64,000 nt of DNA from an uncultured Bacteroidota bacterium (GTDB lineage Bacteria > Bacteroidota > Bacteroidia > Chitinophagales > Chitinophagaceae). Each line of letters begins with the position of its first letter. Position 1 is the first letter of the stretch. Positions 1 through 64,000 of the stretch are shown here, in pieces. The translations under genes and the position numbers were made by a program. The DNA is taken from contig CAIVEW010000025.1 of assembly GCA_903905065.1 (NCBI GenBank), forward strand, positions 1-64,000, written 5' to 3'. The notes beneath the pieces were generated by a model. That model saw only the letters and a list, made by a program, of their open reading frames with translations, was not told where the DNA came from and did not search any database.

Positions 1-189
1 TATCCCCTCGGCAAGGTGTATATCTACCAATGCCACATCTACATCTAGACCGGGAATTGCAGCAATAGCTTTTTCCCCATTTTCAAATGCCGCCACACAC
101 TGGTATCCGTCCGTCCCGTTCACAAGGACGGACAGCATTTCCCGCGTTTGTTGCTGATCTTCTATTATTACAACCTGTATGGCACTCAT
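1..189 (-). CDS. Response regulator, receiver domain (partial, C-terminal part outside the window)
   Basis: The first 63 codons are present and the frame runs off the left edge. The visible part is a CheY-like receiver domain: a hydrophobic first strand (AIQVVIIED) ends in the acidic pair that binds Mg2+, and the strand VDVALVDIHL carries the probable phospho-accepting Asp. It lies 88 bp downstream of a HisKA_3-type histidine kinase on the same strand, so by the usual pairing it should be a NarL/LuxR-type regulator with a C-terminal HTH. That HTH is not in view, so the output-domain class is inferred from the neighbour. Confidence 0.85.
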   Translation of the reverse strand, partial: MSAIQVVIIEDQQQTREMLSVLVNGTDGYQCVAAFENGEKAIAAIPGLDVDVALVDIHLAEGI

Positions 190-277
190 AGGCAGGGGAT
201 AAACGGTAAAAATAAATAGTATAATTTTCCCCGTAATTACACATTAGTAGTATTTCTCCCTGGAGTTTCTCTGCTTG

Positions 278-2017
278 CTATGCAATTACCGCTGATCGCA
301 GTTTGTTTGTTGGGACTGTTATCTGTAAGATGGTTCCTTGTACCGGCCCATTTTCGACAGAGAATTTCCCGCCAATTGATTCGACGCGCTGTTTCATATT
401 GCGAAGGCCGTTGCCACCACTGTTCGCTAGTCTGGTGCCCATACCTTTCCCATTGTCTTCTATTGTCATATTGAGTCCCTGCTCATTAAGTTTTAATTGA
501 ATGAGGATTTTGTGGGCTGACGAATGTTTTACAACATTATTAATTGCTTCCTTAACGGTAGAGAATATGTTGCGTTGCGTTTGGCGGGAGATATTTATGC
601 CGGGTACATTTTCCGGAAATAAAAGAACGGGTACTATGCCCGTGCCTTCTATGTAATCGGCGCAATACTCACGTAGGCGGGCCACAAGGTTGTCCAGCGT
701 TGTATTTTCAGGGTTTAGTACCCAGATAAGATCACGCATATTGTCCACCAGGTCTTTGGACATGGAAGCTATTTGGCGGATGTCTGCAGCCGTATTGCCG
801 TTGTTCAGCGCTTTTTGTTCTGCAACATTTGCGGTAAGTGAAATTTTGGAAAGCCCGGAGCCCAGATCATCATGAACGTCTTTTGCTATCCGCATACGTT
901 CATTATATTCGGCCTCTGCAATTGCCTGTTCCCGTTTTTGTTTCTGAAGCACTTGCTGCCTGTTGTAAAGCAAGAACGCTATCACCGATGCCAGTACCAT
1001 GATGCCGATTATGGCCAGCATCTGGTACCGGGTTTTTTCCAGCTTTATGATCTGTTTTTCCTTTTTCTCGGTTTCATATTTTGTTTGCATATCTGCCAAC
1101 TGTCTTGACCGTTCAATGCTGATAAAACTGTCTTTCACCGAAGTATAAGTTTTGTAAAGGTCAAATCCCTTTTGGTAGTCCCCGCTTTTGGCATAGTCGT
1201 TTGCAAGGCTTTCGTATGCATTGATGATCAGGTCTTTAGAGTCTATCTCAAGGCCGGTTTTCAGGCCTCGCTCATTTAACTCTATAGCTTTTTTGTAATC
1301 GCCTTTCATTTCATAGACGTTCCCGATGTTTATAAGGTTAGCCGCAATCATGAATTTGTCGCCCGTTTTTTCCGATATACCGAGGGACTGTTGATAAAAC
1401 TCGATCGATTTGTCATAGTCTTTCAGGTATTTATACACGATCCCAATATTGTTATACAGGATAGCTATTCTATCTTCCATTTTCAGTTGCTGGTATAAAG
1501 CCAGCGCCGTGGTATAGCTTTTGATCGCCTCGCCGTATTTTTTTTGCTGCTCAAAAACAACGCCTTTATTATTGGCGCAATCAGCGAGGATAAAAGTATC
1601 ATTTATGGATGCGGCTATTTTTTCCGCTTCATCATATTTTTGAAGGGCTTTCGCAAAGTCCTTCGTTTCGGCATATAAAGCACCAATGTTTTTGGTGCAT
1701 TTGGCTATGCTTTTTCTGTCCTTTTGTTCTTCGGCTATAGATATCGCGTCCTGGTATGCCTTTAGCGCTTCTACCGATTTCCCGATATTGCAGTAGTCAT
1801 TTCCGAGATTATTGTAGATGACCTTCCTGGTATTTTTGTCGTTTTGTTCGATAGCGGTCTTCAGCCGCGATTGCAGTACTGCAATGGACTGTTCAAATTC
1901 CCCTTGCTGATATAAGTCTATACCTTTTTGCAGCAGGCTGTCCTTTTCCACAGGAGCTGCATACAAGGGTATAAAATATAGTATGGATATAGCCGCCAAA
2001 ATGACTCTCATATACAT
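278..2017 (-). CDS. TPR-repeat sensor histidine kinase (HisKA_3/NarX-like)
   Basis: A hydrophobic signal segment (RVILAAISILYFIPLYAA) is followed by a run of tetratricopeptide repeats up to about residue 310 (for example NNLGNDYCNIGKSVEALKAY), then a short coiled coil. One transmembrane helix lies near residue 340. The HisKA_3 motif KDVHDDLGSGLSKIS contains the phospho-accepting His near residue 385. The C-terminal ATPase domain has the N box (EAINNVVKHS) and a glycine-rich box (DNGKGMG). The TPR part should sit in the periplasm and the kinase in the cytoplasm. The reading frame opens at a TTG (2032), but ATG codons at 2017 and 2011 better fit the signal peptide. It is the partner of the response regulator just downstream. 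The stimulus is unknown. Confidence 0.9.
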   Translation of the reverse strand: MYMRVILAAISILYFIPLYAAPVEKDSLLQKGIDLYQQGEFEQSIAVLQSRLKTAIEQNDKNTRKVIYNNLGNDYCNIGKSVEALKAYQDAISIAEEQKDRKSIAKCTKNIGALYAETKDFAKALQKYDEAEKIAASINDTFILADCANNKGVVFEQQKKYGEAIKSYTTALALYQQLKMEDRIAILYNNIGIVYKYLKDYDKSIEFYQQSLGISEKTGDKFMIAANLINIGNVYEMKGDYKKAIELNERGLKTGLEIDSKDLIINAYESLANDYAKSGDYQKGFDLYKTYTSVKDSFISIERSRQLADMQTKYETEKKEKQIIKLEKTRYQMLAIIGIMVLASVIAFLLYNRQQVLQKQKREQAIAEAEYNERMRIAKDVHDDLGSGLSKISLTANVAEQKALNNGNTAADIRQIASMSKDLVDNMRDLIWVLNPENTTLDNLVARLREYCADYIEGTGIVPVLLFPENVPGINISRQTQRNIFSTVKEAINNVVKHSSAHKILIQLKLNEQGLNMTIEDNGKGMGTRLANSGGNGLRNMKQRVESIGGKFSVENGPVQGTILQITVPTNKLRSAVIA

Positions 2018-2200
2018 TCCGTATTCTTTCAACTATAAATATATTCTATTCTATCGGGAAAACCAATCAGGCCGGTGAATCAGTCTTGCATATAAACGAT
2101 GGGTATTTTTCCGGCGGTTTTTCCCTGGGGAATATGCGGCTGGTTTTCAGGAGGTTTTGCCGAACGTAAACAAAACCAATGCCGGAGCACGAAGACTATC

Positions 2201-2665
2201 CTACTCATTCTTATCGTAGGTCAGGCTAAATATCTCGTCTTCGCTCATCAGTAGCCATACTTTGTCAATCTCCTCCCTGGTAAACCGGGTATGGAAGCAA
2301 TACAATTGGTAAGCCGTCGAGTCTGCCGCAACAGCATAATTACAGCCATAGGGCGCAGTTTTCGAAAAAGGGACATAGTTACTGATCAGCTTACCTGATT
2401 TAAGCAAAATATCCAGCTTGAAATCCCTCCATTTCAAAGTATCTTTAGAAGACTTATTGAAAATTGCAGTTCTCACCGACGTATATGGGGGGAAGTCCTT
2501 GCCTTCAGTATAATGGATGGTAGCGGGGTAAAGGCCGAAAACGAAGTCAACAGTCTTGTCCCCATTGTTCACGACCTGGTAATAATAAGGGTATTTTACT
2601 TCCTGGCTAAAGACCGGAAACGATGTCAGAAATAAAATGGAAAACAATAGTTGCTTTTTAAACAT
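2201..2665 (-). CDS. Hypothetical secreted protein
   Basis: This 154-residue protein begins with a clear Sec signal peptide (MFKKQLLFSILFLTSFPVFS, then Q). The mature part is rich in Tyr, Asp and Lys and has no recognised motif. It contains two Cys residues (YGCNYA and LYCFHT), which could form a disulphide in the periplasm. It lies on the same strand as asnS, 54 bp downstream of it, and 184 bp upstream of the TPR kinase. I do not recognise the family. Confidence 0.7.
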   Translation of the reverse strand: MFKKQLLFSILFLTSFPVFSQEVKYPYYYQVVNNGDKTVDFVFGLYPATIHYTEGKDFPPYTSVRTAIFNKSSKDTLKWRDFKLDILLKSGKLISNYVPFSKTAPYGCNYAVAADSTAYQLYCFHTRFTREEIDKVWLLMSEDEIFSLTYDKNE

Positions 2666-2719
2666 AACGTGTGGCGGATTACCATCTTAAAGGTAGTACA
2701 ATTAATAGGGAGTAATCAC

Positions 2720-4150
2720 CTAGAATTCCGCATTTTTCGGCGTCCTCGGGAAAGGTATTACATCACGAATGTTAGTCATTCCGGTAACGAACAATACCAT
2801 ACGTTCGAACCCAAGCCCGAAGCCTGCATGTGGCACCGTGCCAAAACGGCGGGTATCCAGGTACCAGAACATTTCATCGGCAGGTATGTGCATCTCCTGC
2901 ATCCGCTGTGTTAGCTTGTCCAGCCGCTCTTCTCTTTGCGAGCCGCCTACTATTTCTCCTATCCCCGGTGCCAGTATATCCATTGCTGCTACAGTCTTAC
3001 CATCATCATTCTGGCGCATGTAGAAGGCTTTTATCTCTTTTGGATACCCCGTGACGATCACTGGTTTTTTAAAATGTTTTTCCACCAGGTAGCGTTCATG
3101 TTCGCTCTGCATGTCTATGCCCCAGCTCACATCGTAACTGAATTTCTTCTTTTTATACGCGGGTGACTCGATCAGTATATTTATCGCCTCGGTGTAAGTG
3201 ATGCGCTCAAATTTATTGTTGAGCACAAATTCCAGCTTTTCTATCAGCGGCATATCGCTACGCTCGTTTGTCGGTTTTTGCTTTTCTTCATCTGCCAAGC
3301 GCTGTGCCAGGAACTCGAGGTCTTCGCGGTTGTTTTTCAAAGCATGATCTATCACAAACTTCAGCAGGTCCTCGGCGAGGTCCATATTGTCGTATATATC
3401 ATTGAATGCTACTTCCGGTTCTATCATCCAGAACTCCGCAAGGTGGCGGGCGGTATTAGAATTCTCCGCACGGAATGTTGGGCCAAAGGTGTATACCTCG
3501 CTCAAGGCCATAGCTCCGAGCTCAGCTTCCAACTGCCCGCTAACGGTGAGATTGGTAGCACGCCCAAAAAAATCTTCTTTAAAATTGATACTCCCATCTT
3601 CGTTGTGCGGTGCATTATCAAACGGCAAGGTAGTCACCTTGAACATTTCACCGGCACCCTCTGCATCAGATGCGGTTAATATTGGCGTATGCAGGTACAC
3701 AAAGCCGCGGTCATTAAAAAATTTATGAATGGCATACGCCAGCGTATGGCGCACACGGAACACCGCTCCGAATGTATTGGTACGAAAACGCAGATGCGCG
3801 ATCTCGCGAAGGTATTCCAGGCTGGGGCGGTTCTTTAGCTGTAAAGGGAATTGTTCGGTGTCGCAATCGCCGAGCACTGTGATATTATCCGCTTTTATTT
3901 CTACCCGCTGGCCTTTGCCCAGCGACGGTATTACGGTGCCATCAACACTTACAGACGCGCCCGTGGTGATACGTTTTACTATCGCATCATCCGTGCCCAG
4001 TTCTATTACTACCTGTATATTACCAAGACATGAGCCGTCATTGAGCGCAATAAACTGGTTGTTACGGAATGAGCGTACCCATCCTTTTACATTTACTCTA
4101 TAATCGCTTGCTTCGTTTGCTAAAATGTCCTTGATCTTTGTACGTTTCAT
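2720..4150 (-). CDS. asnS: Asparaginyl-tRNA synthetase
   Basis: The enzyme charges tRNA-Asn with asparagine in the cytoplasm. It is a class IIb synthetase: an N-terminal OB-fold anticodon-binding domain ([21 protein letters not shown] region) precedes the catalytic core. Motif 2 is seen as [15 protein letters not shown] and motif 3 as [12 protein letters not shown] near the C-terminus. The length of 476 residues is normal for bacterial AsnRS. The frame is open upstream to 4195, but the ATG at 4150 gives the family N-terminus ([10 protein letters not shown]), and the extra 15 codons cross a small palindrome, so 4150 is chosen. Confidence 0.97.
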
Positions 4151-4183
4151 TTTGCTTGATTTGCAGGTATGGCAACCCTCACC

Positions 4184-4196
4184 GGTGTGCCACACC
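4184..4196. repeat. Small palindrome GGTGTG-C-CACACC
   Basis: A perfect 6-bp-arm palindrome with a 1-nt centre lies about 35 bp upstream of the asnS start. Thirteen of its bases (GTGTGCCACACCT) recur at 20456-20468 between moaD and moaE. It may be a small dispersed intergenic repeat or a chance match; two copies do not settle this. Confidence 0.4.
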
Positions 4197-4212
4197 TAAT
4201 TCACATCTACTT

Positions 4213-4593
4213 TTATTTATTAAAAAACAGGTATTTCACTGCCAATATCATCAAAAAAACTCCAAATATCCTTTTTAATGTGCTTTCCGGCAAATTCAAA
4301 GCCACCTTACTGCCGAAGTAACTGCCCACAATAAAGGCTACGCAAAGTATTCCGGCTATTTTAAAGTCCACATAGCCGGCCTTGTAATAGTTGATGACTG
4401 CAAATATGCCGATAGGCGGCAGCAGCATAACCAGTGATGTACCCTGTGCTACTTTCTGGCTCATTGCAAACAGGATCACAAGTGCCGGTACCACCAATAC
4501 GCCGCCGCCAATACCTACCACACTGCTCAGCATACCTGCGGCCAACCCGATCGCCAGGAGGCCAATAATTGTTGTAGCGCTCATATTCATCAT
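4213..4593 (-). CDS. Short TauE/SafE-family permease (half-length)
   Basis: This 126-residue membrane protein starts with the TauE/SafE repeat signature (GMLSSVVGIGGGVLVVPAL) and has about four hydrophobic helices. The family exports sulfite, sulfoacetate and related organosulfur anions, and full-length members are about 250 residues made of two such halves, so this is a single half that would have to dimerise. The frame extends to a TTG at 4608, but that codon lies inside a -7 box (TACTTTTG, complement of 4606-4613), so the ATG at 4593 or 4590 is the likelier start. A full-length relative is found at 19458-20216. Confidence 0.82.
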   Translation of the reverse strand: MMNMSATTIIGLLAIGLAAGMLSSVVGIGGGVLVVPALVILFAMSQKVAQGTSLVMLLPPIGIFAVINYYKAGYVDFKIAGILCVAFIVGSYFGSKVALNLPESTLKRIFGVFLMILAVKYLFFNK

Positions 4594-4605
4594 CGTTACT
4601 TTAGT

Positions 4606-4613
4606 CAAAAGTA
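4606..4613 (-). promoter_or_regulatory. -7 box TACTTTTG for the short TauE gene
   Basis: On the minus strand this reads TACTTTTG, an exact match to the Bacteroidota -7 consensus TAnnTTTG. It sits 12 bp upstream of the ATG at 4593. No convincing -33 TTG is seen at the right distance, so support is moderate. Confidence 0.45.
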
Positions 4614-4955
4614 ATGAGTATACGGTAAATTATCGGCTCCTTTAAACTATCCTTATTTACGTCCGTCTATAAGCATCCGGCGAGGCAGCGTGACCTTGTT
4701 ATCATCCGAAAATTATTTTTTTGAAAATTCCCAAGGAAACTGCCGCGGGATACGTCTATAGTAATAAGGTGCCCGGAAGTTGCGGTTCAATGCAGTAGGA
4801 AAATCAGCGATCGGTTACGAAACAATTTTTTCAATAGCGCAACGTTCTTTGAATAGACCCTTTTTGCATCAGAGAGTGAGGAAATGAAAGTTTAATGTGA
4901 AATGTTTACCCTTGTTACCCTAAAAACCTATATTTGGAAATATTTTACCGCCAAA
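4614..4955. other. Long intergenic region between divergent TauE and exbB genes
   Basis: About 440 bp separate the TauE gene and exbB. Apart from the two promoter boxes at its ends I see no reading frame with coding character, no tRNA and no riboswitch consensus that I recognise. It could carry regulatory sites for the TonB-system operon. Confidence 0.5.
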
Positions 4956-4956
4956 A

Positions 4957-4986
4957 TTGTTTTTTTGGCGGGTACTTATATCTTTG
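4957..4986 (+). promoter_or_regulatory. Bacteroidota-type promoter of the exbB-tonB operon
   Basis: TTG at 4957-4959 and TATCTTTG at 4979-4986 are separated by 19 bp. This matches the primary sigma consensus of Bacteroidota (TTTG, 19-21 bp, TAnnTTTG). The start codon of exbB is about 60 bp further on, leaving a leader of roughly 55 nt. Confidence 0.75.
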
Positions 4987-5047
4987 CAAACGCACAAATT
5001 TTTTCTTTAACTAATATTCAGAAAACACAAAAACTAAAATCAGTATT

Positions 5048-5902
5048 ATGGCAGACGTAAAAACGGCAGCAGCGAGACCATCAGCTCCACAGGGAAACAC
5101 AGCCGGCAAACCAAAGAATTCAAACAATTTTTTGGTCAATCTTATTGTAGTGGTAGCCTGTATCCTGGTGGGATACCTTACCTGGAAATTTGTGATGGGC
5201 AACGGGAATAACTTCCAGGACATTGAGAAAAAACATGCTAAAGAAGGAAATTTCCTCGGGCTGATGTACCAGGGTGGTTTTGTGGTTCCGATATTGCTTG
5301 CCACACTGCTTACGCTGATCTCCTTTGTTGTAGAGCGCGCGCTGACGATCTTTAAGGCAAAAGGCAAGATGGACTCGGGTGAGTTTGTGCGTAAAGTACA
5401 ATACCACCTGGCGAATAAGAACGTGGACGCGGCTATTGCAGAGTGCGACAAGCAGGCAGGGTCTGTAGGCAACGTAATGCGCGCTGGTCTGGTTAAGTAT
5501 CGCGAAATGACCACCAGCAATGAATTTGATACGGATCAGAAAGTGCTGAGCATCCAAAAAGAGATAGAGGAGGCTACTGCTCTCGAATTGCCAATGCTGG
5601 AAAAGAACCTTGTGTTCCTTTCTACCATCGCATCATGCGCTACGCTTCTCGGTCTTTTCGGTACGGTGCTTGGTATGATTCGTTCTTTCTCGGCCCTTGG
5701 CTCCAGCGGCGGCGGCGGCGATGCTACTGCGCTTGCACAGGGTATCTCTGAGGCTCTTATCAATACGGCATTGGGTATCAGCACGTCGTTTCTTGCTATT
5801 GTGTCTTATAACTTCTTCACCACAATTATTGATGGTGTTACCTACGGCATCGACGAAAGCGGATTTACATTGACCCAGAGCTTCGCTGCTAATTACAGAT
5901 AA
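5048..5902 (+). CDS. exbB: MotA/TolQ/ExbB proton channel protein
   Basis: ExbB is the pentameric inner-membrane part of the motor that uses the proton motive force to energise TonB. The protein has a polar Ala/Lys-rich cytoplasmic N-terminus, a first helix at about residues 29-48, a second near 80-95 (FVVPILLATLLTLISFVVE) and the conserved C-terminal helices (TIASCATLLGLFGTVLGMI and LINTALGISTSFLAIV). The GLFGTVLGMI and GI.EALI.TA.G motifs are the ExbB/TolQ hallmarks. It is first in the operon exbB-exbD-exbD-tonB and is followed by a terminator-like hairpin. The extra N-terminal helix is common in Bacteroidota ExbB. Confidence 0.95.
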   Translation: MADVKTAAARPSAPQGNTAGKPKNSNNFLVNLIVVVACILVGYLTWKFVMGNGNNFQDIEKKHAKEGNFLGLMYQGGFVVPILLATLLTLISFVVERALTIFKAKGKMDSGEFVRKVQYHLANKNVDAAIAECDKQAGSVGNVMRAGLVKYREMTTSNEFDTDQKVLSIQKEIEEATALELPMLEKNLVFLSTIASCATLLGLFGTVLGMIRSFSALGSSGGGGDATALAQGISEALINTALGISTSFLAIVSYNFFTTIIDGVTYGIDESGFTLTQSFAANYR

Positions 5903-5912
5903 TCAACTGCTG

Positions 5913-5939
5913 GCCCGGGTATCCCGGGCTGGCTTTTTT
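5913..5939 (+). terminator. Hairpin plus U-tract between exbB and exbD1
   Basis: GCCCGGG (5913-5919) pairs perfectly with CCCGGGC (5923-5929) around a 3-nt loop and is followed by TGGC and six T residues. It looks like an intrinsic terminator placed inside the operon, 11 bp after the exbB stop, so it may partly terminate and make exbB mRNA more abundant than the exbD-tonB part. Confidence 0.7.
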
Positions 5940-6050
5940 GCCATAAATAGAATTTGTGGAATTTACCTGAATTTGTGTCTATGTAAAACCAGCTCCATTT
6001 ATCACTAATGTAGCTTTTTGATTTTGAATTTTAACTTTTGAATTAGTAAA

Positions 6051-6713
6051 ATGCCTCACGCAAGTCTACCACGGAAAAGTACGCACATTGACATGACTGC
6101 GATGTGCGATGTGGCGTTCCTGCTGCTTACGTTCTTCATGCTGGCAACCAAGTTCAAGCCACCAGAGCCCGTAGTAGTGTCTACACCCAAATCTATATCT
6201 GATATACCACTGCCTGATAAAGACATCATGCTGCTGACGGTTGATACAAGGGGGCGGATATTCTTTGCCATTGATAATAGGAATATGCGCAACGACCTGA
6301 TAGAAAGCATCAATTCTAAGAAGGCGCTAAACCTGACAAAGGAAGAAAAGGCAGCTTTTACGGTTGATGCATCAGAGGGTATTCCTTTTTCCATGCTGAA
6401 AGGTTACCTCGGATCAACACCCGAGCAGCAGAAAGCTGCGGAGGTAAATGCGCCCGGCATCCCGGCTGATACTGCCGTACTGGCGCCAAATAATGACCTG
6501 GCTGTATGGATTCTGGCTGCAAGGGAAACAAACCCCGGCCTGCGTATATGTATCAAGGCCGATGGAAAAGCGTCTTACCCAAGTGTTCAGAAGATCATTA
6601 AAACGCTGGAAGGTTATAAGATTTTCAAGTTCAATCTTATTACCGACCTGGAGCCAGTGCCTCCGGGAACGGCCCGGTATGCCGATATTCATTCGGCAGA
6701 AGTGAAGAAGTAA
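6051..6713 (+). CDS. exbD: Biopolymer transport protein ExbD (first copy)
   Basis: ExbD supplies the proton-carrying Asp of the ExbB-ExbD motor. After a short basic N-terminus there is one transmembrane helix (about residues 18-35). Its family motif is IDMTAMCDVAFLLLTFFM, in which Asp20 aligns with the functional Asp25 of E. coli ExbD. The periplasmic part is long (about 185 residues, versus roughly 100 in E. coli ExbD) and carries an insertion around residues 85-150 before the usual end fold (LRICIKADGKASYPSVQKII). It is followed by a second, different exbD. Confidence 0.93.
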   Translation: MPHASLPRKSTHIDMTAMCDVAFLLLTFFMLATKFKPPEPVVVSTPKSISDIPLPDKDIMLLTVDTRGRIFFAIDNRNMRNDLIESINSKKALNLTKEEKAAFTVDASEGIPFSMLKGYLGSTPEQQKAAEVNAPGIPADTAVLAPNNDLAVWILAARETNPGLRICIKADGKASYPSVQKIIKTLEGYKIFKFNLITDLEPVPPGTARYADIHSAEVKK

Positions 6714-6794
6714 ATGGTTGATAAATAGGTTAATAAGATAAAAGTCGTTGATCAACTGCCGACTGAAAATTGTAAACTGTAAAACTGATTTGTT

Positions 6795-7376
6795 ATGGCA
6801 GAAATGGATACCTCGAGTAGCGGGGGGAAGAAAGGCCCCGGCGTCAAAAAAGGTAAAAAATTAAGTACACGTATCGATCTTACCCCAATGGTGGATCTGG
6901 GCTTTCTGTTGATTACATTTTTTATGTACACAACTACGCTGGCCAGGCCCAAGACCATGGAAATAAACATGCCGTACAAGGACCCTAAGCTCAAACAGGA
7001 AGACCAGAACAAGCTGAAGGCAAGTGTGGCGCTCACCGTTTTGCTCAGCAAGAACGGCCACATTTATTACTACGAGGGGATCGGAGACGACCCGAACAAG
7101 CCACCAGAGCTGAAAGGCACCAATAGAAAGGCCTTCAGGCAGGTGATTATCGATAAAATGAAGTCAGTGGCCGATATGAAAGCCAGCGGCGCATTGGGTG
7201 TGAAGGATGAAACCACCGTTCTTATTAAACCAGATACCACCAGCACTTACGGTGATCTAGTTGGTATGCTTGATGAAATGACTATAGATGATGTTAAAGT
7301 TTATGCGATTATTGATATCACCGATATCGAGCAGGGATTTATCAAGGAGACCGAGGTTGCGAATGGTATAAAATAG
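6795..7376 (+). CDS. exbD: Biopolymer transport protein ExbD (second copy)
   Basis: This second ExbD has a Lys/Gly-rich cytoplasmic tail of about 24 residues and then the helix motif RIDLTPMVDLGFLLITFFM, where Asp34 aligns with the proton-carrying Asp. The periplasmic domain (about 145 residues) ends in the usual small alpha/beta fold (TTVLIKPDTTSTYGDLVGML). Its sequence differs strongly from the first copy, so the pair probably forms a heteromeric ExbD dimer inside an ExbB pentamer. The paired ExbD layout upstream of tonB is common in Bacteroidota. Confidence 0.93.
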   Translation: MAEMDTSSSGGKKGPGVKKGKKLSTRIDLTPMVDLGFLLITFFMYTTTLARPKTMEINMPYKDPKLKQEDQNKLKASVALTVLLSKNGHIYYYEGIGDDPNKPPELKGTNRKAFRQVIIDKMKSVADMKASGALGVKDETTVLIKPDTTSTYGDLVGMLDEMTIDDVKVYAIIDITDIEQGFIKETEVANGIK

Positions 7377-7499
7377 TGAAGACTTCATGTCATTGGCAGG
7401 AAGTTTATGCAATTTATTAGTTATTGAGTCTATAATTAAAGAAGCCGGGAGTAAAAAGCAGGCAATTCGATTTTAAGCATTCGGCTAAAAAAACATAAA

Positions 7500-8288
7500 A
7501 TGGAAGTAAATAAAATACTAACCAGCGACTATCTCGATATCATATTCGAGGGCCGTAATAAAGTTTATGGCGGGTATGAGTTGCGCAAGAATTATCCAAA
7601 GCGAGTCTATCGTTCTCTGACGGTGCTTGGTGCGATAGCGCTTGTTTTAGCCGTATATGCCATTATCATGAATCTTCATTTAGAAGTCAAGAAGCCACCA
7701 CCGCCACCAAAGCAGGTGGTGCTGGCCGAACCGCCTCCGATAGATCCGAAGAAGCCACCACCACCGCCGCCGCCACCACCACCCCCACCTGTAAAACCGA
7801 TGGTAAAGTTTACACCGCCGGTAATTAAGAAGGATGAGGAAGTGAAGGAGGAAGAAGTGCCGCCGCCGCAGAAAGAAATTACTGCATCCGGGCCAAAGGA
7901 CGAAAAAGGTGATCCAAATGGTATTGATCCTGGTATTGTAGCGCCGCCAAGTACTGGTGTAGTTGCAGCGCCTGCTGCACCTACCATATTCAGCTATGTG
8001 GAGCAGCAACCGGAGCCTAGCTTCGACATGCCGAAATATCTTCAGGACCATCTCCATTATCCCGATGCAGCCCGCGAAAGCAATACAGAAGGCCGCGTTA
8101 TTGTAAAGTTTGTGGTAAATGAAGACGGCGGCGTTAGTGACGTAACCATTGTGCGCGGCATAGGCGGCGGCTGTGATGAAGAAGCAAAGCGTGTAGTTGC
8201 AGCTATGCCTAAATGGAAGGCCGGAAAGCAAAACGGCAAGGCAGTAAAGGTTTACTTTACCCTGCCTATACAGTTTAAACTTGAGTAG
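7500..8288 (+). CDS. tonB: TonB energy-transducing protein
   Basis: TonB spans the periplasm and transmits the motor's energy to TonB-dependent outer-membrane receptors such as SusC-type transporters. The N-terminus has the Bacteroidota TonB signature (SDYLDIIFEGRNKVYGGYEL), then a helix at about residues 40-58. A proline-rich rod follows (residues 66-125, including twelve consecutive Pro). The C-terminal TonB domain (about 175-262) contains YPDAARESNTEGRVIVKFVV and the closing VKVYFTLPIQFKLE. It is the last gene of the operon. The gene starts 123 bp after exbD2 at an ATG that fits the family. Confidence 0.95.
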   Translation: MEVNKILTSDYLDIIFEGRNKVYGGYELRKNYPKRVYRSLTVLGAIALVLAVYAIIMNLHLEVKKPPPPPKQVVLAEPPPIDPKKPPPPPPPPPPPPVKPMVKFTPPVIKKDEEVKEEEVPPPQKEITASGPKDEKGDPNGIDPGIVAPPSTGVVAAPAAPTIFSYVEQQPEPSFDMPKYLQDHLHYPDAARESNTEGRVIVKFVVNEDGGVSDVTIVRGIGGGCDEEAKRVVAAMPKWKAGKQNGKAVKVYFTLPIQFKLE

Positions 8289-8315
8289 TTAGTTATTTGT
8301 TTATTCCGATATTTT

Positions 8316-8344
8316 GTAGAGACGTTGCATTGCAACGTCTCTAC
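8316..8344. repeat. Near-perfect 29-bp palindrome (GTAGAGACGTTGCA type)
   Basis: GTAGAGACGTTGCA (8316-8329) and TGCAACGTCTCTAC (8331-8344) are exact reverse complements around one T. It lies in the gap between the convergent tonB and GNAT genes. It could act as a bidirectional terminator hairpin, and its sequence resembles the GTAGAGACGTTGCATGCAACGTCTCTAC palindromes I recall as dispersed in many bacterial genomes. Confidence 0.75.
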
Positions 8345-8409
8345 GTGTTTTAGGCTGTTTTTGCTGAAACACAGGCTCTTTAAAAGGGCTGCACGTAACT
8401 CAATCTAGT

Positions 8410-8928
8410 TCACCCTCTCCCCTGGGAGAGGGCCGGGGTGAGGCTCTTACCCAGCACATGATCGTTCATAAAATAGCCGTTGCCGATATCTATGTCTTCA
8501 TCCAGGTACCTGGTAAATCCTGCTTTTTCGTAAAAGGCTATGGCGGGATAGTTATACCGGTTTACATTTAGCCGAATTGTAGTCGTCCCTTGTGCGGTCA
8601 ATTCATTTGCAATATGGCCTATCATAGCTTTGCCAACTCCCTTGCCTTGCTGGCTGCTAACGACATATAATTTGTGCAGTTTTGCAATGCCGGGTTCATT
8701 TTCTGCCCATGCCGCAAATCCCACTGGTCCATCGTCATCATTACAAATAATGAATTCATCCCCTCGCAACATCTGTTGCTGCAACGCCTCGGGAGAATAA
8801 AACAGCTGTAGCATATAGGCTACTTGTTCCTCACCTACTATGTGGGTGTAAGTCTGTGGCCATACCCGCATTGCCAATTCGCGAATTAAAGGGATATCGG
8901 CCATTACGGCCTTCTTTATGGATAACAT
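8410..8928 (-). CDS. GNAT-family N-acetyltransferase
   Basis: The protein has the GNAT fold order: an N-terminal strand and helices (IKKAVMADIPLIRELAMRVW), the central strand GPVGFAAWAE, motif A that binds acetyl-CoA (YVVSSQQGKGVGKAMIGHI, with QxxGxG at about residues 112-117), and motif B (LNVNRYNYPAIAFYEKAGF). The substrate is not evident. The last 11 residues (SLTPALSQGRG) are encoded by a palindromic repeat (8411-8443), so the natural C-terminus has probably been overwritten by a repeat insertion. It lies 3 bp downstream of the thioredoxin-fold gene, suggesting co-transcription. Confidence 0.9.
   Translation of the reverse strand: MLSIKKAVMADIPLIRELAMRVWPQTYTHIVGEEQVAYMLQLFYSPEALQQQMLRGDEFIICNDDDGPVGFAAWAENEPGIAKLHKLYVVSSQQGKGVGKAMIGHIANELTAQGTTTIRLNVNRYNYPAIAFYEKAGFTRYLDEDIDIGNGYFMNDHVLGKSLTPALSQGRG
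8411..8443. repeat. CCCTCTCCC/GGGAGAGGG palindromic repeat inside the GNAT 3' end
   Basis: The arms CCCTCTCCC (8413-8421) and GGGAGAGGG (8424-8432) are exact complements around two bases and are followed by CCGGGGTGAGG. Read on the minus strand it encodes the tail LTPALSQGRG, a peptide type known to recur as an artefact of such repeats in unrelated proteins. A related element forms the end of folD at about 55536-55572. Confidence 0.75.
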
Positions 8929-8931
8929 GGT

Positions 8932-9426
8932 CTAGTTAACGTTTTTTAATACAGCCCAATCCTTTAGTGCCTTCTCTATTTTAGGAGCAAAATAGTTATT
9001 GGCCCCGATCTTAAATTCCCCTGCGGTTTTCGCGAGCACTTTTTTGCCGTTCTCATCCAGTACAAGGAGTATCGGGTAACCGTCATATTTTGGGCAATCC
9101 AGTTGTTTTCTCAGCACATCTTCATTCTTACTGCTCGGACTAAAATTGATCCTTAAAAAAACATAGTTGTCCAGAAGCGCTTTTTGAACATAGTCCTTCG
9201 TCAGCGCGAGATTAAATTGTACGCTTTCCGGGCTCCAATCGCCACCTACGAGAATAAATACGTGTTTGTGCAGTTTGCCGGCTGTGGCTATGGCATTGCT
9301 GAGATCAACTTTGGCATTGGCATTCGGATCAAAAATATATTTTACCGGATGTATATTATGTTCCTGCGAAAAACTTATTTTTGATGCCACGGGCATAAGC
9401 AACAGGGAAAGTATGAGGAATTTCAT
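8932..9426 (-). CDS. Secreted thioredoxin-fold protein without the CxxC motif
   Basis: A signal peptide (MKFLILSLLLMPVASKISFS) precedes a domain with the order of secreted thioredoxin_7/DUF255-like proteins: LHKHVFILVGGDWSPESVQFN, then YVFLRINFSPSSKNEDVLRK, then YDGYPILLVLDENGKKV with the cis-Pro loop (GYPILLV). Where the redox WCxxC motif is expected, GDWSPESVQ is found, so neither active-site Cys is present; the only Cys is in LDCPKYDGYP. It therefore cannot be a normal disulphide reductase and may bind or chaperone a partner instead. It is upstream of, and probably co-transcribed with, the GNAT gene. Confidence 0.78.
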   Translation of the reverse strand: MKFLILSLLLMPVASKISFSQEHNIHPVKYIFDPNANAKVDLSNAIATAGKLHKHVFILVGGDWSPESVQFNLALTKDYVQKALLDNYVFLRINFSPSSKNEDVLRKQLDCPKYDGYPILLVLDENGKKVLAKTAGEFKIGANNYFAPKIEKALKDWAVLKNVN

Positions 9427-9628
9427 GCCCTAAAATTAAACCGTTTTTTAATTAAGGAACGTTAACGAAATTAAGTGTATCTAGTTGCGAAGTTATTTTT
9501 TCTTTTTTTAAAGGAGTAAAAACTGAGAATATTGAAATATTTAAAGATTTTGCAAGGCCGAAAAATGGAAAAGAACGAGTAAATTGGTGGAGTTTATTTT
9601 GTTATCATTCCTAAACAATACTGCAAAA

Positions 9629-9841
9629 ATGAAAAAGGCAACGTATACTATTGTTATTGTTCTTGTGGCTATGTTATCGTTTTTTTCCTGCAAAAAGGAC
9701 TACCATTGCTCCTGCACTTATAATAATACGGTGATGTACAATGTTGACCTCGGCGACCAGACGAACAAAAATGCAAAAAAAACATGCAGCAACTACGATT
9801 CCACGATCAAGGGTGAAGTTTGGACTTGCACTATTTATTAA
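9629..9841 (+). CDS. Small lipoprotein of unknown function
   Basis: The 70-residue product (start at the ATG at 9629; the frame is open further upstream to 9584) has a classic lipoprotein signal: MKKATYTIVIVLVAMLSFFS followed by Cys21. The short mature part is Lys/Asp/Asn/Thr-rich with five further Cys residues (HCSC, KTCS, WTCTIY). Such tiny Cys-containing lipoproteins are frequent in this phylum and no function can be assigned. Confidence 0.7.
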   Translation: MKKATYTIVIVLVAMLSFFSCKKDYHCSCTYNNTVMYNVDLGDQTNKNAKKTCSNYDSTIKGEVWTCTIY

Positions 9842-9949
9842 TCGCTGATTGTTAGAGCAATAAGCCCGTTTTATTAATCTCCTGTTTTTTCTTAAGCCGC
9901 AATCGATAAAAATAATGGCGGTACATACATACATATAGGCTCACATAAA

Positions 9950-9971
9950 TACCTTTGTTCATAATTTGAAC
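9950..9971 (+). promoter_or_regulatory. -7 box and small inverted repeat upstream of the RND efflux operon
   Basis: TACCTTTG (9950-9957) matches TAnnTTTG and is overlapped by the inverted repeat GTTCA-n5-TGAAC (9957-9971), which could be an operator next to the transcription start. No good -33 element is visible. The TolC start codon is about 40 bp downstream. Confidence 0.4.
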
Positions 9972-9997
9972 ATGCTAAAATAGCAGCAGTAAGTATT

Positions 9998-11389
9998 ATG
10001 TCGATCCGCCCTTGTTATAAATCCATATTTCTGTTTCTTTTTTTATTGGCGTCACACGGCACTTTTGCTCAGCAGTATAATATGAGCGCAATACCTGGTT
10101 TAGTAGGTGGTAAAGAATCAGGGATTGACTCCAACACTACTGTTCTTACGCTTGCCGACTGTATCCGGTTCGCACTGAAAAACCAGCCGGCGCTCAACCA
10201 ATCCTTGCTCGACGAATCTATTGCACGCACGAACAATGCTATTGGCTTATCAGGCTGGCTGCCACAGGTAACGGGCGCTGCCACTTACCAGCACTACTTG
10301 CAGTTGCCCATAGCTTTTTCTACGATCAATGGTGTGTTAACGCCGCTGACTTCAGGCGTTTACAATTATTCTATTCCCTCCGTGTCCGCTTCTCAAACCA
10401 TTTTTAACACAGACGTATTACTGGCTGCAAGGGCCGCAAAACTAAATACGCTCGAAGCGAAACAGAATACGGTCAGCACCAAAATAAACCTGGTATCCGG
10501 TGTGAGCAAGGCGTTTTACGACCTTTTGTTATCAATAGAGCAGATAGGTGTTTATAAAGAAGATACCGCCCGCCTTCGAAAGAACCAGTCAGACGCGTAC
10601 AACCGCTATAAAAGTGGTATCGTTGACAAAGTGGACTATAAACAAGCTACTATATCGCTGAACAATTCCCTTTCCCAACTAAAAAGTGCCACAGAAGCGG
10701 TAACCGCAAAATACGCCCTGCTGAAACAGCTAATGGGTTTCACCTACAACACACGCTTCACGGTGCAGTTTGATACGGCCCAGGTGATGCAGGAGATATA
10801 CATCGATACCAATGCTCGCCTTCAATTTGAGAAACGGATAGAATACCAGGAACTGCAGACCGCCAAAAGGATGCAGCGGGAAACCACACTTTATTACCAG
10901 CTCGGCTTTTTACCTTCTCTCTCTGCTTACTACAACTACAACTATGAGTTTGAGAGCAATATTTTTTCTGATTTATACTCGAAGGCATACCCTTATTCCC
11001 TGTTTGGCCTGCAGTTGAACATACCCATTTTTACCGGTTTGCGGCGCCTGGAAAATGTGCATAAAGCCAAACTCCAGGAGCAACGCACAGACTGGGATGA
11101 AGTGAACCTGAGACTAGCTATATATGCCCAATACAGCCAGGCGCTGGCCAGTTACAAAAGCAATCTGTACTACCTGCGTGAACAGGGTGAGAACGTGGAG
11201 ATGGCGCGCGAAGTATACAATATTGTGAAGCTGCAATACCGCGAAGGTGTGAAGGCATACCTGGATGTGATCATAGCGGAATCTGATCTGCAGACGTCTG
11301 AAATAAATTATTTGAATGCGCTCTTCCAGTTGATAGAAAGCAAGATAGACCTGGAAAAAGCGATGGGAGATATTCCCACAGAAATATAA
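9998..11389 (+). CDS. TolC-family outer-membrane efflux channel
   Basis: The product is a secreted outer-membrane factor of 463 residues. It has a signal peptide (SIFLFLFLLASHGTFAQ) and then two OEP-type repeats: LTLADCIRFALKNQPALNQ opens the first, and helices rich in Ala, Gln and Leu follow (for example KLQYREGVKAYLDVIIAESDL near the end). It forms the trimeric channel of a tripartite pump. It is followed after 13 bp by the adaptor gene and then the RND permease, making a complete pump operon. The substrate class is judged from the permease (HAE1 type). Confidence 0.93.
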   Translation: MSIRPCYKSIFLFLFLLASHGTFAQQYNMSAIPGLVGGKESGIDSNTTVLTLADCIRFALKNQPALNQSLLDESIARTNNAIGLSGWLPQVTGAATYQHYLQLPIAFSTINGVLTPLTSGVYNYSIPSVSASQTIFNTDVLLAARAAKLNTLEAKQNTVSTKINLVSGVSKAFYDLLLSIEQIGVYKEDTARLRKNQSDAYNRYKSGIVDKVDYKQATISLNNSLSQLKSATEAVTAKYALLKQLMGFTYNTRFTVQFDTAQVMQEIYIDTNARLQFEKRIEYQELQTAKRMQRETTLYYQLGFLPSLSAYYNYNYEFESNIFSDLYSKAYPYSLFGLQLNIPIFTGLRRLENVHKAKLQEQRTDWDEVNLRLAIYAQYSQALASYKSNLYYLREQGENVEMAREVYNIVKLQYREGVKAYLDVIIAESDLQTSEINYLNALFQLIESKIDLEKAMGDIPTEI

Positions 11390-11402
11390 AAACGAATTAC
11401 CC

Positions 11403-12590
11403 ATGAACAGGTCTTTATTGAAGATCATTACTATAACAGCCGTCAGCATTATTTTGTATTCCTGTGGGGGTACAAAACAAGCTGCGCCAAACCCGGCAAA
11501 TATGCCGGTGCCGGTAAATGTGTTTGAAGCACATGCCGGAAAAGCAACCTACTTTGATAAATTCCCCGGCACGGTGACCGCACTCATGCAGGTGGACATC
11601 CATCCCGAAGTGGAAGGATATGTCACCGGCATCTTCTTCAAAGAAGGTGACCATGTAACCAAGGGGCAGAAGTTGTATTCGATTGACGACAGCAAGTACC
11701 AGGCAAGTTATAATTCGGCACAGGCAAATGTTAAGGTCGCCAATTCCAACCTTGAGCAGGCACAAAAAGACGCCGACCGTTACGTGTATCTTAACGAACA
11801 TGATGCCGTAGCAAAGCAAATACTCGACCATGCAATGACAACCTTGCAGAATGCAAAAGACCAGGTAACCGCAGCAAAACAAGACCTCACAAAAACAAAG
11901 ACCGATCTTAGCTACTCAGTGATCAGGGCGCCCTTCGATGGCACCATAGGGATATCTCAGGTGAAAGTGGGCAACACTGTAAATGTTGGCCAAACCGTGC
12001 TCAATACTATTTCTTCCGACAACCCCATGGCTGTCGACTTTGTTGTGAATGAAAAACAGATACCCAGATTCCTGGGCCTGAAACAGCACCCTCCTGCCGC
12101 ATCAGACTCTGTTTTTTCCTTGTTGCTTCCGGACAACAGCCTGTATGCAGGATCTGGCCAGATATCGTTTATCGACCGAGGCGTTAACCCGCTCACTGGA
12201 ACAATTACCGTAAGGCTTGTTTTTCAGAACGATGCATCAATACTCAGGGCAGGAATGAGCTGCACCGTGCGCGTGCGCAACGGAGACACTACCGCACAAA
12301 TGCTGGTGCCAAGCAAGGCTATTGTAGAGCAGATGGGCGAATACTTTATGTACGTAGCCAAAGATACCTTGATAGCAAGCACCGACACCGCTAAGAACAA
12401 GGACGCTCAACCACAAGGACCTTCGTTACACGCTGTGCAACGGAAGGTGACCCTTGGCCAGACTATTGCAGACAAGGTGATTGTACTGGCAGGCATAGGC
12501 GAAGGTGATAAAGTAATAATAGACGGTGTGCAGCGGCTGCGCCCGGGTGCGCCTATAATACTGGGTGGCCCCAAACCGGCCGCACATTAA
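11403..12590 (+). CDS. RND efflux periplasmic adaptor (MexA/AcrA-like lipoprotein)
   Basis: The adaptor joins the permease to the TolC-type channel. A lipobox ends at Cys21 (IILYSC). The membrane-fusion domains are in normal order: the first half of the lipoyl domain (VDIHPEVEGYVTGIFFKEGDHVTKGQKLYSID region), an alpha-hairpin at about residues 90-165, the second half of the lipoyl domain (YSVIRAPFDGTIGISQVKVGNTV), and the beta-barrel and membrane-proximal domain (LTGTITVRLVFQN, then LVPSKAIVEQMGEYFMYVA). It is the second gene of the efflux operon. A roughly 79-bp inverted repeat separates it from the permease gene. Confidence 0.94.
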   Translation: MNRSLLKIITITAVSIILYSCGGTKQAAPNPANMPVPVNVFEAHAGKATYFDKFPGTVTALMQVDIHPEVEGYVTGIFFKEGDHVTKGQKLYSIDDSKYQASYNSAQANVKVANSNLEQAQKDADRYVYLNEHDAVAKQILDHAMTTLQNAKDQVTAAKQDLTKTKTDLSYSVIRAPFDGTIGISQVKVGNTVNVGQTVLNTISSDNPMAVDFVVNEKQIPRFLGLKQHPPAASDSVFSLLLPDNSLYAGSGQISFIDRGVNPLTGTITVRLVFQNDASILRAGMSCTVRVRNGDTTAQMLVPSKAIVEQMGEYFMYVAKDTLIASTDTAKNKDAQPQGPSLHAVQRKVTLGQTIADKVIVLAGIGEGDKVIIDGVQRLRPGAPIILGGPKPAAH

Positions 12591-12669
12591 GTTAAAAGTC
12601 AAAAGTTGAAACCTAAAAGAAGTGGTATAACCTTTGACTTAAATGAATTTAAGGGTTTTGACTTTTAAC
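12591..12669. repeat. Inverted repeat in the adaptor-permease gap
   Basis: GTTAAAAGTCAAAA (12591-12604) is the exact reverse complement of TTTTGACTTTTAAC (12656-12669), with a loop of about 51 nt that contains a second partial match (CCTTTGACTTAAAT / AATTTAAGGG). It fills almost the entire gap. It could form an mRNA hairpin that tunes permease expression, or be a decayed AT-rich intergenic repeat; similar TTTTAACTTTTGA text precedes exbD1 at about 6027-6041. Confidence 0.6.
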
Positions 12670-12684
12670 CTTTAACTTAAAAAG

Positions 12685-15600
12685 ATGATCGCCGATACAT
12701 TCATAAAAAGGCCGGTAACGGCAATAGTTATCTCCCTGGTGCTGGTGCTCGTGGGTGCCATCTGCATTATGAACCTGTCAGTAGGGCAATACCCGGAGAT
12801 AACACCGCCGGTGGTTTCGGTTACCGGGCAGTTTACCGGTGCCGACGCCCTCACCGTAGAGCAAACAATGGCTACTCCGGTGGAAACACAGATCAACGGC
12901 TCGCCAGGCATGGAGTACCTGCAAAGTAACAGTACAGGTAATGGGCAGTTAACCATCAATGCGACTTTTAACATAGGTACCAATATCAACGTGGCCACAC
13001 TGGATGTGCAGAACAGGGTGAGCATTGCAACACCTCAGTTGCCGGATGTGGTGAAACGTCTGGGGCTGATAGTGAGAAAAAAGAATCCGAGCATATTGAT
13101 GCTGGTGGCGCTTTATTCTCCCAATGGCGGCCATAATGTGCAGTTCGTTGACAACTACACCAACATATTTATAAGAGATGCCTTGTTGCGTGTGGATGGT
13201 GTCGGCGATGTGTTTTCCCGAACTGATGACTTCAGTATGCGCGTATGGCTAAAACCAGACAAACTTGCGTCTTATGGCCTTACCGCTACCGATGTGAACA
13301 ATGCGATAGCCGAGCAGAATGTGCAGGTTGCTGCTGGCTCCGTTGGTGTGCCGCCACAAACAAATGTGCAGGCGTTTGAGTACAGTTTGCTGGTAAATGG
13401 CCGTTTGTTTACGACTGCCGATTTTGAAAAGATCATTGTTAAAACCATCCCATCCACCGGTGCGCTGGTGTACCTGAAAGATGTGGCCCGCCTCGAGCTG
13501 GGTAAGTTTTCTTACTCCAGCAATTCATTCGTAGATAGCAAGCGCGCATCCTATTTGCTGGTGTACCAGGCCCCCGGAAGCAATGCCCTCGCTACTGCGG
13601 AGGCTATTACGAAAAAGATGGATGAGCTGAAAAGATCTTTCCCTGCAGATATTGATTACAGCATACCCTTTGAGTCTGTTACCGTTGTGAAGGTGTCCAT
13701 GCACGAAGTGGTGATAACGTTGTTGGAAGCGCTGGGACTGGTTGCGATCGTGGTGTTTCTGTTCCTGCAAAACTGGCGTGCTACGTTGATCCCGGTGCTT
13801 GCGATTCCCGTGTCGATAATAGGTACATTCATCTTTTTCATACCCCTCGGTTTCACCATCAACACACTGACGATGTTTGGTTTTGTGCTGGCCATTGGTA
13901 TCGTTGTGGATGATGCGATCATAGTGGTGGAGGCAGTGCAGCACTATATGGATGAACAGCACATGACGGCAAAAGAAGCGGCCTTTAAAGCCATGCAGGA
14001 CATATCAGGCCCTGTAATTGCTATTGCGCTTATTCTTGCAGCGGTGTTTGTTCCCGTGGGTTTTGTTCCCGGCATCGTAGGCAGGCTCTACCAGCAGTTT
14101 GCCATTACAATAGCAATCTCGGTGATCATTTCCGCATTCGTAGCATTGTCGCTGACGCCCGCGCTGTGTACCCTGCTGCTAAAACCGAGTCATGCCAAAA
14201 AGGATGCTAAAGGCCTCAATAAGCTTTTTTACAGGTTCAACACATGGTTTGAAAAAGTGACGGCCGGCTATACCGGCTGGGTAAAACAATGTATCCGCGG
14301 ATCTAAATTTGTTGTGATTATACTGGTATGTATTTGCGTAGGCACCGTGATGTTGTTTAAAACGAAGAATACCGGATTTATCCCTACTGAAGATGATGGC
14401 CGTATATATATCACCTTCGAATTACCTGAAGCTGCGTCTACGGCGCGTGAGCTCGATGTGCTGAACCGGATAATGAAGGCGGTGGGCGAAACTCCGGGCG
14501 TAGCCCATTACGCGGCACTTGGTGGCCTTAACGTGATTACCTTCTCTTCCAAATCAAACAGTGGCACCATCTTCTGTCAGCTAAAACCCTGGGATGAACG
14601 AAGCAAACCAGAGGAACAGGTGAAAGATGGTAACGCAGGGATAATTGCTGTACTGAATAAGCGCATAGCTGCTGCCGGTGTGAAAGAGGCCAACGTAGTG
14701 GTGATACCGCCGCCCCCAATACCCGGCCTTGGACAAACCGCCGGCTTTAGTATACAGATAGAGCAGCGGCAAACGACTGACGATGTGCAGGCTTTTGAGA
14801 AAGTGGTAAAGAACTTTGTAGCGGAGGCCAATAAAAATCCGGTTATTGGCAAAGCATTCAGCTTCTATAGCGCGCACACGCCCAGCTACAGCATCACCGT
14901 TGATCGTGAAAAATGCAAGCGGCTTGGTGTTTCTATTGCTGATGCTTTTGCTACCATTCAGACGTACATGGGCAGCTTCTATGTAAATGATATAACCTTG
15001 TACAACCGTAATTTCCATGTGGTAGTGCAGGCAGATACCGCTTTCCGCACCATGATATCCGACATGGATAAATACTATGTGCGCAACCAAACAGGACAGA
15101 TGCTGCCATTGGGAACGCTCATCAGCTACAAGCCTGTAGAGACGGCCCCGCTTATTTCCCACTTCAATATCTTCCGCTCTGCCGAAATTGACGGCTCACC
15201 TAAGGAAGGCCATAGCAGTGGTGAGGCCCTCGCCGCATTGCAGCAGATAGCCGAAACTACATTGCCGCAGGGCTATGGCTACGAATTTTCCGGCCTTAGC
15301 TACGAAGAGCAGCAGGCAGGCGGTAAAACCGTTTACATATTTCTCCTGTCCATAATTTTTGTATTCCTGTTTCTCGCCGCTTTATATGAAAGCTGGGCTG
15401 TGCCGTTCTCGGTGCTTTTGGCGGTACCTATTGGGGCGTTCGGCGCCATTCTTACACTTTGGTTTAATAGTAAACTTACCAACAACGTTTATGCACAGAT
15501 AGGTCTTATTACGCTTATCGGGCTTGCTGCAAAAAACGCGATCTTGATCGTGGAGTTTGCTAAGGAGCGTGTGGACAGTGGCGAAGATATTATACAGTCA

Positions 15601-15975
15601 ACGCTTGATGCGGTAAGGCTTCGTCTTCGTCCGATCATTATGACCTCCCTGGCGTTCATACTCGGAGTTATGCCGTTGGTGCTGGCCGAGGGAGCTGGTG
15701 CTGTTGCCCGCCGCACTATAGGCTTTACGGTCCTCGGTGGCATGCTCGCAGCCACATCGCTGGCTATCTTCATCGTTCCTGTGCTTTTTGTGCTTATTTC
15801 AAAGGTCGCCTACAGCAAAAAGCAACTCGCCTTCCTCAAAGCCCACCATGATGAGCTGGAGCAGAAACGCGAATTAGAAAACGGCGGGAGCGATCCCACC
15901 AGGGAGCTGGATATGAAGCTGAAAAAAGAAGAAGAGGACCGGGAAAAGGGCAAAGAGCCGGATGGTGTCTCGTAA
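12685..15975 (+). CDS. RND multidrug efflux permease (HAE1/AcrB family)
   Basis: This 1,096-residue inner-membrane proton antiporter has the AcrB architecture: helix 1 at the N-terminus (IADTFIKRPVTAIVISLVLVL), the porter domain beginning with QYPEITPPVVSVTGQFTGA, helices 2-6 from about 340 with the proton-relay motif GFVLAIGIVVDDAIIVVEA (two adjacent Asp in helix 4), a second porter/docking half, and helices 8-12 with GLAAKNAILIVEFAKE. The adjacent Asp pair (VVDDA) and the GYGYEFSGLSYEEQ segment are typical of HAE1, not of metal (HME) pumps. A charged C-terminal tail of about 45 residues (EEEDREKGKEPD) exceeds the usual end. It is the last gene of the operon. Confidence 0.96.
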   Translation: MIADTFIKRPVTAIVISLVLVLVGAICIMNLSVGQYPEITPPVVSVTGQFTGADALTVEQTMATPVETQINGSPGMEYLQSNSTGNGQLTINATFNIGTNINVATLDVQNRVSIATPQLPDVVKRLGLIVRKKNPSILMLVALYSPNGGHNVQFVDNYTNIFIRDALLRVDGVGDVFSRTDDFSMRVWLKPDKLASYGLTATDVNNAIAEQNVQVAAGSVGVPPQTNVQAFEYSLLVNGRLFTTADFEKIIVKTIPSTGALVYLKDVARLELGKFSYSSNSFVDSKRASYLLVYQAPGSNALATAEAITKKMDELKRSFPADIDYSIPFESVTVVKVSMHEVVITLLEALGLVAIVVFLFLQNWRATLIPVLAIPVSIIGTFIFFIPLGFTINTLTMFGFVLAIGIVVDDAIIVVEAVQHYMDEQHMTAKEAAFKAMQDISGPVIAIALILAAVFVPVGFVPGIVGRLYQQFAITIAISVIISAFVALSLTPALCTLLLKPSHAKKDAKGLNKLFYRFNTWFEKVTAGYTGWVKQCIRGSKFVVIILVCICVGTVMLFKTKNTGFIPTEDDGRIYITFELPEAASTARELDVLNRIMKAVGETPGVAHYAALGGLNVITFSSKSNSGTIFCQLKPWDERSKPEEQVKDGNAGIIAVLNKRIAAAGVKEANVVVIPPPPIPGLGQTAGFSIQIEQRQTTDDVQAFEKVVKNFVAEANKNPVIGKAFSFYSAHTPSYSITVDREKCKRLGVSIADAFATIQTYMGSFYVNDITLYNRNFHVVVQADTAFRTMISDMDKYYVRNQTGQMLPLGTLISYKPVETAPLISHFNIFRSAEIDGSPKEGHSSGEALAALQQIAETTLPQGYGYEFSGLSYEEQQAGGKTVYIFLLSIIFVFLFLAALYESWAVPFSVLLAVPIGAFGAILTLWFNSKLTNNVYAQIGLITLIGLAAKNAILIVEFAKERVDSGEDIIQSTLDAVRLRLRPIIMTSLAFILGVMPLVLAEGAGAVARRTIGFTVLGGMLAATSLAIFIVPVLFVLISKVAYSKKQLAFLKAHHDELEQKRELENGGSDPTRELDMKLKKEEEDREKGKEPDGVS

Positions 15976-16105
15976 TGCAAATTTTCATGTCGGTCCTCGA
16001 TTTTTTTAGACGGATACGCAAACGGTCTATTTATACGAGTGCATTCAGATCGTTTTTATGACAACTTTATGAAACAGCAGGAGTAGAATTTGCGGTTTTA
16101 GATAT

Positions 16106-16113
16106 TACTTTTG
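16106..16113 (+). promoter_or_regulatory. -7 box TACTTTTG upstream of the OmpH-like gene
   Basis: TACTTTTG matches TAnnTTTG and ends 28 bp before the ATG at 16142. TTTG at 16089-16092 is only 13 bp upstream, too near for a standard -33 element, so the assignment rests on the -7 box alone. Confidence 0.45.
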
Positions 16114-16141
16114 AGACTACACAATTAAAATCGGTTGATCA

Positions 16142-16732
16142 ATGAAAAATAGCACTTTTATTATAGGATGCCTGCTGGTATGTGCAGTTGCGGTAAGTTG
16201 CAATACACCACATGCCAAAGAATCAGTAGTGGCGGCAGCGCCGGTCACCGGTAAATTCGCCTACGTCAATATAGACAGCTTTGAGTCAAAGTATGAAGTG
16301 CTGAAAACCAAGCAGGATGAATTTAAGAAACGGCAGGCAGATATGGACGATGAACTGCAACGCTCCTATAGCGAAATGCAAGGCGATGCCAATGAAGTAC
16401 AAAAGAAAGCACAGGCAGGTACCCTGACACAGGCAGAGTATGATGCAGCGCAAAAGCGCCTGATGCAGATGCAGAAAACCCTGGAAACCCGCAGGCAGTC
16501 GCTCACCGATGAATTGCTGAAAGCGAAAGACGATTTTAACAAAGACCTGAAATCTCACCTTGATGCATTCCTGGATAATTATAACAAGGATAAACACTTC
16601 GATTTCATATTCACGTACAGCAACTCCGGAGGTTCACCATTGCTCTATGCTAACAAATCGCTCGACATTACGAAAGATGTAGTAGACGGTATGAACGATG
16701 CAGCAAAGAACGACAAAGGCAAAAGTAAATAG
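16142..16732 (+). CDS. OmpH/Skp-family periplasmic chaperone-like lipoprotein
   Basis: The protein has a lipobox (CAVAVSC, Cys20), a beta strand with the OmpH motif (GKFAYVNIDSFESKYEVLK), a long charged coiled-coil hairpin from about residue 55 to 150 (rich in Lys, Gln, Glu, Asp; KKAQAGTLTQAEYDAAQKRL), and the closing strand FDFIFTYSNSGGSPLLYA typical of Skp/OmpH. Skp proteins hold unfolded outer-membrane proteins. This one would be membrane-tethered, unlike soluble E. coli Skp, which is common in Bacteroidota. It is transcribed alone. Confidence 0.88.
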   Translation: MKNSTFIIGCLLVCAVAVSCNTPHAKESVVAAAPVTGKFAYVNIDSFESKYEVLKTKQDEFKKRQADMDDELQRSYSEMQGDANEVQKKAQAGTLTQAEYDAAQKRLMQMQKTLETRRQSLTDELLKAKDDFNKDLKSHLDAFLDNYNKDKHFDFIFTYSNSGGSPLLYANKSLDITKDVVDGMNDAAKNDKGKSK

Positions 16733-16777
16733 TCAACTAAACAAAGGTCCAGTTGACATTAACTCGCGAGGAGAATT

Positions 16778-16830
16778 CCCCCTTTAGCGAGAGCTTGTGA
16801 GTGGGCGAAGGGGGCTAGGGGGATGTTTTT
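16778..16830. repeat. C/G-rich hairpin repeat after the OmpH-like gene
   Basis: CCCCCTT (16778-16784) pairs with AAGGGGG (16808-16814) around a 23-nt loop, followed by CTAGGGGGATGTTTTT. It is related in style to the CCCCTTTAGGGG elements at 18413 and 29215-29340 and may serve as a terminator between the OmpH-like gene and the permease. Confidence 0.5.
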
Positions 16831-16906
16831 CCGCACCGTCCAATTCCGATTGACCAAACTCAACATTTCTAAGAAATAAATAGTATTTTTCTGAAAATCA
16901 CTTCGT

Positions 16907-18355
16907 TTGGAAAATAATACTGCCGGAAGTACATGCTCATTTAAACGTTCGCTTACATTACTGGACGGGGCCCTGCTCGTTATTGGCTCCATGATCGGGT
17001 CTGGTATATTCATTGTTAGTGCAGACATTGCGCGGTCTGTGGGGAGTGCGGGCTGGCTCATAGCGGTTTGGCTAATCTCAGGCTTTATCACACTTACTGC
17101 AGCTCTCAGTTATGGCGAACTGAGCGGCATGTATCCCCAGGCGGGAGGACAGTACGTTTATCTCCGGGAGGCATTCGGGAAATTCTACGGGTTCCTATAT
17201 GGCTGGTCTTTTTTCGCGGTGATACAGACAGGTACTATCGCTGCTGTAGGCGTGGCTTTCGGCAAGTTCTTAGGCTACCTGGTGCCGCAACTCGGAGATG
17301 GGAATGTACTGTTTAGCAAGACCTTTAACTTCAGTACGCCTTATGAGTATCATATCACGGCAGCCCAACTGGTGGGAATAGGCACTATCGTTTTTCTTAC
17401 GTTCATCAACACCAGGGGCGTGAAGAGTGGAAAATGGATACAGTTCGTGTTCACTTTTGCCAAGATAGCGGCCATGGCAGCGCTTATCATTTTTGGTTTT
17501 ATTTTCTTCAAGGATCACAGTATATGGGGTAGTAACTGGCAGGACGCATGGAGAGCGATCAAAATAACGAATACCGGTGCCATGATAACCCACGAAAGCC
17601 TGGGTACCGGCGCGCTTGTAGTGGCTATGTGCGGGGCCATGGTTGGTGCCCTGTTTTCCAGCGATGCCTGGAACAGTGTTACGTTCATAGCGGGTGAAAT
17701 AAAGCGCCCGGAACGCAACATAGGCCTGAGTTTGTTCATAGGCACCTTTGTAGTTACCCTGCTCTATGTCAGTATGAACTTTATGTACCTGAACGTGATG
17801 AGCGTAAGCGAAATAGGTGGCGCGCCATCCGATAGGGTAGCAACAGCGGCTGCGCTTAAGATATTTGGCAGCGATGGCGCAAAGATCATTGCACTGCTCA
17901 TAATGGTCTCCACGTTTGGATGTAACAATGGCCTTATACTTTCTGGTGCGCGTGTTTATTATACCATGGCGAAGGATAGCTTGTTTTTGCGTACAGCGGG
18001 CACGTTAAATGGCAAGGGCGTACCAGCAAAGGCTTTGTGGATGCAATGTATCTGGGCGTGCGGCCTCTGCCTGAGCGGGCAATATGGCAACCTGCTGAAT
18101 TACATTGTTTTTACCGTCCTCATATTTTATATACTAACCATTGCAGGCATCATAAAGCTGCGCCAGACGCAACCTGATATACCACGGCCGTACAAAGCAT
18201 TTGGCTACCCGGTGATACCGGTTATCTATATTCTGCTGGCGGCTTTTATCTGCATCATTTTGCTCTTCACACAAACGCTTTATGCCGGGCTTGGCCTTGC
18301 AATTGTACTGATAGGAATACCGATCTATTTTGTGACACAGAAGAAAGTACAGTAA
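16907..18355 (+). CDS. APC-family amino acid permease
   Basis: A 12-helix amino-acid/polyamine transporter of 482 residues. The first helix carries the APC substrate signature (LVIGSMIGSGIFIVSADIA) and the second segment GGQYVYLREAFGKFYGFLYGW is also typical, as is the middle motif LFSSDAWNSVTFIAGEIKRPERN. The only plausible start is a TTG at 16907, since a stop (TGA at 16892) lies just upstream and no ATG occurs before the first helix. This points to a non-ATG start. The substrate (for example serine/threonine or other neutral amino acids) cannot be told from the sequence. Confidence 0.92.
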   Translation: MENNTAGSTCSFKRSLTLLDGALLVIGSMIGSGIFIVSADIARSVGSAGWLIAVWLISGFITLTAALSYGELSGMYPQAGGQYVYLREAFGKFYGFLYGWSFFAVIQTGTIAAVGVAFGKFLGYLVPQLGDGNVLFSKTFNFSTPYEYHITAAQLVGIGTIVFLTFINTRGVKSGKWIQFVFTFAKIAAMAALIIFGFIFFKDHSIWGSNWQDAWRAIKITNTGAMITHESLGTGALVVAMCGAMVGALFSSDAWNSVTFIAGEIKRPERNIGLSLFIGTFVVTLLYVSMNFMYLNVMSVSEIGGAPSDRVATAAALKIFGSDGAKIIALLIMVSTFGCNNGLILSGARVYYTMAKDSLFLRTAGTLNGKGVPAKALWMQCIWACGLCLSGQYGNLLNYIVFTVLIFYILTIAGIIKLRQTQPDIPRPYKAFGYPVIPVIYILLAAFICIILLFTQTLYAGLGLAIVLIGIPIYFVTQKKVQ

Positions 18356-18390
18356 TGATGGCGGCCGAACCGCGTTGCATTTAAATTGTA

Positions 18391-18424
18391 TATTTTTGAC
18401 CAAACAATAAAGCCCCTTTAGGGG
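18391..18424 (+). promoter_or_regulatory. -7 box and CCCCTTTAGGGG palindrome ahead of the heptose kinase gene
   Basis: TATTTTTG (18391-18398) matches TAnnTTTG. The 12-bp palindrome CCCCTTTAGGGG (18413-18424) would lie at the very start of the transcript, directly before the ribosome binding region. The same palindrome flanks the element at 29215-29340. Confidence 0.45.
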
Positions 18425-18432
18425 TTTGGGGT

Positions 18433-19431
18433 ATGAATAAAACAGAGCTTAAAAAAATATTTGATGACATGAGTAGCGTCCACGTTGTGGTGGTGGGCGA
18501 TGTGATGCTGGACAATTACTGGTGGGGCAATGTGGATCGGATTTCTCCGGAGGCCCCGGTGCCTATAGTAGCGCTGAGCCGCCGCGAAAGCCGGCTGGGT
18601 GGGGCTGCTAATGTAGCGCTCAACTGTAAGGCGCTGGGTGCAAAAGTAACCTTAGCGAGTGTAATAGGTGATGACAGCGAGGGGGCAAACCTGATAAAAC
18701 TGGCCACAGAAGCAGGCATAGACAGCAGCCTGATCATGCAAAGCTGGCACCGGCCCACGACCACTAAAGTGCGCATACTTAGCCGCAACCAGCAAATGCT
18801 GCGCCTGGACGATGAGGCGACAGACGAGCTATACACAGACGAAGAACATCCGTTTATAGACAACATACTCAAGTACCTGCAGGTGGTAAAGCCACAGGTA
18901 TTGATATTCGAGGACTATAACAAAGGGGTGCTTAAGGAAAATGTTATAAGGCTGATAACCGCACATTGCAAGAAGATAGGCATTATTACAGTGGTGGACC
19001 CTAAAAAGAGGAACTTCCTTGCTTATAAGAACGTGACCGTATTTAAGCCGAATCTTAAAGAAGTGCGGGAAGGGCTGCATATGGAGCTCAATGATGTCAA
19101 CGAGCGCGAACTGGATAAAGCACACGGCAAGCTGAACGAAGCCCTGCACCACGATATTACATTCATTACATTGTCTGAAAAAGGAGTGTTTTATAATAAT
19201 GGTTTTTCATCGGCTGTGCTGCCATCGCACATCCGCAATATAGCTGATGTATCTGGAGCGGGAGATACGGTGGTGGCTACTGCTGCATTGGTATATGCAA
19301 TTACCAAAGACGTAGCCCTTATGGCCGAAATATCGAACCTTGCCGGCGGACTGGTATGTGAGGAGGTGGGTGTAGTTTCAATAAAAAAGGACAAGTTGTA
19401 TAAAGAGGCGGAGGAAGTCCTTTGTAAGTAG
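18433..19431 (+). CDS. rfaE1: D-glycero-beta-D-manno-heptose-7-phosphate kinase (RfaE/HldE domain I, PfkB family)
   Basis: The enzyme phosphorylates heptose-7-phosphate at C1 on the way to ADP-heptose for lipopolysaccharide core. It is a PfkB/ribokinase-fold protein of 332 residues. The RfaE domain I N-terminus is visible (VVVVGDVMLDNYWWGNVDRI, then SPEAPVPIVAL), as is the substrate motif LGGAANVALNCKALGA. The C-terminal anion-hole signature DVSGAGDTVVATAAL contains the catalytic Asp of GAGD. The nucleotidyltransferase domain (HldE domain II) is absent, so a separate rfaE2/hldC gene is expected elsewhere. It ends 26 bp before the TauE gene. Confidence 0.9.
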   Translation: MNKTELKKIFDDMSSVHVVVVGDVMLDNYWWGNVDRISPEAPVPIVALSRRESRLGGAANVALNCKALGAKVTLASVIGDDSEGANLIKLATEAGIDSSLIMQSWHRPTTTKVRILSRNQQMLRLDDEATDELYTDEEHPFIDNILKYLQVVKPQVLIFEDYNKGVLKENVIRLITAHCKKIGIITVVDPKKRNFLAYKNVTVFKPNLKEVREGLHMELNDVNERELDKAHGKLNEALHHDITFITLSEKGVFYNNGFSSAVLPSHIRNIADVSGAGDTVVATAALVYAITKDVALMAEISNLAGGLVCEEVGVVSIKKDKLYKEAEEVLCK

Positions 19432-19457
19432 AAACGCTGATTTTTCAATTATAGCTT

Positions 19458-20216
19458 ATGCAACACTGGGAGATCATTATTTTCTTTTTGGTTATCGCAT
19501 TTGTATATGCTTCCGTAGGCTTTGGCGGTGGCTCCAGCTATCTTGCCATACTCAGTTTGTACAATCTTCCCATCCCTGAAATGAAGCTGACGGCTTTGAT
19601 CTGTAACATAATTGTCGTTACAGGTGGTACCATTATTTACATAAGGAGTAAACAGGTGGATTGGAAGAAAGTTCTACCGCTGGTTGTAGTAAGCGTGCCC
19701 CTGGCCTATGTGGGTGCGAAGATGAAACTAAGCCAGGATACGTTTTTCATTATTCTTGGTTGCAGCCTGATGCTTGCCGCTTTTCTGCTTTGGATCAGGT
19801 ATCGGTACGTTAGCGAAGAAGAGGCGATCACACATAAGGCCAATTATGTTAAAGATGGGTCGCTCGGTGGCGCTATAGGGTTCTTATCGGGCATAGTGAG
19901 TATCGGCGGCGGTATCTTTTTATCTCCTGTTCTTAACCTTATGAAATGGGATACACCCAAGAAAATAGCAGCCACCGCCAGCTTGTTTATCCTGGTTAAT
20001 TCTATCTCCGGGATTGCAGGGCAATTGTCCGCATTAAATAGTAGCGTTGACTATACGCGCATTGGCCTGTTGTGCGCCGCGGTCTTTATTGGTGGGCAGA
20101 TCGGTTCGCGCCTGGGTGCGGTGAAATTCAATCAACTAGTGGTTCGGCGTGTAACCGCAGTGGTTGTGTTCGCCGCCGGGGTCGAGGTTTTGACAAAGCA
20201 CCTACATTTGCAATAG
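19458..20216 (+). CDS. TauE/SafE-family sulfite/organosulfur permease
   Basis: This 252-residue protein is a full-length member, with two internally related halves. The first is marked by FVYASVGFGGGSSYLAILSL and the second by FLSGIVSIGGGIFLSPVLNL, each followed by three hydrophobic helices. The family transports sulfite, sulfolactate, sulfoacetate or similar anions out of the cell. It ends 2 bp before the moaD start, so it may be transcribed with moaD-moaE. Compare the half-length relative at 4213-4593. Confidence 0.9.
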   Translation: MQHWEIIIFFLVIAFVYASVGFGGGSSYLAILSLYNLPIPEMKLTALICNIIVVTGGTIIYIRSKQVDWKKVLPLVVVSVPLAYVGAKMKLSQDTFFIILGCSLMLAAFLLWIRYRYVSEEEAITHKANYVKDGSLGGAIGFLSGIVSIGGGIFLSPVLNLMKWDTPKKIAATASLFILVNSISGIAGQLSALNSSVDYTRIGLLCAAVFIGGQIGSRLGAVKFNQLVVRRVTAVVVFAAGVEVLTKHLHLQ

Positions 20217-20218
20217 TT

Positions 20219-20455
20219 ATGAGAGTTCTGGCGTTTGGAATTGCAAAAGAGATATTTGGAGGCGCTTCAGTGGAGGTGTTGGAAAATACCACGCTTTCAG
20301 TTGCAGGTTTGCAAGCGATTCTCGAGGAGCGCTATCCCAGGCTTAAACAGTTGTCCTCTTTTATGATAGCAGTGAACGGCGAGTACAGTCAACCAGGCAC
20401 GATAATTCACAAGGGGGATGAAGTGGCGATAATACCGCCGGTAAGCGGTGGGTGA
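20219..20455 (+). CDS. moaD: Molybdopterin synthase small subunit (MoaD)
   Basis: This 78-residue ubiquitin-fold sulfur carrier starts at the ATG at 20219 (the frame is open upstream inside the TauE gene, which is ignored). It has the family layout MRVLAFGIAKEIFGG at the front and ends in the obligatory Gly-Gly (AIIPPVSGG). The terminal Gly is thiocarboxylated and donates sulfur to cyclic pyranopterin monophosphate. It is followed at once by moaE, its partner subunit. Confidence 0.94.
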   Translation: MRVLAFGIAKEIFGGASVEVLENTTLSVAGLQAILEERYPRLKQLSSFMIAVNGEYSQPGTIIHKGDEVAIIPPVSGG

Positions 20456-20468
20456 GTGTGCCACACCT
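20456..20468. repeat. GTGTGCCACACCT element between moaD and moaE
   Basis: This is the second copy of the 13-bp text seen upstream of asnS (4185-4197). It lies just after the moaD stop and just before the moaE ATG. It may be a dispersed repeat. Confidence 0.35.
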
Positions 20469-20502
20469 CAATGGTGTTGCGCTTTTTAACAAACATGGAC
20501 CA

Positions 20503-20919
20503 ATGACCAACATAAAAATTTCGTCGGCTTCTCTGGATGTGCAGTCTTGTATAGCATGGTCTAGGGCGCCTGAAGCTGGAGGCATAGATGTATTCATCGG
20601 CTCTGTCCGGAATATGACTAAGGGCAAGAGTGTAGTTCGGCTGGAATTTGAAGCCTATGAAAGTATGGCATTGAAAGAAATGGAGAAGATAGCTGCATAT
20701 GCGCTCACAAAATGGCCTGTTCATAAGATATTGATCCATCACCGTACGGGCGTTCTTGCAGTCGGAGAGATACCAGTCATCATAGTGGTATCCGCTGCCC
20801 GCCGGGGCGCAGCATTTGAAGCCTGCCGGTATGCTATTGATACTTTAAAGGAAACAGTTCCTATCTGGAAGAAGGAAGTGTTTGAAGATGGTGAGCACTG
20901 GGTAGCAGCTCACCCGTAA
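20503..20919 (+). CDS. moaE: Molybdopterin synthase large subunit (MoaE)
   Basis: MoaE carries the active site of molybdopterin synthase and binds the MoaD tail. The motifs GGIDVFIGSVRNMTKGKSV, LEFEAYESMALKEM, and the catalytic Lys region ETVPIWKKEVFEDGEHWV are all present. The ATG at 20503 gives the family N-terminus (MTNIKISSASLD). A GTG at 20452 overlapping the moaD stop is in frame and would add 17 residues, which is less likely because the extra stretch is repeat-derived. At 138 residues the length is normal. Confidence 0.94.
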   Translation: MTNIKISSASLDVQSCIAWSRAPEAGGIDVFIGSVRNMTKGKSVVRLEFEAYESMALKEMEKIAAYALTKWPVHKILIHHRTGVLAVGEIPVIIVVSAARRGAAFEACRYAIDTLKETVPIWKKEVFEDGEHWVAAHP

Positions 20920-20928
20920 CCCCAGCCT

Positions 20929-21552
20929 CTAAAGGGGTTTACTGATGCTATGAATAATCAGTTTCACCTTTTCTGCATCCTCTGGTGTGTTTGCATTCAT
21001 GAGGGCATCCGGGTCCGGAGGTTTCAGCATTTTCACCTGCCCACTATTTCTTATCAGTACCTTCCTGGGGCAGGTAACGTCATTCGCAAGGAACGATAGT
21101 ATGTCATATCCTGCCGGTTCCCAGATGGTGATAAGCGGCTCCGGTAGAGAATCAAAAGGGCTTTCAAAGGTTGTGGCGATACCATTGGGGGCCCTGTTCT
21201 CAATAAGGTATTGCAGGGTTGCGGCATCCAGCAGCGGCAGGTCGCAGGCAGTTACCAGCCATGCCACATCAGTATGTGCTTTGAACGCGGACATTATGCC
21301 CGTCATAGGTCCCGCGCCGGTAACGCTATCGGGAATGACTTGATACTTTGGGTCTATCTCATTTTGCTGCTCTGGCCTGCAGGAAATGATGACATTGGCG
21401 CACACGCTCTTCAGAAGATCAGCCATATAATAGCGCTGCTCTATACCATGCCATTTAATAATGCCCTTGTCATGGCCCATGCGCATACTCTTGCCTCCGG
21501 CAAGCACAAGCCCGTAAAGCTGCGGTTGTTTATTTTCCTCTTTTGAAATCAC
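20929..21552 (-). CDS. mobA: Molybdenum cofactor guanylyltransferase (MobA)
   Basis: MobA adds GMP to molybdopterin to give the guanine dinucleotide form of the cofactor. The nucleotide-binding signature LVLAGGKSMRMGHDKG is at the N-terminus, and the Mg-binding acidic motif VTACDLPLL is near residue 105. The start is a GTG at 21552 that lies inside the 3' end of moaC (a 23-nt overlap), so translation is probably coupled. It faces moaE across a 9-bp gap. Presence of mobA implies that at least one guanylated (DMSO-reductase-type) molybdoenzyme is used. Confidence 0.92.
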   Translation of the reverse strand: MISKEENKQPQLYGLVLAGGKSMRMGHDKGIIKWHGIEQRYYMADLLKSVCANVIISCRPEQQNEIDPKYQVIPDSVTGAGPMTGIMSAFKAHTDVAWLVTACDLPLLDAATLQYLIENRAPNGIATTFESPFDSLPEPLITIWEPAGYDILSFLANDVTCPRKVLIRNSGQVKMLKPPDPDALMNANTPEDAEKVKLIIHSISKPL

Positions 21553-22009
21553 GTTTGCCTCCTGTTTTCTCCATCAGTTTCGTTTCCTTTATCACTATAT
21601 CGTGGCTCATAGCTTTGCACATATCATAAACGGTCAGTGCCGCAATACTTGCTCCTACAAGTGCTTCCATCTCCACGCCTGTCTTTGCAGTGAGACTGGC
21701 CGTGCAGTCGATTATTACTTCCTGTTTCTTATTTATGTGGATGTCGATTGTACAATTATCAAGGCCGAGTGGATGGCATAGCGGAATCAGCTCCCCAGTT
21801 TTCTTCGCGGCCATTATCCCTGCTATGATCGCGGTCTGAAACACTGAGCCTTTCTTACTTTTTATGTCGTCACCGGCGAATTGCTCCATTACTTCAACAG
21901 GCATGACCACAACGCTCCGCGCAGTCGCCGTGCGTAGCGTTACCTTCTTTTCGCTTACGTCAACCATTGTAGGCTGTCCTTTCTTGTTTATGTGTGTGAG
22001 TTCTTTCAT
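21530..22009 (-). CDS. moaC: Cyclic pyranopterin monophosphate synthase (MoaC)
   Basis: MoaC converts the MoaA product (3',8-cyclo-GTP) into cyclic pyranopterin monophosphate. The protein of 159 residues shows the family motifs MVDVSEKKVTLRTATA, AIIAGIMAAKKTGELIPLCHPL, and VEMEALVGASIAALTVYDMCK. The start codon abuts the moeA stop with no gap, and its end overlaps mobA by 23 nt. moaA, moeA, moaC and mobA thus form a tight operon. Confidence 0.96.
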   Translation of the reverse strand: MKELTHINKKGQPTMVDVSEKKVTLRTATARSVVVMPVEVMEQFAGDDIKSKKGSVFQTAIIAGIMAAKKTGELIPLCHPLGLDNCTIDIHINKKQEVIIDCTASLTAKTGVEMEALVGASIAALTVYDMCKAMSHDIVIKETKLMEKTGGKRDFKRGK

Positions 22010-23212
22010 CTACATAATATTTTTGAACGGCCATATGCGGTACACTTCACCTTTCTTAAAGATACTTTGTTCCAGCGGAAGTTCCATAAACGCATCAGTA
22101 TCCAGCAGGTTGGCAAAGTCACCGGAGCCATGGCCTTCCATGGGCGTAGCATGCAGGTGGCCATGCTTGCATATTTTCAGTTTTACTTGGGCAAAGTATT
22201 GCAGTGCCGGTGTAAAGCTAATGTCCTCATTTAGTTCGGCAAAGGCAGGCCTTGAAGTCACGCCAAGTGACCGCTGCAGCCACGGCAGAAAGTATCTATG
22301 CAGGCACATGAAAGTGGAAACCGGGTTTCCGGGAAACGCGAAAACGAGCACACCATTTTTATGTTTGCCAAACCAAAAAGGTTTACCCGGTCGCTGTTGC
22401 ACTTTATGAAAAAGTTTCTGAATACTTAGCTCTTCCAGCACCTGCGGTACGTAGTCAAACTTGCCCATAGAGATACCACCGCTCAGAAGGATCACATCAT
22501 ACTTGGCAAGGCACGATTCAATTTGTGTGCAGGTAATTGTCGGCTCATCGGGAATATGCAGTGTGTCCGCCAATACTCCATGCTGTTGCAACACAGCTTT
22601 TACGGCATAGCTATTCGAGCGACGAACCTGGTAGGGTGTAGGCGTAGCGTCCACGTCCACCAGTTCATCTCCTGTAGAAATAATAACGACCCTTGGCATC
22701 TTTTTTACCAACAGCGTACTCTTTCCGACAGAAGCCGCCATACTTATGTGTGCAGGATTGATATTCTCATTAGCCGTGGCAACAGTTTCTCCCTCTTTTT
22801 TGTCCTTTCCCTTATAGTGCAGATTCTGTCCCTTTCTGATATCGTTTGTGATCACGGTGGCAATTCCATCTTTTATTTCCACATCCTCATACCTCACTAT
22901 TGTATCCGTAGAATCCGGCAAGGCAGCGCCCGTCATGATCTCCACGCATTCATTGAATGCATCGATTTCAATTGGTTCATCGCCTGCGGCAACGACACCT
23001 TTTATTGCGAACGTTTTTATTCCAGACTCAAATGCCGCACATTTTATGGCAATACCATCCATCGTTACCCTATTGCACGGTGGTAGATCCCGGTCAGCCT
23101 TTAGATCTTCCGCGAGTACCCGGCCCGGGGACTGTTCAAACAGAACTTGCTCTGAGCCGTAGTCTCTGGCTTGGGCTAGGATTATTTCTTCTGCGTCTTT
23201 AACTGTCGTCAT
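22010..23212 (-). CDS. moeA: Molybdopterin molybdenumtransferase (MoeA)
   Basis: MoeA inserts molybdate into adenylated molybdopterin. The order of domains is normal over 400 residues. The N-terminal part carries PGRVLAEDLKADRDLPPCNRVTMDGIAI, then the beta-rich lid. The MoCF-binding core follows from about residue 175 (VVIISTGDELV, then LLSGGISMGKFDYV), then PGKPFWFG and the motif FAFPGNPVSTF. The C-terminal barrel domain ends IFKKGEVYRIWPF. It lies between moaA (37 bp upstream) and moaC (0 bp). No mogA/moaB adenylyltransferase gene is visible in the window. Confidence 0.96.
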   Translation of the reverse strand: MTTVKDAEEIILAQARDYGSEQVLFEQSPGRVLAEDLKADRDLPPCNRVTMDGIAIKCAAFESGIKTFAIKGVVAAGDEPIEIDAFNECVEIMTGAALPDSTDTIVRYEDVEIKDGIATVITNDIRKGQNLHYKGKDKKEGETVATANENINPAHISMAASVGKSTLLVKKMPRVVIISTGDELVDVDATPTPYQVRRSNSYAVKAVLQQHGVLADTLHIPDEPTITCTQIESCLAKYDVILLSGGISMGKFDYVPQVLEELSIQKLFHKVQQRPGKPFWFGKHKNGVLVFAFPGNPVSTFMCLHRYFLPWLQRSLGVTSRPAFAELNEDISFTPALQYFAQVKLKICKHGHLHATPMEGHGSGDFANLLDTDAFMELPLEQSIFKKGEVYRIWPFKNIM

Positions 23213-23249
23213 TGACTAAGATTTTTAGGATGAAAGGATTATAGGATTT

Positions 23250-24221
23250 TTACCCCCCTATCGCTGCCATCGATTCGTGGATGTTGTTCTTCTCCGCTTC
23301 AAAGCCATCCTTCGCTCTGTGGCTGATAGCGTTAAGTAATGTAGTTTGTATTGCCTCATCGCTTTGTCCATCGCGAACTAGATCCTTTATGTTCAATACG
23401 CCATTATCATAAAGGCAGGTTTTGAGCATACCTTGTGGTGTAATACGGATTCGGTTGCACGTGCCACAAAACGATCTGGAATACGCAGCTATGATGCCTA
23501 CATCGCCCTTATGGCCGGGTATATGGTAGTTATAAGAAGTCGAATAAGCCGGGTCTGCGATCTTTTGAATATCCGGATAGCGATCTTTTATCGTTTGCAA
23601 AATCCGCACGTAGTCCCAGTTCATGGGGTGGTAGGTCCCTGTTCCGTTAAATGGCATCTCTTCAATGAACCTAACGCTTACGGGCAAGTCTTTAGTAAGC
23701 GCTACTAATGGCAGAATATCCTCGGTGTTTTTTCCTTCCATCACTACCGCGTTTAGCTTCACATTTATATCATGGCGCAGCAATTGGTTCATGGTCTCTA
23801 AAACCTGGAGTAATTCGTCACGGCGTGTAATGGCAAAAAAACGGTTGCGGTCTATGGTGTCCAGGCTCAGGTTTACAGAGCGAATGCCAAGCTTTTTTAG
23901 TTCAGGTACATGCGGTGCAGTAAGCACACCATTGGTGGTGATTGTAAGTTCTTTCAGGCCTTTCAGCGCCGAGAGTTCCCTAAGGAACGGCATAAGGTCC
24001 TTTCGCACGAATGGCTCACCTCCCGTGATCCGGATCTTATCAATACCCATTTTAATGACCAGGGTACAAATGCGGATCATCTCTTCATAACTCATTAACT
24101 CATTGCGGGAAAGCCAGTCTATGCCTTCCTCGGGCATACAGTAAAAGCAACGAAGATTGCACCGGTCGGTGACAGCAAGGCGCAGGTAGTTTATTTTTCG
24201 TCCGTGATTATCTAACAACAC
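23250..24221 (-). CDS. moaA: GTP 3',8-cyclase (MoaA), radical SAM
   Basis: MoaA rearranges GTP in the first step of molybdenum cofactor synthesis. The N-terminal radical-SAM cluster motif is TDRCNLRCFYC (Cys21, Cys25, Cys28), and the SAM-binding motif is RITGGEP. The C-terminal auxiliary 4Fe-4S cluster ligands are in FCGTCNRIRITPQGMLKTC. The protein ends in the conserved Gly-Gly (SMAAIGG), which in MoaA is needed for catalysis. It is the first gene of the moaA-moeA-moaC-mobA operon on the minus strand. Confidence 0.97.
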   Translation of the reverse strand: MLLDNHGRKINYLRLAVTDRCNLRCFYCMPEEGIDWLSRNELMSYEEMIRICTLVIKMGIDKIRITGGEPFVRKDLMPFLRELSALKGLKELTITTNGVLTAPHVPELKKLGIRSVNLSLDTIDRNRFFAITRRDELLQVLETMNQLLRHDINVKLNAVVMEGKNTEDILPLVALTKDLPVSVRFIEEMPFNGTGTYHPMNWDYVRILQTIKDRYPDIQKIADPAYSTSYNYHIPGHKGDVGIIAAYSRSFCGTCNRIRITPQGMLKTCLYDNGVLNIKDLVRDGQSDEAIQTTLLNAISHRAKDGFEAEKNNIHESMAAIGG

Positions 24222-24317
24222 AGTTATAAAGGTCGGTCAGGTTGGCGACGTTGCAAAATTGAAGATAAATTAAGTAGCTTTATTTGGTTAATGTTAATTA
24301 CGCTCCGAAAATAAAGA

Positions 24318-25085
24318 ATGAAAAAAGCCATAACACTACTGCTCGTTGGGCTCGTGCTTTGCTCCTTTACCCGCAAAAAAAACAATACCCTGAACGATCA
24401 AAACATTAAGGGAAGAGTCAAGTCAATAATTGAATACGAAAGTATGACTGTAAAAGGGAGACAGGTGACACTGGGAAAGAAAGTTTATACCTATGACGAC
24501 AAAGGTAACCAGGTGCTTATGAGATCGTATGATGCGCATGACAGCAACAATTTCCCCGACTTCAGATGGGATTATAAGTACAATGCGAATGGCGACAAAA
24601 CGGAAGAGAATATTTACAACCCGGATGGCAGCTTATCCTGGAAAACCATTTTTACTTACGATAAGAACCGCCTGCTCACTGAGGCAGACAGGTACCATAG
24701 AGACGGCTCGCTTGAAGAGCGGTACGTCTATACAAATGACGCTGGTGGTAACAAAACAGGGCAAACCAGTTATAATTTCAAGGGAGAGCTTAATTGTAAG
24801 TCAGTGTTCAAATATCACCACAGCCTGTTGGTAGAAAAAGAGGTCGATTGCGGCAACCTGCCGGGGATGGGAAATGTGCCGTTGAAAGGGAACTATAAAT
24901 TTGACGACAAGAACAACCTGGTAGAATATCTTGAATATCACCGGGATGATAAAACTGCCGTAATCCGTAAAATAACTTATGCCGATTTCGACCGGGCGGG
25001 CAACTGGATCAGGAAGACAGAGGTCTCCGATGAAAACGAAATTGGGGAGTTAACTACTACACTCAGAGAGATAAGTTATTATTAG
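24318..25085 (+). CDS. Secreted protein with degenerate YD/Rhs-like repeats
   Basis: A signal peptide ([14 protein letters not shown]) precedes a 230-residue domain built from short repeats of the type YxYxxDGxxxxxxxYxxDG. Examples are [51 protein letters not shown] and [22 protein letters not shown]. The pattern is similar to YD/RHS repeats and MORN-like beta-hairpins, so an all-beta solenoid is expected. A Cys near the signal cleavage site (VLCSF) could instead be lipidated. Function is unknown. It stands alone between moaA (divergent) and uvrA. Confidence 0.75.
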
Positions 25086-25156
25086 TATATGCTATAATAG
25101 AAACAATCAATCCCCCCATAAAAAGGATACCAAAATTCATCCGTAAATTGCAGGTA

Positions 25157-28018
25157 ATGAGTATGGATATTTTGGAGCCTGTGGCAGAAGCGGGTAATAT
25201 AGAGGTGATGGGGGCAAGGGTGCACAACCTGAAGAACATAGATGTAAGCATTCCCAAAAATAAATTAGTGGTCATCACGGGTATCAGCGGCAGTGGTAAG
25301 TCGTCGCTGGCCTTTGATACGATATTTGCCGAGGGGCAGCGGCGCTACATGGAGAGCTTTGCGGCCTATGCCCGCCAGTTCATGGGCGATCTCGACCGGC
25401 CAGACGTGGACAAGATCACTGGCCTTTCGCCGGTTATCAGCATTGAGCAGAAAACTACCAATCGTAATCCTCGTTCTACAGTGGGCACAGTGACGGAGGT
25501 TTACGACTTTATGCGCCTGTTGTTTGCGCGGGTTGCCGAGGCATTTTCTTACAATACCGGCAAGAAGATGCAGAAGTTCAGCGAAGAGGAGATTGTCGCC
25601 CATATAGAGCAGAATTTTGAGGGTAAGAAGATCATGCTGCTGGCTCCGGTGGTGCGCGGGCGCAAGGGGCATTACCGCGAGCTGTTTGAGCAGCTTCGTA
25701 AGCAGGGATACGTGAAGGTGCGCATTGATGGGGAAGTAACCGACCTGAAAGAGCGGATGCAACTGGACCGATACAAAATACACGACATAGAGCTGGTTGT
25801 GGATCGCCTCATCGTGCAGAAGGAAGGGGAGAGCAGGCTGGGCCAGAGTGTGCAGAAAGCGCTGCAGGTAGGCAAGGAGCTGATGTTTGTGGCCGACGTA
25901 GAGAAGAACACCATAAGCCAGTATAGCAGAACGCTGATGTGCCTGGATACCGGTATATCTTATGAGGAGCCTTCGCCTAATACCTTTTCATTCAACTCGC
26001 CTTATGGCGCTTGTCCCAAATGCAAGGGGCTGGGCGCGGTGTACCAGGTAAATATGGCCGAGGTGCTGCCGGATATGGAGAAGAGCATAACCGACGGCGG
26101 AATTGCTCCCCTGGGCGGTGAGCGCGATTCGTGGTCGTTTCAACAGGCTACGATACTGGCGAAGAAAAACAAGATACCGCTGAATGTGCCGCTGAAAAAT
26201 ATTCCTCAGAAGCAACTGAATATTTTGCTCTATGGTAATGAAGAGGGCGTGATCACCTATACGAATGATGAACCGGAAACCTACCACGAAGTGGTGGTGC
26301 AACATAACTATGAAGGTATTGTAAACATGGTGCTTCGGTGGTTCAACGAAACAACATCAGAAGGGATAAGACAGTGGGCAGAGAACTTTATGGAGCTCAA
26401 TTCTTGCCCGGTATGCAATGGCGCAAGGCTGAAAAAAGAAAGCCTGTTCTTTAAACTGGATGGGAAGAATATTTCCGAACTATCTGCGAAGTCGCTGCAG
26501 GAAATGATGGAATGGTTTGTGAATATAGAAGAGCGGCTGAGCAATAAACAAAACCAAATAGCTAAAGACATTCTTAAAGAGATTCGCGACCGCTTGCACT
26601 TCTTGTTGGATGTTGGGCTGCACTACCTAACCGTGGATAGGCCAACCCGCACCTTGAGTGGCGGCGAGAGCCAGCGCATCAGGCTTGCCACGCAGATAGG
26701 CTCACAGCTTACGGGTATCACCTACATACTTGATGAGCCCAGCATAGGCCTGCATCAGAGGGATAATTTACGATTGATAAAGGCATTGCGTAGCCTGCGC
26801 GATGGTGGTAATTCTGTGCTGGTAGTGGAGCATGACAAGGACATTATGCTGGCCAGCGATCATCTTATAGATATAGGCCCTGCCGCTGGTATGCACGGGG
26901 GCAGAGTAGTAAGCGCCGGCACACCGAAACAGATACTGAAGATGGACACAACCACTTCCAAGTATCTTAATCATACGCTGCAAATAGAAGTTCCGAAGGA
27001 AAGAAGAAAAGGTATAGGCAAGAAACTGCAACTGGATGGTGCAACCGGCAATAACCTGAAAAATGTTTCGGTGAAACTACCGCTGGGCACATTTATTTGT
27101 GTAAGCGGCGTGTCGGGCAGCGGAAAGAGCACACTGATCAATGAAACGTTGTACCCGCTGCTGGCAAAGCATTGTTATCCCAACTTCAAGCAGCAGCCCA
27201 TGCCTTATAAAAAAATGCAGGGGCTGGAGCATATAGACAAGGTAATAGAGATAGACCAAAGTCCGATAGGGCGCACACCACGTAGTAACCCGGCTACATA
27301 TTGTGGTTTCTTTAACGAGGTGAGGCAACTATTCTCCCAGGTACCAGAGGCTAAAATAAGGGGTTATACTGCGGGCCGGTTTTCCTTCAACGTAAAGGGC
27401 GGCCGTTGCGAGGAATGTCAGGGCGGCGGTATGCGCACCATAGAAATGAATTTCCTGCCGGATGTATATGTGCTGTGCGAGAAATGCAATGGCCAGCGGT
27501 ATAACCGCGAGACACTGGAGATACGTTACAAAGGCAAGTCGATCTCTGACGTGCTGAAGATGAATGTGGATGATGCGGTTGAGTTTTTTATCAATGTGCC
27601 CTACCTGCATCGTAAGATAAAGACACTGCAGGATGTGGGCCTGGGCTACGTGACCCTGGGGCAAAGCGCGGTGACACTCAGCGGCGGCGAAGCCCAGCGT
27701 GTGAAGCTGGCTACTGAATTATCAAAACGGGATACAGGGCAAACAATATACATTCTCGATGAGCCGACAACAGGTTTACATTTTGAAGACATAAAGCATC
27801 TATTGGCTGTGTTGAACAGATTGGTAGATCGTGGCAATACGGTGCTGGTAATAGAGCATAACCTGGATGTGATAAAGGTAGCAGACTATGTAATAGACAT
27901 GGGCCCTGAAGGCGGTGGCGGCGGCGGAACGGTTATTGGCGCAGGAACACCCGAGGATATTGCTGCTATAAAGGAGAGTTATACGGGGGTGTTTTTGAAG
28001 GAAGAGCTAGCGAACTAG
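25157..28018 (+). CDS. uvrA: Excinuclease ABC subunit A (UvrA)
   Basis: UvrA finds DNA lesions and loads UvrB in nucleotide excision repair. Two ABC ATPase halves are present. Walker A1 is [12 protein letters not shown] and Walker A2 is [12 protein letters not shown]; the signature motifs are [13 protein letters not shown] and [13 protein letters not shown]. Zinc modules appear as [22 protein letters not shown], and CEECQGGG...CEKCNGQRY. The insertion motif [14 protein letters not shown] is also typical. The length of 954 residues is normal. The frame opens at a TTG (25148), and the ATG at 25157 is the better start. Confidence 0.97.
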
Positions 28019-28052
28019 GGATGTTGCAGCGGTGTTTTTTTGAATTTTTGAA

Positions 28053-28079
28053 CCTGCCTGACGGCAGGCAAGTGTTCAC
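28053..28079. repeat. CCTGCC-TGAC-GGCAGG mini-hairpin with TTTTGAA on both sides
   Basis: CCTGCC (28053-28058) and GGCAGG (28063-28068) form a 6-bp stem with a 4-nt loop. TTTTGAA precedes it (28046-28052) and follows the 27-bp block (28080-28086), as a target-site duplication would. A relative with the same stem-loop geometry is at 36034-36049. It lies between uvrA and the chosen start of the VWA gene. Confidence 0.5.
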
Positions 28080-28095
28080 TTTTGAATTTGTCTTT

Positions 28096-29193
28096 ATGAA
28101 CGGTTTTGTGTTTTCGAAGTTTGATCCGAATGCAGATGGCAAGGCGCCATTTGATAAGTTGCTTGATGTGTTTACCGAGCTACTGCAATACACCAGCGGT
28201 GATGCAGGTGAAGCCTTGAGTTGGCTTTCGCAACTGGACAAGCAGTATAAGCTGACTAACAAAGATTACGGTATTGGTGATTTCATCGAAGACCTGAAAA
28301 CCAATGGGTATATCAAAGAAAATGACCAGGATGGTACATTCAAGATTACACCCAAGACCGAGCAGAGCATACGCAAACGCTCGCTGGAAGAGATCTTCGG
28401 GAAGATGAAGAAGTCGAAGCAGGGCAGCCACCGCACGTTTAAGACAGGTCAGGGTGACGAACCAAACCCTGAGATACGGCCCTATACGTTTGGGGACTCG
28501 CCGGAAACTATAGACTATACAGGAAGCCTGAAAAATGCATTCATCAATCATGGCATCGACAGCTTATCCATGCACGAAGATGACCTGGAGATACACGAAA
28601 CAGATTTTAAGGCGCAGACGTCCACTGTGTTGATGATAGACATTTCGCACTCCATGATACTGTATGGAGAAGACAGGATAACTCCTGCTAAAAAGGTCGC
28701 CATGGCCCTGAGCGAACTGATAACTACCCGTTACCCAAAGGATACGCTGGATATAGTCGTATTCGGTAACGATGCCTGGCAGATACAAATGAAAGACCTG
28801 CCTTACCTGGAGGTAGGTCCATACCATACCAATACGGTTGCCGGACTGGAGCTGTCGATGGAATTACTGCGCCGCAGGAAGAACCCTAACAAGCAGATAT
28901 TCATGATCACTGACGGCAAGCCTACCTGCCTGAAGGAAGGTGGCCGTTATTACAAGAACAGCTTTGGCATTGATAGCAAAATACTGAACCGTACGCTCAC
29001 CCTCGCTGGGCAGCTAAGGCGTATGAAAATACCGGTCATTACCTTTATGATAGCCCAGGACCCATACCTGCAGCAGTTTGTACGTGATTTTACCGAGGTG
29101 AACAATGGCAAGGCATTCTACTCCTCACTTGATGGCCTCGGCGATTATATCTTTGAAGACTACGAAAGGAACAAGAGGAAGACAGTGAGGTGA
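28096..29193 (+). CDS. VWA domain protein
   Basis: The C-terminal half holds a von Willebrand factor A domain with a MIDAS metal site: VLMIDISHSM (DxSxS), a Thr in the middle strand (HTNTVAGLELS) and FMITDGKPTC. The N-terminal half (about 130 residues) is charged and helical with no known motif. The family is often paired with a MoxR-type AAA ATPase, but none is beside it here. The frame is open from 28021, directly after uvrA, but the first 25 codons run through a palindromic repeat, and ATG 28096 (MNGFVFSKFDP) is favoured. It is probably cytoplasmic as no signal peptide is seen. Confidence 0.85.
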   Translation: MNGFVFSKFDPNADGKAPFDKLLDVFTELLQYTSGDAGEALSWLSQLDKQYKLTNKDYGIGDFIEDLKTNGYIKENDQDGTFKITPKTEQSIRKRSLEEIFGKMKKSKQGSHRTFKTGQGDEPNPEIRPYTFGDSPETIDYTGSLKNAFINHGIDSLSMHEDDLEIHETDFKAQTSTVLMIDISHSMILYGEDRITPAKKVAMALSELITTRYPKDTLDIVVFGNDAWQIQMKDLPYLEVGPYHTNTVAGLELSMELLRRRKNPNKQIFMITDGKPTCLKEGGRYYKNSFGIDSKILNRTLTLAGQLRRMKIPVITFMIAQDPYLQQFVRDFTEVNNGKAFYSSLDGLGDYIFEDYERNKRKTVR

Positions 29194-29194
29194 T

Positions 29195-29352
29195 AACCCC
29201 TGCCTCACCCCTGTCCCCTAAAGGGGAACCACGCATTTGGCTGAATCAAAAATTTGAGCTCAGAACCACTATTAGGCAAATTTATTTTTGAGAATGGGGA
29301 CAAAGCTGAAGATTTATTCTCAAGCACTCCCCTTTAGGGGCAGGGGGGTTAA
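29195..29352. repeat. Element with CCCCTAAAGGGG ends in inverted orientation
   Basis: The left end (29195-29230) holds AACCCCTGCC and CCCCTAAAGGGGA. The right end (29327-29352), read as its complement, holds AACCCCCCTGCC followed by CCTAAAGGGGAGT. The two ends are therefore imperfect inverted copies enclosing about 95 bp of AT-rich DNA with no reading frame. It fills the gap between convergent genes (VWA and pyrH). It may be a mobile non-coding element or a double terminator. Confidence 0.6.
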
Positions 29353-30059
29353 TTTACCAATGTCCCCACCTGCTTACCTGTAACGACTGCAAGGAGATTC
29401 CCCGACCGGTTCATATCGAACACGATAATCGGCAGATTGTTTTCCTGGCAAAGTGTAAAGGCGGTCATGTCCATCACTTTAAGGTTCTTACCAATAACTT
29501 CAGTGAAAGACAGAACTTCAAAGCGTACAGCATCTTTATCTTTTTCTGGGTCGGCGCTATAGATGCCATCTACCCTGGTGCCTTTCAGTATCACATCTGC
29601 GTCTATTTCAATTGCCCGGAGCGAGCCTGCGGTATCAGTGGTAAAATATGGATTGCCGGTGCCTGCACCAAAGATCACTACGCGGCCTTTTTCCAGGTGG
29701 CGTATTGCTTTACGACGAATATATGGCTCAGCCACCTGCTCCATTTTTATCGCGCTTTGGAGGCGGGTGGTCACCCCTTCTTTTTCCAGGGCTGCCTGCA
29801 GCGCCATGCCGTTTATCACTGTTGCCAGCATACCCATATAGTCTCCCTGCGCCCGCTCAATGCCGGTTTCGGCCTCATTCATGCCGCGGTATATGTTGCC
29901 CCCGCCTATCACTATCGCTACCTGTACGCCTATGTTGGTGATCATTTTGATCTCCTTTGCATACACTTCCAGCATTTTAGGGTCAATACCAAAATTGCGA
30001 TCACCCATCAGGGATTCACCGGAAAGTTTTAAAAGGATACGACTGTACTTTGGCAACAT
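29349..30059 (-). CDS. pyrH: UMP kinase (PyrH)
   Basis: The enzyme phosphorylates UMP to UDP in pyrimidine nucleotide synthesis. It belongs to the amino acid kinase fold: [19 protein letters not shown] at the N-terminus binds ATP phosphates, [15 protein letters not shown] is the glycine-rich loop, and [20 protein letters not shown] is the characteristic UMP-binding segment. The length of 236 residues is standard. Its stop overlaps the right end of the CCCCTAAAGGGG element, so its last codons lie in repeat-like DNA. Confidence 0.97.
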
Positions 30060-30282
30060 ATTTTACGTTATTGAGTGTGATACTGCAAAGAAAAGAAAAA
30101 AAGCAGCGGTTTTAATGAATAAAGCGATAAAAGATATTTTTCTTTACATTGGTAAGAAAGTGGTTTAAACTGACTTCGCTGCGAGTATCATCATTTTTTG
30201 CCGGCGTTATCACGCATTATTATACATTGGTGCCATACATTTGGACGAATAATTTAAGCATTAACCACCAACTATTTGCATT

Positions 30283-31617
30283 ATGCTGCCGTTAAAAAAG
30301 CAAAGCATTACCGACAACGGTATCCTTTTGTGCCTCTTTATTATCTTCTTCTTTGCTAGTTTTTGGCGTTATAACTGCGGCCGTGATGTACAGAATATTC
30401 TCTGCTGTTCAGACCCCAAGGGCTATTACATGTATCTGCCTGCGGTGTTTGTGTATAAGGATATACACAAGCTACCGGATGAATTTTTCATGGGTGAAGT
30501 TAAAAATGCAAAAGGAGAGCGGTATACGAAGTACTCTTGCGGCACTGCTTATTTCTTCCTGCCTTTCTTCCTGGGGGCACATTTATATGTGCATTTAACC
30601 CATTCTGTAACCACTCCGTTTGATGACCCTTACTGCTATGCGATAATGCTGTGTGGTGTATTCTGGGCTGTGGTCGGGCTTTTTTTATTGAAAACATTGC
30701 TGCTAAAATATTTCAGTCGCGGGGTAACATGGCTTACGCTGTTTTGCATCGTAGCCGGTACCAATTTTTTTAACTATGCTACACTGGATGTAGGCATGTC
30801 GCACGTGTACAATTTCACTTTATTTGCGGCGGCTTTACTGATGACAGACCTGTATTACAAAGACCCGGGAAAAGGGAAAGCTATCATCCTGGGTTTATTA
30901 ACGGGCTGGATCGTATTGTCCCGGCCAACGAATATTGTAATGTTGCTCTTTTTGTTTTTGTACAGAGTGGTGAGCATGGATGACCTGAGAGCTCGGCTGC
31001 GGTTTTTCAGGCTGCATTGGTCGCATGTAGTGATTGCAGCGGTATTCTTCCTGGCTATCTGGATACCGCAGTTGCTGTACTGGAAAGCAATGACCGGCCA
31101 TTGGATCAAGTATTCATACGAAGGAGAGGGATTTATTTACTGGGCAAAACCGAAAATTCTCTCCGTGCTTTTTGATACGCAGAATGGATGGTTATTATAC
31201 TCACCGGTACTATTATTTTTGTTCTGGTCCCTGGTAAAAAGGAGGAAGGATCCCAGAACGAATTTTTGGGGAACAAGCATAGTGCTGATCATTATTACCT
31301 ATTTGTTTGCTAGCTGGTGGGCCTGGTGGTTTGGCGGGGCTTTCGGGCACCGCTGTTATGTAGACTACTATCCGTTGCTAGCCTTACCTGTTGCCGTAGC
31401 AATGGAAGGGGTTTTACGGTTAAGGAATAGCTACGCCAGGGTATCGCTCCTGGCTATGATATTTATTTTCTGTTACTACATTATAGGTTTCTCAGAGATA
31501 TACATGCAATTGGGGCGTGGTTTTGACGGCCCTGAATGGCAGTGGAACTGGGATAGCTGGCTAACGGTTGTCAGGGAAATATTTTTTATTCCCAATCCAA
31601 CTCATTTGCCATCCTAA
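30283..31617 (+). CDS. Polytopic membrane protein, possibly a GT-C-type glycosyltransferase
   Basis: A protein of 444 residues with about ten hydrophobic helices. After the first helix comes a periplasmic loop with NCGRDVQNILCCSDPKGYYM; loops with acidic residues at this position are typical of GT-C lipid-linked sugar transferases. Further motifs are ATLDVGMSHVYNFTLFAAAL, GWIVLSRPTNIVMLLFLFLY and FASWWAWWFGGAFGHRCYVDYYPLLALP. I recognise the overall style (a Bacteroidota family of unknown function) but no named family, so the enzymatic role is inference. It stands alone, convergent with gcvT. Confidence 0.7.
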   Translation: MLPLKKQSITDNGILLCLFIIFFFASFWRYNCGRDVQNILCCSDPKGYYMYLPAVFVYKDIHKLPDEFFMGEVKNAKGERYTKYSCGTAYFFLPFFLGAHLYVHLTHSVTTPFDDPYCYAIMLCGVFWAVVGLFLLKTLLLKYFSRGVTWLTLFCIVAGTNFFNYATLDVGMSHVYNFTLFAAALLMTDLYYKDPGKGKAIILGLLTGWIVLSRPTNIVMLLFLFLYRVVSMDDLRARLRFFRLHWSHVVIAAVFFLAIWIPQLLYWKAMTGHWIKYSYEGEGFIYWAKPKILSVLFDTQNGWLLYSPVLLFLFWSLVKRRKDPRTNFWGTSIVLIIITYLFASWWAWWFGGAFGHRCYVDYYPLLALPVAVAMEGVLRLRNSYARVSLLAMIFIFCYYIIGFSEIYMQLGRGFDGPEWQWNWDSWLTVVREIFFIPNPTHLPS

Positions 31618-31626
31618 ACTTATATA

Positions 31627-32712
31627 CTATGCGAATGGCATTTTCACCACCTGCGCTTTTACAGCCTTATCGCGGATCATTACAAACACATCGGTGCCCA
31701 TAGCGGTATGGCCGGTAGCTATGTAAGCCATACCTATGGCTTTGCCCAGGCTGGGTGATTGCGTGCCCGAAGTGATGACGCCGATTTCATTTCCTTCGGC
31801 ATCCTGTAACGCGTAACCATGACGGGGTATGCCTTTATCCACCATTTCCAGGCCCACCAGCTTACGTGCGGTGCCATGGTTTTTCTGCTGTTCAAATGTT
31901 GCGCGTGAGGTAAAATCCTTAGTGAACTTAGTGATCCATCCCAGGCCGGCTTCTATGGGGCTGGTTGTGTCGTCAATGTCATTTCCATAAAGGCAGAATC
32001 CCATTTCCAGGCGCAGGGTATCGCGGGCGGCAAGGCCTATAGGCTTCATGCCGTGCGGAGTGCCGACGCGGAAAATCTCGTCCCATATTTTATCGGCATT
32101 ATCGCCTTTATCTTCAAAGTATATTTCTACACCGCCGGCACCAGTATAGCCTGTGGCGCTCACCAGTACATTGTCAACACCGGCAAATTTTCCTTTTACA
32201 AAAGTGTAATATTTCAGTCCCGTGAGGTCCATATCTGTAAGCTGCTGCATAAACTTTGTAGCATGCGGCCCCTGCACCGCCAGCAGGCCGGTCTTATCTG
32301 ATACATTGTGCATCTCCACGTTGCCGGTATTGAATTTGCTGATCCATTCCCAGTCTTTTTCAATATTGGACGCGTTTACAACCAGCATATAAGTTTTGTC
32401 GTGCTCGATACAATATACGAGCAGGTCATCGACAATACCGCCTGTTTCGTTCGGCAGGCACGAATATTGCGCCTGTCCATCCTTAAGTTTGGCCGCATCG
32501 TTGCTGGTTACACGCTGTATGAGATCAAGCGCGCCTGCCCCTTTTAATATGAACTCACCCATGTGACTTACATCAAACACACCGGCGTTTGTGCGCACGC
32601 AGTGATGCTCTTCATTGATGCCTGTATAAGATATGGGCATGTTGTAGCCGGCAAATCCTGCCATTTTAGCGCCAAGGGCTAAGTGTCTTTGTGTAAACGG
32701 TGTGTTCTTCAT
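31627..32712 (-). CDS. gcvT: Glycine cleavage system aminomethyltransferase (T protein)
   Basis: GcvT transfers the methylene group of the aminomethyl-lipoyl H protein to tetrahydrofolate. The 361-residue protein shows typical motifs: [35 protein letters not shown] (read as consecutive segments at the N-terminus), the folate-binding stretch [34 protein letters not shown], and the C-terminal barrel with [21 protein letters not shown]. gcvH and gcvP are not adjacent. On the minus strand a -7 box TATTTTTG (complement of 32733-32740) lies 20 bp before the ATG. Confidence 0.97.
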
Positions 32713-32732
32713 GTTATCCTTATAAGGTGGTG

Positions 32733-32740
32733 CAAAAATA
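32733..32740 (-). promoter_or_regulatory. -7 box TATTTTTG of gcvT
   Basis: The minus strand reads TATTTTTG, an exact TAnnTTTG match, 20 bp upstream of the gcvT ATG. A clear -33 element is not seen. Confidence 0.45.
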
Positions 32741-32821
32741 ATCGGTAATCAGACATTTTCAGATTTTGTTTTCAGAATCGGTATATTTTTCGCATCTTTC
32801 GTTCAGGGATATACAATTCTT

Positions 32822-34246
32822 ATGGTCTTTAGCAGTATTATATTTATTTTTTACTTTCTGCCGCTGTTCTTTCTTATTTATTACCTCGCAGATAAGAAGC
32901 TTAAGAATCTGGTGATCTTATGTGGCAGTGTTTTCTTTTACGCCTGGGGCGCGCCTGTTTTCATTTTTATTCTTTTAGGTACAACTGTCGTCGATTTTTT
33001 TATAGTACGGCTGATGGCCTCAAGGACAAAGAAAGGGCCACGAACGGCGCTTATGTGTATTTCTTTATCCATTAATCTAGGCCTGCTTTTTTACTTTAAG
33101 TACAGTAATTTTTTCGTTGAAAATATAAATTACCTTCTTCTACGAATTGGTGTAAAGGAAATTGCCTGGGTAAAACTCGTATTGCCAATAGGAATATCGT
33201 TTTATACGTTTGAAACGATAACATATGTGGTTGATGTGTACCGGGGCATTCACAAGCCGTTGCGCAACTTCTGGGATTACCAGCTTTACATAATTCTATT
33301 TCCGAAGCTGATCGCCGGCCCCATCATCCGGTTTCATGATTTTGCGGATCAGATATATGACCATACCAATTTTGAAACACCAGAGAACCGGCTAAAAGGT
33401 ATTTACAGATTCTTTATCGGACTGGGAAAAAAAGTATTGATCGCCAACGTGCTTGGCGCCAGCGCGGATATTATTTTTAGACTGCCGCACGCGCAACTGG
33501 GAACTTGTACAGCATGGCTTGGTGCATTGAGCTATACATTCCAGATATACTTCGACTTTTCCGGTTATTCTGATATGGCCATTGGCCTGGGATTGATGAT
33601 GGGCTTCAGGTTTCCGGAGAATTTTAATAACCCATACACGGCTGTGTCCATCACTGATTTCTGGCGGAAGTGGCATATGACACTGGGCAACTGGATGAGA
33701 AATTACCTGTATATCCCCTTGGGTGGCAACCGGGTGAAGAGCAAAGGTCGGTTGTATTTCAACTTGTGGCTGGTATTCCTGGCTTCGGGGCTTTGGCATG
33801 GTGCAGCCTGGGGTTTTGTGATATGGGGGGCGTATCATGGCTTTTTCCTGGTGATCGAGCGTATTTTCCTGGGAAAATGGCTGGCGAAGATGGGTAAGTC
33901 TGCAGTGATATATACACTGCCTGTGGTGATGATCGGTTGGGTGTTTTTCAAAACAGAGCACCTGCATGCGTCACTGGGTTATATTCACCGGATGTTGTCC
34001 TGGCACAGTGACAGTGACGCGTGGGTTCCGGATACTGAATACTTCACCTTCCTTGCCATTGCGGCTTTCTTTTCTTTTTTCACGATACCTGAGCTGGGCA
34101 AAAAAATACAGGAAAAAGTTTTTTACGAAGACCATTCTTTGAAGATGCATATTGCAATGGTTGTAGTGGCCCTTTTGCTATGTTTCCTGTCGGCTGGGCG
34201 GATCACTGTTTCGTCATTTAATCCGTTCATTTATTTCAGGTTTTAA
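32822..34246 (+). CDS. MBOAT-family membrane O-acyltransferase (AlgI-like)
   Basis: The 474-residue protein has about ten membrane helices and the AlgI/DltB-type motifs: LPIGISFYTFETITYVVDVY, FPKLIAGPIIRFHDF, SYTFQIYFDFSGYSDMAIGL, and FWRKWHMTLGNWMRNYLYIPLGG. The catalytic His is in SGLWHGAAWGFVIWG. AlgI-type proteins move acyl groups from the cytoplasm to a periplasmic transferase. The next gene, 121 bp downstream, encodes an AlgX/AlgJ-like protein, so the two should act as an O-acetylation pair for an exported polysaccharide or lipid. No polysaccharide synthase is adjacent. Confidence 0.93.
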   Translation: MVFSSIIFIFYFLPLFFLIYYLADKKLKNLVILCGSVFFYAWGAPVFIFILLGTTVVDFFIVRLMASRTKKGPRTALMCISLSINLGLLFYFKYSNFFVENINYLLLRIGVKEIAWVKLVLPIGISFYTFETITYVVDVYRGIHKPLRNFWDYQLYIILFPKLIAGPIIRFHDFADQIYDHTNFETPENRLKGIYRFFIGLGKKVLIANVLGASADIIFRLPHAQLGTCTAWLGALSYTFQIYFDFSGYSDMAIGLGLMMGFRFPENFNNPYTAVSITDFWRKWHMTLGNWMRNYLYIPLGGNRVKSKGRLYFNLWLVFLASGLWHGAAWGFVIWGAYHGFFLVIERIFLGKWLAKMGKSAVIYTLPVVMIGWVFFKTEHLHASLGYIHRMLSWHSDSDAWVPDTEYFTFLAIAAFFSFFTIPELGKKIQEKVFYEDHSLKMHIAMVVVALLLCFLSAGRITVSSFNPFIYFRF

Positions 34247-34367
34247 ATTATGGGGCAAAAAACTAAACAACCGTTATTTCCCGTCCAAAAAATAATTATT
34301 TATTTTCATCATCATACAAACCGGCGGCGAGGATTTTAGTCTAATCAATTATCCTGTAGATTTTATA

Positions 34368-35525
34368 ATGGGGCAGAAAATGAAAAGGTGGTTATTTTCT
34401 TTTGTTTTTGTGATCCTTATGTTGCCGTTTCTGCAGCAGTGCTTCCCTTTTATTACCAGCGGCCCCCTTTCTGGGAACTATACGGATGCGAAGGATGTTG
34501 AGTTTTCCTGGGCAAAATGGATAGATGGAACCTATCAGAAAGGGAAAACCGATTTTTGCAACGACCATACCGGCTTTCGCCCCGACCTGCTCCGGTTAAA
34601 TAACCAGGTTGATTTTTCATTGTTCGGCGAGTGCCATGCGGTATGGACTGTATTGGGCACTCATCATTACCTGTATCAGAATCCCTATATCAACGCGTAC
34701 TATGGCCGCGACTTTGCCGGATATAAAACTGTCCGCGAGCGGTCAATAATGCTAAAGGCCATACAAGACACTTTTGCCCGCATGGGTAAGACGCTTGTGC
34801 TGGTCTATGCGCCCAATAAGGCTGCTTTTTATCCGGAGTATTTTCCTAGGGACCGCATGCGTGATAAGAAGGGTGTTACCAATCTGGAGGCCTATCGACA
34901 AATGGGAGATTCGTTGGGCATTAACCAGATCGATATGAATGCCTGGTTCATTTCTATGAAAAATACAAGCAAGGAATTACTTTTTGCCAAACAGGGTATT
35001 CACTGGACCGTTTATGGCGCTACACTTGCCGGCGACAGCCTCATGAGGTACATCGAAAGGCTTAGAAATATCCACGTTCCACACCCAATTTGGTCTAAAC
35101 TTGAGCACACTACTGAACCCAGGTCTGGCGACGATGATGTGCAGTGCGGACTGAACCTCATTTTTCCGGTGGCTACGGAGACCTTCGCTTACCCGGTGAT
35201 CCAGGATGTTCCGGATAGCGGATACAAAAAACCGAATGTGATCTACCTTGGAGACAGTTATGCGTTTAAAATGGTGCTAACCAGTACTATCAGCAGAATG
35301 AACGCAAATTGTGAATACTGGGGCTATTTTGACGACGTGCACGGTGTAAATGAATACAAGGCCACATACATCCATCAATATGATTGGCAGGCAGCCCTCG
35401 ATAAGACGGATTGCTTTGTGATATTGTATACTGAGTTCAACCTTTGCGACCTGGGCAATGGTTTTATTCAGAATGCTTACGGCCATTATTATCCCAGAAA
35501 AAAGGCGGACAGTACAATCAAGTGA
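34368..35525 (+). CDS. AlgX/AlgJ-like SGNH O-acetyltransferase-type protein (copy 1)
   Basis: A signal-anchor (WLFSFVFVILMLPFLQQCF) is followed by a periplasmic domain of the AlgX/AlgJ type: NDHTGFRPDLLRLNNQVDFSLF, YLYQNPYINAYYG, LVLVYAPNKAAFYPEYF, FAKQGIHWTVYGATLAGDSL and VIYLGDSYAFKMVL. The nucleophile would be the Ser of GDS (about residue 297) with His of IHW (about 212). The Asp two residues before that His in AlgX (DxH) is Gly here, so the usual triad is incomplete. It follows the MBOAT gene and is probably its partner. A paralogue lies at 60795-61961. Confidence 0.82.
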   Translation: MGQKMKRWLFSFVFVILMLPFLQQCFPFITSGPLSGNYTDAKDVEFSWAKWIDGTYQKGKTDFCNDHTGFRPDLLRLNNQVDFSLFGECHAVWTVLGTHHYLYQNPYINAYYGRDFAGYKTVRERSIMLKAIQDTFARMGKTLVLVYAPNKAAFYPEYFPRDRMRDKKGVTNLEAYRQMGDSLGINQIDMNAWFISMKNTSKELLFAKQGIHWTVYGATLAGDSLMRYIERLRNIHVPHPIWSKLEHTTEPRSGDDDVQCGLNLIFPVATETFAYPVIQDVPDSGYKKPNVIYLGDSYAFKMVLTSTISRMNANCEYWGYFDDVHGVNEYKATYIHQYDWQAALDKTDCFVILYTEFNLCDLGNGFIQNAYGHYYPRKKADSTIK

Positions 35526-35526
35526 T

Positions 35527-35922
35527 TTATAGCCAGCCGTTGTTGCTATACTCCTCGTAGCCTACTTTCATTGCCTGTTTTATATCTGTAAGGATGTTTT
35601 TGTCCACGGCTTTGATGTGGAAGCATGCTTTTCCTTTCAGCAATTTAAGCAAGTCGGTTGACAACCTGCTGCTTACATCTTCACTGTTTGTATAGATGGG
35701 TGTATAGTAAAAGCCCACATAACTGCTTTGCAGTATCAGGCCAATGAAGGCAAGTTCGTTCCTGAGCCGGCCCTGTATTGTTATTTTGGGCTTTTCGGTC
35801 CACAACTCGTACCTGCCCTGTATGTCGAAACGGGCTTTGACATAGCCTTTTTCGTATGGCTTCATTTCTTTTTTGACTGCGTTGAAAATCTTAAGCAGTT
35901 GTTCTTGCGTGAGTGTGGGCAT
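35527..35922 (-). CDS. DUF1801-like protein
   Basis: A 131-residue cytoplasmic protein. The motifs FDIQGRYELWTEKP, ELAFIGLILQSSYVGFYYTPIY and the Lys-rich closing part (LLKGKACFHIKAVDKNILTDIKQAM) resemble the DUF1801/YdhG fold, a small alpha/beta domain with no assigned reaction. The gene is convergent with the AlgX-like gene across a 1-bp gap. The family match is from memory of its pattern and is tentative. Confidence 0.65.
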   Translation of the reverse strand: MPTLTQEQLLKIFNAVKKEMKPYEKGYVKARFDIQGRYELWTEKPKITIQGRLRNELAFIGLILQSSYVGFYYTPIYTNSEDVSSRLSTDLLKLLKGKACFHIKAVDKNILTDIKQAMKVGYEEYSNNGWL

Positions 35923-36033
35923 ATTGTGGAATTGAAAATGTCTTCTAAGTACTGAAAATTACCAGTTTTCTATCGTTTTTCAAGTTGCGGATACTTTTTT
36001 GAGATGATAATACATTCTCTATTGCCAAACCGG

Positions 36034-36049
36034 CCTGTCGGCAGACAGG
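36034..36049. repeat. CCTGTC-GGCA-GACAGG mini-hairpin flanked by TTGCCAAA
   Basis: The 6-bp stem and 4-nt loop have the same geometry as the element at 28053. The 8-bp text TTGCCAAA occurs directly before (36022-36029) and after (36050-36057) the 20-bp block 36030-36049, exactly as a short insertion with target duplication would look. It is in the gap upstream of clpP. Confidence 0.55.
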
Positions 36050-36156
36050 TTGCCAAAATTGAATAGGTTTGGTATGGAAAATGTGCCGTAATGGCACTAC
36101 ATTTAACATGGTTTAGATTTTGATAGTTACTCTTATACAACAAACAAAAACAATTT

Positions 36157-36870
36157 ATGGATCAGAACGAATTTCGCAAGTACGCCATAAAACATCATGG
36201 CATCAGCAGTTTAACTGTAGACAGTTATACTTCGTCAATGAATAAAAAGATGCCGGTGGGGCTGACACCCTACATCATAGAAGAGCGCCCGATGAATGTA
36301 GCTTCTATGGACGTGTTTTCCCGTTTGATGATGGATCGCATCATCTTCCTGGGTGAGGGCATCAACGATTATGTGGCTAACATTGTTACCGCCCAGTTGT
36401 TGTTCCTCGAAAGCACAGACCGCGCCAGGGATATACAGATGTACCTGAACAGCCCCGGTGGCAGTGTTTACGCCGGCCTGGGTATCTATGATACTATGCA
36501 GATCATCAATCCGGATGTATCTACTATTTGCACCGGCATTGCAGCATCAATGGCTGCGGTACTGATGTGTGCTGGCAGCAAGGGCAAAAGGACGGCACTG
36601 AAGCATAGTCGCATTATGATACACCAGCCACTGGGCGGTGCAGAAGGACAGGCTAGTGATATTGAGATCACTGCACGCGAGATCGGGAAGCTGAAGAAAG
36701 AGCTTTACGAGATCATATCACTGCATAGTGGACAAAAGCTGAGCAAGGTAGAAAAAGACAGTGACCGTGACTACTGGATGACGGCTAATGAAGCGAAAGA
36801 GTATGGTATGGTGGATGAAGTGCTGGAGCGCAACCCACGCAAAGCTGGTCCAGCGGCAGATGCAAAATAA
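36157..36870 (+). CDS. clpP: ATP-dependent Clp protease proteolytic subunit (ClpP)
   Basis: ClpP is the tetradecameric serine peptidase that degrades proteins fed by ClpX or ClpA/C. The catalytic residues are visible: Ser131 in TGIAASMAAVLM, His156 in RIMIHQPLGG, and Asp about 205 in DSDRDYWMTANEAKEYGMVDE. The oxyanion-region motif MYLNSPGGSVYAGLGIYDTM is intact. The N-terminal tail of roughly 40 residues before TPYIIEERP is longer than in E. coli, as is common in this phylum. clpX is not adjacent. The gene is followed by a strong hairpin terminator. Confidence 0.97.
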   Translation: MDQNEFRKYAIKHHGISSLTVDSYTSSMNKKMPVGLTPYIIEERPMNVASMDVFSRLMMDRIIFLGEGINDYVANIVTAQLLFLESTDRARDIQMYLNSPGGSVYAGLGIYDTMQIINPDVSTICTGIAASMAAVLMCAGSKGKRTALKHSRIMIHQPLGGAEGQASDIEITAREIGKLKKELYEIISLHSGQKLSKVEKDSDRDYWMTANEAKEYGMVDEVLERNPRKAGPAADAK

Positions 36871-36890
36871 TTTGAAAATTTGCGAATTTG

Positions 36891-36927
36891 AAAATGCCTC
36901 CATTCTGTAAAAAAATGGAGGCATTTT
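36891..36927 (+). terminator. Intrinsic terminator downstream of clpP
   Basis: AAAATGCCTCCATT (36891-36904) is the exact reverse complement of AATGGAGGCATTTT (36914-36927), with a 9-nt loop. The stem ends in a T-run and starts with an A-run, so it can work in both directions. Confidence 0.85.
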
Positions 36928-36979
36928 CAGTTTATAAACCGCAGCCAGCTCACCCGAAGCCGGCTCCTTTTGACTGCAA

Positions 36980-38167
36980 TTGATTCATTTGCTGAAAAAA
37001 ATACCATACAATATCCTATTTTGCAACAGCAAATCCGACGGCTTGGAAGACTCTAAAAGGTTAGATACTCTCGATTTTTTCAGGTTCATCGCTATACTCA
37101 GTGTTATGTTGTTCCATTACTATTCACGATGGAACCCACCCGAAAGCAGTGCCAGTCTTTATCCGTTCGGGTCAACATATAATTTCTTCCAGTGGGGCAG
37201 GTATGGAGTAGAGTTCTTTTTTATAATTTCTGGTTTTGTGATCACCTACACCCTTCATGCCACCAACACTATAGCCGACTTCTGGAAAAGACGGTTTATT
37301 CGCCTGTTCCCTGCAATGGTATTTGCCTCGCTGATCACTTATCTGCTGATGCTGATGCTTGACAGGGATAAAGTATTCGTTCATGGCCACAGCTTTTTAA
37401 ATGTTCTTTGCTCCGTAACTTTCTTACCCCCTGACCTTCTGAACAAATTATTTGCACCGTTTCACATTGAGTGCAATTACGTTAGCGGTTCTTATTGGTC
37501 GTTATGGCCGGAAATACAATTCTACTTTCTTGCCAGCCTCATCTACTTTTTAAACAAACGTGGCTTTACAAGAAACTTTTCCTTACTCAGCATTAGCGTG
37601 TTTCTCGCCTGGTTGCTGATGTATGCCATAGACCAACAAAAACTCCCCATTCAGCTTCCTGGCATAGTTATGGGGGCTTATAAATTCTGCGCCTCCGTCT
37701 TTAATTTACCGTTTTATATACCCTGGTTTTTGACCGGAGTACTGCTGCATGAGGTATTCTTTCACAAAGCGACAAAATTTATTTGGGGGTGCCTGTTTAT
37801 TACCGTTGCGCTGGGTTTCTGTGCCTGCATACTGTGGCTGGGCTACACGGCGGTCATCATTTATACAGCTTCGCTTTTGTTTTTCTTCCTGTTTATAAAG
37901 TATCCAGGAGTTTTTGCCCACGGCTTTTTCCGGACGTTAAACAAAGTGGGAGTTGCATCCTATTTCCTTTACCTGATCCATGAGAATATAGGCGTACTGC
38001 TTGTTCATCGCTATGGCGGCTATTTTCAGCGTTTATCCGGTCTCTTTCCGTTGCTGGTTATTATTGTGCTGTGTGTGTTTAGCGTGTTGTTTTATCGTGC
38101 GGTAGAGATGCCCGTGTCTCGTTTCCTGAAGAAGGTCATGTTCAGGGCAAATAAGGTAAAAAAATAG
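36980..38167 (+). CDS. Acyltransferase family 3 membrane protein (OafA-like)
   Basis: The 395-residue protein has about ten helices and the acyltransferase-3 motifs. RLDTLDFFRFIAILSVMLFH contains the conserved Arg-x10-His pattern, GVEFFFIISGFVITYTL is the second segment, FWKRRFIRLFPAMVFASLI is the third, and YWSLWPEIQFYFLASLIYFL the fourth. Such enzymes O-acylate surface sugars. No ATG precedes the first helix. The frame starts after a TGA at 36971 and the likely start is the TTG at 36980. It is not next to other sugar genes, so the substrate is unknown. Confidence 0.9.
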   Translation: MIHLLKKIPYNILFCNSKSDGLEDSKRLDTLDFFRFIAILSVMLFHYYSRWNPPESSASLYPFGSTYNFFQWGRYGVEFFFIISGFVITYTLHATNTIADFWKRRFIRLFPAMVFASLITYLLMLMLDRDKVFVHGHSFLNVLCSVTFLPPDLLNKLFAPFHIECNYVSGSYWSLWPEIQFYFLASLIYFLNKRGFTRNFSLLSISVFLAWLLMYAIDQQKLPIQLPGIVMGAYKFCASVFNLPFYIPWFLTGVLLHEVFFHKATKFIWGCLFITVALGFCACILWLGYTAVIIYTASLLFFFLFIKYPGVFAHGFFRTLNKVGVASYFLYLIHENIGVLLVHRYGGYFQRLSGLFPLLVIIVLCVFSVLFYRAVEMPVSRFLKKVMFRANKVKK

Positions 38168-38209
38168 CGGCATCAGTAAAAAGTACAAATAATACCCTGA
38201 TTCTTACTG

Positions 38210-38238
38210 TTGTGAGGCCCGTTGCCGTTGTATCTTTG
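38210..38238 (+). promoter_or_regulatory. Promoter of the AraC-type regulator (near-leaderless)
   Basis: TTG (38210-38212), an 18-bp spacer and TATCTTTG (38231-38238) match the Bacteroidota promoter. The ATG at 38246 lies only 7 bp after the -7 box, so the transcript should have no leader or one of a few bases. Confidence 0.6.
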
Positions 38239-38245
38239 TTGTGCA

Positions 38246-39139
38246 ATGAAACAATTGAAAAATACAATTCCGGTCTATGATATGTGCTCACTAAGCGGTC
38301 ATGACCAGGTGCTTCATGAGATCATTGTGGAGCCATTTGCGGCTTACTTAAAGGTTCACCCCAATCTGCATCTGCCGCACAGGCATTCGTTTTATCACAT
38401 TGTATTTTTCACGGATGGTAGCGGGTATCACACCATCGATTTTGAACGGTTTGATGTAAAAGCCGGACAGATCTATTTTATGGTACCCGGCCAGGTACAT
38501 AGCTGGAATTTTAAAGGCCGTGTTGATGGCTTCGTGATCAACTTTTCAGACGATCTGTTTCGGTCATTTCTTTCCAACAATGTATACCTGCAGAAATATC
38601 CCTTTTTCAGAGGCATAGCGCGTGATAGTGTTTGCCAATTGCCGGAAGATGCTAACGCAGAGGCGAGAAAACTCTTTGAAAAGGTGATCAAAGAAATAAA
38701 AAGAGATGATGACGTTGCCGCCGACTTTATCCGAGCGTGCCTCATCAAATTGTTTATCACCGTGTTCCGGACTAGCCCGGAAACCCGATCCAGTCGTGCC
38801 CCTCAGCAAAACCAGGTTATATTATCCAACTTCGGAAAATTGGTTGATACCTACTACGCTGAAAAGAGATTGCCAAAGGATTATGCAGCTATGCTGTACA
38901 TAACGCCCAATCATCTTAATGCTTTGTGCAAGGACCTTCTGGGGAAACAAGCGGGAGAAATAATACGAGACAGGGTACTGCTTGAGGCAAAACGTCTCTT
39001 GATAAATGCGGGAATGAGCATCTCGGAAATTGCACTCCAACTCCGCTTTTCTGATAATTCCCACTTTACAAAGTTTTTTAAAAAATGCACACATACAACA
39101 CCGGAAGAATTCAGAAAGGCTTCTGGCAATATTGTTTAA
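38246..39139 (+). CDS. AraC-family transcriptional regulator
   Basis: The N-terminal part is a cupin-like sensor domain (LHLPHRHSFYHIVFFTDGSGYHTIDFERF, with the His-rich metal/ligand strand, followed by AGQIYFMVPGQVHSWNF). The C-terminal 100 residues are an AraC HTH pair: the first helix set near KDYAAMLYITPNHLNALCK, the second with the hallmark ISEIALQLRFSDNSHFTKFFKK and TPEEFRK. The ATG at 38246 fits the start (the frame extends to a TTG at 38222 inside the promoter). A neighbouring regulated operon is not obvious; the DUF983 gene starts 10 bp after it. Confidence 0.93.
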   Translation: MKQLKNTIPVYDMCSLSGHDQVLHEIIVEPFAAYLKVHPNLHLPHRHSFYHIVFFTDGSGYHTIDFERFDVKAGQIYFMVPGQVHSWNFKGRVDGFVINFSDDLFRSFLSNNVYLQKYPFFRGIARDSVCQLPEDANAEARKLFEKVIKEIKRDDDVAADFIRACLIKLFITVFRTSPETRSSRAPQQNQVILSNFGKLVDTYYAEKRLPKDYAAMLYITPNHLNALCKDLLGKQAGEIIRDRVLLEAKRLLINAGMSISEIALQLRFSDNSHFTKFFKKCTHTTPEEFRKASGNIV

Positions 39140-39149
39140 AACTGATCTT

Positions 39150-39554
39150 ATGACTACCGAACATGCGCATCCCGGGCTCTTGTGGAGCATAGCCACAAAT
39201 AAATGCCCCCACTGCAGACAAGGCAACCTGTTTATCAACCCTAATCCATACGACTTGCGAAGCACTATGCAAATGCCCGAGGTGTGCCCGGTTTGCGGGC
39301 AGAAGTTTGAATTGCAAACAGGCTTCTACTTCGGGACAGGATTTGTAAGCTATGGGCTCACCGTGCTGTTCAGTGGTATTACGTTTGTGATATGGTGGTT
39401 CACGCTGGGAATGTCCGTTCGCGACAACAGGGTATTATGGTGGCTAGGTGTAAATGCGGCGATGCTTATTTTGCTGCAACCGCCAATACAACGCCTGGCA
39501 AGGTCCGTATGGATCGCATTTTTTGTGCGGTATGACAAGGCATACCAAAAATGA
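39150..39554 (+). CDS. DUF983 family membrane protein
   Basis: The N-terminus has a zinc-ribbon pattern, with CPHCRQGNLF and, 30 residues later, CPVCGQKFELQTGFYFGTGFVSYG, followed by two hydrophobic helices (LTVLFSGITFVIWWF and WWLGVNAAMLILL). This is the layout of DUF983 proteins, small membrane proteins of unknown role. The ATG at 39150 is chosen because the upstream part of the frame overlaps the AraC gene. It follows araC after 10 bp. Confidence 0.85.
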   Translation: MTTEHAHPGLLWSIATNKCPHCRQGNLFINPNPYDLRSTMQMPEVCPVCGQKFELQTGFYFGTGFVSYGLTVLFSGITFVIWWFTLGMSVRDNRVLWWLGVNAAMLILLQPPIQRLARSVWIAFFVRYDKAYQK

Positions 39555-39748
39555 TTTGGTGCTGCGAACGCGATGGATCAAGCGGCCTTTTGGTTGACTA
39601 ATTATTTACCGGGACCATAGATGATAGGGGAAGAAAATGGGACTTATGGGGGAGTAAAAAGGTGATATAGAGCATAAAATACAACAATTTCACTTTTTTT
39701 TATTATCTTTAGTTACTGAAATTATCGTTTACCCAATAAAAAGTATAT

Positions 39749-40006
39749 ATGGACACAAATACTCAGAATGAAATGTCGATGGACAGCGCGGCTTCCGGAC
39801 CAACCAGCAACGTTGAGGATACAATGACCAGCGAAGCAGCTAATATGGCAGAAGCAAGTAGTGAGCAAGCGTCAGAGAATACGGACGCTGCGGAGGTGGA
39901 TCCTAACCATCCGCACCATCACAATAACTCTGCGATACGGGCTGCATCTATGGGTCATAGTGCCGTGCACCACGTAATGCCTCGTCATCGCGGTCTCGAT
40001 CTATGA
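39749..40006 (+). CDS. Small acidic protein with a His-rich C-terminus
   Basis: An 85-residue protein with no hydrophobic segment. The first 50 residues are Ser/Ala/Glu/Asn/Met-rich and acidic; the end carries HPHHHNNS, then AASMGHSAVHHVMPRHRGLDL, so eight or more His lie within 35 residues. It has its own upstream -7-like box (TATCTTTA, near 39705) and is followed by a hairpin terminator, which supports a real gene. I do not recognise it. Metal binding by the His cluster is an inference. Confidence 0.6.
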   Translation: MDTNTQNEMSMDSAASGPTSNVEDTMTSEAANMAEASSEQASENTDAAEVDPNHPHHHNNSAIRAASMGHSAVHHVMPRHRGLDL

Positions 40007-40084
40007 TAACGTGGTTTCGTTTGGCGATGAGAAACTAATAATGCCGATGTGAGGGCTAAGCGCTCCTGGCGTGACTTTAGAGAA

Positions 40085-40118
40085 ACAGAGTGTGTTTTAG
40101 GCATACTCTGTTTTTTTT
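40085..40118 (+). terminator. Intrinsic terminator after the His-rich small gene
   Basis: ACAGAGTGTG (40085-40094) pairs with CATACTCTGT (40102-40111) with one G-U wobble, followed by a run of eight T residues (40111-40118). It lies about 80 bp after the stop codon. Confidence 0.8.
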
Positions 40119-40154
40119 ATGCCCGGCCAAAATAAACCGGAAGCTACCGACAAT

Positions 40155-40177
40155 AAAAAAGGAGCCCGAAAGCTCCT
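40155..40177 (-). terminator. Intrinsic terminator of the zinc-ribbon gene (minus strand)
   Basis: On the minus strand AGGAGC pairs with GCTCCT around a 6-nt loop and is followed by six T residues. It lies 27 bp after the stop of the zinc-ribbon gene. Confidence 0.75.
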
Positions 40178-40203
40178 CTTAGCAAAATTTGTCTTGGTTG
40201 TTC

Positions 40204-40962
40204 TTATTTAGCGGCGTTCACTTTATCATTCATATCGCTGTCCACTAGTATACGGCCGCAATGTTCACAAACTATGATCTTCTTGTGCTGGCGTATTTCG
40301 CTCTGGCGCTGGGGTGGTATCACATTGAAACAACCGCCACAGCTATCACGTACTATAGGCACAACGGCAAGGCCATTGCGGTAGCTGGAACGGATGCGGT
40401 CATAAGCAGACAACAGGCGTGGGTCTACTTTTTCTTTTGCCTCTTCCGATTTTGCCGATAATATCTTTTCTTCCTTCTCGGTATCCGCGGTGATCTTTTC
40501 CAGTTCTTTGCGTTTTAATTTCAGCGCGCCTTCTACATCGGCCATCTTCTCTTCAGTTTTCAGCCGTGCATTCATGCGGTCTTTCTGCTCATAAGTAGCA
40601 TCCTTCACATGCTTCTCGTTCAGCTTCACCTCCAGTTCCTGCATTTCAATTTCTTTATTGATCGCCTCAAACTCGCGGTTGTTCTTAACGTTGTCCTGCT
40701 GCTTTTCGTACTTTTTAATAAGCGCTTGTGCATCTTTCTTCGCAGTAGTCTTTGTGTCGATAAAGGTGTTTATGCTGCTTATTTCCGCATCTATGTTATT
40801 GATACGCGTCTGTAGGCCTTCGATCTCGTCCTCAAGGTCTTTCACCTCCATAGGCAATTCGCCCTTCATGGTCCGGATCTCATCTATCTTAGAATCGATC
40901 TTTTGCAACGCGAGGACAGCGGTCAGTTTTTCTTCAACAGAAAAGTCTTTTACAGTAGCCAT
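40204..40962 (-). CDS. C4-type zinc ribbon protein with long coiled coil
   Basis: The protein (252 residues from the ATG at 40962) is a long antiparallel coiled coil from about residue 10 to 175, rich in Lys, Glu and Gln. The last 55 residues hold a C4 zinc ribbon (DSCGGCFNVIPP and IIVCEHCGRILV). This family is regularly found beside Nif3-like genes and has been proposed to act as an adaptor in RNA or nucleic-acid handling, but its role is not settled. It follows the Nif3-like gene with overlapping ends, so they are co-translated. Confidence 0.9.
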   Translation of the reverse strand: MATVKDFSVEEKLTAVLALQKIDSKIDEIRTMKGELPMEVKDLEDEIEGLQTRINNIDAEISSINTFIDTKTTAKKDAQALIKKYEKQQDNVKNNREFEAINKEIEMQELEVKLNEKHVKDATYEQKDRMNARLKTEEKMADVEGALKLKRKELEKITADTEKEEKILSAKSEEAKEKVDPRLLSAYDRIRSSYRNGLAVVPIVRDSCGGCFNVIPPQRQSEIRQHKKIIVCEHCGRILVDSDMNDKVNAAK

Positions 40963-42062
40963 TAGCAAAAATATTTTACAGGATTGGTATTTATATTTGA
41001 TAAAAGGATTGCAAATGTAGGAAATTTTCTGTTAAGAACCGCCTCAAATATTTCCGAGGTAAATTGCTCGCTTTCATAATGGCCTATATCAGCTATAATA
41101 ATTTTTCCTTCTGCATCGAAGAATTGGTGGTATTTATAGTCGCCTGTAATGAATATATCTGCGCCAGTCCGCATGGCATTCCCAAGCAAAAAACTCCCCG
41201 ACCCGCCGCAAAGGGCCACCTTTTCTATCTTTTTGCCCCTTAAGGTGGTGTGCCGTATGCAATCAGTTTTCATTTGTGTCTTCAGGAATGCCAGGAAGTC
41301 CATTTCATCCATGGGGTGGGGCAGCAGACCCACCATACCCGCACCTATCTGCTGGTTAGCATTGCCAATAGGAATGAGTTCATACGCCACTTCTTCATAT
41401 ATATGGCTGTCGAACAACGCGCGAAGCACCCTGCCTTCATTGTGTTTTTCTACCAGCACTTCTATTTTCACTTCTTCCACCTGCTCCCGCTCACCACCCG
41501 ACTTGCCAATAGCGGGTTTGGTATCTTCCCCTGGCCGGAAAGTACCGGTGCCGCGGGTGTTGAAACTGCTCTCGGAATAATTGCCTACTTGTCCGGCTCC
41601 GGCCGCGAACAGGGCATTGCGCACTTTATCAGCTATCTCCACCGGTGCATAGGTATATAGCTTACTAAGGGTACCAGCCTTGGTTTCCAGGATGCTGGTG
41701 TTGGTCAACCCCAGTTTTTCCGCAAATTTGGCATTTACTCCTGCCCGCATATTGTCCAGGTTGGTGTGGGCAGCATAAATGGTTAGATCGTTTTTTATTG
41801 CCTTTTGTATGATGCGTTCTACATAAGTGCGGCCTGCTAACCTCTTTATACCAGAGAAAATAACCGGGTGGTGGCATACTAACATGTTGCAGCCGCGCTC
41901 CATTGCCTCGTCCAGTACGGCCTCGGTCACATCGAGCGAGATAAGCACGCCCGTGACCTCGGCCTCGGGGTTGCCCACCTGCAGGCCGCTATTGTCGTAA
42001 CTTTCCTGGTAGATGGTGGGGGCTGCCGCTTCGATCGCGCCTATGATGTCTTTTACGAGCAT
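40962..42062 (-). CDS. Nif3-like dinuclear metal centre protein
   Basis: Nif3/YbgI/YqfO-type hexameric protein with a two-metal site, here 366 residues. The metal-binding motifs are intact: MLVCHHPVIFSG near the N-terminus, YAAHTNLDNM, and the late IIADIGHYESEQFT. A central PII-like insert (about residues 140-245; IEVLVEKHNEGRVLRALF) is the longer YqfO form. The activity of the family is not fully settled. Its 3' end overlaps the start of the zinc-ribbon gene, its common genomic partner. Confidence 0.93.
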   Translation of the reverse strand: MLVKDIIGAIEAAAPTIYQESYDNSGLQVGNPEAEVTGVLISLDVTEAVLDEAMERGCNMLVCHHPVIFSGIKRLAGRTYVERIIQKAIKNDLTIYAAHTNLDNMRAGVNAKFAEKLGLTNTSILETKAGTLSKLYTYAPVEIADKVRNALFAAGAGQVGNYSESSFNTRGTGTFRPGEDTKPAIGKSGGEREQVEEVKIEVLVEKHNEGRVLRALFDSHIYEEVAYELIPIGNANQQIGAGMVGLLPHPMDEMDFLAFLKTQMKTDCIRHTTLRGKKIEKVALCGGSGSFLLGNAMRTGADIFITGDYKYHQFFDAEGKIIIADIGHYESEQFTSEIFEAVLNRKFPTFAILLSNINTNPVKYFC

Positions 42063-42244
42063 ATTTGCAGTGTTAAACGAGGGGCTAATTTACTCTGCTT
42101 TAACCGTAATTAACCTATAATATTTTTATTAGCAACGTTTTTATGCGATTTTTGACGATTAATAACTTAAAGTTTTTGCAGTAGGGGCAAGGATTAACAG
42201 AATTTTATTTTTTCTATCACTAATATTGCAGCCTGTTAAAAGAA

Positions 42245-42616
42245 ATGCGGAAGACACATATATATATAGTGCAGATTGTGGGTATCCTTGTGATACTCTG
42301 CGGCTATTTCCTTAGCGACCAGCCTGATAGCTTGTCGCAAATGCATTTTAATCCTAATCCATCCTGTCCGGTAGTATTCCTGAAGGCTACTAAAAGTGCG
42401 GACAATTCGCCGGTTCAGGTATGTACTTCGTCTCAAAATAACCCTACCCGGAAAACCAGTGTTCCGAAATTCATTTCTTTTGAAGTGGTATTGTTGCCTA
42501 AAAGCACATACCGTTTTGTTCCGATCAACAATGTTGTCTATGATTTTCCACTGACGGAAGATTATGCTTACCTGTTTTACGAAGAGATAAATCCGCCTCC
42601 TCCTAAAGTTTGTTGA
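42245..42616 (+). CDS. Hypothetical protein at the head of the metal efflux locus
   Basis: The 123-residue product has an N-terminal membrane anchor or signal (VQIVGILVILCGYFL) and a short exported part with Cys residues at PNPSCPVVF and VQVCTSS and a Pro-rich tail ending PPPPKVC. It is 59 bp upstream of the czcC-like gene on the same strand, so it may be part of the operon. I do not recognise the family; the three Cys in the exported part are of interest in this context. Confidence 0.6.
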   Translation: MRKTHIYIVQIVGILVILCGYFLSDQPDSLSQMHFNPNPSCPVVFLKATKSADNSPVQVCTSSQNNPTRKTSVPKFISFEVVLLPKSTYRFVPINNVVYDFPLTEDYAYLFYEEINPPPPKVC

Positions 42617-42675
42617 CTTGCTGTTACGGAGCATCCGCGCTAAAAACAATCAACTAATTTCTTAAAATAATCTGC

Positions 42676-43986
42676 ATGCTTGACCTTAAGCTTGCCAAAA
42701 ATATATGCACGCTTTGTTGCATCTGTTTTTTGCAATCCAACATAATATTTGCTCAGGAACATCAACCGCTGCCACCCACAGATACACTACGTGTGGACCT
42801 GAGGCAGACCGAAAAAATGTTCCTGGAAAACAACCTGCAACTGCTGGCTCAGAAATACAGCATTGATAGTGCCCGCGCAACGATAATTACAGCAAAACTG
42901 TTTGATAATCCTCAATTTGGGGTGAGTAGCGGCCTGTATAATCCAACTACCAGCAAGTTCTTTGATTACAGCAACGGAAATGGGGAAGTTGCGATGCAGT
43001 TAAGCCAGTTAATAAAAACTGCCGGCAAGCGGAATAAAAATATTCAGTTGGCCAAAACCGGTGTCGCGTTAACGGAATACCAGTTCGCCGATCTCTTGCG
43101 AACATTGGAATATACCCTGCGCAATGATTTCTTCAACATTTATTATTTAAGGGAGACACAAAAAGTGTATGACGTTGAGATCGGTTCTTTACAGACTACA
43201 AACAGAGCCTATGCGGAACAATTGCAGAAGGGGAATGTGTCTGAATTGGACCTGATACGGATACAGTCGCAGCAATATACATTGCAGGCGGAACTAGCTA
43301 CGCTGCAAAATAACATAGACGATGTAGAGAGCGAATTAAAACTGCTGCTTCGGGCGAAGGCAACCATTTATATAGTGCCTCAATACGAGGGTGCCGGCGA
43401 TAACCAACAAGTGTTAACAGAAGTACCTCTTCAATCTTTGGTGGATAGCGCTTATCAAAACAGGGCGGACCTGAAAATGGCAAAAACGGCGGTTACTTTC
43501 AATCAGCAAAACCTGGCTTTGCAGAAGGCATTGGCGGTACCGGACATAAACATAGACCTGGGTTATGACCGCCTGGGTAGCTATGTAAATAACTACAACA
43601 GCATAGGCATTGATTTCCCCCTGCCTTTTTTCAACCGTAACCAGGGTAATATCAAACAGGCAAAAATAGGTGTTCAATCTAGCCAGGTGCAATTGGAGAG
43701 TACCCAGGATGCAGTGGAAAGCCAGATCGCCAACTCTTACCTGGGAGCGGTGCGCGCAGAGCGGTTACTTAACTCATTTGACCCTAGGTTTGCTGGGAAT
43801 ATCAGTCACCTGATAGGTGAAGTGACGAAAAACTTCCAGTCGCATAATATTAGCCTGCTGGAATTCACGGATTTTTACGACACATACAAGCAAAATGTTG
43901 TTCAGCTTAATAACCTTCGTTATAACCGGGTGAGCCAGCTCGAGCAACTCAATTTCACCACCGGAACAAGAATATTCAACAAATAA
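42676..43986 (+). CDS. czcC: Outer-membrane channel of a metal RND pump (CzcC-like, TolC family)
   Basis: A signal peptide (CTLCCICFLQSNIIFAQ) leads a 410-residue OEP-type barrel/coil protein. Motifs such as LRQTEKMFLENNLQLLAQKYSID (first repeat start), SELDLIRIQSQQYTLQAEL and IDFPLPFFNRNQGNIKQAKI match the CzcC/CusC branch of the TolC family. It precedes czcB by 10 bp and czcA1 by about 1.1 kb. Confidence 0.9.
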   Translation: MLDLKLAKNICTLCCICFLQSNIIFAQEHQPLPPTDTLRVDLRQTEKMFLENNLQLLAQKYSIDSARATIITAKLFDNPQFGVSSGLYNPTTSKFFDYSNGNGEVAMQLSQLIKTAGKRNKNIQLAKTGVALTEYQFADLLRTLEYTLRNDFFNIYYLRETQKVYDVEIGSLQTTNRAYAEQLQKGNVSELDLIRIQSQQYTLQAELATLQNNIDDVESELKLLLRAKATIYIVPQYEGAGDNQQVLTEVPLQSLVDSAYQNRADLKMAKTAVTFNQQNLALQKALAVPDINIDLGYDRLGSYVNNYNSIGIDFPLPFFNRNQGNIKQAKIGVQSSQVQLESTQDAVESQIANSYLGAVRAERLLNSFDPRFAGNISHLIGEVTKNFQSHNISLLEFTDFYDTYKQNVVQLNNLRYNRVSQLEQLNFTTGTRIFNK

Positions 43987-43996
43987 ATCATTAGAC

Positions 43997-45103
43997 ATGT
44001 TTTCTCGTTTTATCAAGTTAAGTGTTTGCAGCCTACTATTCACAGGGGGGCTTGTTTACCTGTCGGCGTGCAAGTCAAAGGAAGCAGGAACAGAAGATAC
44101 CCGCACGGCTTATACCATACCTGACTCACTGTTAAGGACATTGACCATTGATACAGTGAAAATGTCTAAGATCACTAACTCCATTAAGTTCAATGGTGTT
44201 GTTGATTTCAACCCGGATAAGGTGGCGAACATATTTCCATTGATCAGCGGAAATGTGCAAGGGATAAAGGCGCAGCTTGGGGATTACGTGACCGCAGGAG
44301 AAGTACTGGGAACCATTAAAAGTTCGGAGATAGCCAATTACAATGCTGCGCTAACCAATGCGGAGAGCAATGTAAAGCTCACGGCGGCACTGCTTGCAAA
44401 GAGTGAAGAGATGGCAAAAAGCGGCCTCGCCTCGCAGGTGGATGTAACTACCGCCAAAGTAAATTACGACCAGGCGGTTGCATCCAAGTTAGCCGCTGAA
44501 AAGATTCTCAGCATCAACGGAAATAACCCGCATGGCGAATACCTGATAAAATCGCCGATCAATGGGTTTATAGTGCAGAAGAATGTGAACAATGGCATGG
44601 CTATTCGTGCTGATAATGGAGGTAGTCTTTTTACCATTTCCGACCTTAAGGAAGTTTGGGTACAGGCAAATGTATATGAAGCGAGCATAAACAATGTACA
44701 TGAAGGCGACGAAGTAGATGTTGCCACCATTACCTATCCTGATAAGGTCTTCAAAGGGAAAATAGATAAGCTGATGAATGTGCTGGACCCTACCAACAAA
44801 GTAATGAAAATGCGCGTCGAGCTGCCTAATCCGGGTTACCTGCTTAAACCACAGATGTTTGCTACGGTAACAGTGAACAACGATCTTCCTGAAGAAGCGA
44901 TATCCGTTCCGAACAACGCGCTCATATTCGACCACAGCCAGTATTTCGTGATCGTTTATAAAGGCAATAAGAATGCTGAGATAAGGTCAGTTGACATTAT
45001 CAGTTCCAATGGTAAAACAACCTACATAAAAAATGGTGTGAAGCCCGGCGAAATGGTAGTTGGGTCGCAGGCCATTCTTATTTACGGCGCACTAAATAGC
45101 TAG
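43997..45103 (+). CDS. czcB: Metal RND pump periplasmic adaptor (CzcB-like lipoprotein)
   Basis: The lipobox ends at Cys25 (VYLSAC). The adaptor then shows the lipoyl halves (VANIFPLISGNVQGIKAQLGD and LIKSPINGFIVQKNVNNGMAI), an alpha-hairpin near residues 105-160 (AALTNAESNVKLTAALLAKSEE), and the barrel and membrane-proximal domains (WVQANVYEASINNVHEGDEV and YLLKPQMFATV). It is the middle gene of the tripartite pump. The N-terminal domains do not show an obvious His-rich metal-binding extension. Confidence 0.92.
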   Translation: MFSRFIKLSVCSLLFTGGLVYLSACKSKEAGTEDTRTAYTIPDSLLRTLTIDTVKMSKITNSIKFNGVVDFNPDKVANIFPLISGNVQGIKAQLGDYVTAGEVLGTIKSSEIANYNAALTNAESNVKLTAALLAKSEEMAKSGLASQVDVTTAKVNYDQAVASKLAAEKILSINGNNPHGEYLIKSPINGFIVQKNVNNGMAIRADNGGSLFTISDLKEVWVQANVYEASINNVHEGDEVDVATITYPDKVFKGKIDKLMNVLDPTNKVMKMRVELPNPGYLLKPQMFATVTVNNDLPEEAISVPNNALIFDHSQYFVIVYKGNKNAEIRSVDIISSNGKTTYIKNGVKPGEMVVGSQAILIYGALNS

Positions 45104-45130
45104 TCGAATCAGCAGTCTAAAGGATCTATA

Positions 45131-48100
45131 ATGAATAAGGTTATTAAAGGAATTATTGCGTTTTCGCTTAAAAACAGGTATTTCATTTTATTTTGTGCAC
45201 TGATATTGGTAGTGGCCGGTATCATCACGTATAAAAGTATGCCTATCGAGGCTTTTCCTGACGTGACAAATACGGAGATCAGCATTATTACCCAATGGCC
45301 GGGCCGGAGCGCTGAAGAGGTAGAAAAATTCATTACGATACCAGTAGAAATAGCCATGAACCCGGTGCAGCGAAAAGTAAGCCTGCGCAGCACGAGCATC
45401 TTTGGCCTTTCATACGTGAAGCTGATATTTGATGATGACGTAAAAGACCCCGAGGCAAGGCAGCAGGTAATGAACCTCCTTCAAAATGCCACGTTGCCGC
45501 CAAATGTGTTGCCTTCGGTGCAGCCGCCTACCGGCCCTACCGGCGAGATTTTCAGGTACACTCTGGAAAGCGATGTGCGCGATGTGCGTGAACTGAAAAC
45601 CATACAGGACTGGGTTGTGGACCGGCAACTACGCTCTGTGCCGGGAGTGGGGGACGTTACGGCATTCGGCGGCAAAACCAAAACCTATGAAATACAGGTA
45701 GATCCGGGGAAACTGACATCTTTGAACATTACACCGCTGGATGTTTTTACTGCTGTTCAGAAGACCAATATCAACATTGGTGGCGACATCATTGTGCAGA
45801 ACAACCAGGCGTTCGTTGTGCGCGGTATCGGGCTACTGAATGACATCAATGAAATAGCGAATATCGTTATCAATAACACCAATGGCGTTCCTGTCCTGGT
45901 GAAGGATGTGGCGCAAGTGAAGATATCCAATGTGCCGAGGCTGGGGTGGGTTGCCCGTTCAAATGATTTGCCAGACTCTACCGGTAAACGGAAAATTACA
46001 GACGTTAAAGATGTTGTTGAGGCGATAGTCGTTATGCGCAAGGGCGGTAATCCCACTGAAGTAGTCGATGCCGTGAAAGCAAAAGTAGATAAACTGAACA
46101 ATGGCATACTACCGCGTGATGTGCATATCGTTCCGTATTATGACCGCTCTGACCTGACCGAATACGCAACCCATACGGTTACGCACAATCTTGCGGAGGG
46201 CATCATTCTTATTACGCTGCTGGTATCGCTGTTCATGTTCAACTGGCGCACCACTCTTATTGTTTCTCTCATTATCCCCATGTCGTTGCTGTTTGCCTTT
46301 ATATGCCTGCATATGATGGGTATGTCTGCCAATTTGCTGTCACTTGGTGCGGTGGATTTCGGTATCATCATCGATGGCGCGGTGGTTATGGTAGAAGGTT
46401 TGTTTGTGGTACTCGATCATAGAGGGCATGAACTTGGTATGGAGCGGTTTAACAAAATAGCGAAGTATGGGTTGATAAAAACCAATGGTGCACAGCTAGG
46501 CAAGGCGATCTTCTTTGCGAAGCTGATCATTATCACTGGGTTGCTTCCCATATTTGCGTTTCAGAAAGTGGAGGGAAAAATGTTCTCACCGCTTGCCTTT
46601 ACGCTAGGTTTTGCACTGCTTGGTGCACTCATTACTACGCTTACCCTTGTGCCTGTGCTAATCAGCATTCTGCTGAAAAAGAATGTGCGTGAGCGCGATA
46701 ATCCCGTTGTGCATTATCTGACTGCATTTATGCTGGGAGGGTTTAAGAAGGCATACAAGCAAAAGAAGATCGTTATCCCTCTCTCGATACTCATTATGGC
46801 TATTGGCTTGTTCTCCTTCAAATTTTTAGGTTCTGAGTTTTTACCTGAATTAAATGAAGGTTCCATCTGGCTGAGGGTGCAGATGCCTTACAGTATCTCG
46901 TTAGAAAAGTCTGTTGAGGTCTCTACAACAGTCCGCCAAAAGCTGATGACCTTTCCGCAGGTAAAGTATGCGGTATCGCAGACGGGGCGCCCAGATGATG
47001 GTACTGATGTTGCGGGTTTTTACAACAATGAATTTTCGGTAATGCTTTACCCGGAAGATGATTGGAACCCTAAAATGAGTAAGGATGAGCTGATCGCGAA
47101 AATGAATGAAAAGCTTTCGGTTATACCCGGAGCAGAACTTAACTTTTCGCAGCCCATTATGGACAATGTGGAGGAGGCTGTGTCTGGTGTAAAAGGATCT
47201 ATCTGTGTAAAAGTGTATGGGGACTCACTGGGGTATATGGAAGATAAGGTGACCGAAGTATGTAATATACTCAGGGGTGTAAAGGGTATTACTGACCTTG
47301 GCGTGATCCATAACATAGGCCAGCCGGAACTGGATGTGAACCTGGACCAGCAAAAAATGGCGATTTATGGCGTAGCTACGGCAGACGCCAACGCAGTGGT
47401 AGCGATGGCTATTGGTGGGCTCGCCGCTTCCACGCTTTATGAGGGGGCGCGAACATTTGACATCCGTATACGCCTGCCGGAAGAGTTCAGAAAGACGCCT
47501 GAAGATATCGGCAACCTTCTTGTTCCTACACAGAGCGGATCGAAGGTGCCGATCAAGGAACTGGCAACTATCTCCGAAAAAACGGGGCCTTGCCTTATTT
47601 TCAGAGACGATAATGAGCGCTATTCTGCGCTTAAGTTTTCTGTGAGAGACAGGGACATGGGCAGCGCGATTGCTGAAGCGCAAGCGAAAGTGAAAAGTAA
47701 GGTGCAGTTGAAGCGTGGCTACCGGATGGCCTGGCAGGGAGACTTTGAAAACCAGCAACGTGCCACGAAGCGTCTGGCCCAGGTGGTACCTATCAGCCTG
47801 CTGCTGATACTTCTGTTGCTCGTTACCATGTTTGGCAATTTTAAAGATGCCCTTCTGGTTTTCTTAAATGTTCCGTTTGCCATAGTGGGCGGTATTGCCA
47901 CACTGCTTATGACCGGCACTAACTTTAATATTTCTGCCGGCATTGGTTTTATTGCGTTGTTTGGTATCTGTATACAAAACGGGGTCTTGCTCATCATTGT
48001 GTTTAAACAGAACCTTGAAAAGATTAAAGGTGGCCAGGGATCACTATACTCCTCAATAAAGCAGGGAGTCAATGCCAAGATACGGCCGGTGGTAATGACT

Positions 48101-48319
48101 GCGATGATGGCAGCAATAGGTCTTTTACCTGCGGCCATATCCCATGGCATAGGCTCGGAGAGCAGCAGGCCACTGGCCCGCGTGGTTATCGGTGGAATAC
48201 TTTGCGCCATGATCTTTAGCCTTTGGGTGTTCCCGTTGATCTATGCATGGGCATACCGCAAAATAGAGCTGAAACACGAAGACCACATTCCGAACCAGGA
48301 CGTAGCCCAGGATTCGTAG
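45131..48319 (+). CDS. czcA: Heavy-metal RND permease CzcA/CusA-like (copy 1)
   Basis: A 1,062-residue HME-type RND proton antiporter. Signs of the metal branch are the helix-4 motif LGAVDFGIIIDGAVVMVEG (about residues 400-418), the N-terminal PDVTNTEISIITQWPGRSAEEVE, and SQTGRPDDGTDVAGFYNNEF in the porter domain. Twelve helices are expected. The metal (Co/Zn/Cd, Cu/Ag or Ni) cannot be read from the sequence. It is followed by an OmpR regulator and a sensor kinase, and then a near-copy of itself. Its last 171 bp are almost identical to those of the second copy while neighbouring sequence is much more divergent. Confidence 0.95.
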   Translation: MNKVIKGIIAFSLKNRYFILFCALILVVAGIITYKSMPIEAFPDVTNTEISIITQWPGRSAEEVEKFITIPVEIAMNPVQRKVSLRSTSIFGLSYVKLIFDDDVKDPEARQQVMNLLQNATLPPNVLPSVQPPTGPTGEIFRYTLESDVRDVRELKTIQDWVVDRQLRSVPGVGDVTAFGGKTKTYEIQVDPGKLTSLNITPLDVFTAVQKTNINIGGDIIVQNNQAFVVRGIGLLNDINEIANIVINNTNGVPVLVKDVAQVKISNVPRLGWVARSNDLPDSTGKRKITDVKDVVEAIVVMRKGGNPTEVVDAVKAKVDKLNNGILPRDVHIVPYYDRSDLTEYATHTVTHNLAEGIILITLLVSLFMFNWRTTLIVSLIIPMSLLFAFICLHMMGMSANLLSLGAVDFGIIIDGAVVMVEGLFVVLDHRGHELGMERFNKIAKYGLIKTNGAQLGKAIFFAKLIIITGLLPIFAFQKVEGKMFSPLAFTLGFALLGALITTLTLVPVLISILLKKNVRERDNPVVHYLTAFMLGGFKKAYKQKKIVIPLSILIMAIGLFSFKFLGSEFLPELNEGSIWLRVQMPYSISLEKSVEVSTTVRQKLMTFPQVKYAVSQTGRPDDGTDVAGFYNNEFSVMLYPEDDWNPKMSKDELIAKMNEKLSVIPGAELNFSQPIMDNVEEAVSGVKGSICVKVYGDSLGYMEDKVTEVCNILRGVKGITDLGVIHNIGQPELDVNLDQQKMAIYGVATADANAVVAMAIGGLAASTLYEGARTFDIRIRLPEEFRKTPEDIGNLLVPTQSGSKVPIKELATISEKTGPCLIFRDDNERYSALKFSVRDRDMGSAIAEAQAKVKSKVQLKRGYRMAWQGDFENQQRATKRLAQVVPISLLLILLLLVTMFGNFKDALLVFLNVPFAIVGGIATLLMTGTNFNISAGIGFIALFGICIQNGVLLIIVFKQNLEKIKGGQGSLYSSIKQGVNAKIRPVVMTAMMAAIGLLPAAISHGIGSESSRPLARVVIGGILCAMIFSLWVFPLIYAWAYRKIELKHEDHIPNQDVAQDS

Positions 48320-48351
48320 AACATTTTGAAGTTTTTATTGCCCGGATAGAT

Positions 48352-49029
48352 ATGCAATTGCTGCTGATAGAAGATGAGCCGAAAATAGCCGCATTTATTC
48401 AAAAAGGATTAAATGAAAACGGGTACGGCCTGACGATTGCTTACGATGGCAAACTGGGACTGAAAATGGCGTTGCAGGGAGAATATGACCTGATCATCCT
48501 GGATATCATGCTGCCGGCACTAAGCGGTTTGGATATTTGCAAACAAGTACGACTTGGTGGTATAAACACGCCGGTATTAATGCTTACAGCCTTAGGTACA
48601 CTTGATGACAAGGTTCACGGATTGAGGCAGGGCGCCGACGATTACCTGGTAAAGCCATTTCATTTTAAGGAACTCGTTGCCAGAATAGAAGCGCTTACTC
48701 GCCGCAGCCACCAACAGCTTATTTCCAACAGTACGCTACAGGTTGCAGACCTGGTGCTGGACCGCAATAGAAAATTTGCACAGCGGGATGGTAAAGAGAT
48801 CGTATTGACGGCAAGGGAATATGCTTTGCTTGAACTCTTCATGAAGAACACGAACCGTTTGCTTTCCCGCAGTGATATTGCGGAACAGGTGTGGGGCTAT
48901 GAGTTTGATGCCGGCAGCAATGTGATAGACGTTTACATAAATTATCTGAGGAATAAAATTGAAAAAGGGTTTTCTTCCAAGTTGATCCATACGATGGTTG
49001 GAATGGGTTACATAATGAGAGAGCCATAG
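48352..49029 (+). CDS. OmpR/PhoB-type response regulator
   Basis: The 225-residue protein has a receiver domain (LLLIEDEPKIAAFI, then YDLIILDIMLPALSG with the phospho-accepting Asp at about residue 51, and LVKPFHFKELVARI with the conserved Lys) and a winged-helix DNA-binding domain (LTAREYALLELFMKN and VWGYEFDAGSNVIDVYINYLRNKI). The ATG at 48352 is chosen; the frame extends upstream to 48223 inside czcA1. It is the regulator for the metal efflux locus by position, like CzcR/CusR. Confidence 0.95.
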   Translation: MQLLLIEDEPKIAAFIQKGLNENGYGLTIAYDGKLGLKMALQGEYDLIILDIMLPALSGLDICKQVRLGGINTPVLMLTALGTLDDKVHGLRQGADDYLVKPFHFKELVARIEALTRRSHQQLISNSTLQVADLVLDRNRKFAQRDGKEIVLTAREYALLELFMKNTNRLLSRSDIAEQVWGYEFDAGSNVIDVYINYLRNKIEKGFSSKLIHTMVGMGYIMREP

Positions 49030-49031
49030 TC

Positions 49032-50393
49032 ATGCAGATAAGGAATAAATTGTCGCTGTATTTTACGATCACCAGTTCCTTGCTAATGCTGGTGATCATG
49101 GTATTTATTTACTTGCTCTTTTCCAATCTCACAAGAAATAATTTTTATCGCTCATTGCATGAGAGAACCATCGTGGCAGCTCAGCTTTATCTCGAGGCCG
49201 ATGAAATATCTGCATCGTCTTTGCAAAAGATAAAAGAAAAGTTTGTTGTCACGCTGCCACAGGAAATAATAAGGGTATACGACAGCACTGACCAGCAATC
49301 TTTCGCCCGTGATAAGGAAGGTAACTGGGGTAAAAATATTATTGACCAGGTGAGACAAAAAAAATACATGACCTACCGGGAAAATGACCGGCAAGTTGTT
49401 GGTATTTACTATGAAGACAACCAGGGGAATTTTGTGATCCTGGCATCGGCGGTGGATGTTGAAGGTCAAAAACAGAGGAAGAACCTCCTGGAGATAATGG
49501 CTGCATTGTTCGGGATACAGATATTAATACAGTTTGCCGCTGGTCGGTGGTTTGCGCAAAGGGCACTGCTGCCTGTGCAATTGGTAAATGCACAGGTGCA
49601 AAAAATATCCGCTACAGACTTGCATTTGCGGGTTGATACCAATAATGAAAAAGACGAGTTGGGCCTCCTCGCAGCTAATTTTAACAACCTTCTGGATCGA
49701 CTTGAGAAATCGTTTGACCTTCAGAAAATGTTTGTCGCAAATGCTTCCCATGAATTAAAGACGCCGGTGACTAACATGATCGGTGAGATTGAGGTCGCTG
49801 TCAGTTTGGATCGCACAGAAGCGGAATACAAACAAACCCTGCAATCTGTACTAGCAGAAGCGGAACGGTTGCATAGTATAATCAGGAATTTTCTTATGCT
49901 GACAAGCGCCGAAAATAATATTGCCATGCAGGCAATGGAACCTGTGAGGTTTGATGAATTGTTGTGGGAAGTAAGAGAAAATTTTAGCAGGCAGCAGGGC
50001 GCTATTATTGATGTACGACTGGATGAATTGCCGGACGACGAAGGGCGTTTGTATGTTAAAACGAACAAGACACTCCTTATTCATGTTATCGGCAACATTA
50101 TTCAAAATGCGATCAAGTTTTCGACCGGTCAGCCTGTAATTTGCAGCCTGCACTTTACCGAAGATTCCATTTCTATCCGGGTTTCGGATAAGGGAGTTGG
50201 TATAGATGCGGCCAGCCTGCAAAATATTTTCGAACCCTTTTTCCGGAGTGTGGACACCGACCAATTCGAAGGGCATGGTATAGGGCTGTATATTGCTAAA
50301 AAAATAATCGAGCTTTTGGGCGGAGATATTACTGTACGATCCAGCCCTGGCGCCGGCAGTATTTTTAACATAGCATTCTACCAAACCGCCTGA
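49032..50393 (+). CDS. Sensor histidine kinase (CzcS/CusS-like)
   Basis: The 453-residue kinase has a first helix at residues 9-30, a periplasmic sensor domain of about 115 residues, a second helix (about 155-172) and a HAMP region. The HisKA box is NASHELKTPVTNMIGEIEV, and the ATPase motifs NIIQNAIKF (N box), DKGVGID (G1) and GHGIGLYIAKKI (G2) are complete. It starts 2 bp after the response regulator stop. The pair probably senses periplasmic metal and controls both czc clusters. Confidence 0.95.
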   Translation: MQIRNKLSLYFTITSSLLMLVIMVFIYLLFSNLTRNNFYRSLHERTIVAAQLYLEADEISASSLQKIKEKFVVTLPQEIIRVYDSTDQQSFARDKEGNWGKNIIDQVRQKKYMTYRENDRQVVGIYYEDNQGNFVILASAVDVEGQKQRKNLLEIMAALFGIQILIQFAAGRWFAQRALLPVQLVNAQVQKISATDLHLRVDTNNEKDELGLLAANFNNLLDRLEKSFDLQKMFVANASHELKTPVTNMIGEIEVAVSLDRTEAEYKQTLQSVLAEAERLHSIIRNFLMLTSAENNIAMQAMEPVRFDELLWEVRENFSRQQGAIIDVRLDELPDDEGRLYVKTNKTLLIHVIGNIIQNAIKFSTGQPVICSLHFTEDSISIRVSDKGVGIDAASLQNIFEPFFRSVDTDQFEGHGIGLYIAKKIIELLGGDITVRSSPGAGSIFNIAFYQTA

Positions 50394-50495
50394 TTCTAAT
50401 CTCATTTTAATGCCGTTCTAATCGCGTTCAAATACGCCAGGCATTTCTTTGCGCCTATCATTTTACAAGCCTGATAAGCGCTAAAGAAATCAGCA

Positions 50496-53400
50496 ATGAA
50501 TAAACTGCTCAAAAAAGTTATAGGGTTCTCGCTAAAGAACCGGAATTTTATTTTACTCTGTTCCCTGATACTTGTAGTAGCAGGCATCCTTACCTACAAA
50601 AGCATGCCGATTGAGGCGTTCCCGGATGTGACGAATACGGAGATAAGCATCATCACACAGTGGCCGGGCCGCAGTGCCGAAGAAGTGGAAAAGTTTATCA
50701 CCATACCTGTCGAAATTGCCATGAACCCGGTGCAACGTAAAGTAAGCCTGCGGAGCACAAGTATCTTCGGACTGTCTTATGTTAAGTTGATCTTTGACGA
50801 TGATGTGAAAGACCCGGAAGCGCGGCAGCAAGTCATGAACCTGCTTCAAAATGCGGCACTTCCACCCAACGTTCAGCCAGCTGTTCAGCCGCCTACCGGG
50901 CCCACCGGCGAGATATTCCGGTATACGCTGGAAAGCAATGTAAGAGATGTACGGGAGCTAAAGACGATCCAGGATTGGGTGGCGGACCGCCAGCTGCGGT
51001 CGGTGCCGGGTGTTGGTGATGTAACTGCGTTTGGTGGTAAGACAAAGATCTACGAAATACAGGTGGATCCCGGTAAGCTGACGTCGCTCAATATTACTCC
51101 GCTTGATGTATTTACTGCGGTTCAAAAGACGAACATTAATATCGGTGGTGACATCATTGTAAAGAATGACCAGGCATTTGTGGTGCGTGGTATCGGGCTG
51201 CTGAACGACGTGAATGAAATAGCCAACATCGTTATAAATAACACCAATGGTGTACCGGTATTGGTAAAGGATGTGGCGGAAGTAAAAATATCAAATGTAC
51301 CGCGGCTGGGATGGGTGGCCCGCGCTAATGGGCTGACCGACTCATCAGGCAAACGGACTATTACCGACCAGCCAGATGTGGTGGAGGCTATTGTAGTAAT
51401 GCGCAAAGGCGCCAACCCAAGCGAGGTGGTGGCCGCCATTAAGGAGAAGGTAAAAAAACTGAACAATAGTATCCTTCCGGGAGATACGCACATAGTGCCT
51501 TACTACGACCGGTCGGACCTTATTGAATATGCTACGCATACGGTTACGCATAATCTGCTGGAGGGAATAATACTTGTAACCCTGCTTGTCTCCCTGTTTA
51601 TGTTCAACTGGCGTACGACTCTTATCGTATCTATCATCATACCCCTGGCGCTGCTATTTGCTTTTATTTGCCTGCACCTGATGGGGATGTCGGCAAACCT
51701 GCTGTCGCTGGGAGCGGTAGATTTCGGTATCATCATAGATGGTGCTGTAGTAATGGTGGAAGGAATGTTTGTGATACTAGACCACAAGGCCAACGAAGTA
51801 GGCATGTCGCGTTTCAATAAACTGGCCAAGTATGGATTGATAAAGAAGAACGGCGCTCAGCTGGGCAAGGCTATATTTTTTGCGAAGCTCATTATCATTA
51901 CCGGCCTGCTGCCCATTTTTGCATTCGAGAAAGTGGAAGGTAAAATGTTTTCACCCCTGGCGTTTACCCTTGGTTTTGCATTGCTTGGGGCGCTGATCAC
52001 TACGCTTACTTTGGTACCGGTGCTTATCAGCATACTGCTAAAAAAGAATGTACACGAGCGCCACAATCCCTTTGTTCATCATCTTACCGGATTTATGCTC
52101 GGTGGTTTTACCAAGACATATCGAAATAAGAGAATTGTTGTGCCTGTGGCTTTGGTTGTTATGGCGATAGGTTTGTTCTCTTTTAAATTCTTAGGGTCGG
52201 AGTTTTTACCCGAACTGAATGAAGGGTCGATATGGCTGAGGGTGCAGACGCCTTACAGCATTTCGCTGGAAAAATCTGTGGAAGTGTCTACTCAAGTAAG
52301 AAAAATACTGATGGAATTTCCGCAAGTGAAATATGCGGTATCACAAACCGGTCGCCCCGACGATGGCACCGATGTTGCGGGATTTTACAATAATGAGTTT
52401 TCCGTGATGCTCTATCCCGAAAGTGACTGGAAACCGAGAATGAGCAAGGATGAGCTGATAGACCAGATGAGTAAGCGCCTTTCTGTGATTCCAGGTGCAG
52501 ACCTGAACTTTTCGCAGCCCATCATGGACAATGTGGAGGAAGCGGTCTCCGGCGTAAAAGGATCGATCTGCGTGAAGGTGTACGGCGACTCCCTGAAGTA
52601 TATGGAGGACAGGGTAAACGATGTGTATAATATACTTAGGAATGTAAATGGTGTATCAGATCTCGGTGTAATTCATAATATCGGCCAGCCCGAACTGGAT
52701 GTGAACCTGGACCAGCAAAAAATGGCTCTCTATGGCGTGGCTACGGCAGATGCCAATGCAGTGGTAGCGATGGCGATAGGTGGGCAGGCGGCATCGACTC
52801 TCTATGAGGGAGCCAGGACTTTCGATATCCGGATACGGCTGCCGGAGGAATTCAGAAAGACGCCGGATGACATAGGTAATCTTCTGGTGCCTACGCAAAG
52901 CGGTTCAAAAGTGCCGATAAAAGAGCTGGCAACCATCACCCAGAAGACAGGGCCTTGCCTTATATTCAGGGATGACAATGAGAGATATGCCGCGCTTAAA
53001 TTCTCAGTAAGGGATAGAGATATGGGCAGTACAATCGCCGAAGCTCAGAAAAAAGTGAACGAGAAAGTGAAGTTGAAAAGAGGTTATTCCATGGCCTGGC
53101 AGGGAGACTTTGAGAATCAGCAACGGGCTACTAAGCGACTGGCACAAGTGGTGCCCATAAGCTTGCTGCTTATCTTTTTATTGCTATTCACTATGTTTGG
53201 GAACTTCAAAGATGCGTTACTCGTCTTCCTCAACGTTCCCTTTGCTATTGTTGGTGGCATCATCGCTCTTCTGCTAACGGGTACCAACTTCAGTATCTCC
53301 GCAGGAATTGGTTTTATTGCACTGTTTGGTATTTGCATACAGGACGGTGTGCTACTGATCACGGTATTTAAACAGAATCTCGAAAATATAAAAGGAGGAC

Positions 53401-53684
53401 AAAGCTCGTTATACGCCTCTATAAAACTAGGTGTTAACTCCAGGATAAGACCAGTAATGATGACGGCTATGATGGCAGCCATTGGGTTATTGCCGGCGGC
53501 TGTATCTCATGGTATAGGCTCGGAGAGCAGCAGGCCACTGGCCCGAGTGGTTATCGGGGGAATACTTTGCGCCATGATCTTTAGCCTTTGGGTGTTCCCG
53601 TTGATCTATGCATGGGCCTACCGTAAAATAGAGCTGAAACACGAAGACCACATTCCGAACCCGGATGTAGCACAGGAGTCATAG
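50496..53684 (+). CDS. czcA: Heavy-metal RND permease CzcA/CusA-like (copy 2, tandem paralogue)
   Basis: A second 1,062-residue HME-type RND permease with the same length and nearly the same protein sequence as copy 1 (for example LGAVDFGIIIDGAVVMVEG). Most codons differ at silent positions, so the duplication is not recent, except for the last 171 bp. It lies 102 bp after the kinase gene and has no czcC/czcB of its own, so it probably shares those proteins with copy 1. Differences include FVILDHKANEVGMSRF versus FVVLDHRGHELGMERF. Confidence 0.95.
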   Translation: MNKLLKKVIGFSLKNRNFILLCSLILVVAGILTYKSMPIEAFPDVTNTEISIITQWPGRSAEEVEKFITIPVEIAMNPVQRKVSLRSTSIFGLSYVKLIFDDDVKDPEARQQVMNLLQNAALPPNVQPAVQPPTGPTGEIFRYTLESNVRDVRELKTIQDWVADRQLRSVPGVGDVTAFGGKTKIYEIQVDPGKLTSLNITPLDVFTAVQKTNINIGGDIIVKNDQAFVVRGIGLLNDVNEIANIVINNTNGVPVLVKDVAEVKISNVPRLGWVARANGLTDSSGKRTITDQPDVVEAIVVMRKGANPSEVVAAIKEKVKKLNNSILPGDTHIVPYYDRSDLIEYATHTVTHNLLEGIILVTLLVSLFMFNWRTTLIVSIIIPLALLFAFICLHLMGMSANLLSLGAVDFGIIIDGAVVMVEGMFVILDHKANEVGMSRFNKLAKYGLIKKNGAQLGKAIFFAKLIIITGLLPIFAFEKVEGKMFSPLAFTLGFALLGALITTLTLVPVLISILLKKNVHERHNPFVHHLTGFMLGGFTKTYRNKRIVVPVALVVMAIGLFSFKFLGSEFLPELNEGSIWLRVQTPYSISLEKSVEVSTQVRKILMEFPQVKYAVSQTGRPDDGTDVAGFYNNEFSVMLYPESDWKPRMSKDELIDQMSKRLSVIPGADLNFSQPIMDNVEEAVSGVKGSICVKVYGDSLKYMEDRVNDVYNILRNVNGVSDLGVIHNIGQPELDVNLDQQKMALYGVATADANAVVAMAIGGQAASTLYEGARTFDIRIRLPEEFRKTPDDIGNLLVPTQSGSKVPIKELATITQKTGPCLIFRDDNERYAALKFSVRDRDMGSTIAEAQKKVNEKVKLKRGYSMAWQGDFENQQRATKRLAQVVPISLLLIFLLLFTMFGNFKDALLVFLNVPFAIVGGIIALLLTGTNFSISAGIGFIALFGICIQDGVLLITVFKQNLENIKGGQSSLYASIKLGVNSRIRPVMMTAMMAAIGLLPAAVSHGIGSESSRPLARVVIGGILCAMIFSLWVFPLIYAWAYRKIELKHEDHIPNPDVAQES

Positions 53685-53731
53685 CATTTTTCGACACCGT
53701 ACATAATTATTATTTTATTATTATGCATGTG

Positions 53732-53760
53732 TTGTTCTGGTTAAAAAATCAGTAAATTTG
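53732..53760 (+). promoter_or_regulatory. Promoter upstream of the outer-membrane protein gene
   Basis: TTG (53732-53734), an 18-bp spacer and TAAATTTG (53753-53760) match the Bacteroidota promoter. The GTG start at 53778 is 17 bp after the -7 box. Confidence 0.65.
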
Positions 53761-53777
53761 CCATTACTGTTATAGTT

Positions 53778-54584
53778 GTGAAAAATAAATTTATTCTTCT
53801 CTTATTGGGGTGTATCATCGCCTGCTCTCCTGCCTTTGCGCAGCTCAGGGCCGATGACGAGGCTGGTGTGCATAAGCAGCCCAAGACCGAGGAAGACGAG
53901 GAAGCACCATTCAGGTATAACGGCCATGACTACAGCCTTGGGTTTGCGCTAGGCTCTACCAAGATGTACGCAAACCTCCCGTACTCAAATCCGCAACCTG
54001 CTTACATCGGTTATTTGGAAAAGAACCTGATGCCGTTTCTGAGTATCGGGTTACAGGTAACTGTAGGCGACCTCTCCAGCAGGTGGCCAAGGAATCACTT
54101 GTTCAGCTTTAACCATTTTACGTCTTTAGACGAACACTTGAATGTGTCCATCGGAAGTCTATTTTATATTTTCGACAGGAACTATAATGACAATTTATTA
54201 AAGCGCATTATTGGAGGGGTTTACGGGGGCATAGGCATTGGTGTGATCAATAACGATATTAAACGGATAGCTAATGTTGATTGGTATCAGTTATCTACCA
54301 TGACTCCCTTAACGGATAACCCTACCATCGAAAAGAACACGGCCGCCTTATATTTCCCATTCAATGCGGGATATAACTACAGGGTGCGACAGTTTCTTTT
54401 CTTTCATAACGGGTTTGTTTTTAACGGCAATATCCAACTAAATGACTGCCAGTCGGACTATATAGATGGTTATAGCCCTCCTTTTGCAGGGCATAAGCAT
54501 ACCGGCGTGTACTCGATCATGTCGATCGGGGCGAAATTTTATATCACCCGCAAGGAGCCTGATAATCTTTTCTTCGACCAATAA
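53778..54584 (+). CDS. Putative outer-membrane beta-barrel protein
   Basis: The start is a GTG (53778), giving KNKFILLLLGCIIACSPAFAQ, a good signal peptide. A short acidic linker (KTEEDEEAPF) precedes about 215 residues in alternating polar/hydrophobic strands with many aromatic residues (YSLGFALGSTKMYANLPY, YNYRVRQFLFFHNGF, VYSIMSIGAKFYITR). The last strand-like segment is typical of small outer-membrane barrels. No named family is recognised. It follows czcA2 by 93 bp but has its own promoter, so it need not belong to the metal operon. Confidence 0.7.
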   Translation: MKNKFILLLLGCIIACSPAFAQLRADDEAGVHKQPKTEEDEEAPFRYNGHDYSLGFALGSTKMYANLPYSNPQPAYIGYLEKNLMPFLSIGLQVTVGDLSSRWPRNHLFSFNHFTSLDEHLNVSIGSLFYIFDRNYNDNLLKRIIGGVYGGIGIGVINNDIKRIANVDWYQLSTMTPLTDNPTIEKNTAALYFPFNAGYNYRVRQFLFFHNGFVFNGNIQLNDCQSDYIDGYSPPFAGHKHTGVYSIMSIGAKFYITRKEPDNLFFDQ

Positions 54585-54595
54585 TTTTTTTTTGC

Positions 54596-54618
54596 GCCCG
54601 GGGTTCCGGGCATTTTTA
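54596..54618 (+). terminator. Intrinsic terminator after the outer-membrane protein
   Basis: GCCCGG (54596-54601) pairs with CCGGGC (54606-54611) around GGTT, followed by ATTTTTATT. A T-run also precedes the stem. Confidence 0.75.
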
Positions 54619-54632
54619 TTGGCACCCAAAAT

Positions 54633-54663
54633 CCCGTTCGAAACGGGCAAATGTTTATATTTG
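54633..54663 (+). promoter_or_regulatory. folD promoter region: palindrome CCCGTT-CGA-AACGGG and -7 box
   Basis: A perfect 15-bp palindrome (CCCGTT 54633-54638, CGA, AACGGG 54642-54647) lies where the -33 element would be, and TATATTTG (54656-54663) matches TAnnTTTG. The ATG at 54668 is only 4 bp after the box. The palindrome could be a repressor site. No clear -33 TTG is seen. Confidence 0.5.
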
Positions 54664-54667
54664 TGCT

Positions 54668-55582
54668 ATGCAAATTCTGGATGGAGTATTAGTATCTGGC
54701 CACATCAAGGAGCAGATAAAACAGGACGTAACCGATTTCCAGGCGGCGGGTGGAAAAAAGCCACACCTTGCAGCCATTTTGGTGGGTAACAACCCTGCAA
54801 GCGAAGCCTATGTGGGCTCCAAAGTGAAGCACTGTGATGAACTAGGTTTTGATTCGACACTCCTACGGTTTGAAAAAGATATTTCCGAGGCATTTCTTAT
54901 CGGCGAAGTAGAGCGACTAAATAGTGACGACAGTATAGATGGTATACTGGTACAATTGCCTTTGCCAGACCACATTTCGGGAGATGCTGTGATCAATGCG
55001 ATCAGTCCTGCAAAGGATGTGGATGGTTTTCATCCCATATCGTTGGGCAAGATGCTGCTGGGCCAGCCAACCTTTCTTCCCGCTACGCCATACGGTATCA
55101 TGCTGATGCTGGAATACTATAAGATAGATACCAGCGGCATGCATTGCGTGATCATTGGCAGAAGCAACATCGTGGGTACGCCGATGACCATTTTGATGAG
55201 TCGTGCTTCTAACCCGGGCAATGCCACTGTGACCATGTGTCATTCGAAGACAAAGAACCTCAAAGAGATCACAAAGACCGCAGATATGATCATTGCCGCC
55301 ATCGGCAGGCCAAAATATGTGACAGCTGATATGGTAAAACCTGGCGCAATAATTATTGACGTAGGTATTAACCGGGTAGACGACCAGACAAAGAAAAGCG
55401 GCTCGAGGTTGGTGGGTGATGTGGATTTCGATAACGTAGCGCCTTTATGCAGTTACATTACCCCAGTGCCCAAAGGCGTGGGGCTGATGACGATATGCGG
55501 GCTGATGAAGAATACGCTGCAGGCAGCAAAGAGAAGCCCCTCCCCGGCCGTCTCCGAAGGAGAGGGAGGTGTCACGAAATAG
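54668..55582 (+). CDS. folD: Methylenetetrahydrofolate dehydrogenase/cyclohydrolase (FolD)
   Basis: The bifunctional enzyme interconverts methylene- and formyl-tetrahydrofolate. The N-terminal domain shows HLAAILVGNNPASEAYVGSK (with the Lys of the active site) and DGILVQLPLPDHI; the NADP-binding part shows VIIGRSNIVGTPMTILM. The C-terminal motif reads PVPKGVGLMTICGL where PVPGGVGPMT is usual. The last residues (SPSPAVSEGEGGVTK) are encoded by a palindromic repeat and are probably extra. It is followed by queE and uppP. The mRNA is likely leaderless. Confidence 0.95.
   Translation: MQILDGVLVSGHIKEQIKQDVTDFQAAGGKKPHLAAILVGNNPASEAYVGSKVKHCDELGFDSTLLRFEKDISEAFLIGEVERLNSDDSIDGILVQLPLPDHISGDAVINAISPAKDVDGFHPISLGKMLLGQPTFLPATPYGIMLMLEYYKIDTSGMHCVIIGRSNIVGTPMTILMSRASNPGNATVTMCHSKTKNLKEITKTADMIIAAIGRPKYVTADMVKPGAIIIDVGINRVDDQTKKSGSRLVGDVDFDNVAPLCSYITPVPKGVGLMTICGLMKNTLQAAKRSPSPAVSEGEGGVTK
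55536..55572. repeat. CCCCTCCCC...GGAGAGGGAGG repeat forming the folD 3' end
   Basis: CCCCTCCCCGGCCGTCTCC and GGAGAGGGAGG form an imperfect hairpin related to the CCCTCTCCC repeat at 8411-8443. It is translated as the last part of folD. Confidence 0.55.
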
Positions 55583-55599
55583 CGAATATCCTGACTCTT

Positions 55600-56220
55600 T
55601 TGATAAAAACGGAACAACATATTATTTCGTATCCGGTAATGGAACATTTTTACACCCTGCAGGGTGAGGGCTTCCATACGGGTAGAGCAGCCTATTTCAT
55701 CAGGCTGGGTGGCTGTGATGTAGGGTGCACGTGGTGCGATGTGAAAGACAGTTGGGATGCCTCGAAACATCCATTGATGAGTACGGCTGAAATAGTAGGC
55801 CAAGCAGCAAAACATAAAGGAGTTATTGCTGTTATTACTGGTGGCGAGCCTGCCATGCACAACCTGACCGCTCTTTGTGATGCACTGCACAGGGCGGGGT
55901 TTAAAACACATATTGAGACATCGGGTGCACACCCGCTAAGCGGCAATCTCGATTGGGTAACACTTTCGCCAAAAAAATTTAAGGCCCCGCTGCCGGAAGC
56001 GGTGGCGGCAGCCGACGAATTAAAAGTAGTAGTGTATCACAAATCAGATTTTCAGTGGGCAGAATTCCATGCTTCAGGTGTGGGGCCGGAATGTAAACTA
56101 TACCTGCAGCCGGAATGGAGCAAGAGAGAAGCCATAACGCCGCTGATCATAGAATATATCAAGCAACATCCGCAATGGCAATTATCTTTACAGGCACATA
56201 AATACATAAACATCCCATAA
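55600..56220 (+). CDS. queE: 7-carboxy-7-deazaguanine synthase (QueE), radical SAM
   Basis: QueE makes CDG, a step in queuosine and 7-deazapurine synthesis. The signature [17 protein letters not shown] is followed by the cluster motif [16 protein letters not shown] (CX3CX2C). The SAM-binding motif is [10 protein letters not shown], and the end [13 protein letters not shown] is typical. The start is uncertain: an ATG at 55639 begins at MEHFYT, but family members normally have residues before PVM, which favours the TTG at 55600. QueC, QueD and QueF genes are not adjacent. Confidence 0.93.
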
Positions 56221-56221
56221 C

Positions 56222-57088
56222 ATGACGTGGATACAAGTCGTAATACTCGGTATAGTTGAAGGCATTTCGGAATTTCTCCCTATCTCATCTACCGGACACA
56301 TGATCATTGCCAGTTCTATAATGGGTATCAACGAAGAAGCGTTTACCAAGCTCTTTGAGGTTGTCATACAATTTGGCGCAATACTGTCGGTGGTGGTGCT
56401 CTACTGGCGTAAATTTCTTGACTTTGCCCGGTGGGAGTTTTATTTGAAACTGGCCGTTGCCTTTATTCCTGCCGCCATCTTTGGTGCTTTGTTCTCAAAG
56501 AAAATAGATGCGTTGTTGGAAAGCAGTTTGACTGTCGGGTTCAGTTTCCTGATCGGCGGTATTGTGTTGCTGTTCGTCGACCATCTGTTCCAGCGCGGCA
56601 ATATTGAGCGGGATAGCGAGATCAGTTACCCCAAGGCATTCTTTATTGGCTGTTTCCAGGTGATTGCGATGATTCCCGGGGTGTCCCGGAGCGCTGCCAC
56701 TATTGTGGGAGGATTGCAGCAAAAGCTTACACGCAAGCTGGCGGCCGAATTTTCGTTTTTTCTTGCGGTACCTACAATGGCTGCAGCAACAGCTAAGAAG
56801 CTGTGGGATTTTCATAAGCTCGGCCTTCATTTTGAGCACGGGCAAATGGGTATGCTGCTTGTGGGCAACTTGATCGCCTTTATCGTTGCTTTGATCGCAA
56901 TCAAAACATTTATTACCTATGTTCAAAAACACTCCTTCCGCGCATTTGGTGTATATCGCATCTTTGCCGGTATTGCTGTATTTATAATGATCAGCGTAGG
57001 GATCATTAAGAAGGAAGGAGCGCCAGTGTCCTCGAAAGCCGCAGCCTCTGTTTATCATACTACAGATAAAACAGTTGCACTAAAGTAG
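56222..57088 (+). CDS. uppP: Undecaprenyl-diphosphatase (UppP/BacA)
   Basis: The integral membrane phosphatase recycles undecaprenyl pyrophosphate for peptidoglycan synthesis. The two family motifs are visible: [18 protein letters not shown] near the N-terminus and [16 protein letters not shown] near residue 160. About eight helices are predicted over 288 residues. It starts 1 bp after queE, so it is co-transcribed with it. The C-terminus ([19 protein letters not shown]) is a polar extension. Confidence 0.96.
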
Positions 57089-57451
57089 TTAGTCCCCTGT
57101 TGGCGCAATAGCACTGGTTTCTACCATCAGCATCACGGTTTTCTTTGGTGCGCGCGGGCGGTGCTTGACGCCCTTAGTGATTGTAGTGCCCTGGTTTGGG
57201 TTAAGTTCGATCGTCCGGTCTTCAAGGTCTATCAGCAATTGCCCTTCCAGCACGAAGAAGAATTCGTCGTCATTATCATGTTTGTGCCAGTGAAATTCGC
57301 CTTCCACAATACCTATACGCACTACGCTGTCATTTACTTGTGTGAGTGTATAGTTCTGCCATTTTTCCGTGCATGCAGCAACAACTGAAGGGACATCTAT
57401 CAGCTCAAGATGCCGAAATTTGGTATCCAGATTGATGTTATAGTTTTCCAT
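57089..57451 (-). CDS. Cupin-domain protein
   Basis: A 120-residue single-domain beta-barrel. The metal-binding cupin motifs are GEFHWHKHDNDDEFFFVLEGQ (two His and a Glu) and TITKGVKHRPRAPKK (the third His). No specific activity can be assigned; similar small cupins are often sugar or aromatic isomerases or regulators. The ATG at 57451 is preferred over the GTG at 57460. It is convergent with uppP with no gap. Confidence 0.85.
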   Translation of the reverse strand: MENYNINLDTKFRHLELIDVPSVVAACTEKWQNYTLTQVNDSVVRIGIVEGEFHWHKHDNDDEFFFVLEGQLLIDLEDRTIELNPNQGTTITKGVKHRPRAPKKTVMLMVETSAIAPTGD

Positions 57452-57519
57452 GGTGTACACGTTGAAGCCACATTATCCGGGCTATTCGCACATTTCCAGA
57501 TTGTCACATCTGCACATTA

Positions 57520-57876
57520 TTATGCTGCTTCCCAGGTTTCGAACAAAAGGTTAAGATAATAATTTTCCTCTTTGGTGATCACCTTATCCGCCTTTGTAAG
57601 CTTGATGGAGAATTTTATGAGGTTCTTACGTTCTTCTATCGTTGCATCGTCATAGAAATCATCCATCATCTTCAGGTAATGACCCTCCCATTCATCAGGT
57701 TTCAGTCGGCTGATCACTTCCATCTGTTTATCAAGGTTTACATTGAAGGGGAATTCGTTCACCAGGTACTGGCGTATGACCATATCTTTCTCCGCGCTGA
57801 TCCTGAAATCTACGGCGGAAAGTATCATTAATAAATGATATCCCGCGATCGCTTTATTCATTCGCTTGTTAGGCAT
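57520..57876 (-). CDS. TerB-like small helical protein
   Basis: An all-helical protein of 118 residues. The pattern AGYHLLMILSAVDFRISAEKDMVI, then KLTKADKVITKEENYYLNLLF, matches the helical TerB/DjlA-type domain (tellurite-resistance TerB fold) with its acidic metal site. It is separated by 27 bp from the alanine dehydrogenase gene, upstream on the same strand. The function is unknown. Confidence 0.65.
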   Translation of the reverse strand: MPNKRMNKAIAGYHLLMILSAVDFRISAEKDMVIRQYLVNEFPFNVNLDKQMEVISRLKPDEWEGHYLKMMDDFYDDATIEERKNLIKFSIKLTKADKVITKEENYYLNLLFETWEAA

Positions 57877-57903
57877 ACGAGTATATATGAGTTTAAACCG
57901 GGT

Positions 57904-59115
57904 TTAGCTTTGTGATGCAAGCAAAAGATCCAGGTCAGTGTATTTAAAGTTAAAACGCTTGGCAATGGCGGCACTCGTCACACATCCCTTATACATATAA
58001 ACGCCTCTTCTGATACCACTTTTTGCCAGTATTATTTCTTCTACCCCACCCATATCGGCAGCCTGCTGCAATATGGGCATCAGCACGTTGCTAATAGCCC
58101 TGGATGCAGTACGGGAAACCCCGGATGCGATATTGGGGACACAATAATGGATCACATCATATTTTTTGAAAGTCGGCCTTTCGTGGGTAGTAACCCGCGA
58201 TGTTTCAAAACAACCGCCTCTATCCATGCTCACATCTATGATCACAGAGCCCGCTTTCATATTACTCACCATCTGGTCAGTAACGACAACGGGTGTTATG
58301 CCGTTTACAGGTTTCAATGCGCCTACAGCAACATCTGCGCTTCTCAATTCATCAGCAAGGGCCACCGGCTCCAGCACCGAAGTAAAGCATCGCCTGCCTA
58401 TATTGTTTTGCAGCCGCATGAGCCGGTAGATGGAGTTATCGAATATAGTTACGGAAGCGCCAAGTCCAAACGCCGCACGCGCAGCAAACTCACCCACAAC
58501 TCCTGCACCTATGATCAGCACCTGAGCTGGTGGTACCCCGGAGATGCCACCCAGCAATACACCTTTGCCATTGTCTGGGTTGCCAAGGTACCTGGCTGCA
58601 GCCAGAATTGCGTAGTTGCCCGCTATTTCGCTCATAGAGCGCACGATAGGATAGGTTCCCGCATCATCTTTTATTGATTCAAACGCTATTGCGATTATCT
58701 TTTTAGCTATCAGCTGTTCCATGATCTCTGCCTTAAGTAGCGGCATATGGATGGGGGAGATCACTACCTGGTTTGGCTGCAATAGGCTTGCTTCCTCATC
58801 GGATATGGGCGCAGACTTGATGATAGTTGTGGCCTTGAATAGCTGCGCTTTATCGTAAACTATGTGTGCGCCTGCCTCACTGTAATCGTTATCAAAATAA
58901 AACGAACCATCTCCTGCGCCATGTTCGACAGCGACATCGTGCCCGTCATTTATCAGAACAGAGACAGCATCCGGTGTAAGTGCAACGCGGTTTTCCTGGA
59001 ACGAAGTTTCCTTGGGTATCCCAATAAATAACTGTTTCTTTTTAGGAGTTATCTGCAAGGTCTCTTCCAGGGGAACGTAGGAAAAGGAAGGTGATATGTA
59101 TGGTTTTTTGGTCAT
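57904..59115 (-). CDS. ald: Alanine dehydrogenase
   Basis: NAD-dependent oxidative deamination of L-alanine to pyruvate and ammonia. Residues 25-45 hold the signature IGIPKETSFQENRVALTPDAV. The catalytic His is probably in SPIHMPLL. The Rossmann motif is VLIIGAGVVGEFAARAAFGLGASVTIFD. C-terminal segments DVSMDRGGCFETSRVTTHE and YCVPNIASGVSRTASRAISN are characteristic. At 403 residues it is longer than Ald of Bacillus, with an N-terminal extension (FSYVPLEETLQITPKKKQLF) that is common in this phylum. Confidence 0.93.
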   Translation of the reverse strand: MTKKPYISPSFSYVPLEETLQITPKKKQLFIGIPKETSFQENRVALTPDAVSVLINDGHDVAVEHGAGDGSFYFDNDYSEAGAHIVYDKAQLFKATTIIKSAPISDEEASLLQPNQVVISPIHMPLLKAEIMEQLIAKKIIAIAFESIKDDAGTYPIVRSMSEIAGNYAILAAARYLGNPDNGKGVLLGGISGVPPAQVLIIGAGVVGEFAARAAFGLGASVTIFDNSIYRLMRLQNNIGRRCFTSVLEPVALADELRSADVAVGALKPVNGITPVVVTDQMVSNMKAGSVIIDVSMDRGGCFETSRVTTHERPTFKKYDVIHYCVPNIASGVSRTASRAISNVLMPILQQAADMGGVEEIILAKSGIRRGVYMYKGCVTSAAIAKRFNFKYTDLDLLLASQS

Positions 59116-59227
59116 GCCCGCATGGGTACGTTTAATAGGACAATATACAATTTATGTTCTTATAAAAGAAGCATTTCGGAACAAAAACAAGAGTAAATTA
59201 AATATTGTTGAGCCATAGGGCTTTATC

Positions 59228-59259
59228 TTGCTGTTTTGTGGCTTTAAATTTTATTTTTG
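59228..59259 (+). promoter_or_regulatory. rpoN promoter
   Basis: TTG (59228-59230), a 21-bp spacer and TATTTTTG (59252-59259) match the Bacteroidota primary promoter. The ATG is 24 bp after the -7 box. Confidence 0.65.
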
Positions 59260-59283
59260 CAATTGAGGCAAAGGGAATTACTC

Positions 59284-60783
59284 ATGTTAAGACAGTCGAA
59301 CCAGCAGAGGCTACTGCAAAAACTATCACCACAGCAAATTCAGTTAATGAAGCTGCTACAGATTCCCACGGCCAACCTCGAAGAGCGGATAAAAGAAGAA
59401 TTGGAGGAAAACCCCGCTCTCGAATCTGAACTGGAAAACAATAACACAGAGCAGGACACTTATGAGCTGGAAGAAAGCGCTCCGGAAGGCGAGGACGCAG
59501 AAGCGCCCGGTGATGAAGTGGAACTGAGTGACGATACAGCTGAAAAAATTGATCTTGATGATTTTTTAAGGCGTGAAGACGATGATAGCGGCGGATATGA
59601 ATATGGTGACGACTATTACGGTGGCAATGAAAACGAAAAGCTGGTGACGCCTGCGCGCGTGGAAACAAGCTTTCATGACTATGTGCTGGATCAACTCGGC
59701 ATGCTGGAACTGGACGACCGGAGACACCGCATTGCAGAACAGATAATAGGCAGCCTGGATGAAGATGGCTACCTGCGCCGAGAAGTAACGTCGATAGTGG
59801 ACGACCTCGCTTTTGGCCAAAACATAGATACCAATGCAGAAGAGATAGCGGCATTGATACAACAGATACAATTGTTTGACCCTCCTGGTATTTGTGTATG
59901 GACATTGCAGGAATGCCTGCTCCTGCAGCTGAAAAGGATGCCGCAAACAAAACCGGTTAAGGATGCCGTAGAGATACTGGATAAGTACTTTAACGAGTTT
60001 ATAAAAAAGCATTACGATAAGATCCAGAAGCACCTTGCGCTTAATAATGAAGACCTGAAAAATGTCATTAGTATCATTATTAAGCTAAACCCAAAACCCG
60101 GCGCGGCTTTCGCAGTGCTCAATAAGGCAGAGAGTTATATTATACCTGACTTTTTTGTTTTTAATAATAATGGGGTCCCTGAATTATCGCTCAATTCGAA
60201 GAATGCGCCGGAACTAAGAATATCCGAAGGTTACAAGGATATGATGCGGGCGTACGAGCGCGGAGAAAAGAAAGACAAACGGCAAAAGGAGGCAGTAATT
60301 TTCATTAAACAAAAGCTGGATTCGGCGAAGTGGTTCATAGATGCTATCAAGCAGCGGCAACACACGTTGCTGCACACCATGCAGGCTATATTGGATTTTC
60401 AGAACGAGTTTTTTGTTTCCGGTGACGAGAGCCTGTTAAAGCCAATGATCCTGAAAGATATAGCCCAAATGACGAGCCTGGATGTATCAACAGTTTCGCG
60501 GGTTGCAAACAGCAAGTATGTGCAAACCGAGTACGGCACCTATAAGCTGAAGTACTTTTTCTCTGAAGCGCTGCAAACCGAAAGCGGGGAAGAAGTATCT
60601 ACCCGGGAAGTAAAGAATATACTCAATGACCTGATAGGCGCAGAAAATAAGCGCAAGCCACTTTCTGACGAGCATCTTACCGAATTACTGCAAGAAAGGG
60701 GTTACAACATTGCCCGTCGTACCGTTGCCAAATACAGGGAGCAGCTGTTTATTCCTGTAGCCAGGTTAAGGAAGGAATTGTAA
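59284..60783 (+). CDS. rpoN: RNA polymerase sigma-54 factor (RpoN)
   Basis: Sigma-54 directs RNA polymerase to -24/-12 promoters and needs activator ATPases. The protein of 499 residues begins with the Gln/Leu-rich region I (MLRQSNQQRLLQKLSPQQ), followed by a highly acidic region II (about residues 45-115). The core-binding region starts near DYVLDQLGML. The C-terminal RpoN box is present as ARRTVAKYRE in YNIARRTVAKYREQLFIPVARL. The ATG at 59284 fits; a TTG at 59257 lies inside the promoter. No sigma-54 activator is visible in the window. Confidence 0.96.
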   Translation: MLRQSNQQRLLQKLSPQQIQLMKLLQIPTANLEERIKEELEENPALESELENNNTEQDTYELEESAPEGEDAEAPGDEVELSDDTAEKIDLDDFLRREDDDSGGYEYGDDYYGGNENEKLVTPARVETSFHDYVLDQLGMLELDDRRHRIAEQIIGSLDEDGYLRREVTSIVDDLAFGQNIDTNAEEIAALIQQIQLFDPPGICVWTLQECLLLQLKRMPQTKPVKDAVEILDKYFNEFIKKHYDKIQKHLALNNEDLKNVISIIIKLNPKPGAAFAVLNKAESYIIPDFFVFNNNGVPELSLNSKNAPELRISEGYKDMMRAYERGEKKDKRQKEAVIFIKQKLDSAKWFIDAIKQRQHTLLHTMQAILDFQNEFFVSGDESLLKPMILKDIAQMTSLDVSTVSRVANSKYVQTEYGTYKLKYFFSEALQTESGEEVSTREVKNILNDLIGAENKRKPLSDEHLTELLQERGYNIARRTVAKYREQLFIPVARLRKEL

Positions 60784-60794
60784 ACGTGCACCAA

Positions 60795-61961
60795 TTAAAT
60801 TTGCTTTCCTGGATAAAAATAATCGTACATTTTTTCAACAAAAGATGATTTTTCGGCAAGGAGATGAAGGTTACGTGGTGTAAACAATACCACAACACAA
60901 TCCGTGCCTGATAACTGTTTTTGCCAGTTATAGTTTGCGATTTTCAAAGACTCTCCGTTGACATCAATGATTTTCTGGTTCCAGACGGACTTAAAGTAAT
61001 ACCAGAATTCCCATTCTGAGTTTGTGGATTGCATAAATCCGAAGTGTATCCATTGCCACGTAAAGCTATCTCCTATATAGATAGTTTTCGGTCTCGTTTT
61101 TGTGCCGTCATTGTAATAAAGGAAGTCGGGATAGCAATAGGTTTCTTTTGTGATCGGGAACATCAGGTTGGCAAACTTCACGAAATCATTATCCTCATCT
61201 CTTGCTGTCTCCGAATAATGCATTGCCGTAAGTTTAAGCTCCGGCATTTTTATTTTCCTTTCCTTTTCAATAAATTTTATCATTGTGTCCGCTGCAAGCA
61301 GGCTACCATAAACACTCCAGTGATAACCCTGTTTTAATATTATTGGATTTCGGGTAGTGTCTTTCATAGCCATGAACAAAGCATTGTAGTCCAGTTGTTT
61401 GATCTTCAGTGAATCACCTATGGCTCTGAATGTTTCATAATCGCTAATTGTTCTTTTGTGATTCGGCTTCAGCAGATCGGGTATTTTTTCAGGGATATAA
61501 TATGGTTTTGACGGCGCATAAGCAAAAACGAATGTCTTGCCCAACCGTTCCAGTGTATCCTGTATGCATTTCATTTTTATCAGCTCTTTCCGTGCCACTT
61601 CCGCTCCCATATAGGTTACACCTTCGTACTCATCAACATACTCTTTGTCAAAAAGGTAATTGTCGTGACCTATATAAGCATTTTCCGCGTGCAGCTTTTT
61701 GAAGAGCCAGAATTCTATCTGGTTACTCATCCTGATAAGGTCTGGCCGGAAGCCAATATTGTCATTGATGTAAAGCGTTTTTTGTTTTTCGTAGCTGCCA
61801 TCGAACCATGTTGACAGGCGGAACTTAATATTTTCAGTGGGCATTGATACGCCGGTCAGCCCCTTGCTTTTAATAACAGGAAAGGCGCGTTCCAGCGGCG
61901 GCAATACGATGATCAAAGACAAGAAGTAAAACAGCCATTTTTTTGCAGCTTTATTTTCCAT
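60795..61961 (-). CDS. AlgX/AlgJ-like SGNH O-acetyltransferase-type protein (copy 2, orphan)
   Basis: A 388-residue paralogue of the protein at 34368-35525. The same order of motifs is seen: signal-anchor (KWLFYFLSLIIVLPPLE), NDNIGFRPDLIRMSNQIEFWLF, YLFDKEYVDEYEG, FVFAYAPSKPYYIPE, LKQGYHWSVYGSLLAADTMI and IYIGDSFTWQWI. His is at about residue 214 and Ser at about 299, the same 85-residue spacing as in copy 1, and Gly again replaces the Asp of the AlgX DxH motif. No MBOAT partner is adjacent. It lies between rpoN (convergent) and mfd (same strand, 48 bp). The ATG at 61961 is preferred. Confidence 0.82.
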   Translation of the reverse strand: MENKAAKKWLFYFLSLIIVLPPLERAFPVIKSKGLTGVSMPTENIKFRLSTWFDGSYEKQKTLYINDNIGFRPDLIRMSNQIEFWLFKKLHAENAYIGHDNYLFDKEYVDEYEGVTYMGAEVARKELIKMKCIQDTLERLGKTFVFAYAPSKPYYIPEKIPDLLKPNHKRTISDYETFRAIGDSLKIKQLDYNALFMAMKDTTRNPIILKQGYHWSVYGSLLAADTMIKFIEKERKIKMPELKLTAMHYSETARDEDNDFVKFANLMFPITKETYCYPDFLYYNDGTKTRPKTIYIGDSFTWQWIHFGFMQSTNSEWEFWYYFKSVWNQKIIDVNGESLKIANYNWQKQLSGTDCVVVLFTPRNLHLLAEKSSFVEKMYDYFYPGKQI

Positions 61962-62009
61962 AACTAACAAATTGCCATTTTCCGGCTAACAAGATAATGA
62001 AAATACTGC

Positions 62010-64000
62010 TTATTGCTTAGCCATCCCTTTCAAAAACGCCAGCACATCGTTCATGGCTTTCATCCTGTCCACCACCAGCAGGAAATTCTTACCTACTTGT
62101 TTCAGGCGGGCATTTTTTGTTTGCGTCTGGATGTATTTAAGGATGTGATTGAAGGTGTCTGATTCAAAGTAAGGCGATTCGGGATTGCTCACAAAGTAAA
62201 GGCGCATCTGCTGGTTTTTCAGGATAAGCTTTTCGAAACCCAGTTCCTGTGCTATCTGCCGGCAACGTAACGTGGTAAACAGGTCCTTGACCTGCTCCGG
62301 TATTGGCCCAAAGCGATCGGTAAGTTCAGTGGCGAATTTATTTAAGTCTTCCTCGTTTTCAATATCATCCAACTGTGTGTACAACGACAGACGCTCTGTG
62401 ATATTTGTTACGTACGAATCAGGTATCAGTATTTCGAGGTCGGTATCTATTGTGCAGTCACTTACGAAGTCCTTCTTACGGTTGATTTCGTCTGCGAACA
62501 CTTCTTTGAAATCGGTAGTGCGGAGTTCCCGCATTGCCTCGGCAAGTATCTTCTGGTACATTTCAAAGCCGATCTCTGCGATGAACCCACTTTGTTCGCC
62601 GCCCAGCAAGTTGCCTGCTCCACGAATGTCCAGATCACGCATGGCGATCTGGAAGCCGCTGCCTAACTCATTGAACTGTTCCAAGGTCTGCAACCGCTTA
62701 CGGCTGTCGCTTGGCAACATGCTCATAGGTGGGGCTACCAGGTAGCAGAACGCCTTTTTATTGCTCCTGCCAACACGCCCGCGCAGCTGATGGAGATCGC
62801 TGAGCCCAAATTGATGTGCATTATTGATAATGATCGTATTGGCATTGGCTATGTCCACACCGCTTTCCACGATGTTAGTACAGCACAGTACATCGAATTC
62901 CTTCTCTATAAAATTAAACAGGGCTTCCTCTAACTGGTGTCCTTCCATCTGTCCATGTGCCATGCCTATGCGAAGATCAGGGCAGAGGTTGCGGAGCAGT
63001 GTTGCCATCTCAGGCAGGCTCTGTACGCGATTGTGTACAAAGAACACCTGCCCGCCACGCTCTGCTTCATAGTATATGGCATCTCGGATGGCGTACTCAT
63101 CAAAAACCAGTACCTCCGTTTGGACGGGTTGTCTATTGGGTGGCGGCGTGTTGATGATGCTCAGGTCACGGGCATTCATCAATGAGAATTGCAGTGTACG
63201 CGGTATTGGTGTCGCTGTGAGGGTGAGTGTATCCACACTGGCTTTCAGCTCCCGTAGTTTTTCTTTTGATGACACCCCGAATTTTTGTTCTTCGTCTATG
63301 ATCAGGATACCGAGATCTTTGAATTTCACATCCTTGCCCAACAAGCCATGCGTACCAATGACGATATCTATTTTACCTTCCTCCAGTTTCTTAAATATCT
63401 CTTTCTTTTCCTTTGCAGACCGGAAGCGGTTCACATAATCCACGTTCGCCGGGAAATCCTTTAAACGCTCTTTGAATGTATTATAATGCTGGAAGGCGAG
63501 GATTGTAGTTGGAACCAATATAGCGGCTTGCTTGCTGTCGCCCACGGCTTTAAACGCAGCACGCACTGCTATCTCTGTTTTGCCAAAGCCTACATCGCCG
63601 CATACCAGCCTATCCATGGGAGCAGGTGTTTCCATATCACGTTTTACGTCTGCGGTTGCCTTGGCCTGGTCTGGTGTATCTTCATAGAAGAATGATGCTT
63701 CCAATTCGGTTTGCAAATAACTGTCCGGTGAAAACGCGAATCCCTGCGACGCCTTACGCTTGGCGTATAGTTTTATCAGGTCAGCAGCAATGTCTTTTAC
63801 CTGCTTCTTGGTTTTGTTTTTTAGTTTCTGCCAGGCGTCGCTGCCCAGTTTGTTTACCCGTGGGGCCGCCCCTTCCTTACCGGTGTACTTACTTATTTTG
63901 TGGAGTGAATTAATATTCACATACAGCACATCATTGTCTTTGTACAATATGCGGATAGCTTCCTGCAGGTTGCCATTCACTTCTATTTTCTGCAGCCCGC
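62010..64000 (-). CDS. mfd: Transcription-repair coupling factor Mfd (partial, N-terminal part outside the window)
   Basis: Mfd removes stalled RNA polymerase from DNA lesions and recruits UvrA. The visible 663 codons start within the RNA polymerase-interacting (CarD-like) domain (KIEVNGNLQEAIRILYKDND, then LHKISKYTGKEG). Next come the translocase domain (Walker A CGDVGFGKTEIAV, DEEQ box IIDEEQKFGV, and RIGMAHGQMEGHQLEEAL, LRGRVGRSNKKAFCYL) and the C-terminal TRCF domain (DFVSDCTIDTDLEILIPD). The frame stays open to the right edge. An apparent GTG start at 63980 is internal. Confidence 0.96.
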   Translation of the reverse strand, partial: GLQKIEVNGNLQEAIRILYKDNDVLYVNINSLHKISKYTGKEGAAPRVNKLGSDAWQKLKNKTKKQVKDIAADLIKLYAKRKASQGFAFSPDSYLQTELEASFFYEDTPDQAKATADVKRDMETPAPMDRLVCGDVGFGKTEIAVRAAFKAVGDSKQAAILVPTTILAFQHYNTFKERLKDFPANVDYVNRFRSAKEKKEIFKKLEEGKIDIVIGTHGLLGKDVKFKDLGILIIDEEQKFGVSSKEKLRELKASVDTLTLTATPIPRTLQFSLMNARDLSIINTPPPNRQPVQTEVLVFDEYAIRDAIYYEAERGGQVFFVHNRVQSLPEMATLLRNLCPDLRIGMAHGQMEGHQLEEALFNFIEKEFDVLCCTNIVESGVDIANANTIIINNAHQFGLSDLHQLRGRVGRSNKKAFCYLVAPPMSMLPSDSRKRLQTLEQFNELGSGFQIAMRDLDIRGAGNLLGGEQSGFIAEIGFEMYQKILAEAMRELRTTDFKEVFADEINRKKDFVSDCTIDTDLEILIPDSYVTNITERLSLYTQLDDIENEEDLNKFATELTDRFGPIPEQVKDLFTTLRCRQIAQELGFEKLILKNQQMRLYFVSNPESPYFESDTFNHILKYIQTQTKNARLKQVGKNFLLVVDRMKAMNDVLAFLKGMAKQ

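Follow-up and report, generated by a model that had tools for sequence, protein, structure and literature searches.

How do two duplicated genes that have diverged along almost their whole length come to share a nearly identical 3′ end? The question is raised by a metal-efflux locus in the window (the whole stretch of DNA analysed, 64,000 nucleotides), where two heavy-metal RND permease genes, czcA1 (copy A) and czcA2 (copy B), flank the genes of a two-component regulator and are most alike in their last codons. An earlier sequence-only reading had ascribed this likeness to one recent gene conversion or to unequal recombination.

Organization of the czcA locus

The annotated features of the locus are as follows.

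42676..43986, + strand: oep, CzcC-like outer-membrane efflux protein (Pfam OEP PF02321, E = 1.4e-40)
43997..45103, + strand: CzcB-like periplasmic adaptor (TIGR01730 RND_mfp, above cut-off; own-genome search)
45131..48319, + strand: czcA1 (copy A), heavy-metal RND permease, 1062 aa (TIGR00914, 892.8 bits; cut-off 701.45)
48149..48296, + strand: homogenised 3′ patch of czcA1 (144/148 nt identical to 53514-53661; silent-site scan)
48352..49029, + strand: response regulator (RR), OmpR type (PF00072 and PF00486, on the longer ORF form)
49032..50393, + strand: sensor histidine kinase (HK; HAMP, HisKA, HATPase_c)
50496..53684, + strand: czcA2 (copy B), heavy-metal RND permease, 1062 aa (TIGR00914, 905.7 bits)
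53514..53661, + strand: homogenised 3′ patch of czcA2 (nucleotide comparison and silent-site scan)
53778..54584, + strand: 268-aa protein downstream of czcA2, kept as the neighbor of copy B in relatives
54668-55582: folD-like gene, after the gene for the 268-aa protein

As the sequence-only reading had described, two permease ORFs of 1,062 codons lie around the RR/HK pair. They form direct repeats 5.4 kb apart and encode proteins that are 88.6% identical; no other proteins of the window genome pass the TIGR00914 cut-off for CusA/CzcA heavy-metal RND permeases. Among solved structures, the nearest in sequence is ZneA, a zinc pump. The adaptor passes the general RND adaptor model TIGR01730 but misses the cut-off of TIGR00999 (CzcB/NccB; 145.9 vs 319.3 bits). 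The best NCBIfam matches of the RR (TIGR01387, 252.5 vs 279.2) and the HK (TIGR01386, 189.8 vs 292.55) also lie below their cut-offs. For the RR we took the ATG at 48352 as the start rather than the TTG at 48223, which opens a longer form in the ORF listing, because relatives align from 48352. The 268-aa protein, which has no match in Pfam or NCBIfam, adjoins copy B in L033 and L035 and is found on L041.

The remark that czcA2 lacks its own adaptor is correct for the locus, and an adaptor search of the whole window genome returned a single full match and seven others at 23–31% identity. Both pumps probably use the single CzcCB-like pair, and the competition between the permeases for one CzcCB that was proposed earlier is plausible.

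A step in silent divergence at the 3′ end

The last 171 nt of the two genes align without gaps at an offset of 5365 and differ at nine positions, exactly as counted before. Five of the nine differences fall within the final 23 nt, and the tight patch is therefore 48149-48296, with four differences in 148 nt. The czcA1 tract described earlier extends past this patch, to 48319. The sharp 5′ edge with silent divergence upstream is also borne out: it lies at 48148/48149, with silent differences at 4 of 46 scorable codons in 1007-1055 versus 495 of 853 in codons 1-1006. When silent codons were scanned for the maximal segment, 48149-48295 came out best, and none of 5000 permutations reached it at mismatch penalties of 2, 3, or 4 (3/5000 at a penalty of 1). 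Exact runs of 59, 37, and 32 nt occur in the tail; the longest run outside it is 35 nt (47327-47361). The sequence-only reading had held that equally long high-identity tracts elsewhere in both genes would speak for constraint; the whole-gene scan found no tract as long and as identical as the tail, which favors gene conversion.

A step of this kind might also be produced without recombination, by a 3′ element (an RNA structure, a regulatory site, or codon preference) that constrains silent sites. The protein tail is indeed conserved, with no amino-acid differences between the window copies in codons 1007-1055. However, codons 33-120, which have equally few amino-acid changes, show ordinary silent divergence, and the relatives described below provide more direct evidence against this account.

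Tails group by genome and the rest of the gene by copy

A search of 35 genomes of the genus with czcA1 gave matches at E ≤ 1e-60 in 15, and two copies, full or nearly so, are present in six genomes: the window genome, G001, G004, G005, G026, and G022. All comparisons are between draft genomes. The oep-adaptor-czcA1-RR-HK-czcA2 order is found on a single contig in G004 and G026, and is assembled across contigs in G001 and G005. G022 has an unrelated ORF after czcA1, and its czcA2 is on a separate contig with an RR gene directly upstream and no HK between. L124 carries a single copy only. The four closest genomes are the window genome, G001, G004, and G005.

Among these four, a tree of codons 1-995 places all czcA1 sequences in one clade and all czcA2 sequences in another (both 100). 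A tree of codons 1007-1055 instead joins the two copies as sisters within the window genome (94), G005 (98), and G001 (77); the two tails of G004 are not sisters in this tree and so do not count as concerted by it. For the tail, orthology is rejected (AU p = 5e-48); for the rest of the gene, it is within-genome pairing that is rejected (p = 8e-80). Quartets point the same way. Given as concerted:orthologous:cross, amino-acid quartets amount to 6:391:1 over codons 1-1006 and to 18:0:0 over codons 1007-1062, i.e., the variable C-terminal residues are common to the copies of one genome and not to orthologues. Nucleotide quartets over the last 171 nt, for the six genome pairs drawn from the four closest genomes, are 6:1:0, 13:0:1, 28:0:0, 7:1:0, 18:0:1, and 24:0:1. 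Together, the tail tree and the quartets place paralogue tails closer than orthologue tails in the window genome, G005, and G001. Of 41 sliding windows along the gene, the last alone is lopsided toward the concerted class (66 concerted, 4 orthologous), and concerted sites equal or exceed orthologous ones in three more (23/21 from nt 151, 28/24 from nt 601, and 36/34 from nt 2926). The sliding window from nt 2926 overlaps the tail.

These comparisons also decide the matter of constraint. The sequence-only reading had suggested examining whether relatives keep the 3′ end at silent sites, and they do not: summed over the 12 A-A and B-B comparisons among the four closest genomes, orthologues show silent differences at 239 of 519 codons in 1007-1055, much like the rest of the gene (5482/11036). 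Because orthologous tails have diverged in this way, silent constraint fails as an explanation. It is further contradicted by the variable C-terminal residues, which are alike within genomes rather than within orthologues, and by the opposite trees of body and tail, which a fixed constraint would not yield. The orthologue comparisons rule out silent constraint, and we consider a 3′ element acting without recombination highly improbable. Segment scans agree with the trees. Within genomes, three of six scans have the tail as their best segment. None of 30 cross scans (copy A from one genome, copy B from a second) does so, and among 30 orthologue scans one does (copy B of the window genome against copy B of G004, where 467/500 permutations reach it).

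Within-genome likeness combined with between-genome divergence would also be produced if a genome-specific trans-acting factor or small RNA had to bind both tails, identity being selected rather than copied. Against this, the patch of ∼150 nt, with ordinary silent sites, exceeds most binding sites; the tract is present in two copies only in the window genome; and the end of czcA1 (48050-48420) contains no inverted repeat (hairpin or palindrome) of at least 10 nt. Selection for binding is thus a very improbable source of the pattern.

Homogenisation differs in strength and extent among genomes

The window genome and G005 are strongly homogenised and G001 moderately so; G004 is weakly homogenised, G026 not significantly, and G022 not at all. 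In the same order, one-sided Fisher tests comparing the tail with the rest give 9.5e-12, 4.4e-11, 8.6e-4, 0.027, 0.22, and 0.93, values that rank rather than prove because codons are not independent. Silent differences in the tail number 16/44 in G004 and 19/41 in G026, where the copies are also adjacent. In G022, where the copies have different neighbors, they number 24/38 in the tail versus 444/845 in the rest; this single separated pair is what bears on the role of nearness. The 5′ edge lies at codon 1007 in the window and at codon 999-1000 in G005, and the longest identical run of G001 covers codons 1040-1057. Exact runs in the tail reach 59 nt in the window, 62 nt in G005, and 54 nt in G001, compared with at most 35, 26, and 29 nt elsewhere; the longest exact runs of G004, at 32 nt, sit outside the tail.

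Short-read assembly or binning could in principle have placed one tail onto the other. The near relatives are all draft genomes, and G005 calls for particular care: its contigs break inside the tract and give the czcA2 tail in two versions with four differing sites, so this genome may mix strains or contain an assembly error. However, the window tract carries its nine differences, has no exact run beyond 59 nt, and has both copies on one contig, and the pattern recurs across separate assemblies with different tail sequences. An artefact is therefore a very unlikely source of the likeness as a whole.

Of the single recent conversion proposed earlier, the conversion stands and the single event does not, as the lineages of several relatives show a concerted tail with differing edges. 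The simplest account of these sequences is that homogenisation took place around or ahead of the separation of the four genomes and was repeated in the lineages of the window genome and G005, and probably in that of G001. Unequal recombination, offered earlier as a separate alternative, found no support: no hybrid or extra copy was seen in the six two-copy genomes of the genus.

For tail homogenisation as a general rule of tandem czcA pairs there is no more than a weak hint. Among pairs in other loci without RR/HK genes between them, two of 14 comparisons have fewer silent differences in the tail at an uncorrected p < 0.05 (L076, 0.0078; L108, 0.013), and the other 12 do not. A segment scan over 20 comparisons, which omitted three repeats of the same contigs and four pairs less than 70% identical, placed the best segment at the tail in five: the window, G005, G001, L076, and copies 1-2 of L085. 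At most 16 of 1000 permutations reached the tail segment in four of these five, and 102 did so in L076. The best segment of G022 is not the tail and covers codons 843-875 (17/1000 permutations).

Probable recurrent gene conversion and its confinement to the tail

The tail is concerted within genomes, whereas the ∼1000 codons before it follow separate orthologous lines; the edges vary by genome. The opposite trees of body and tail, the quartets, and the silent divergence of orthologues bear out the earlier reading of gene conversion; we give a probability of roughly 0.88 to recurrent short-patch intragenomic gene conversion as what homogenises the 3′ ends of czcA1 and czcA2. The duplication would predate the separation of the compared genomes, after which short-patch, non-reciprocal homologous recombination would repeatedly copy the last ∼50–60 codons from one copy to the other. 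From these patterns we infer the donor-to-recipient step, the direction it takes, and why it stays within the tail. The long exact runs in the tail (not in G004) favor a self-sustaining patch of homology together with nearness of the copies. The homogenised tail would be the only stretch with exact matches able to start recombination and would be re-converted repeatedly, the rest of the gene having drifted beyond recombination's reach; physical nearness probably helps. In the proteins, the last transmembrane helix and the cytoplasmic tail would stay common to both pumps as their other domains specialize.

Confinement could instead reflect a selective filter, in which conversion affects the whole gene but events that erase copy-specific residues are purged and tail events survive. 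Codons 989-1062 are without fixed copy-specific residues, and 45 such residues are spread across codons 23-988. The filter predicts poorly for codons 33-278, a stretch of 246 codons with no copy-separating residue in the four closest genomes, which nevertheless keeps between 101/225 and 138/229 silent differences and gives quartets of 89:143:92, the concerted class not exceeding the cross (chance) class. Since codons 33-278 are unhomogenised, sparing specialized residues does not by itself account for conversion at the 3′ end only, and as a sole cause the protection of copy-specific residues receives no support from this stretch. Selection on residues invisible to this comparison (e.g., for folding or expression) would remain compatible, and we regard the filter as unlikely overall.

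A sequence-specific hotspot is another possible reason for the confinement. More specifically, the direct-repeat geometry of czcA1-RR-HK-czcA2 might act as a fixed positional hotspot that drives conversion of the last ∼55 codons across species, leaving the pumps one shared membrane-tail module, with neither immune selection nor protection of specialized residues as the cause. We put this forward tentatively, as a possibility on the doubtful side.

Partial cDNAs would bias conversion toward the 3′ end, and the 3′-end bias seen here would fit a reverse-transcriptase-mediated route from 3′-truncated cDNA. Yet no RVT_1 match came from the window genome, G001, or G005, which have the clearest homogenisation (two of the three are drafts, 70–96% complete); among the same-genus genomes searched, it matched in G004 and G026 only. 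We find this route scarcely credible. A diversity-generating retroelement was also rejected, because the four patch differences are silent and mixed in type and the window genome yielded no reverse transcriptase.

Comparison with known systems

The locus offers a clean natural case for studying how duplicate genes escape conversion: in several species, ∼1000 codons escaped and the last ∼55 did not. The case sits in a metal-resistance locus without antigenic selection. It also has a practical consequence, as czcA trees or amplicons based on the 3′ end would mis-assign czcA1 and czcA2. A search of open-licence papers found no report of tail conversion of this czcA pair.

MdtABC, as described in the portion of the source available, combines two RND permeases with one adaptor (PMC7015380), and the present locus likewise sets two homologous permease genes beside a single adaptor gene, a resemblance of gene arrangement. 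It differs from MdtABC in that its permeases are CusA/CzcA-family proteins of 88.6% identity with RR/HK genes between them.

Long-lasting concerted evolution of whole prokaryotic genes has been described for 26 genes (Wang and Chen 2018, PMC6053082), and the words efflux and transporter are absent from the main text of that paper as available. As for those genes, recurrent conversion of the czcA pair is deduced from paralogues that are closer than orthologues across species. Those are, in the part of the account available, whole genes, whereas the czcA pair is concerted over the last ∼5% only.

The closest parallels come from Helicobacter pylori, where Pride and Blaser reportedly described concerted evolution of the 3′ segments of babA/babB in 2002. 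According to the accessible parts of two papers, the 3′ segments of babA/babB and homA/homB cluster within a strain and the 5′ segments are orthologous, a pattern attributed to intragenomic gene conversion (PMC2795765, PMC3960876). The czcA pair has the same arrangement, with an orthologous 5′ part and a within-genome 3′ part. The H. pylori cases, as far as these sources cover them, involve ∼1 kb of outer-membrane adhesin genes in strains of one species, whereas the czcA case involves ∼150–190 nt of a cytoplasmic-membrane metal pump in separate species of one genus of environmental bacteria. Partial 3′-terminal concerted evolution is thus already known, and the metal-efflux locus is a new, well-resolved example of it.

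Origin of the czcA1-RR-HK-czcA2 arrangement

At one locus of the same-genus genome G033 (L044, 3–6748), the genes run in the order RR-HK-oep-adaptor-czcA (response regulator, histidine kinase, CzcC-like and CzcB-like genes, czcA), and this order recurs in two wider relatives (L054 and L056). This gene order suggests that the czcA1-RR-HK-czcA2 arrangement arose when the five-gene unit was duplicated in tandem and an RR-HK pair and an oep-adaptor pair, one of each, were then lost.

Similarity along and beyond the czcA copies

Besides the near-identical tail, another short run is identical between the copies, within czcA codons 866–878 (47726–47764 in the window). In the window this run is 23 nt long, and it measures 38 nt in G026 and 35 nt in G022, both two-copy genomes of the genus; for the surrounding segment in G022, 17 of 1000 permutations reach the observed silent-site score. 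The run may reflect protein conservation or an older conversion.

At the 5′ end of czcA1 (45131–45260), the best silently conserved segment falls within codons 2–42 in five of six orthologue comparisons among the four closest genomes. Only the window-G004 comparison stands out (2 of 500 permutations; 84 to 360 of 500 in the others).

Tandem czcA pairs lacking an intervening RR/HK (L076, L085 and L108) show tail likeness at the level of hints: p = 0.0078 for L076 and 0.013 for L108 (one-sided Fisher tests, tail against rest, uncorrected for 14 comparisons), and the best segment between L085 copies 1 and 2 lies at the tail (13 of 1000 permutations).

The homogenised-tail repeats disrupt assemblies at the czcA locus. 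Two draft contigs of G005, C646 and C377 (L040 and L041), end or start inside the tail.

The window also carries a further RND adaptor and permease pair (11535–15867), 26% and about 23% identical, respectively, which scores under the CusA/CzcA cut-off.
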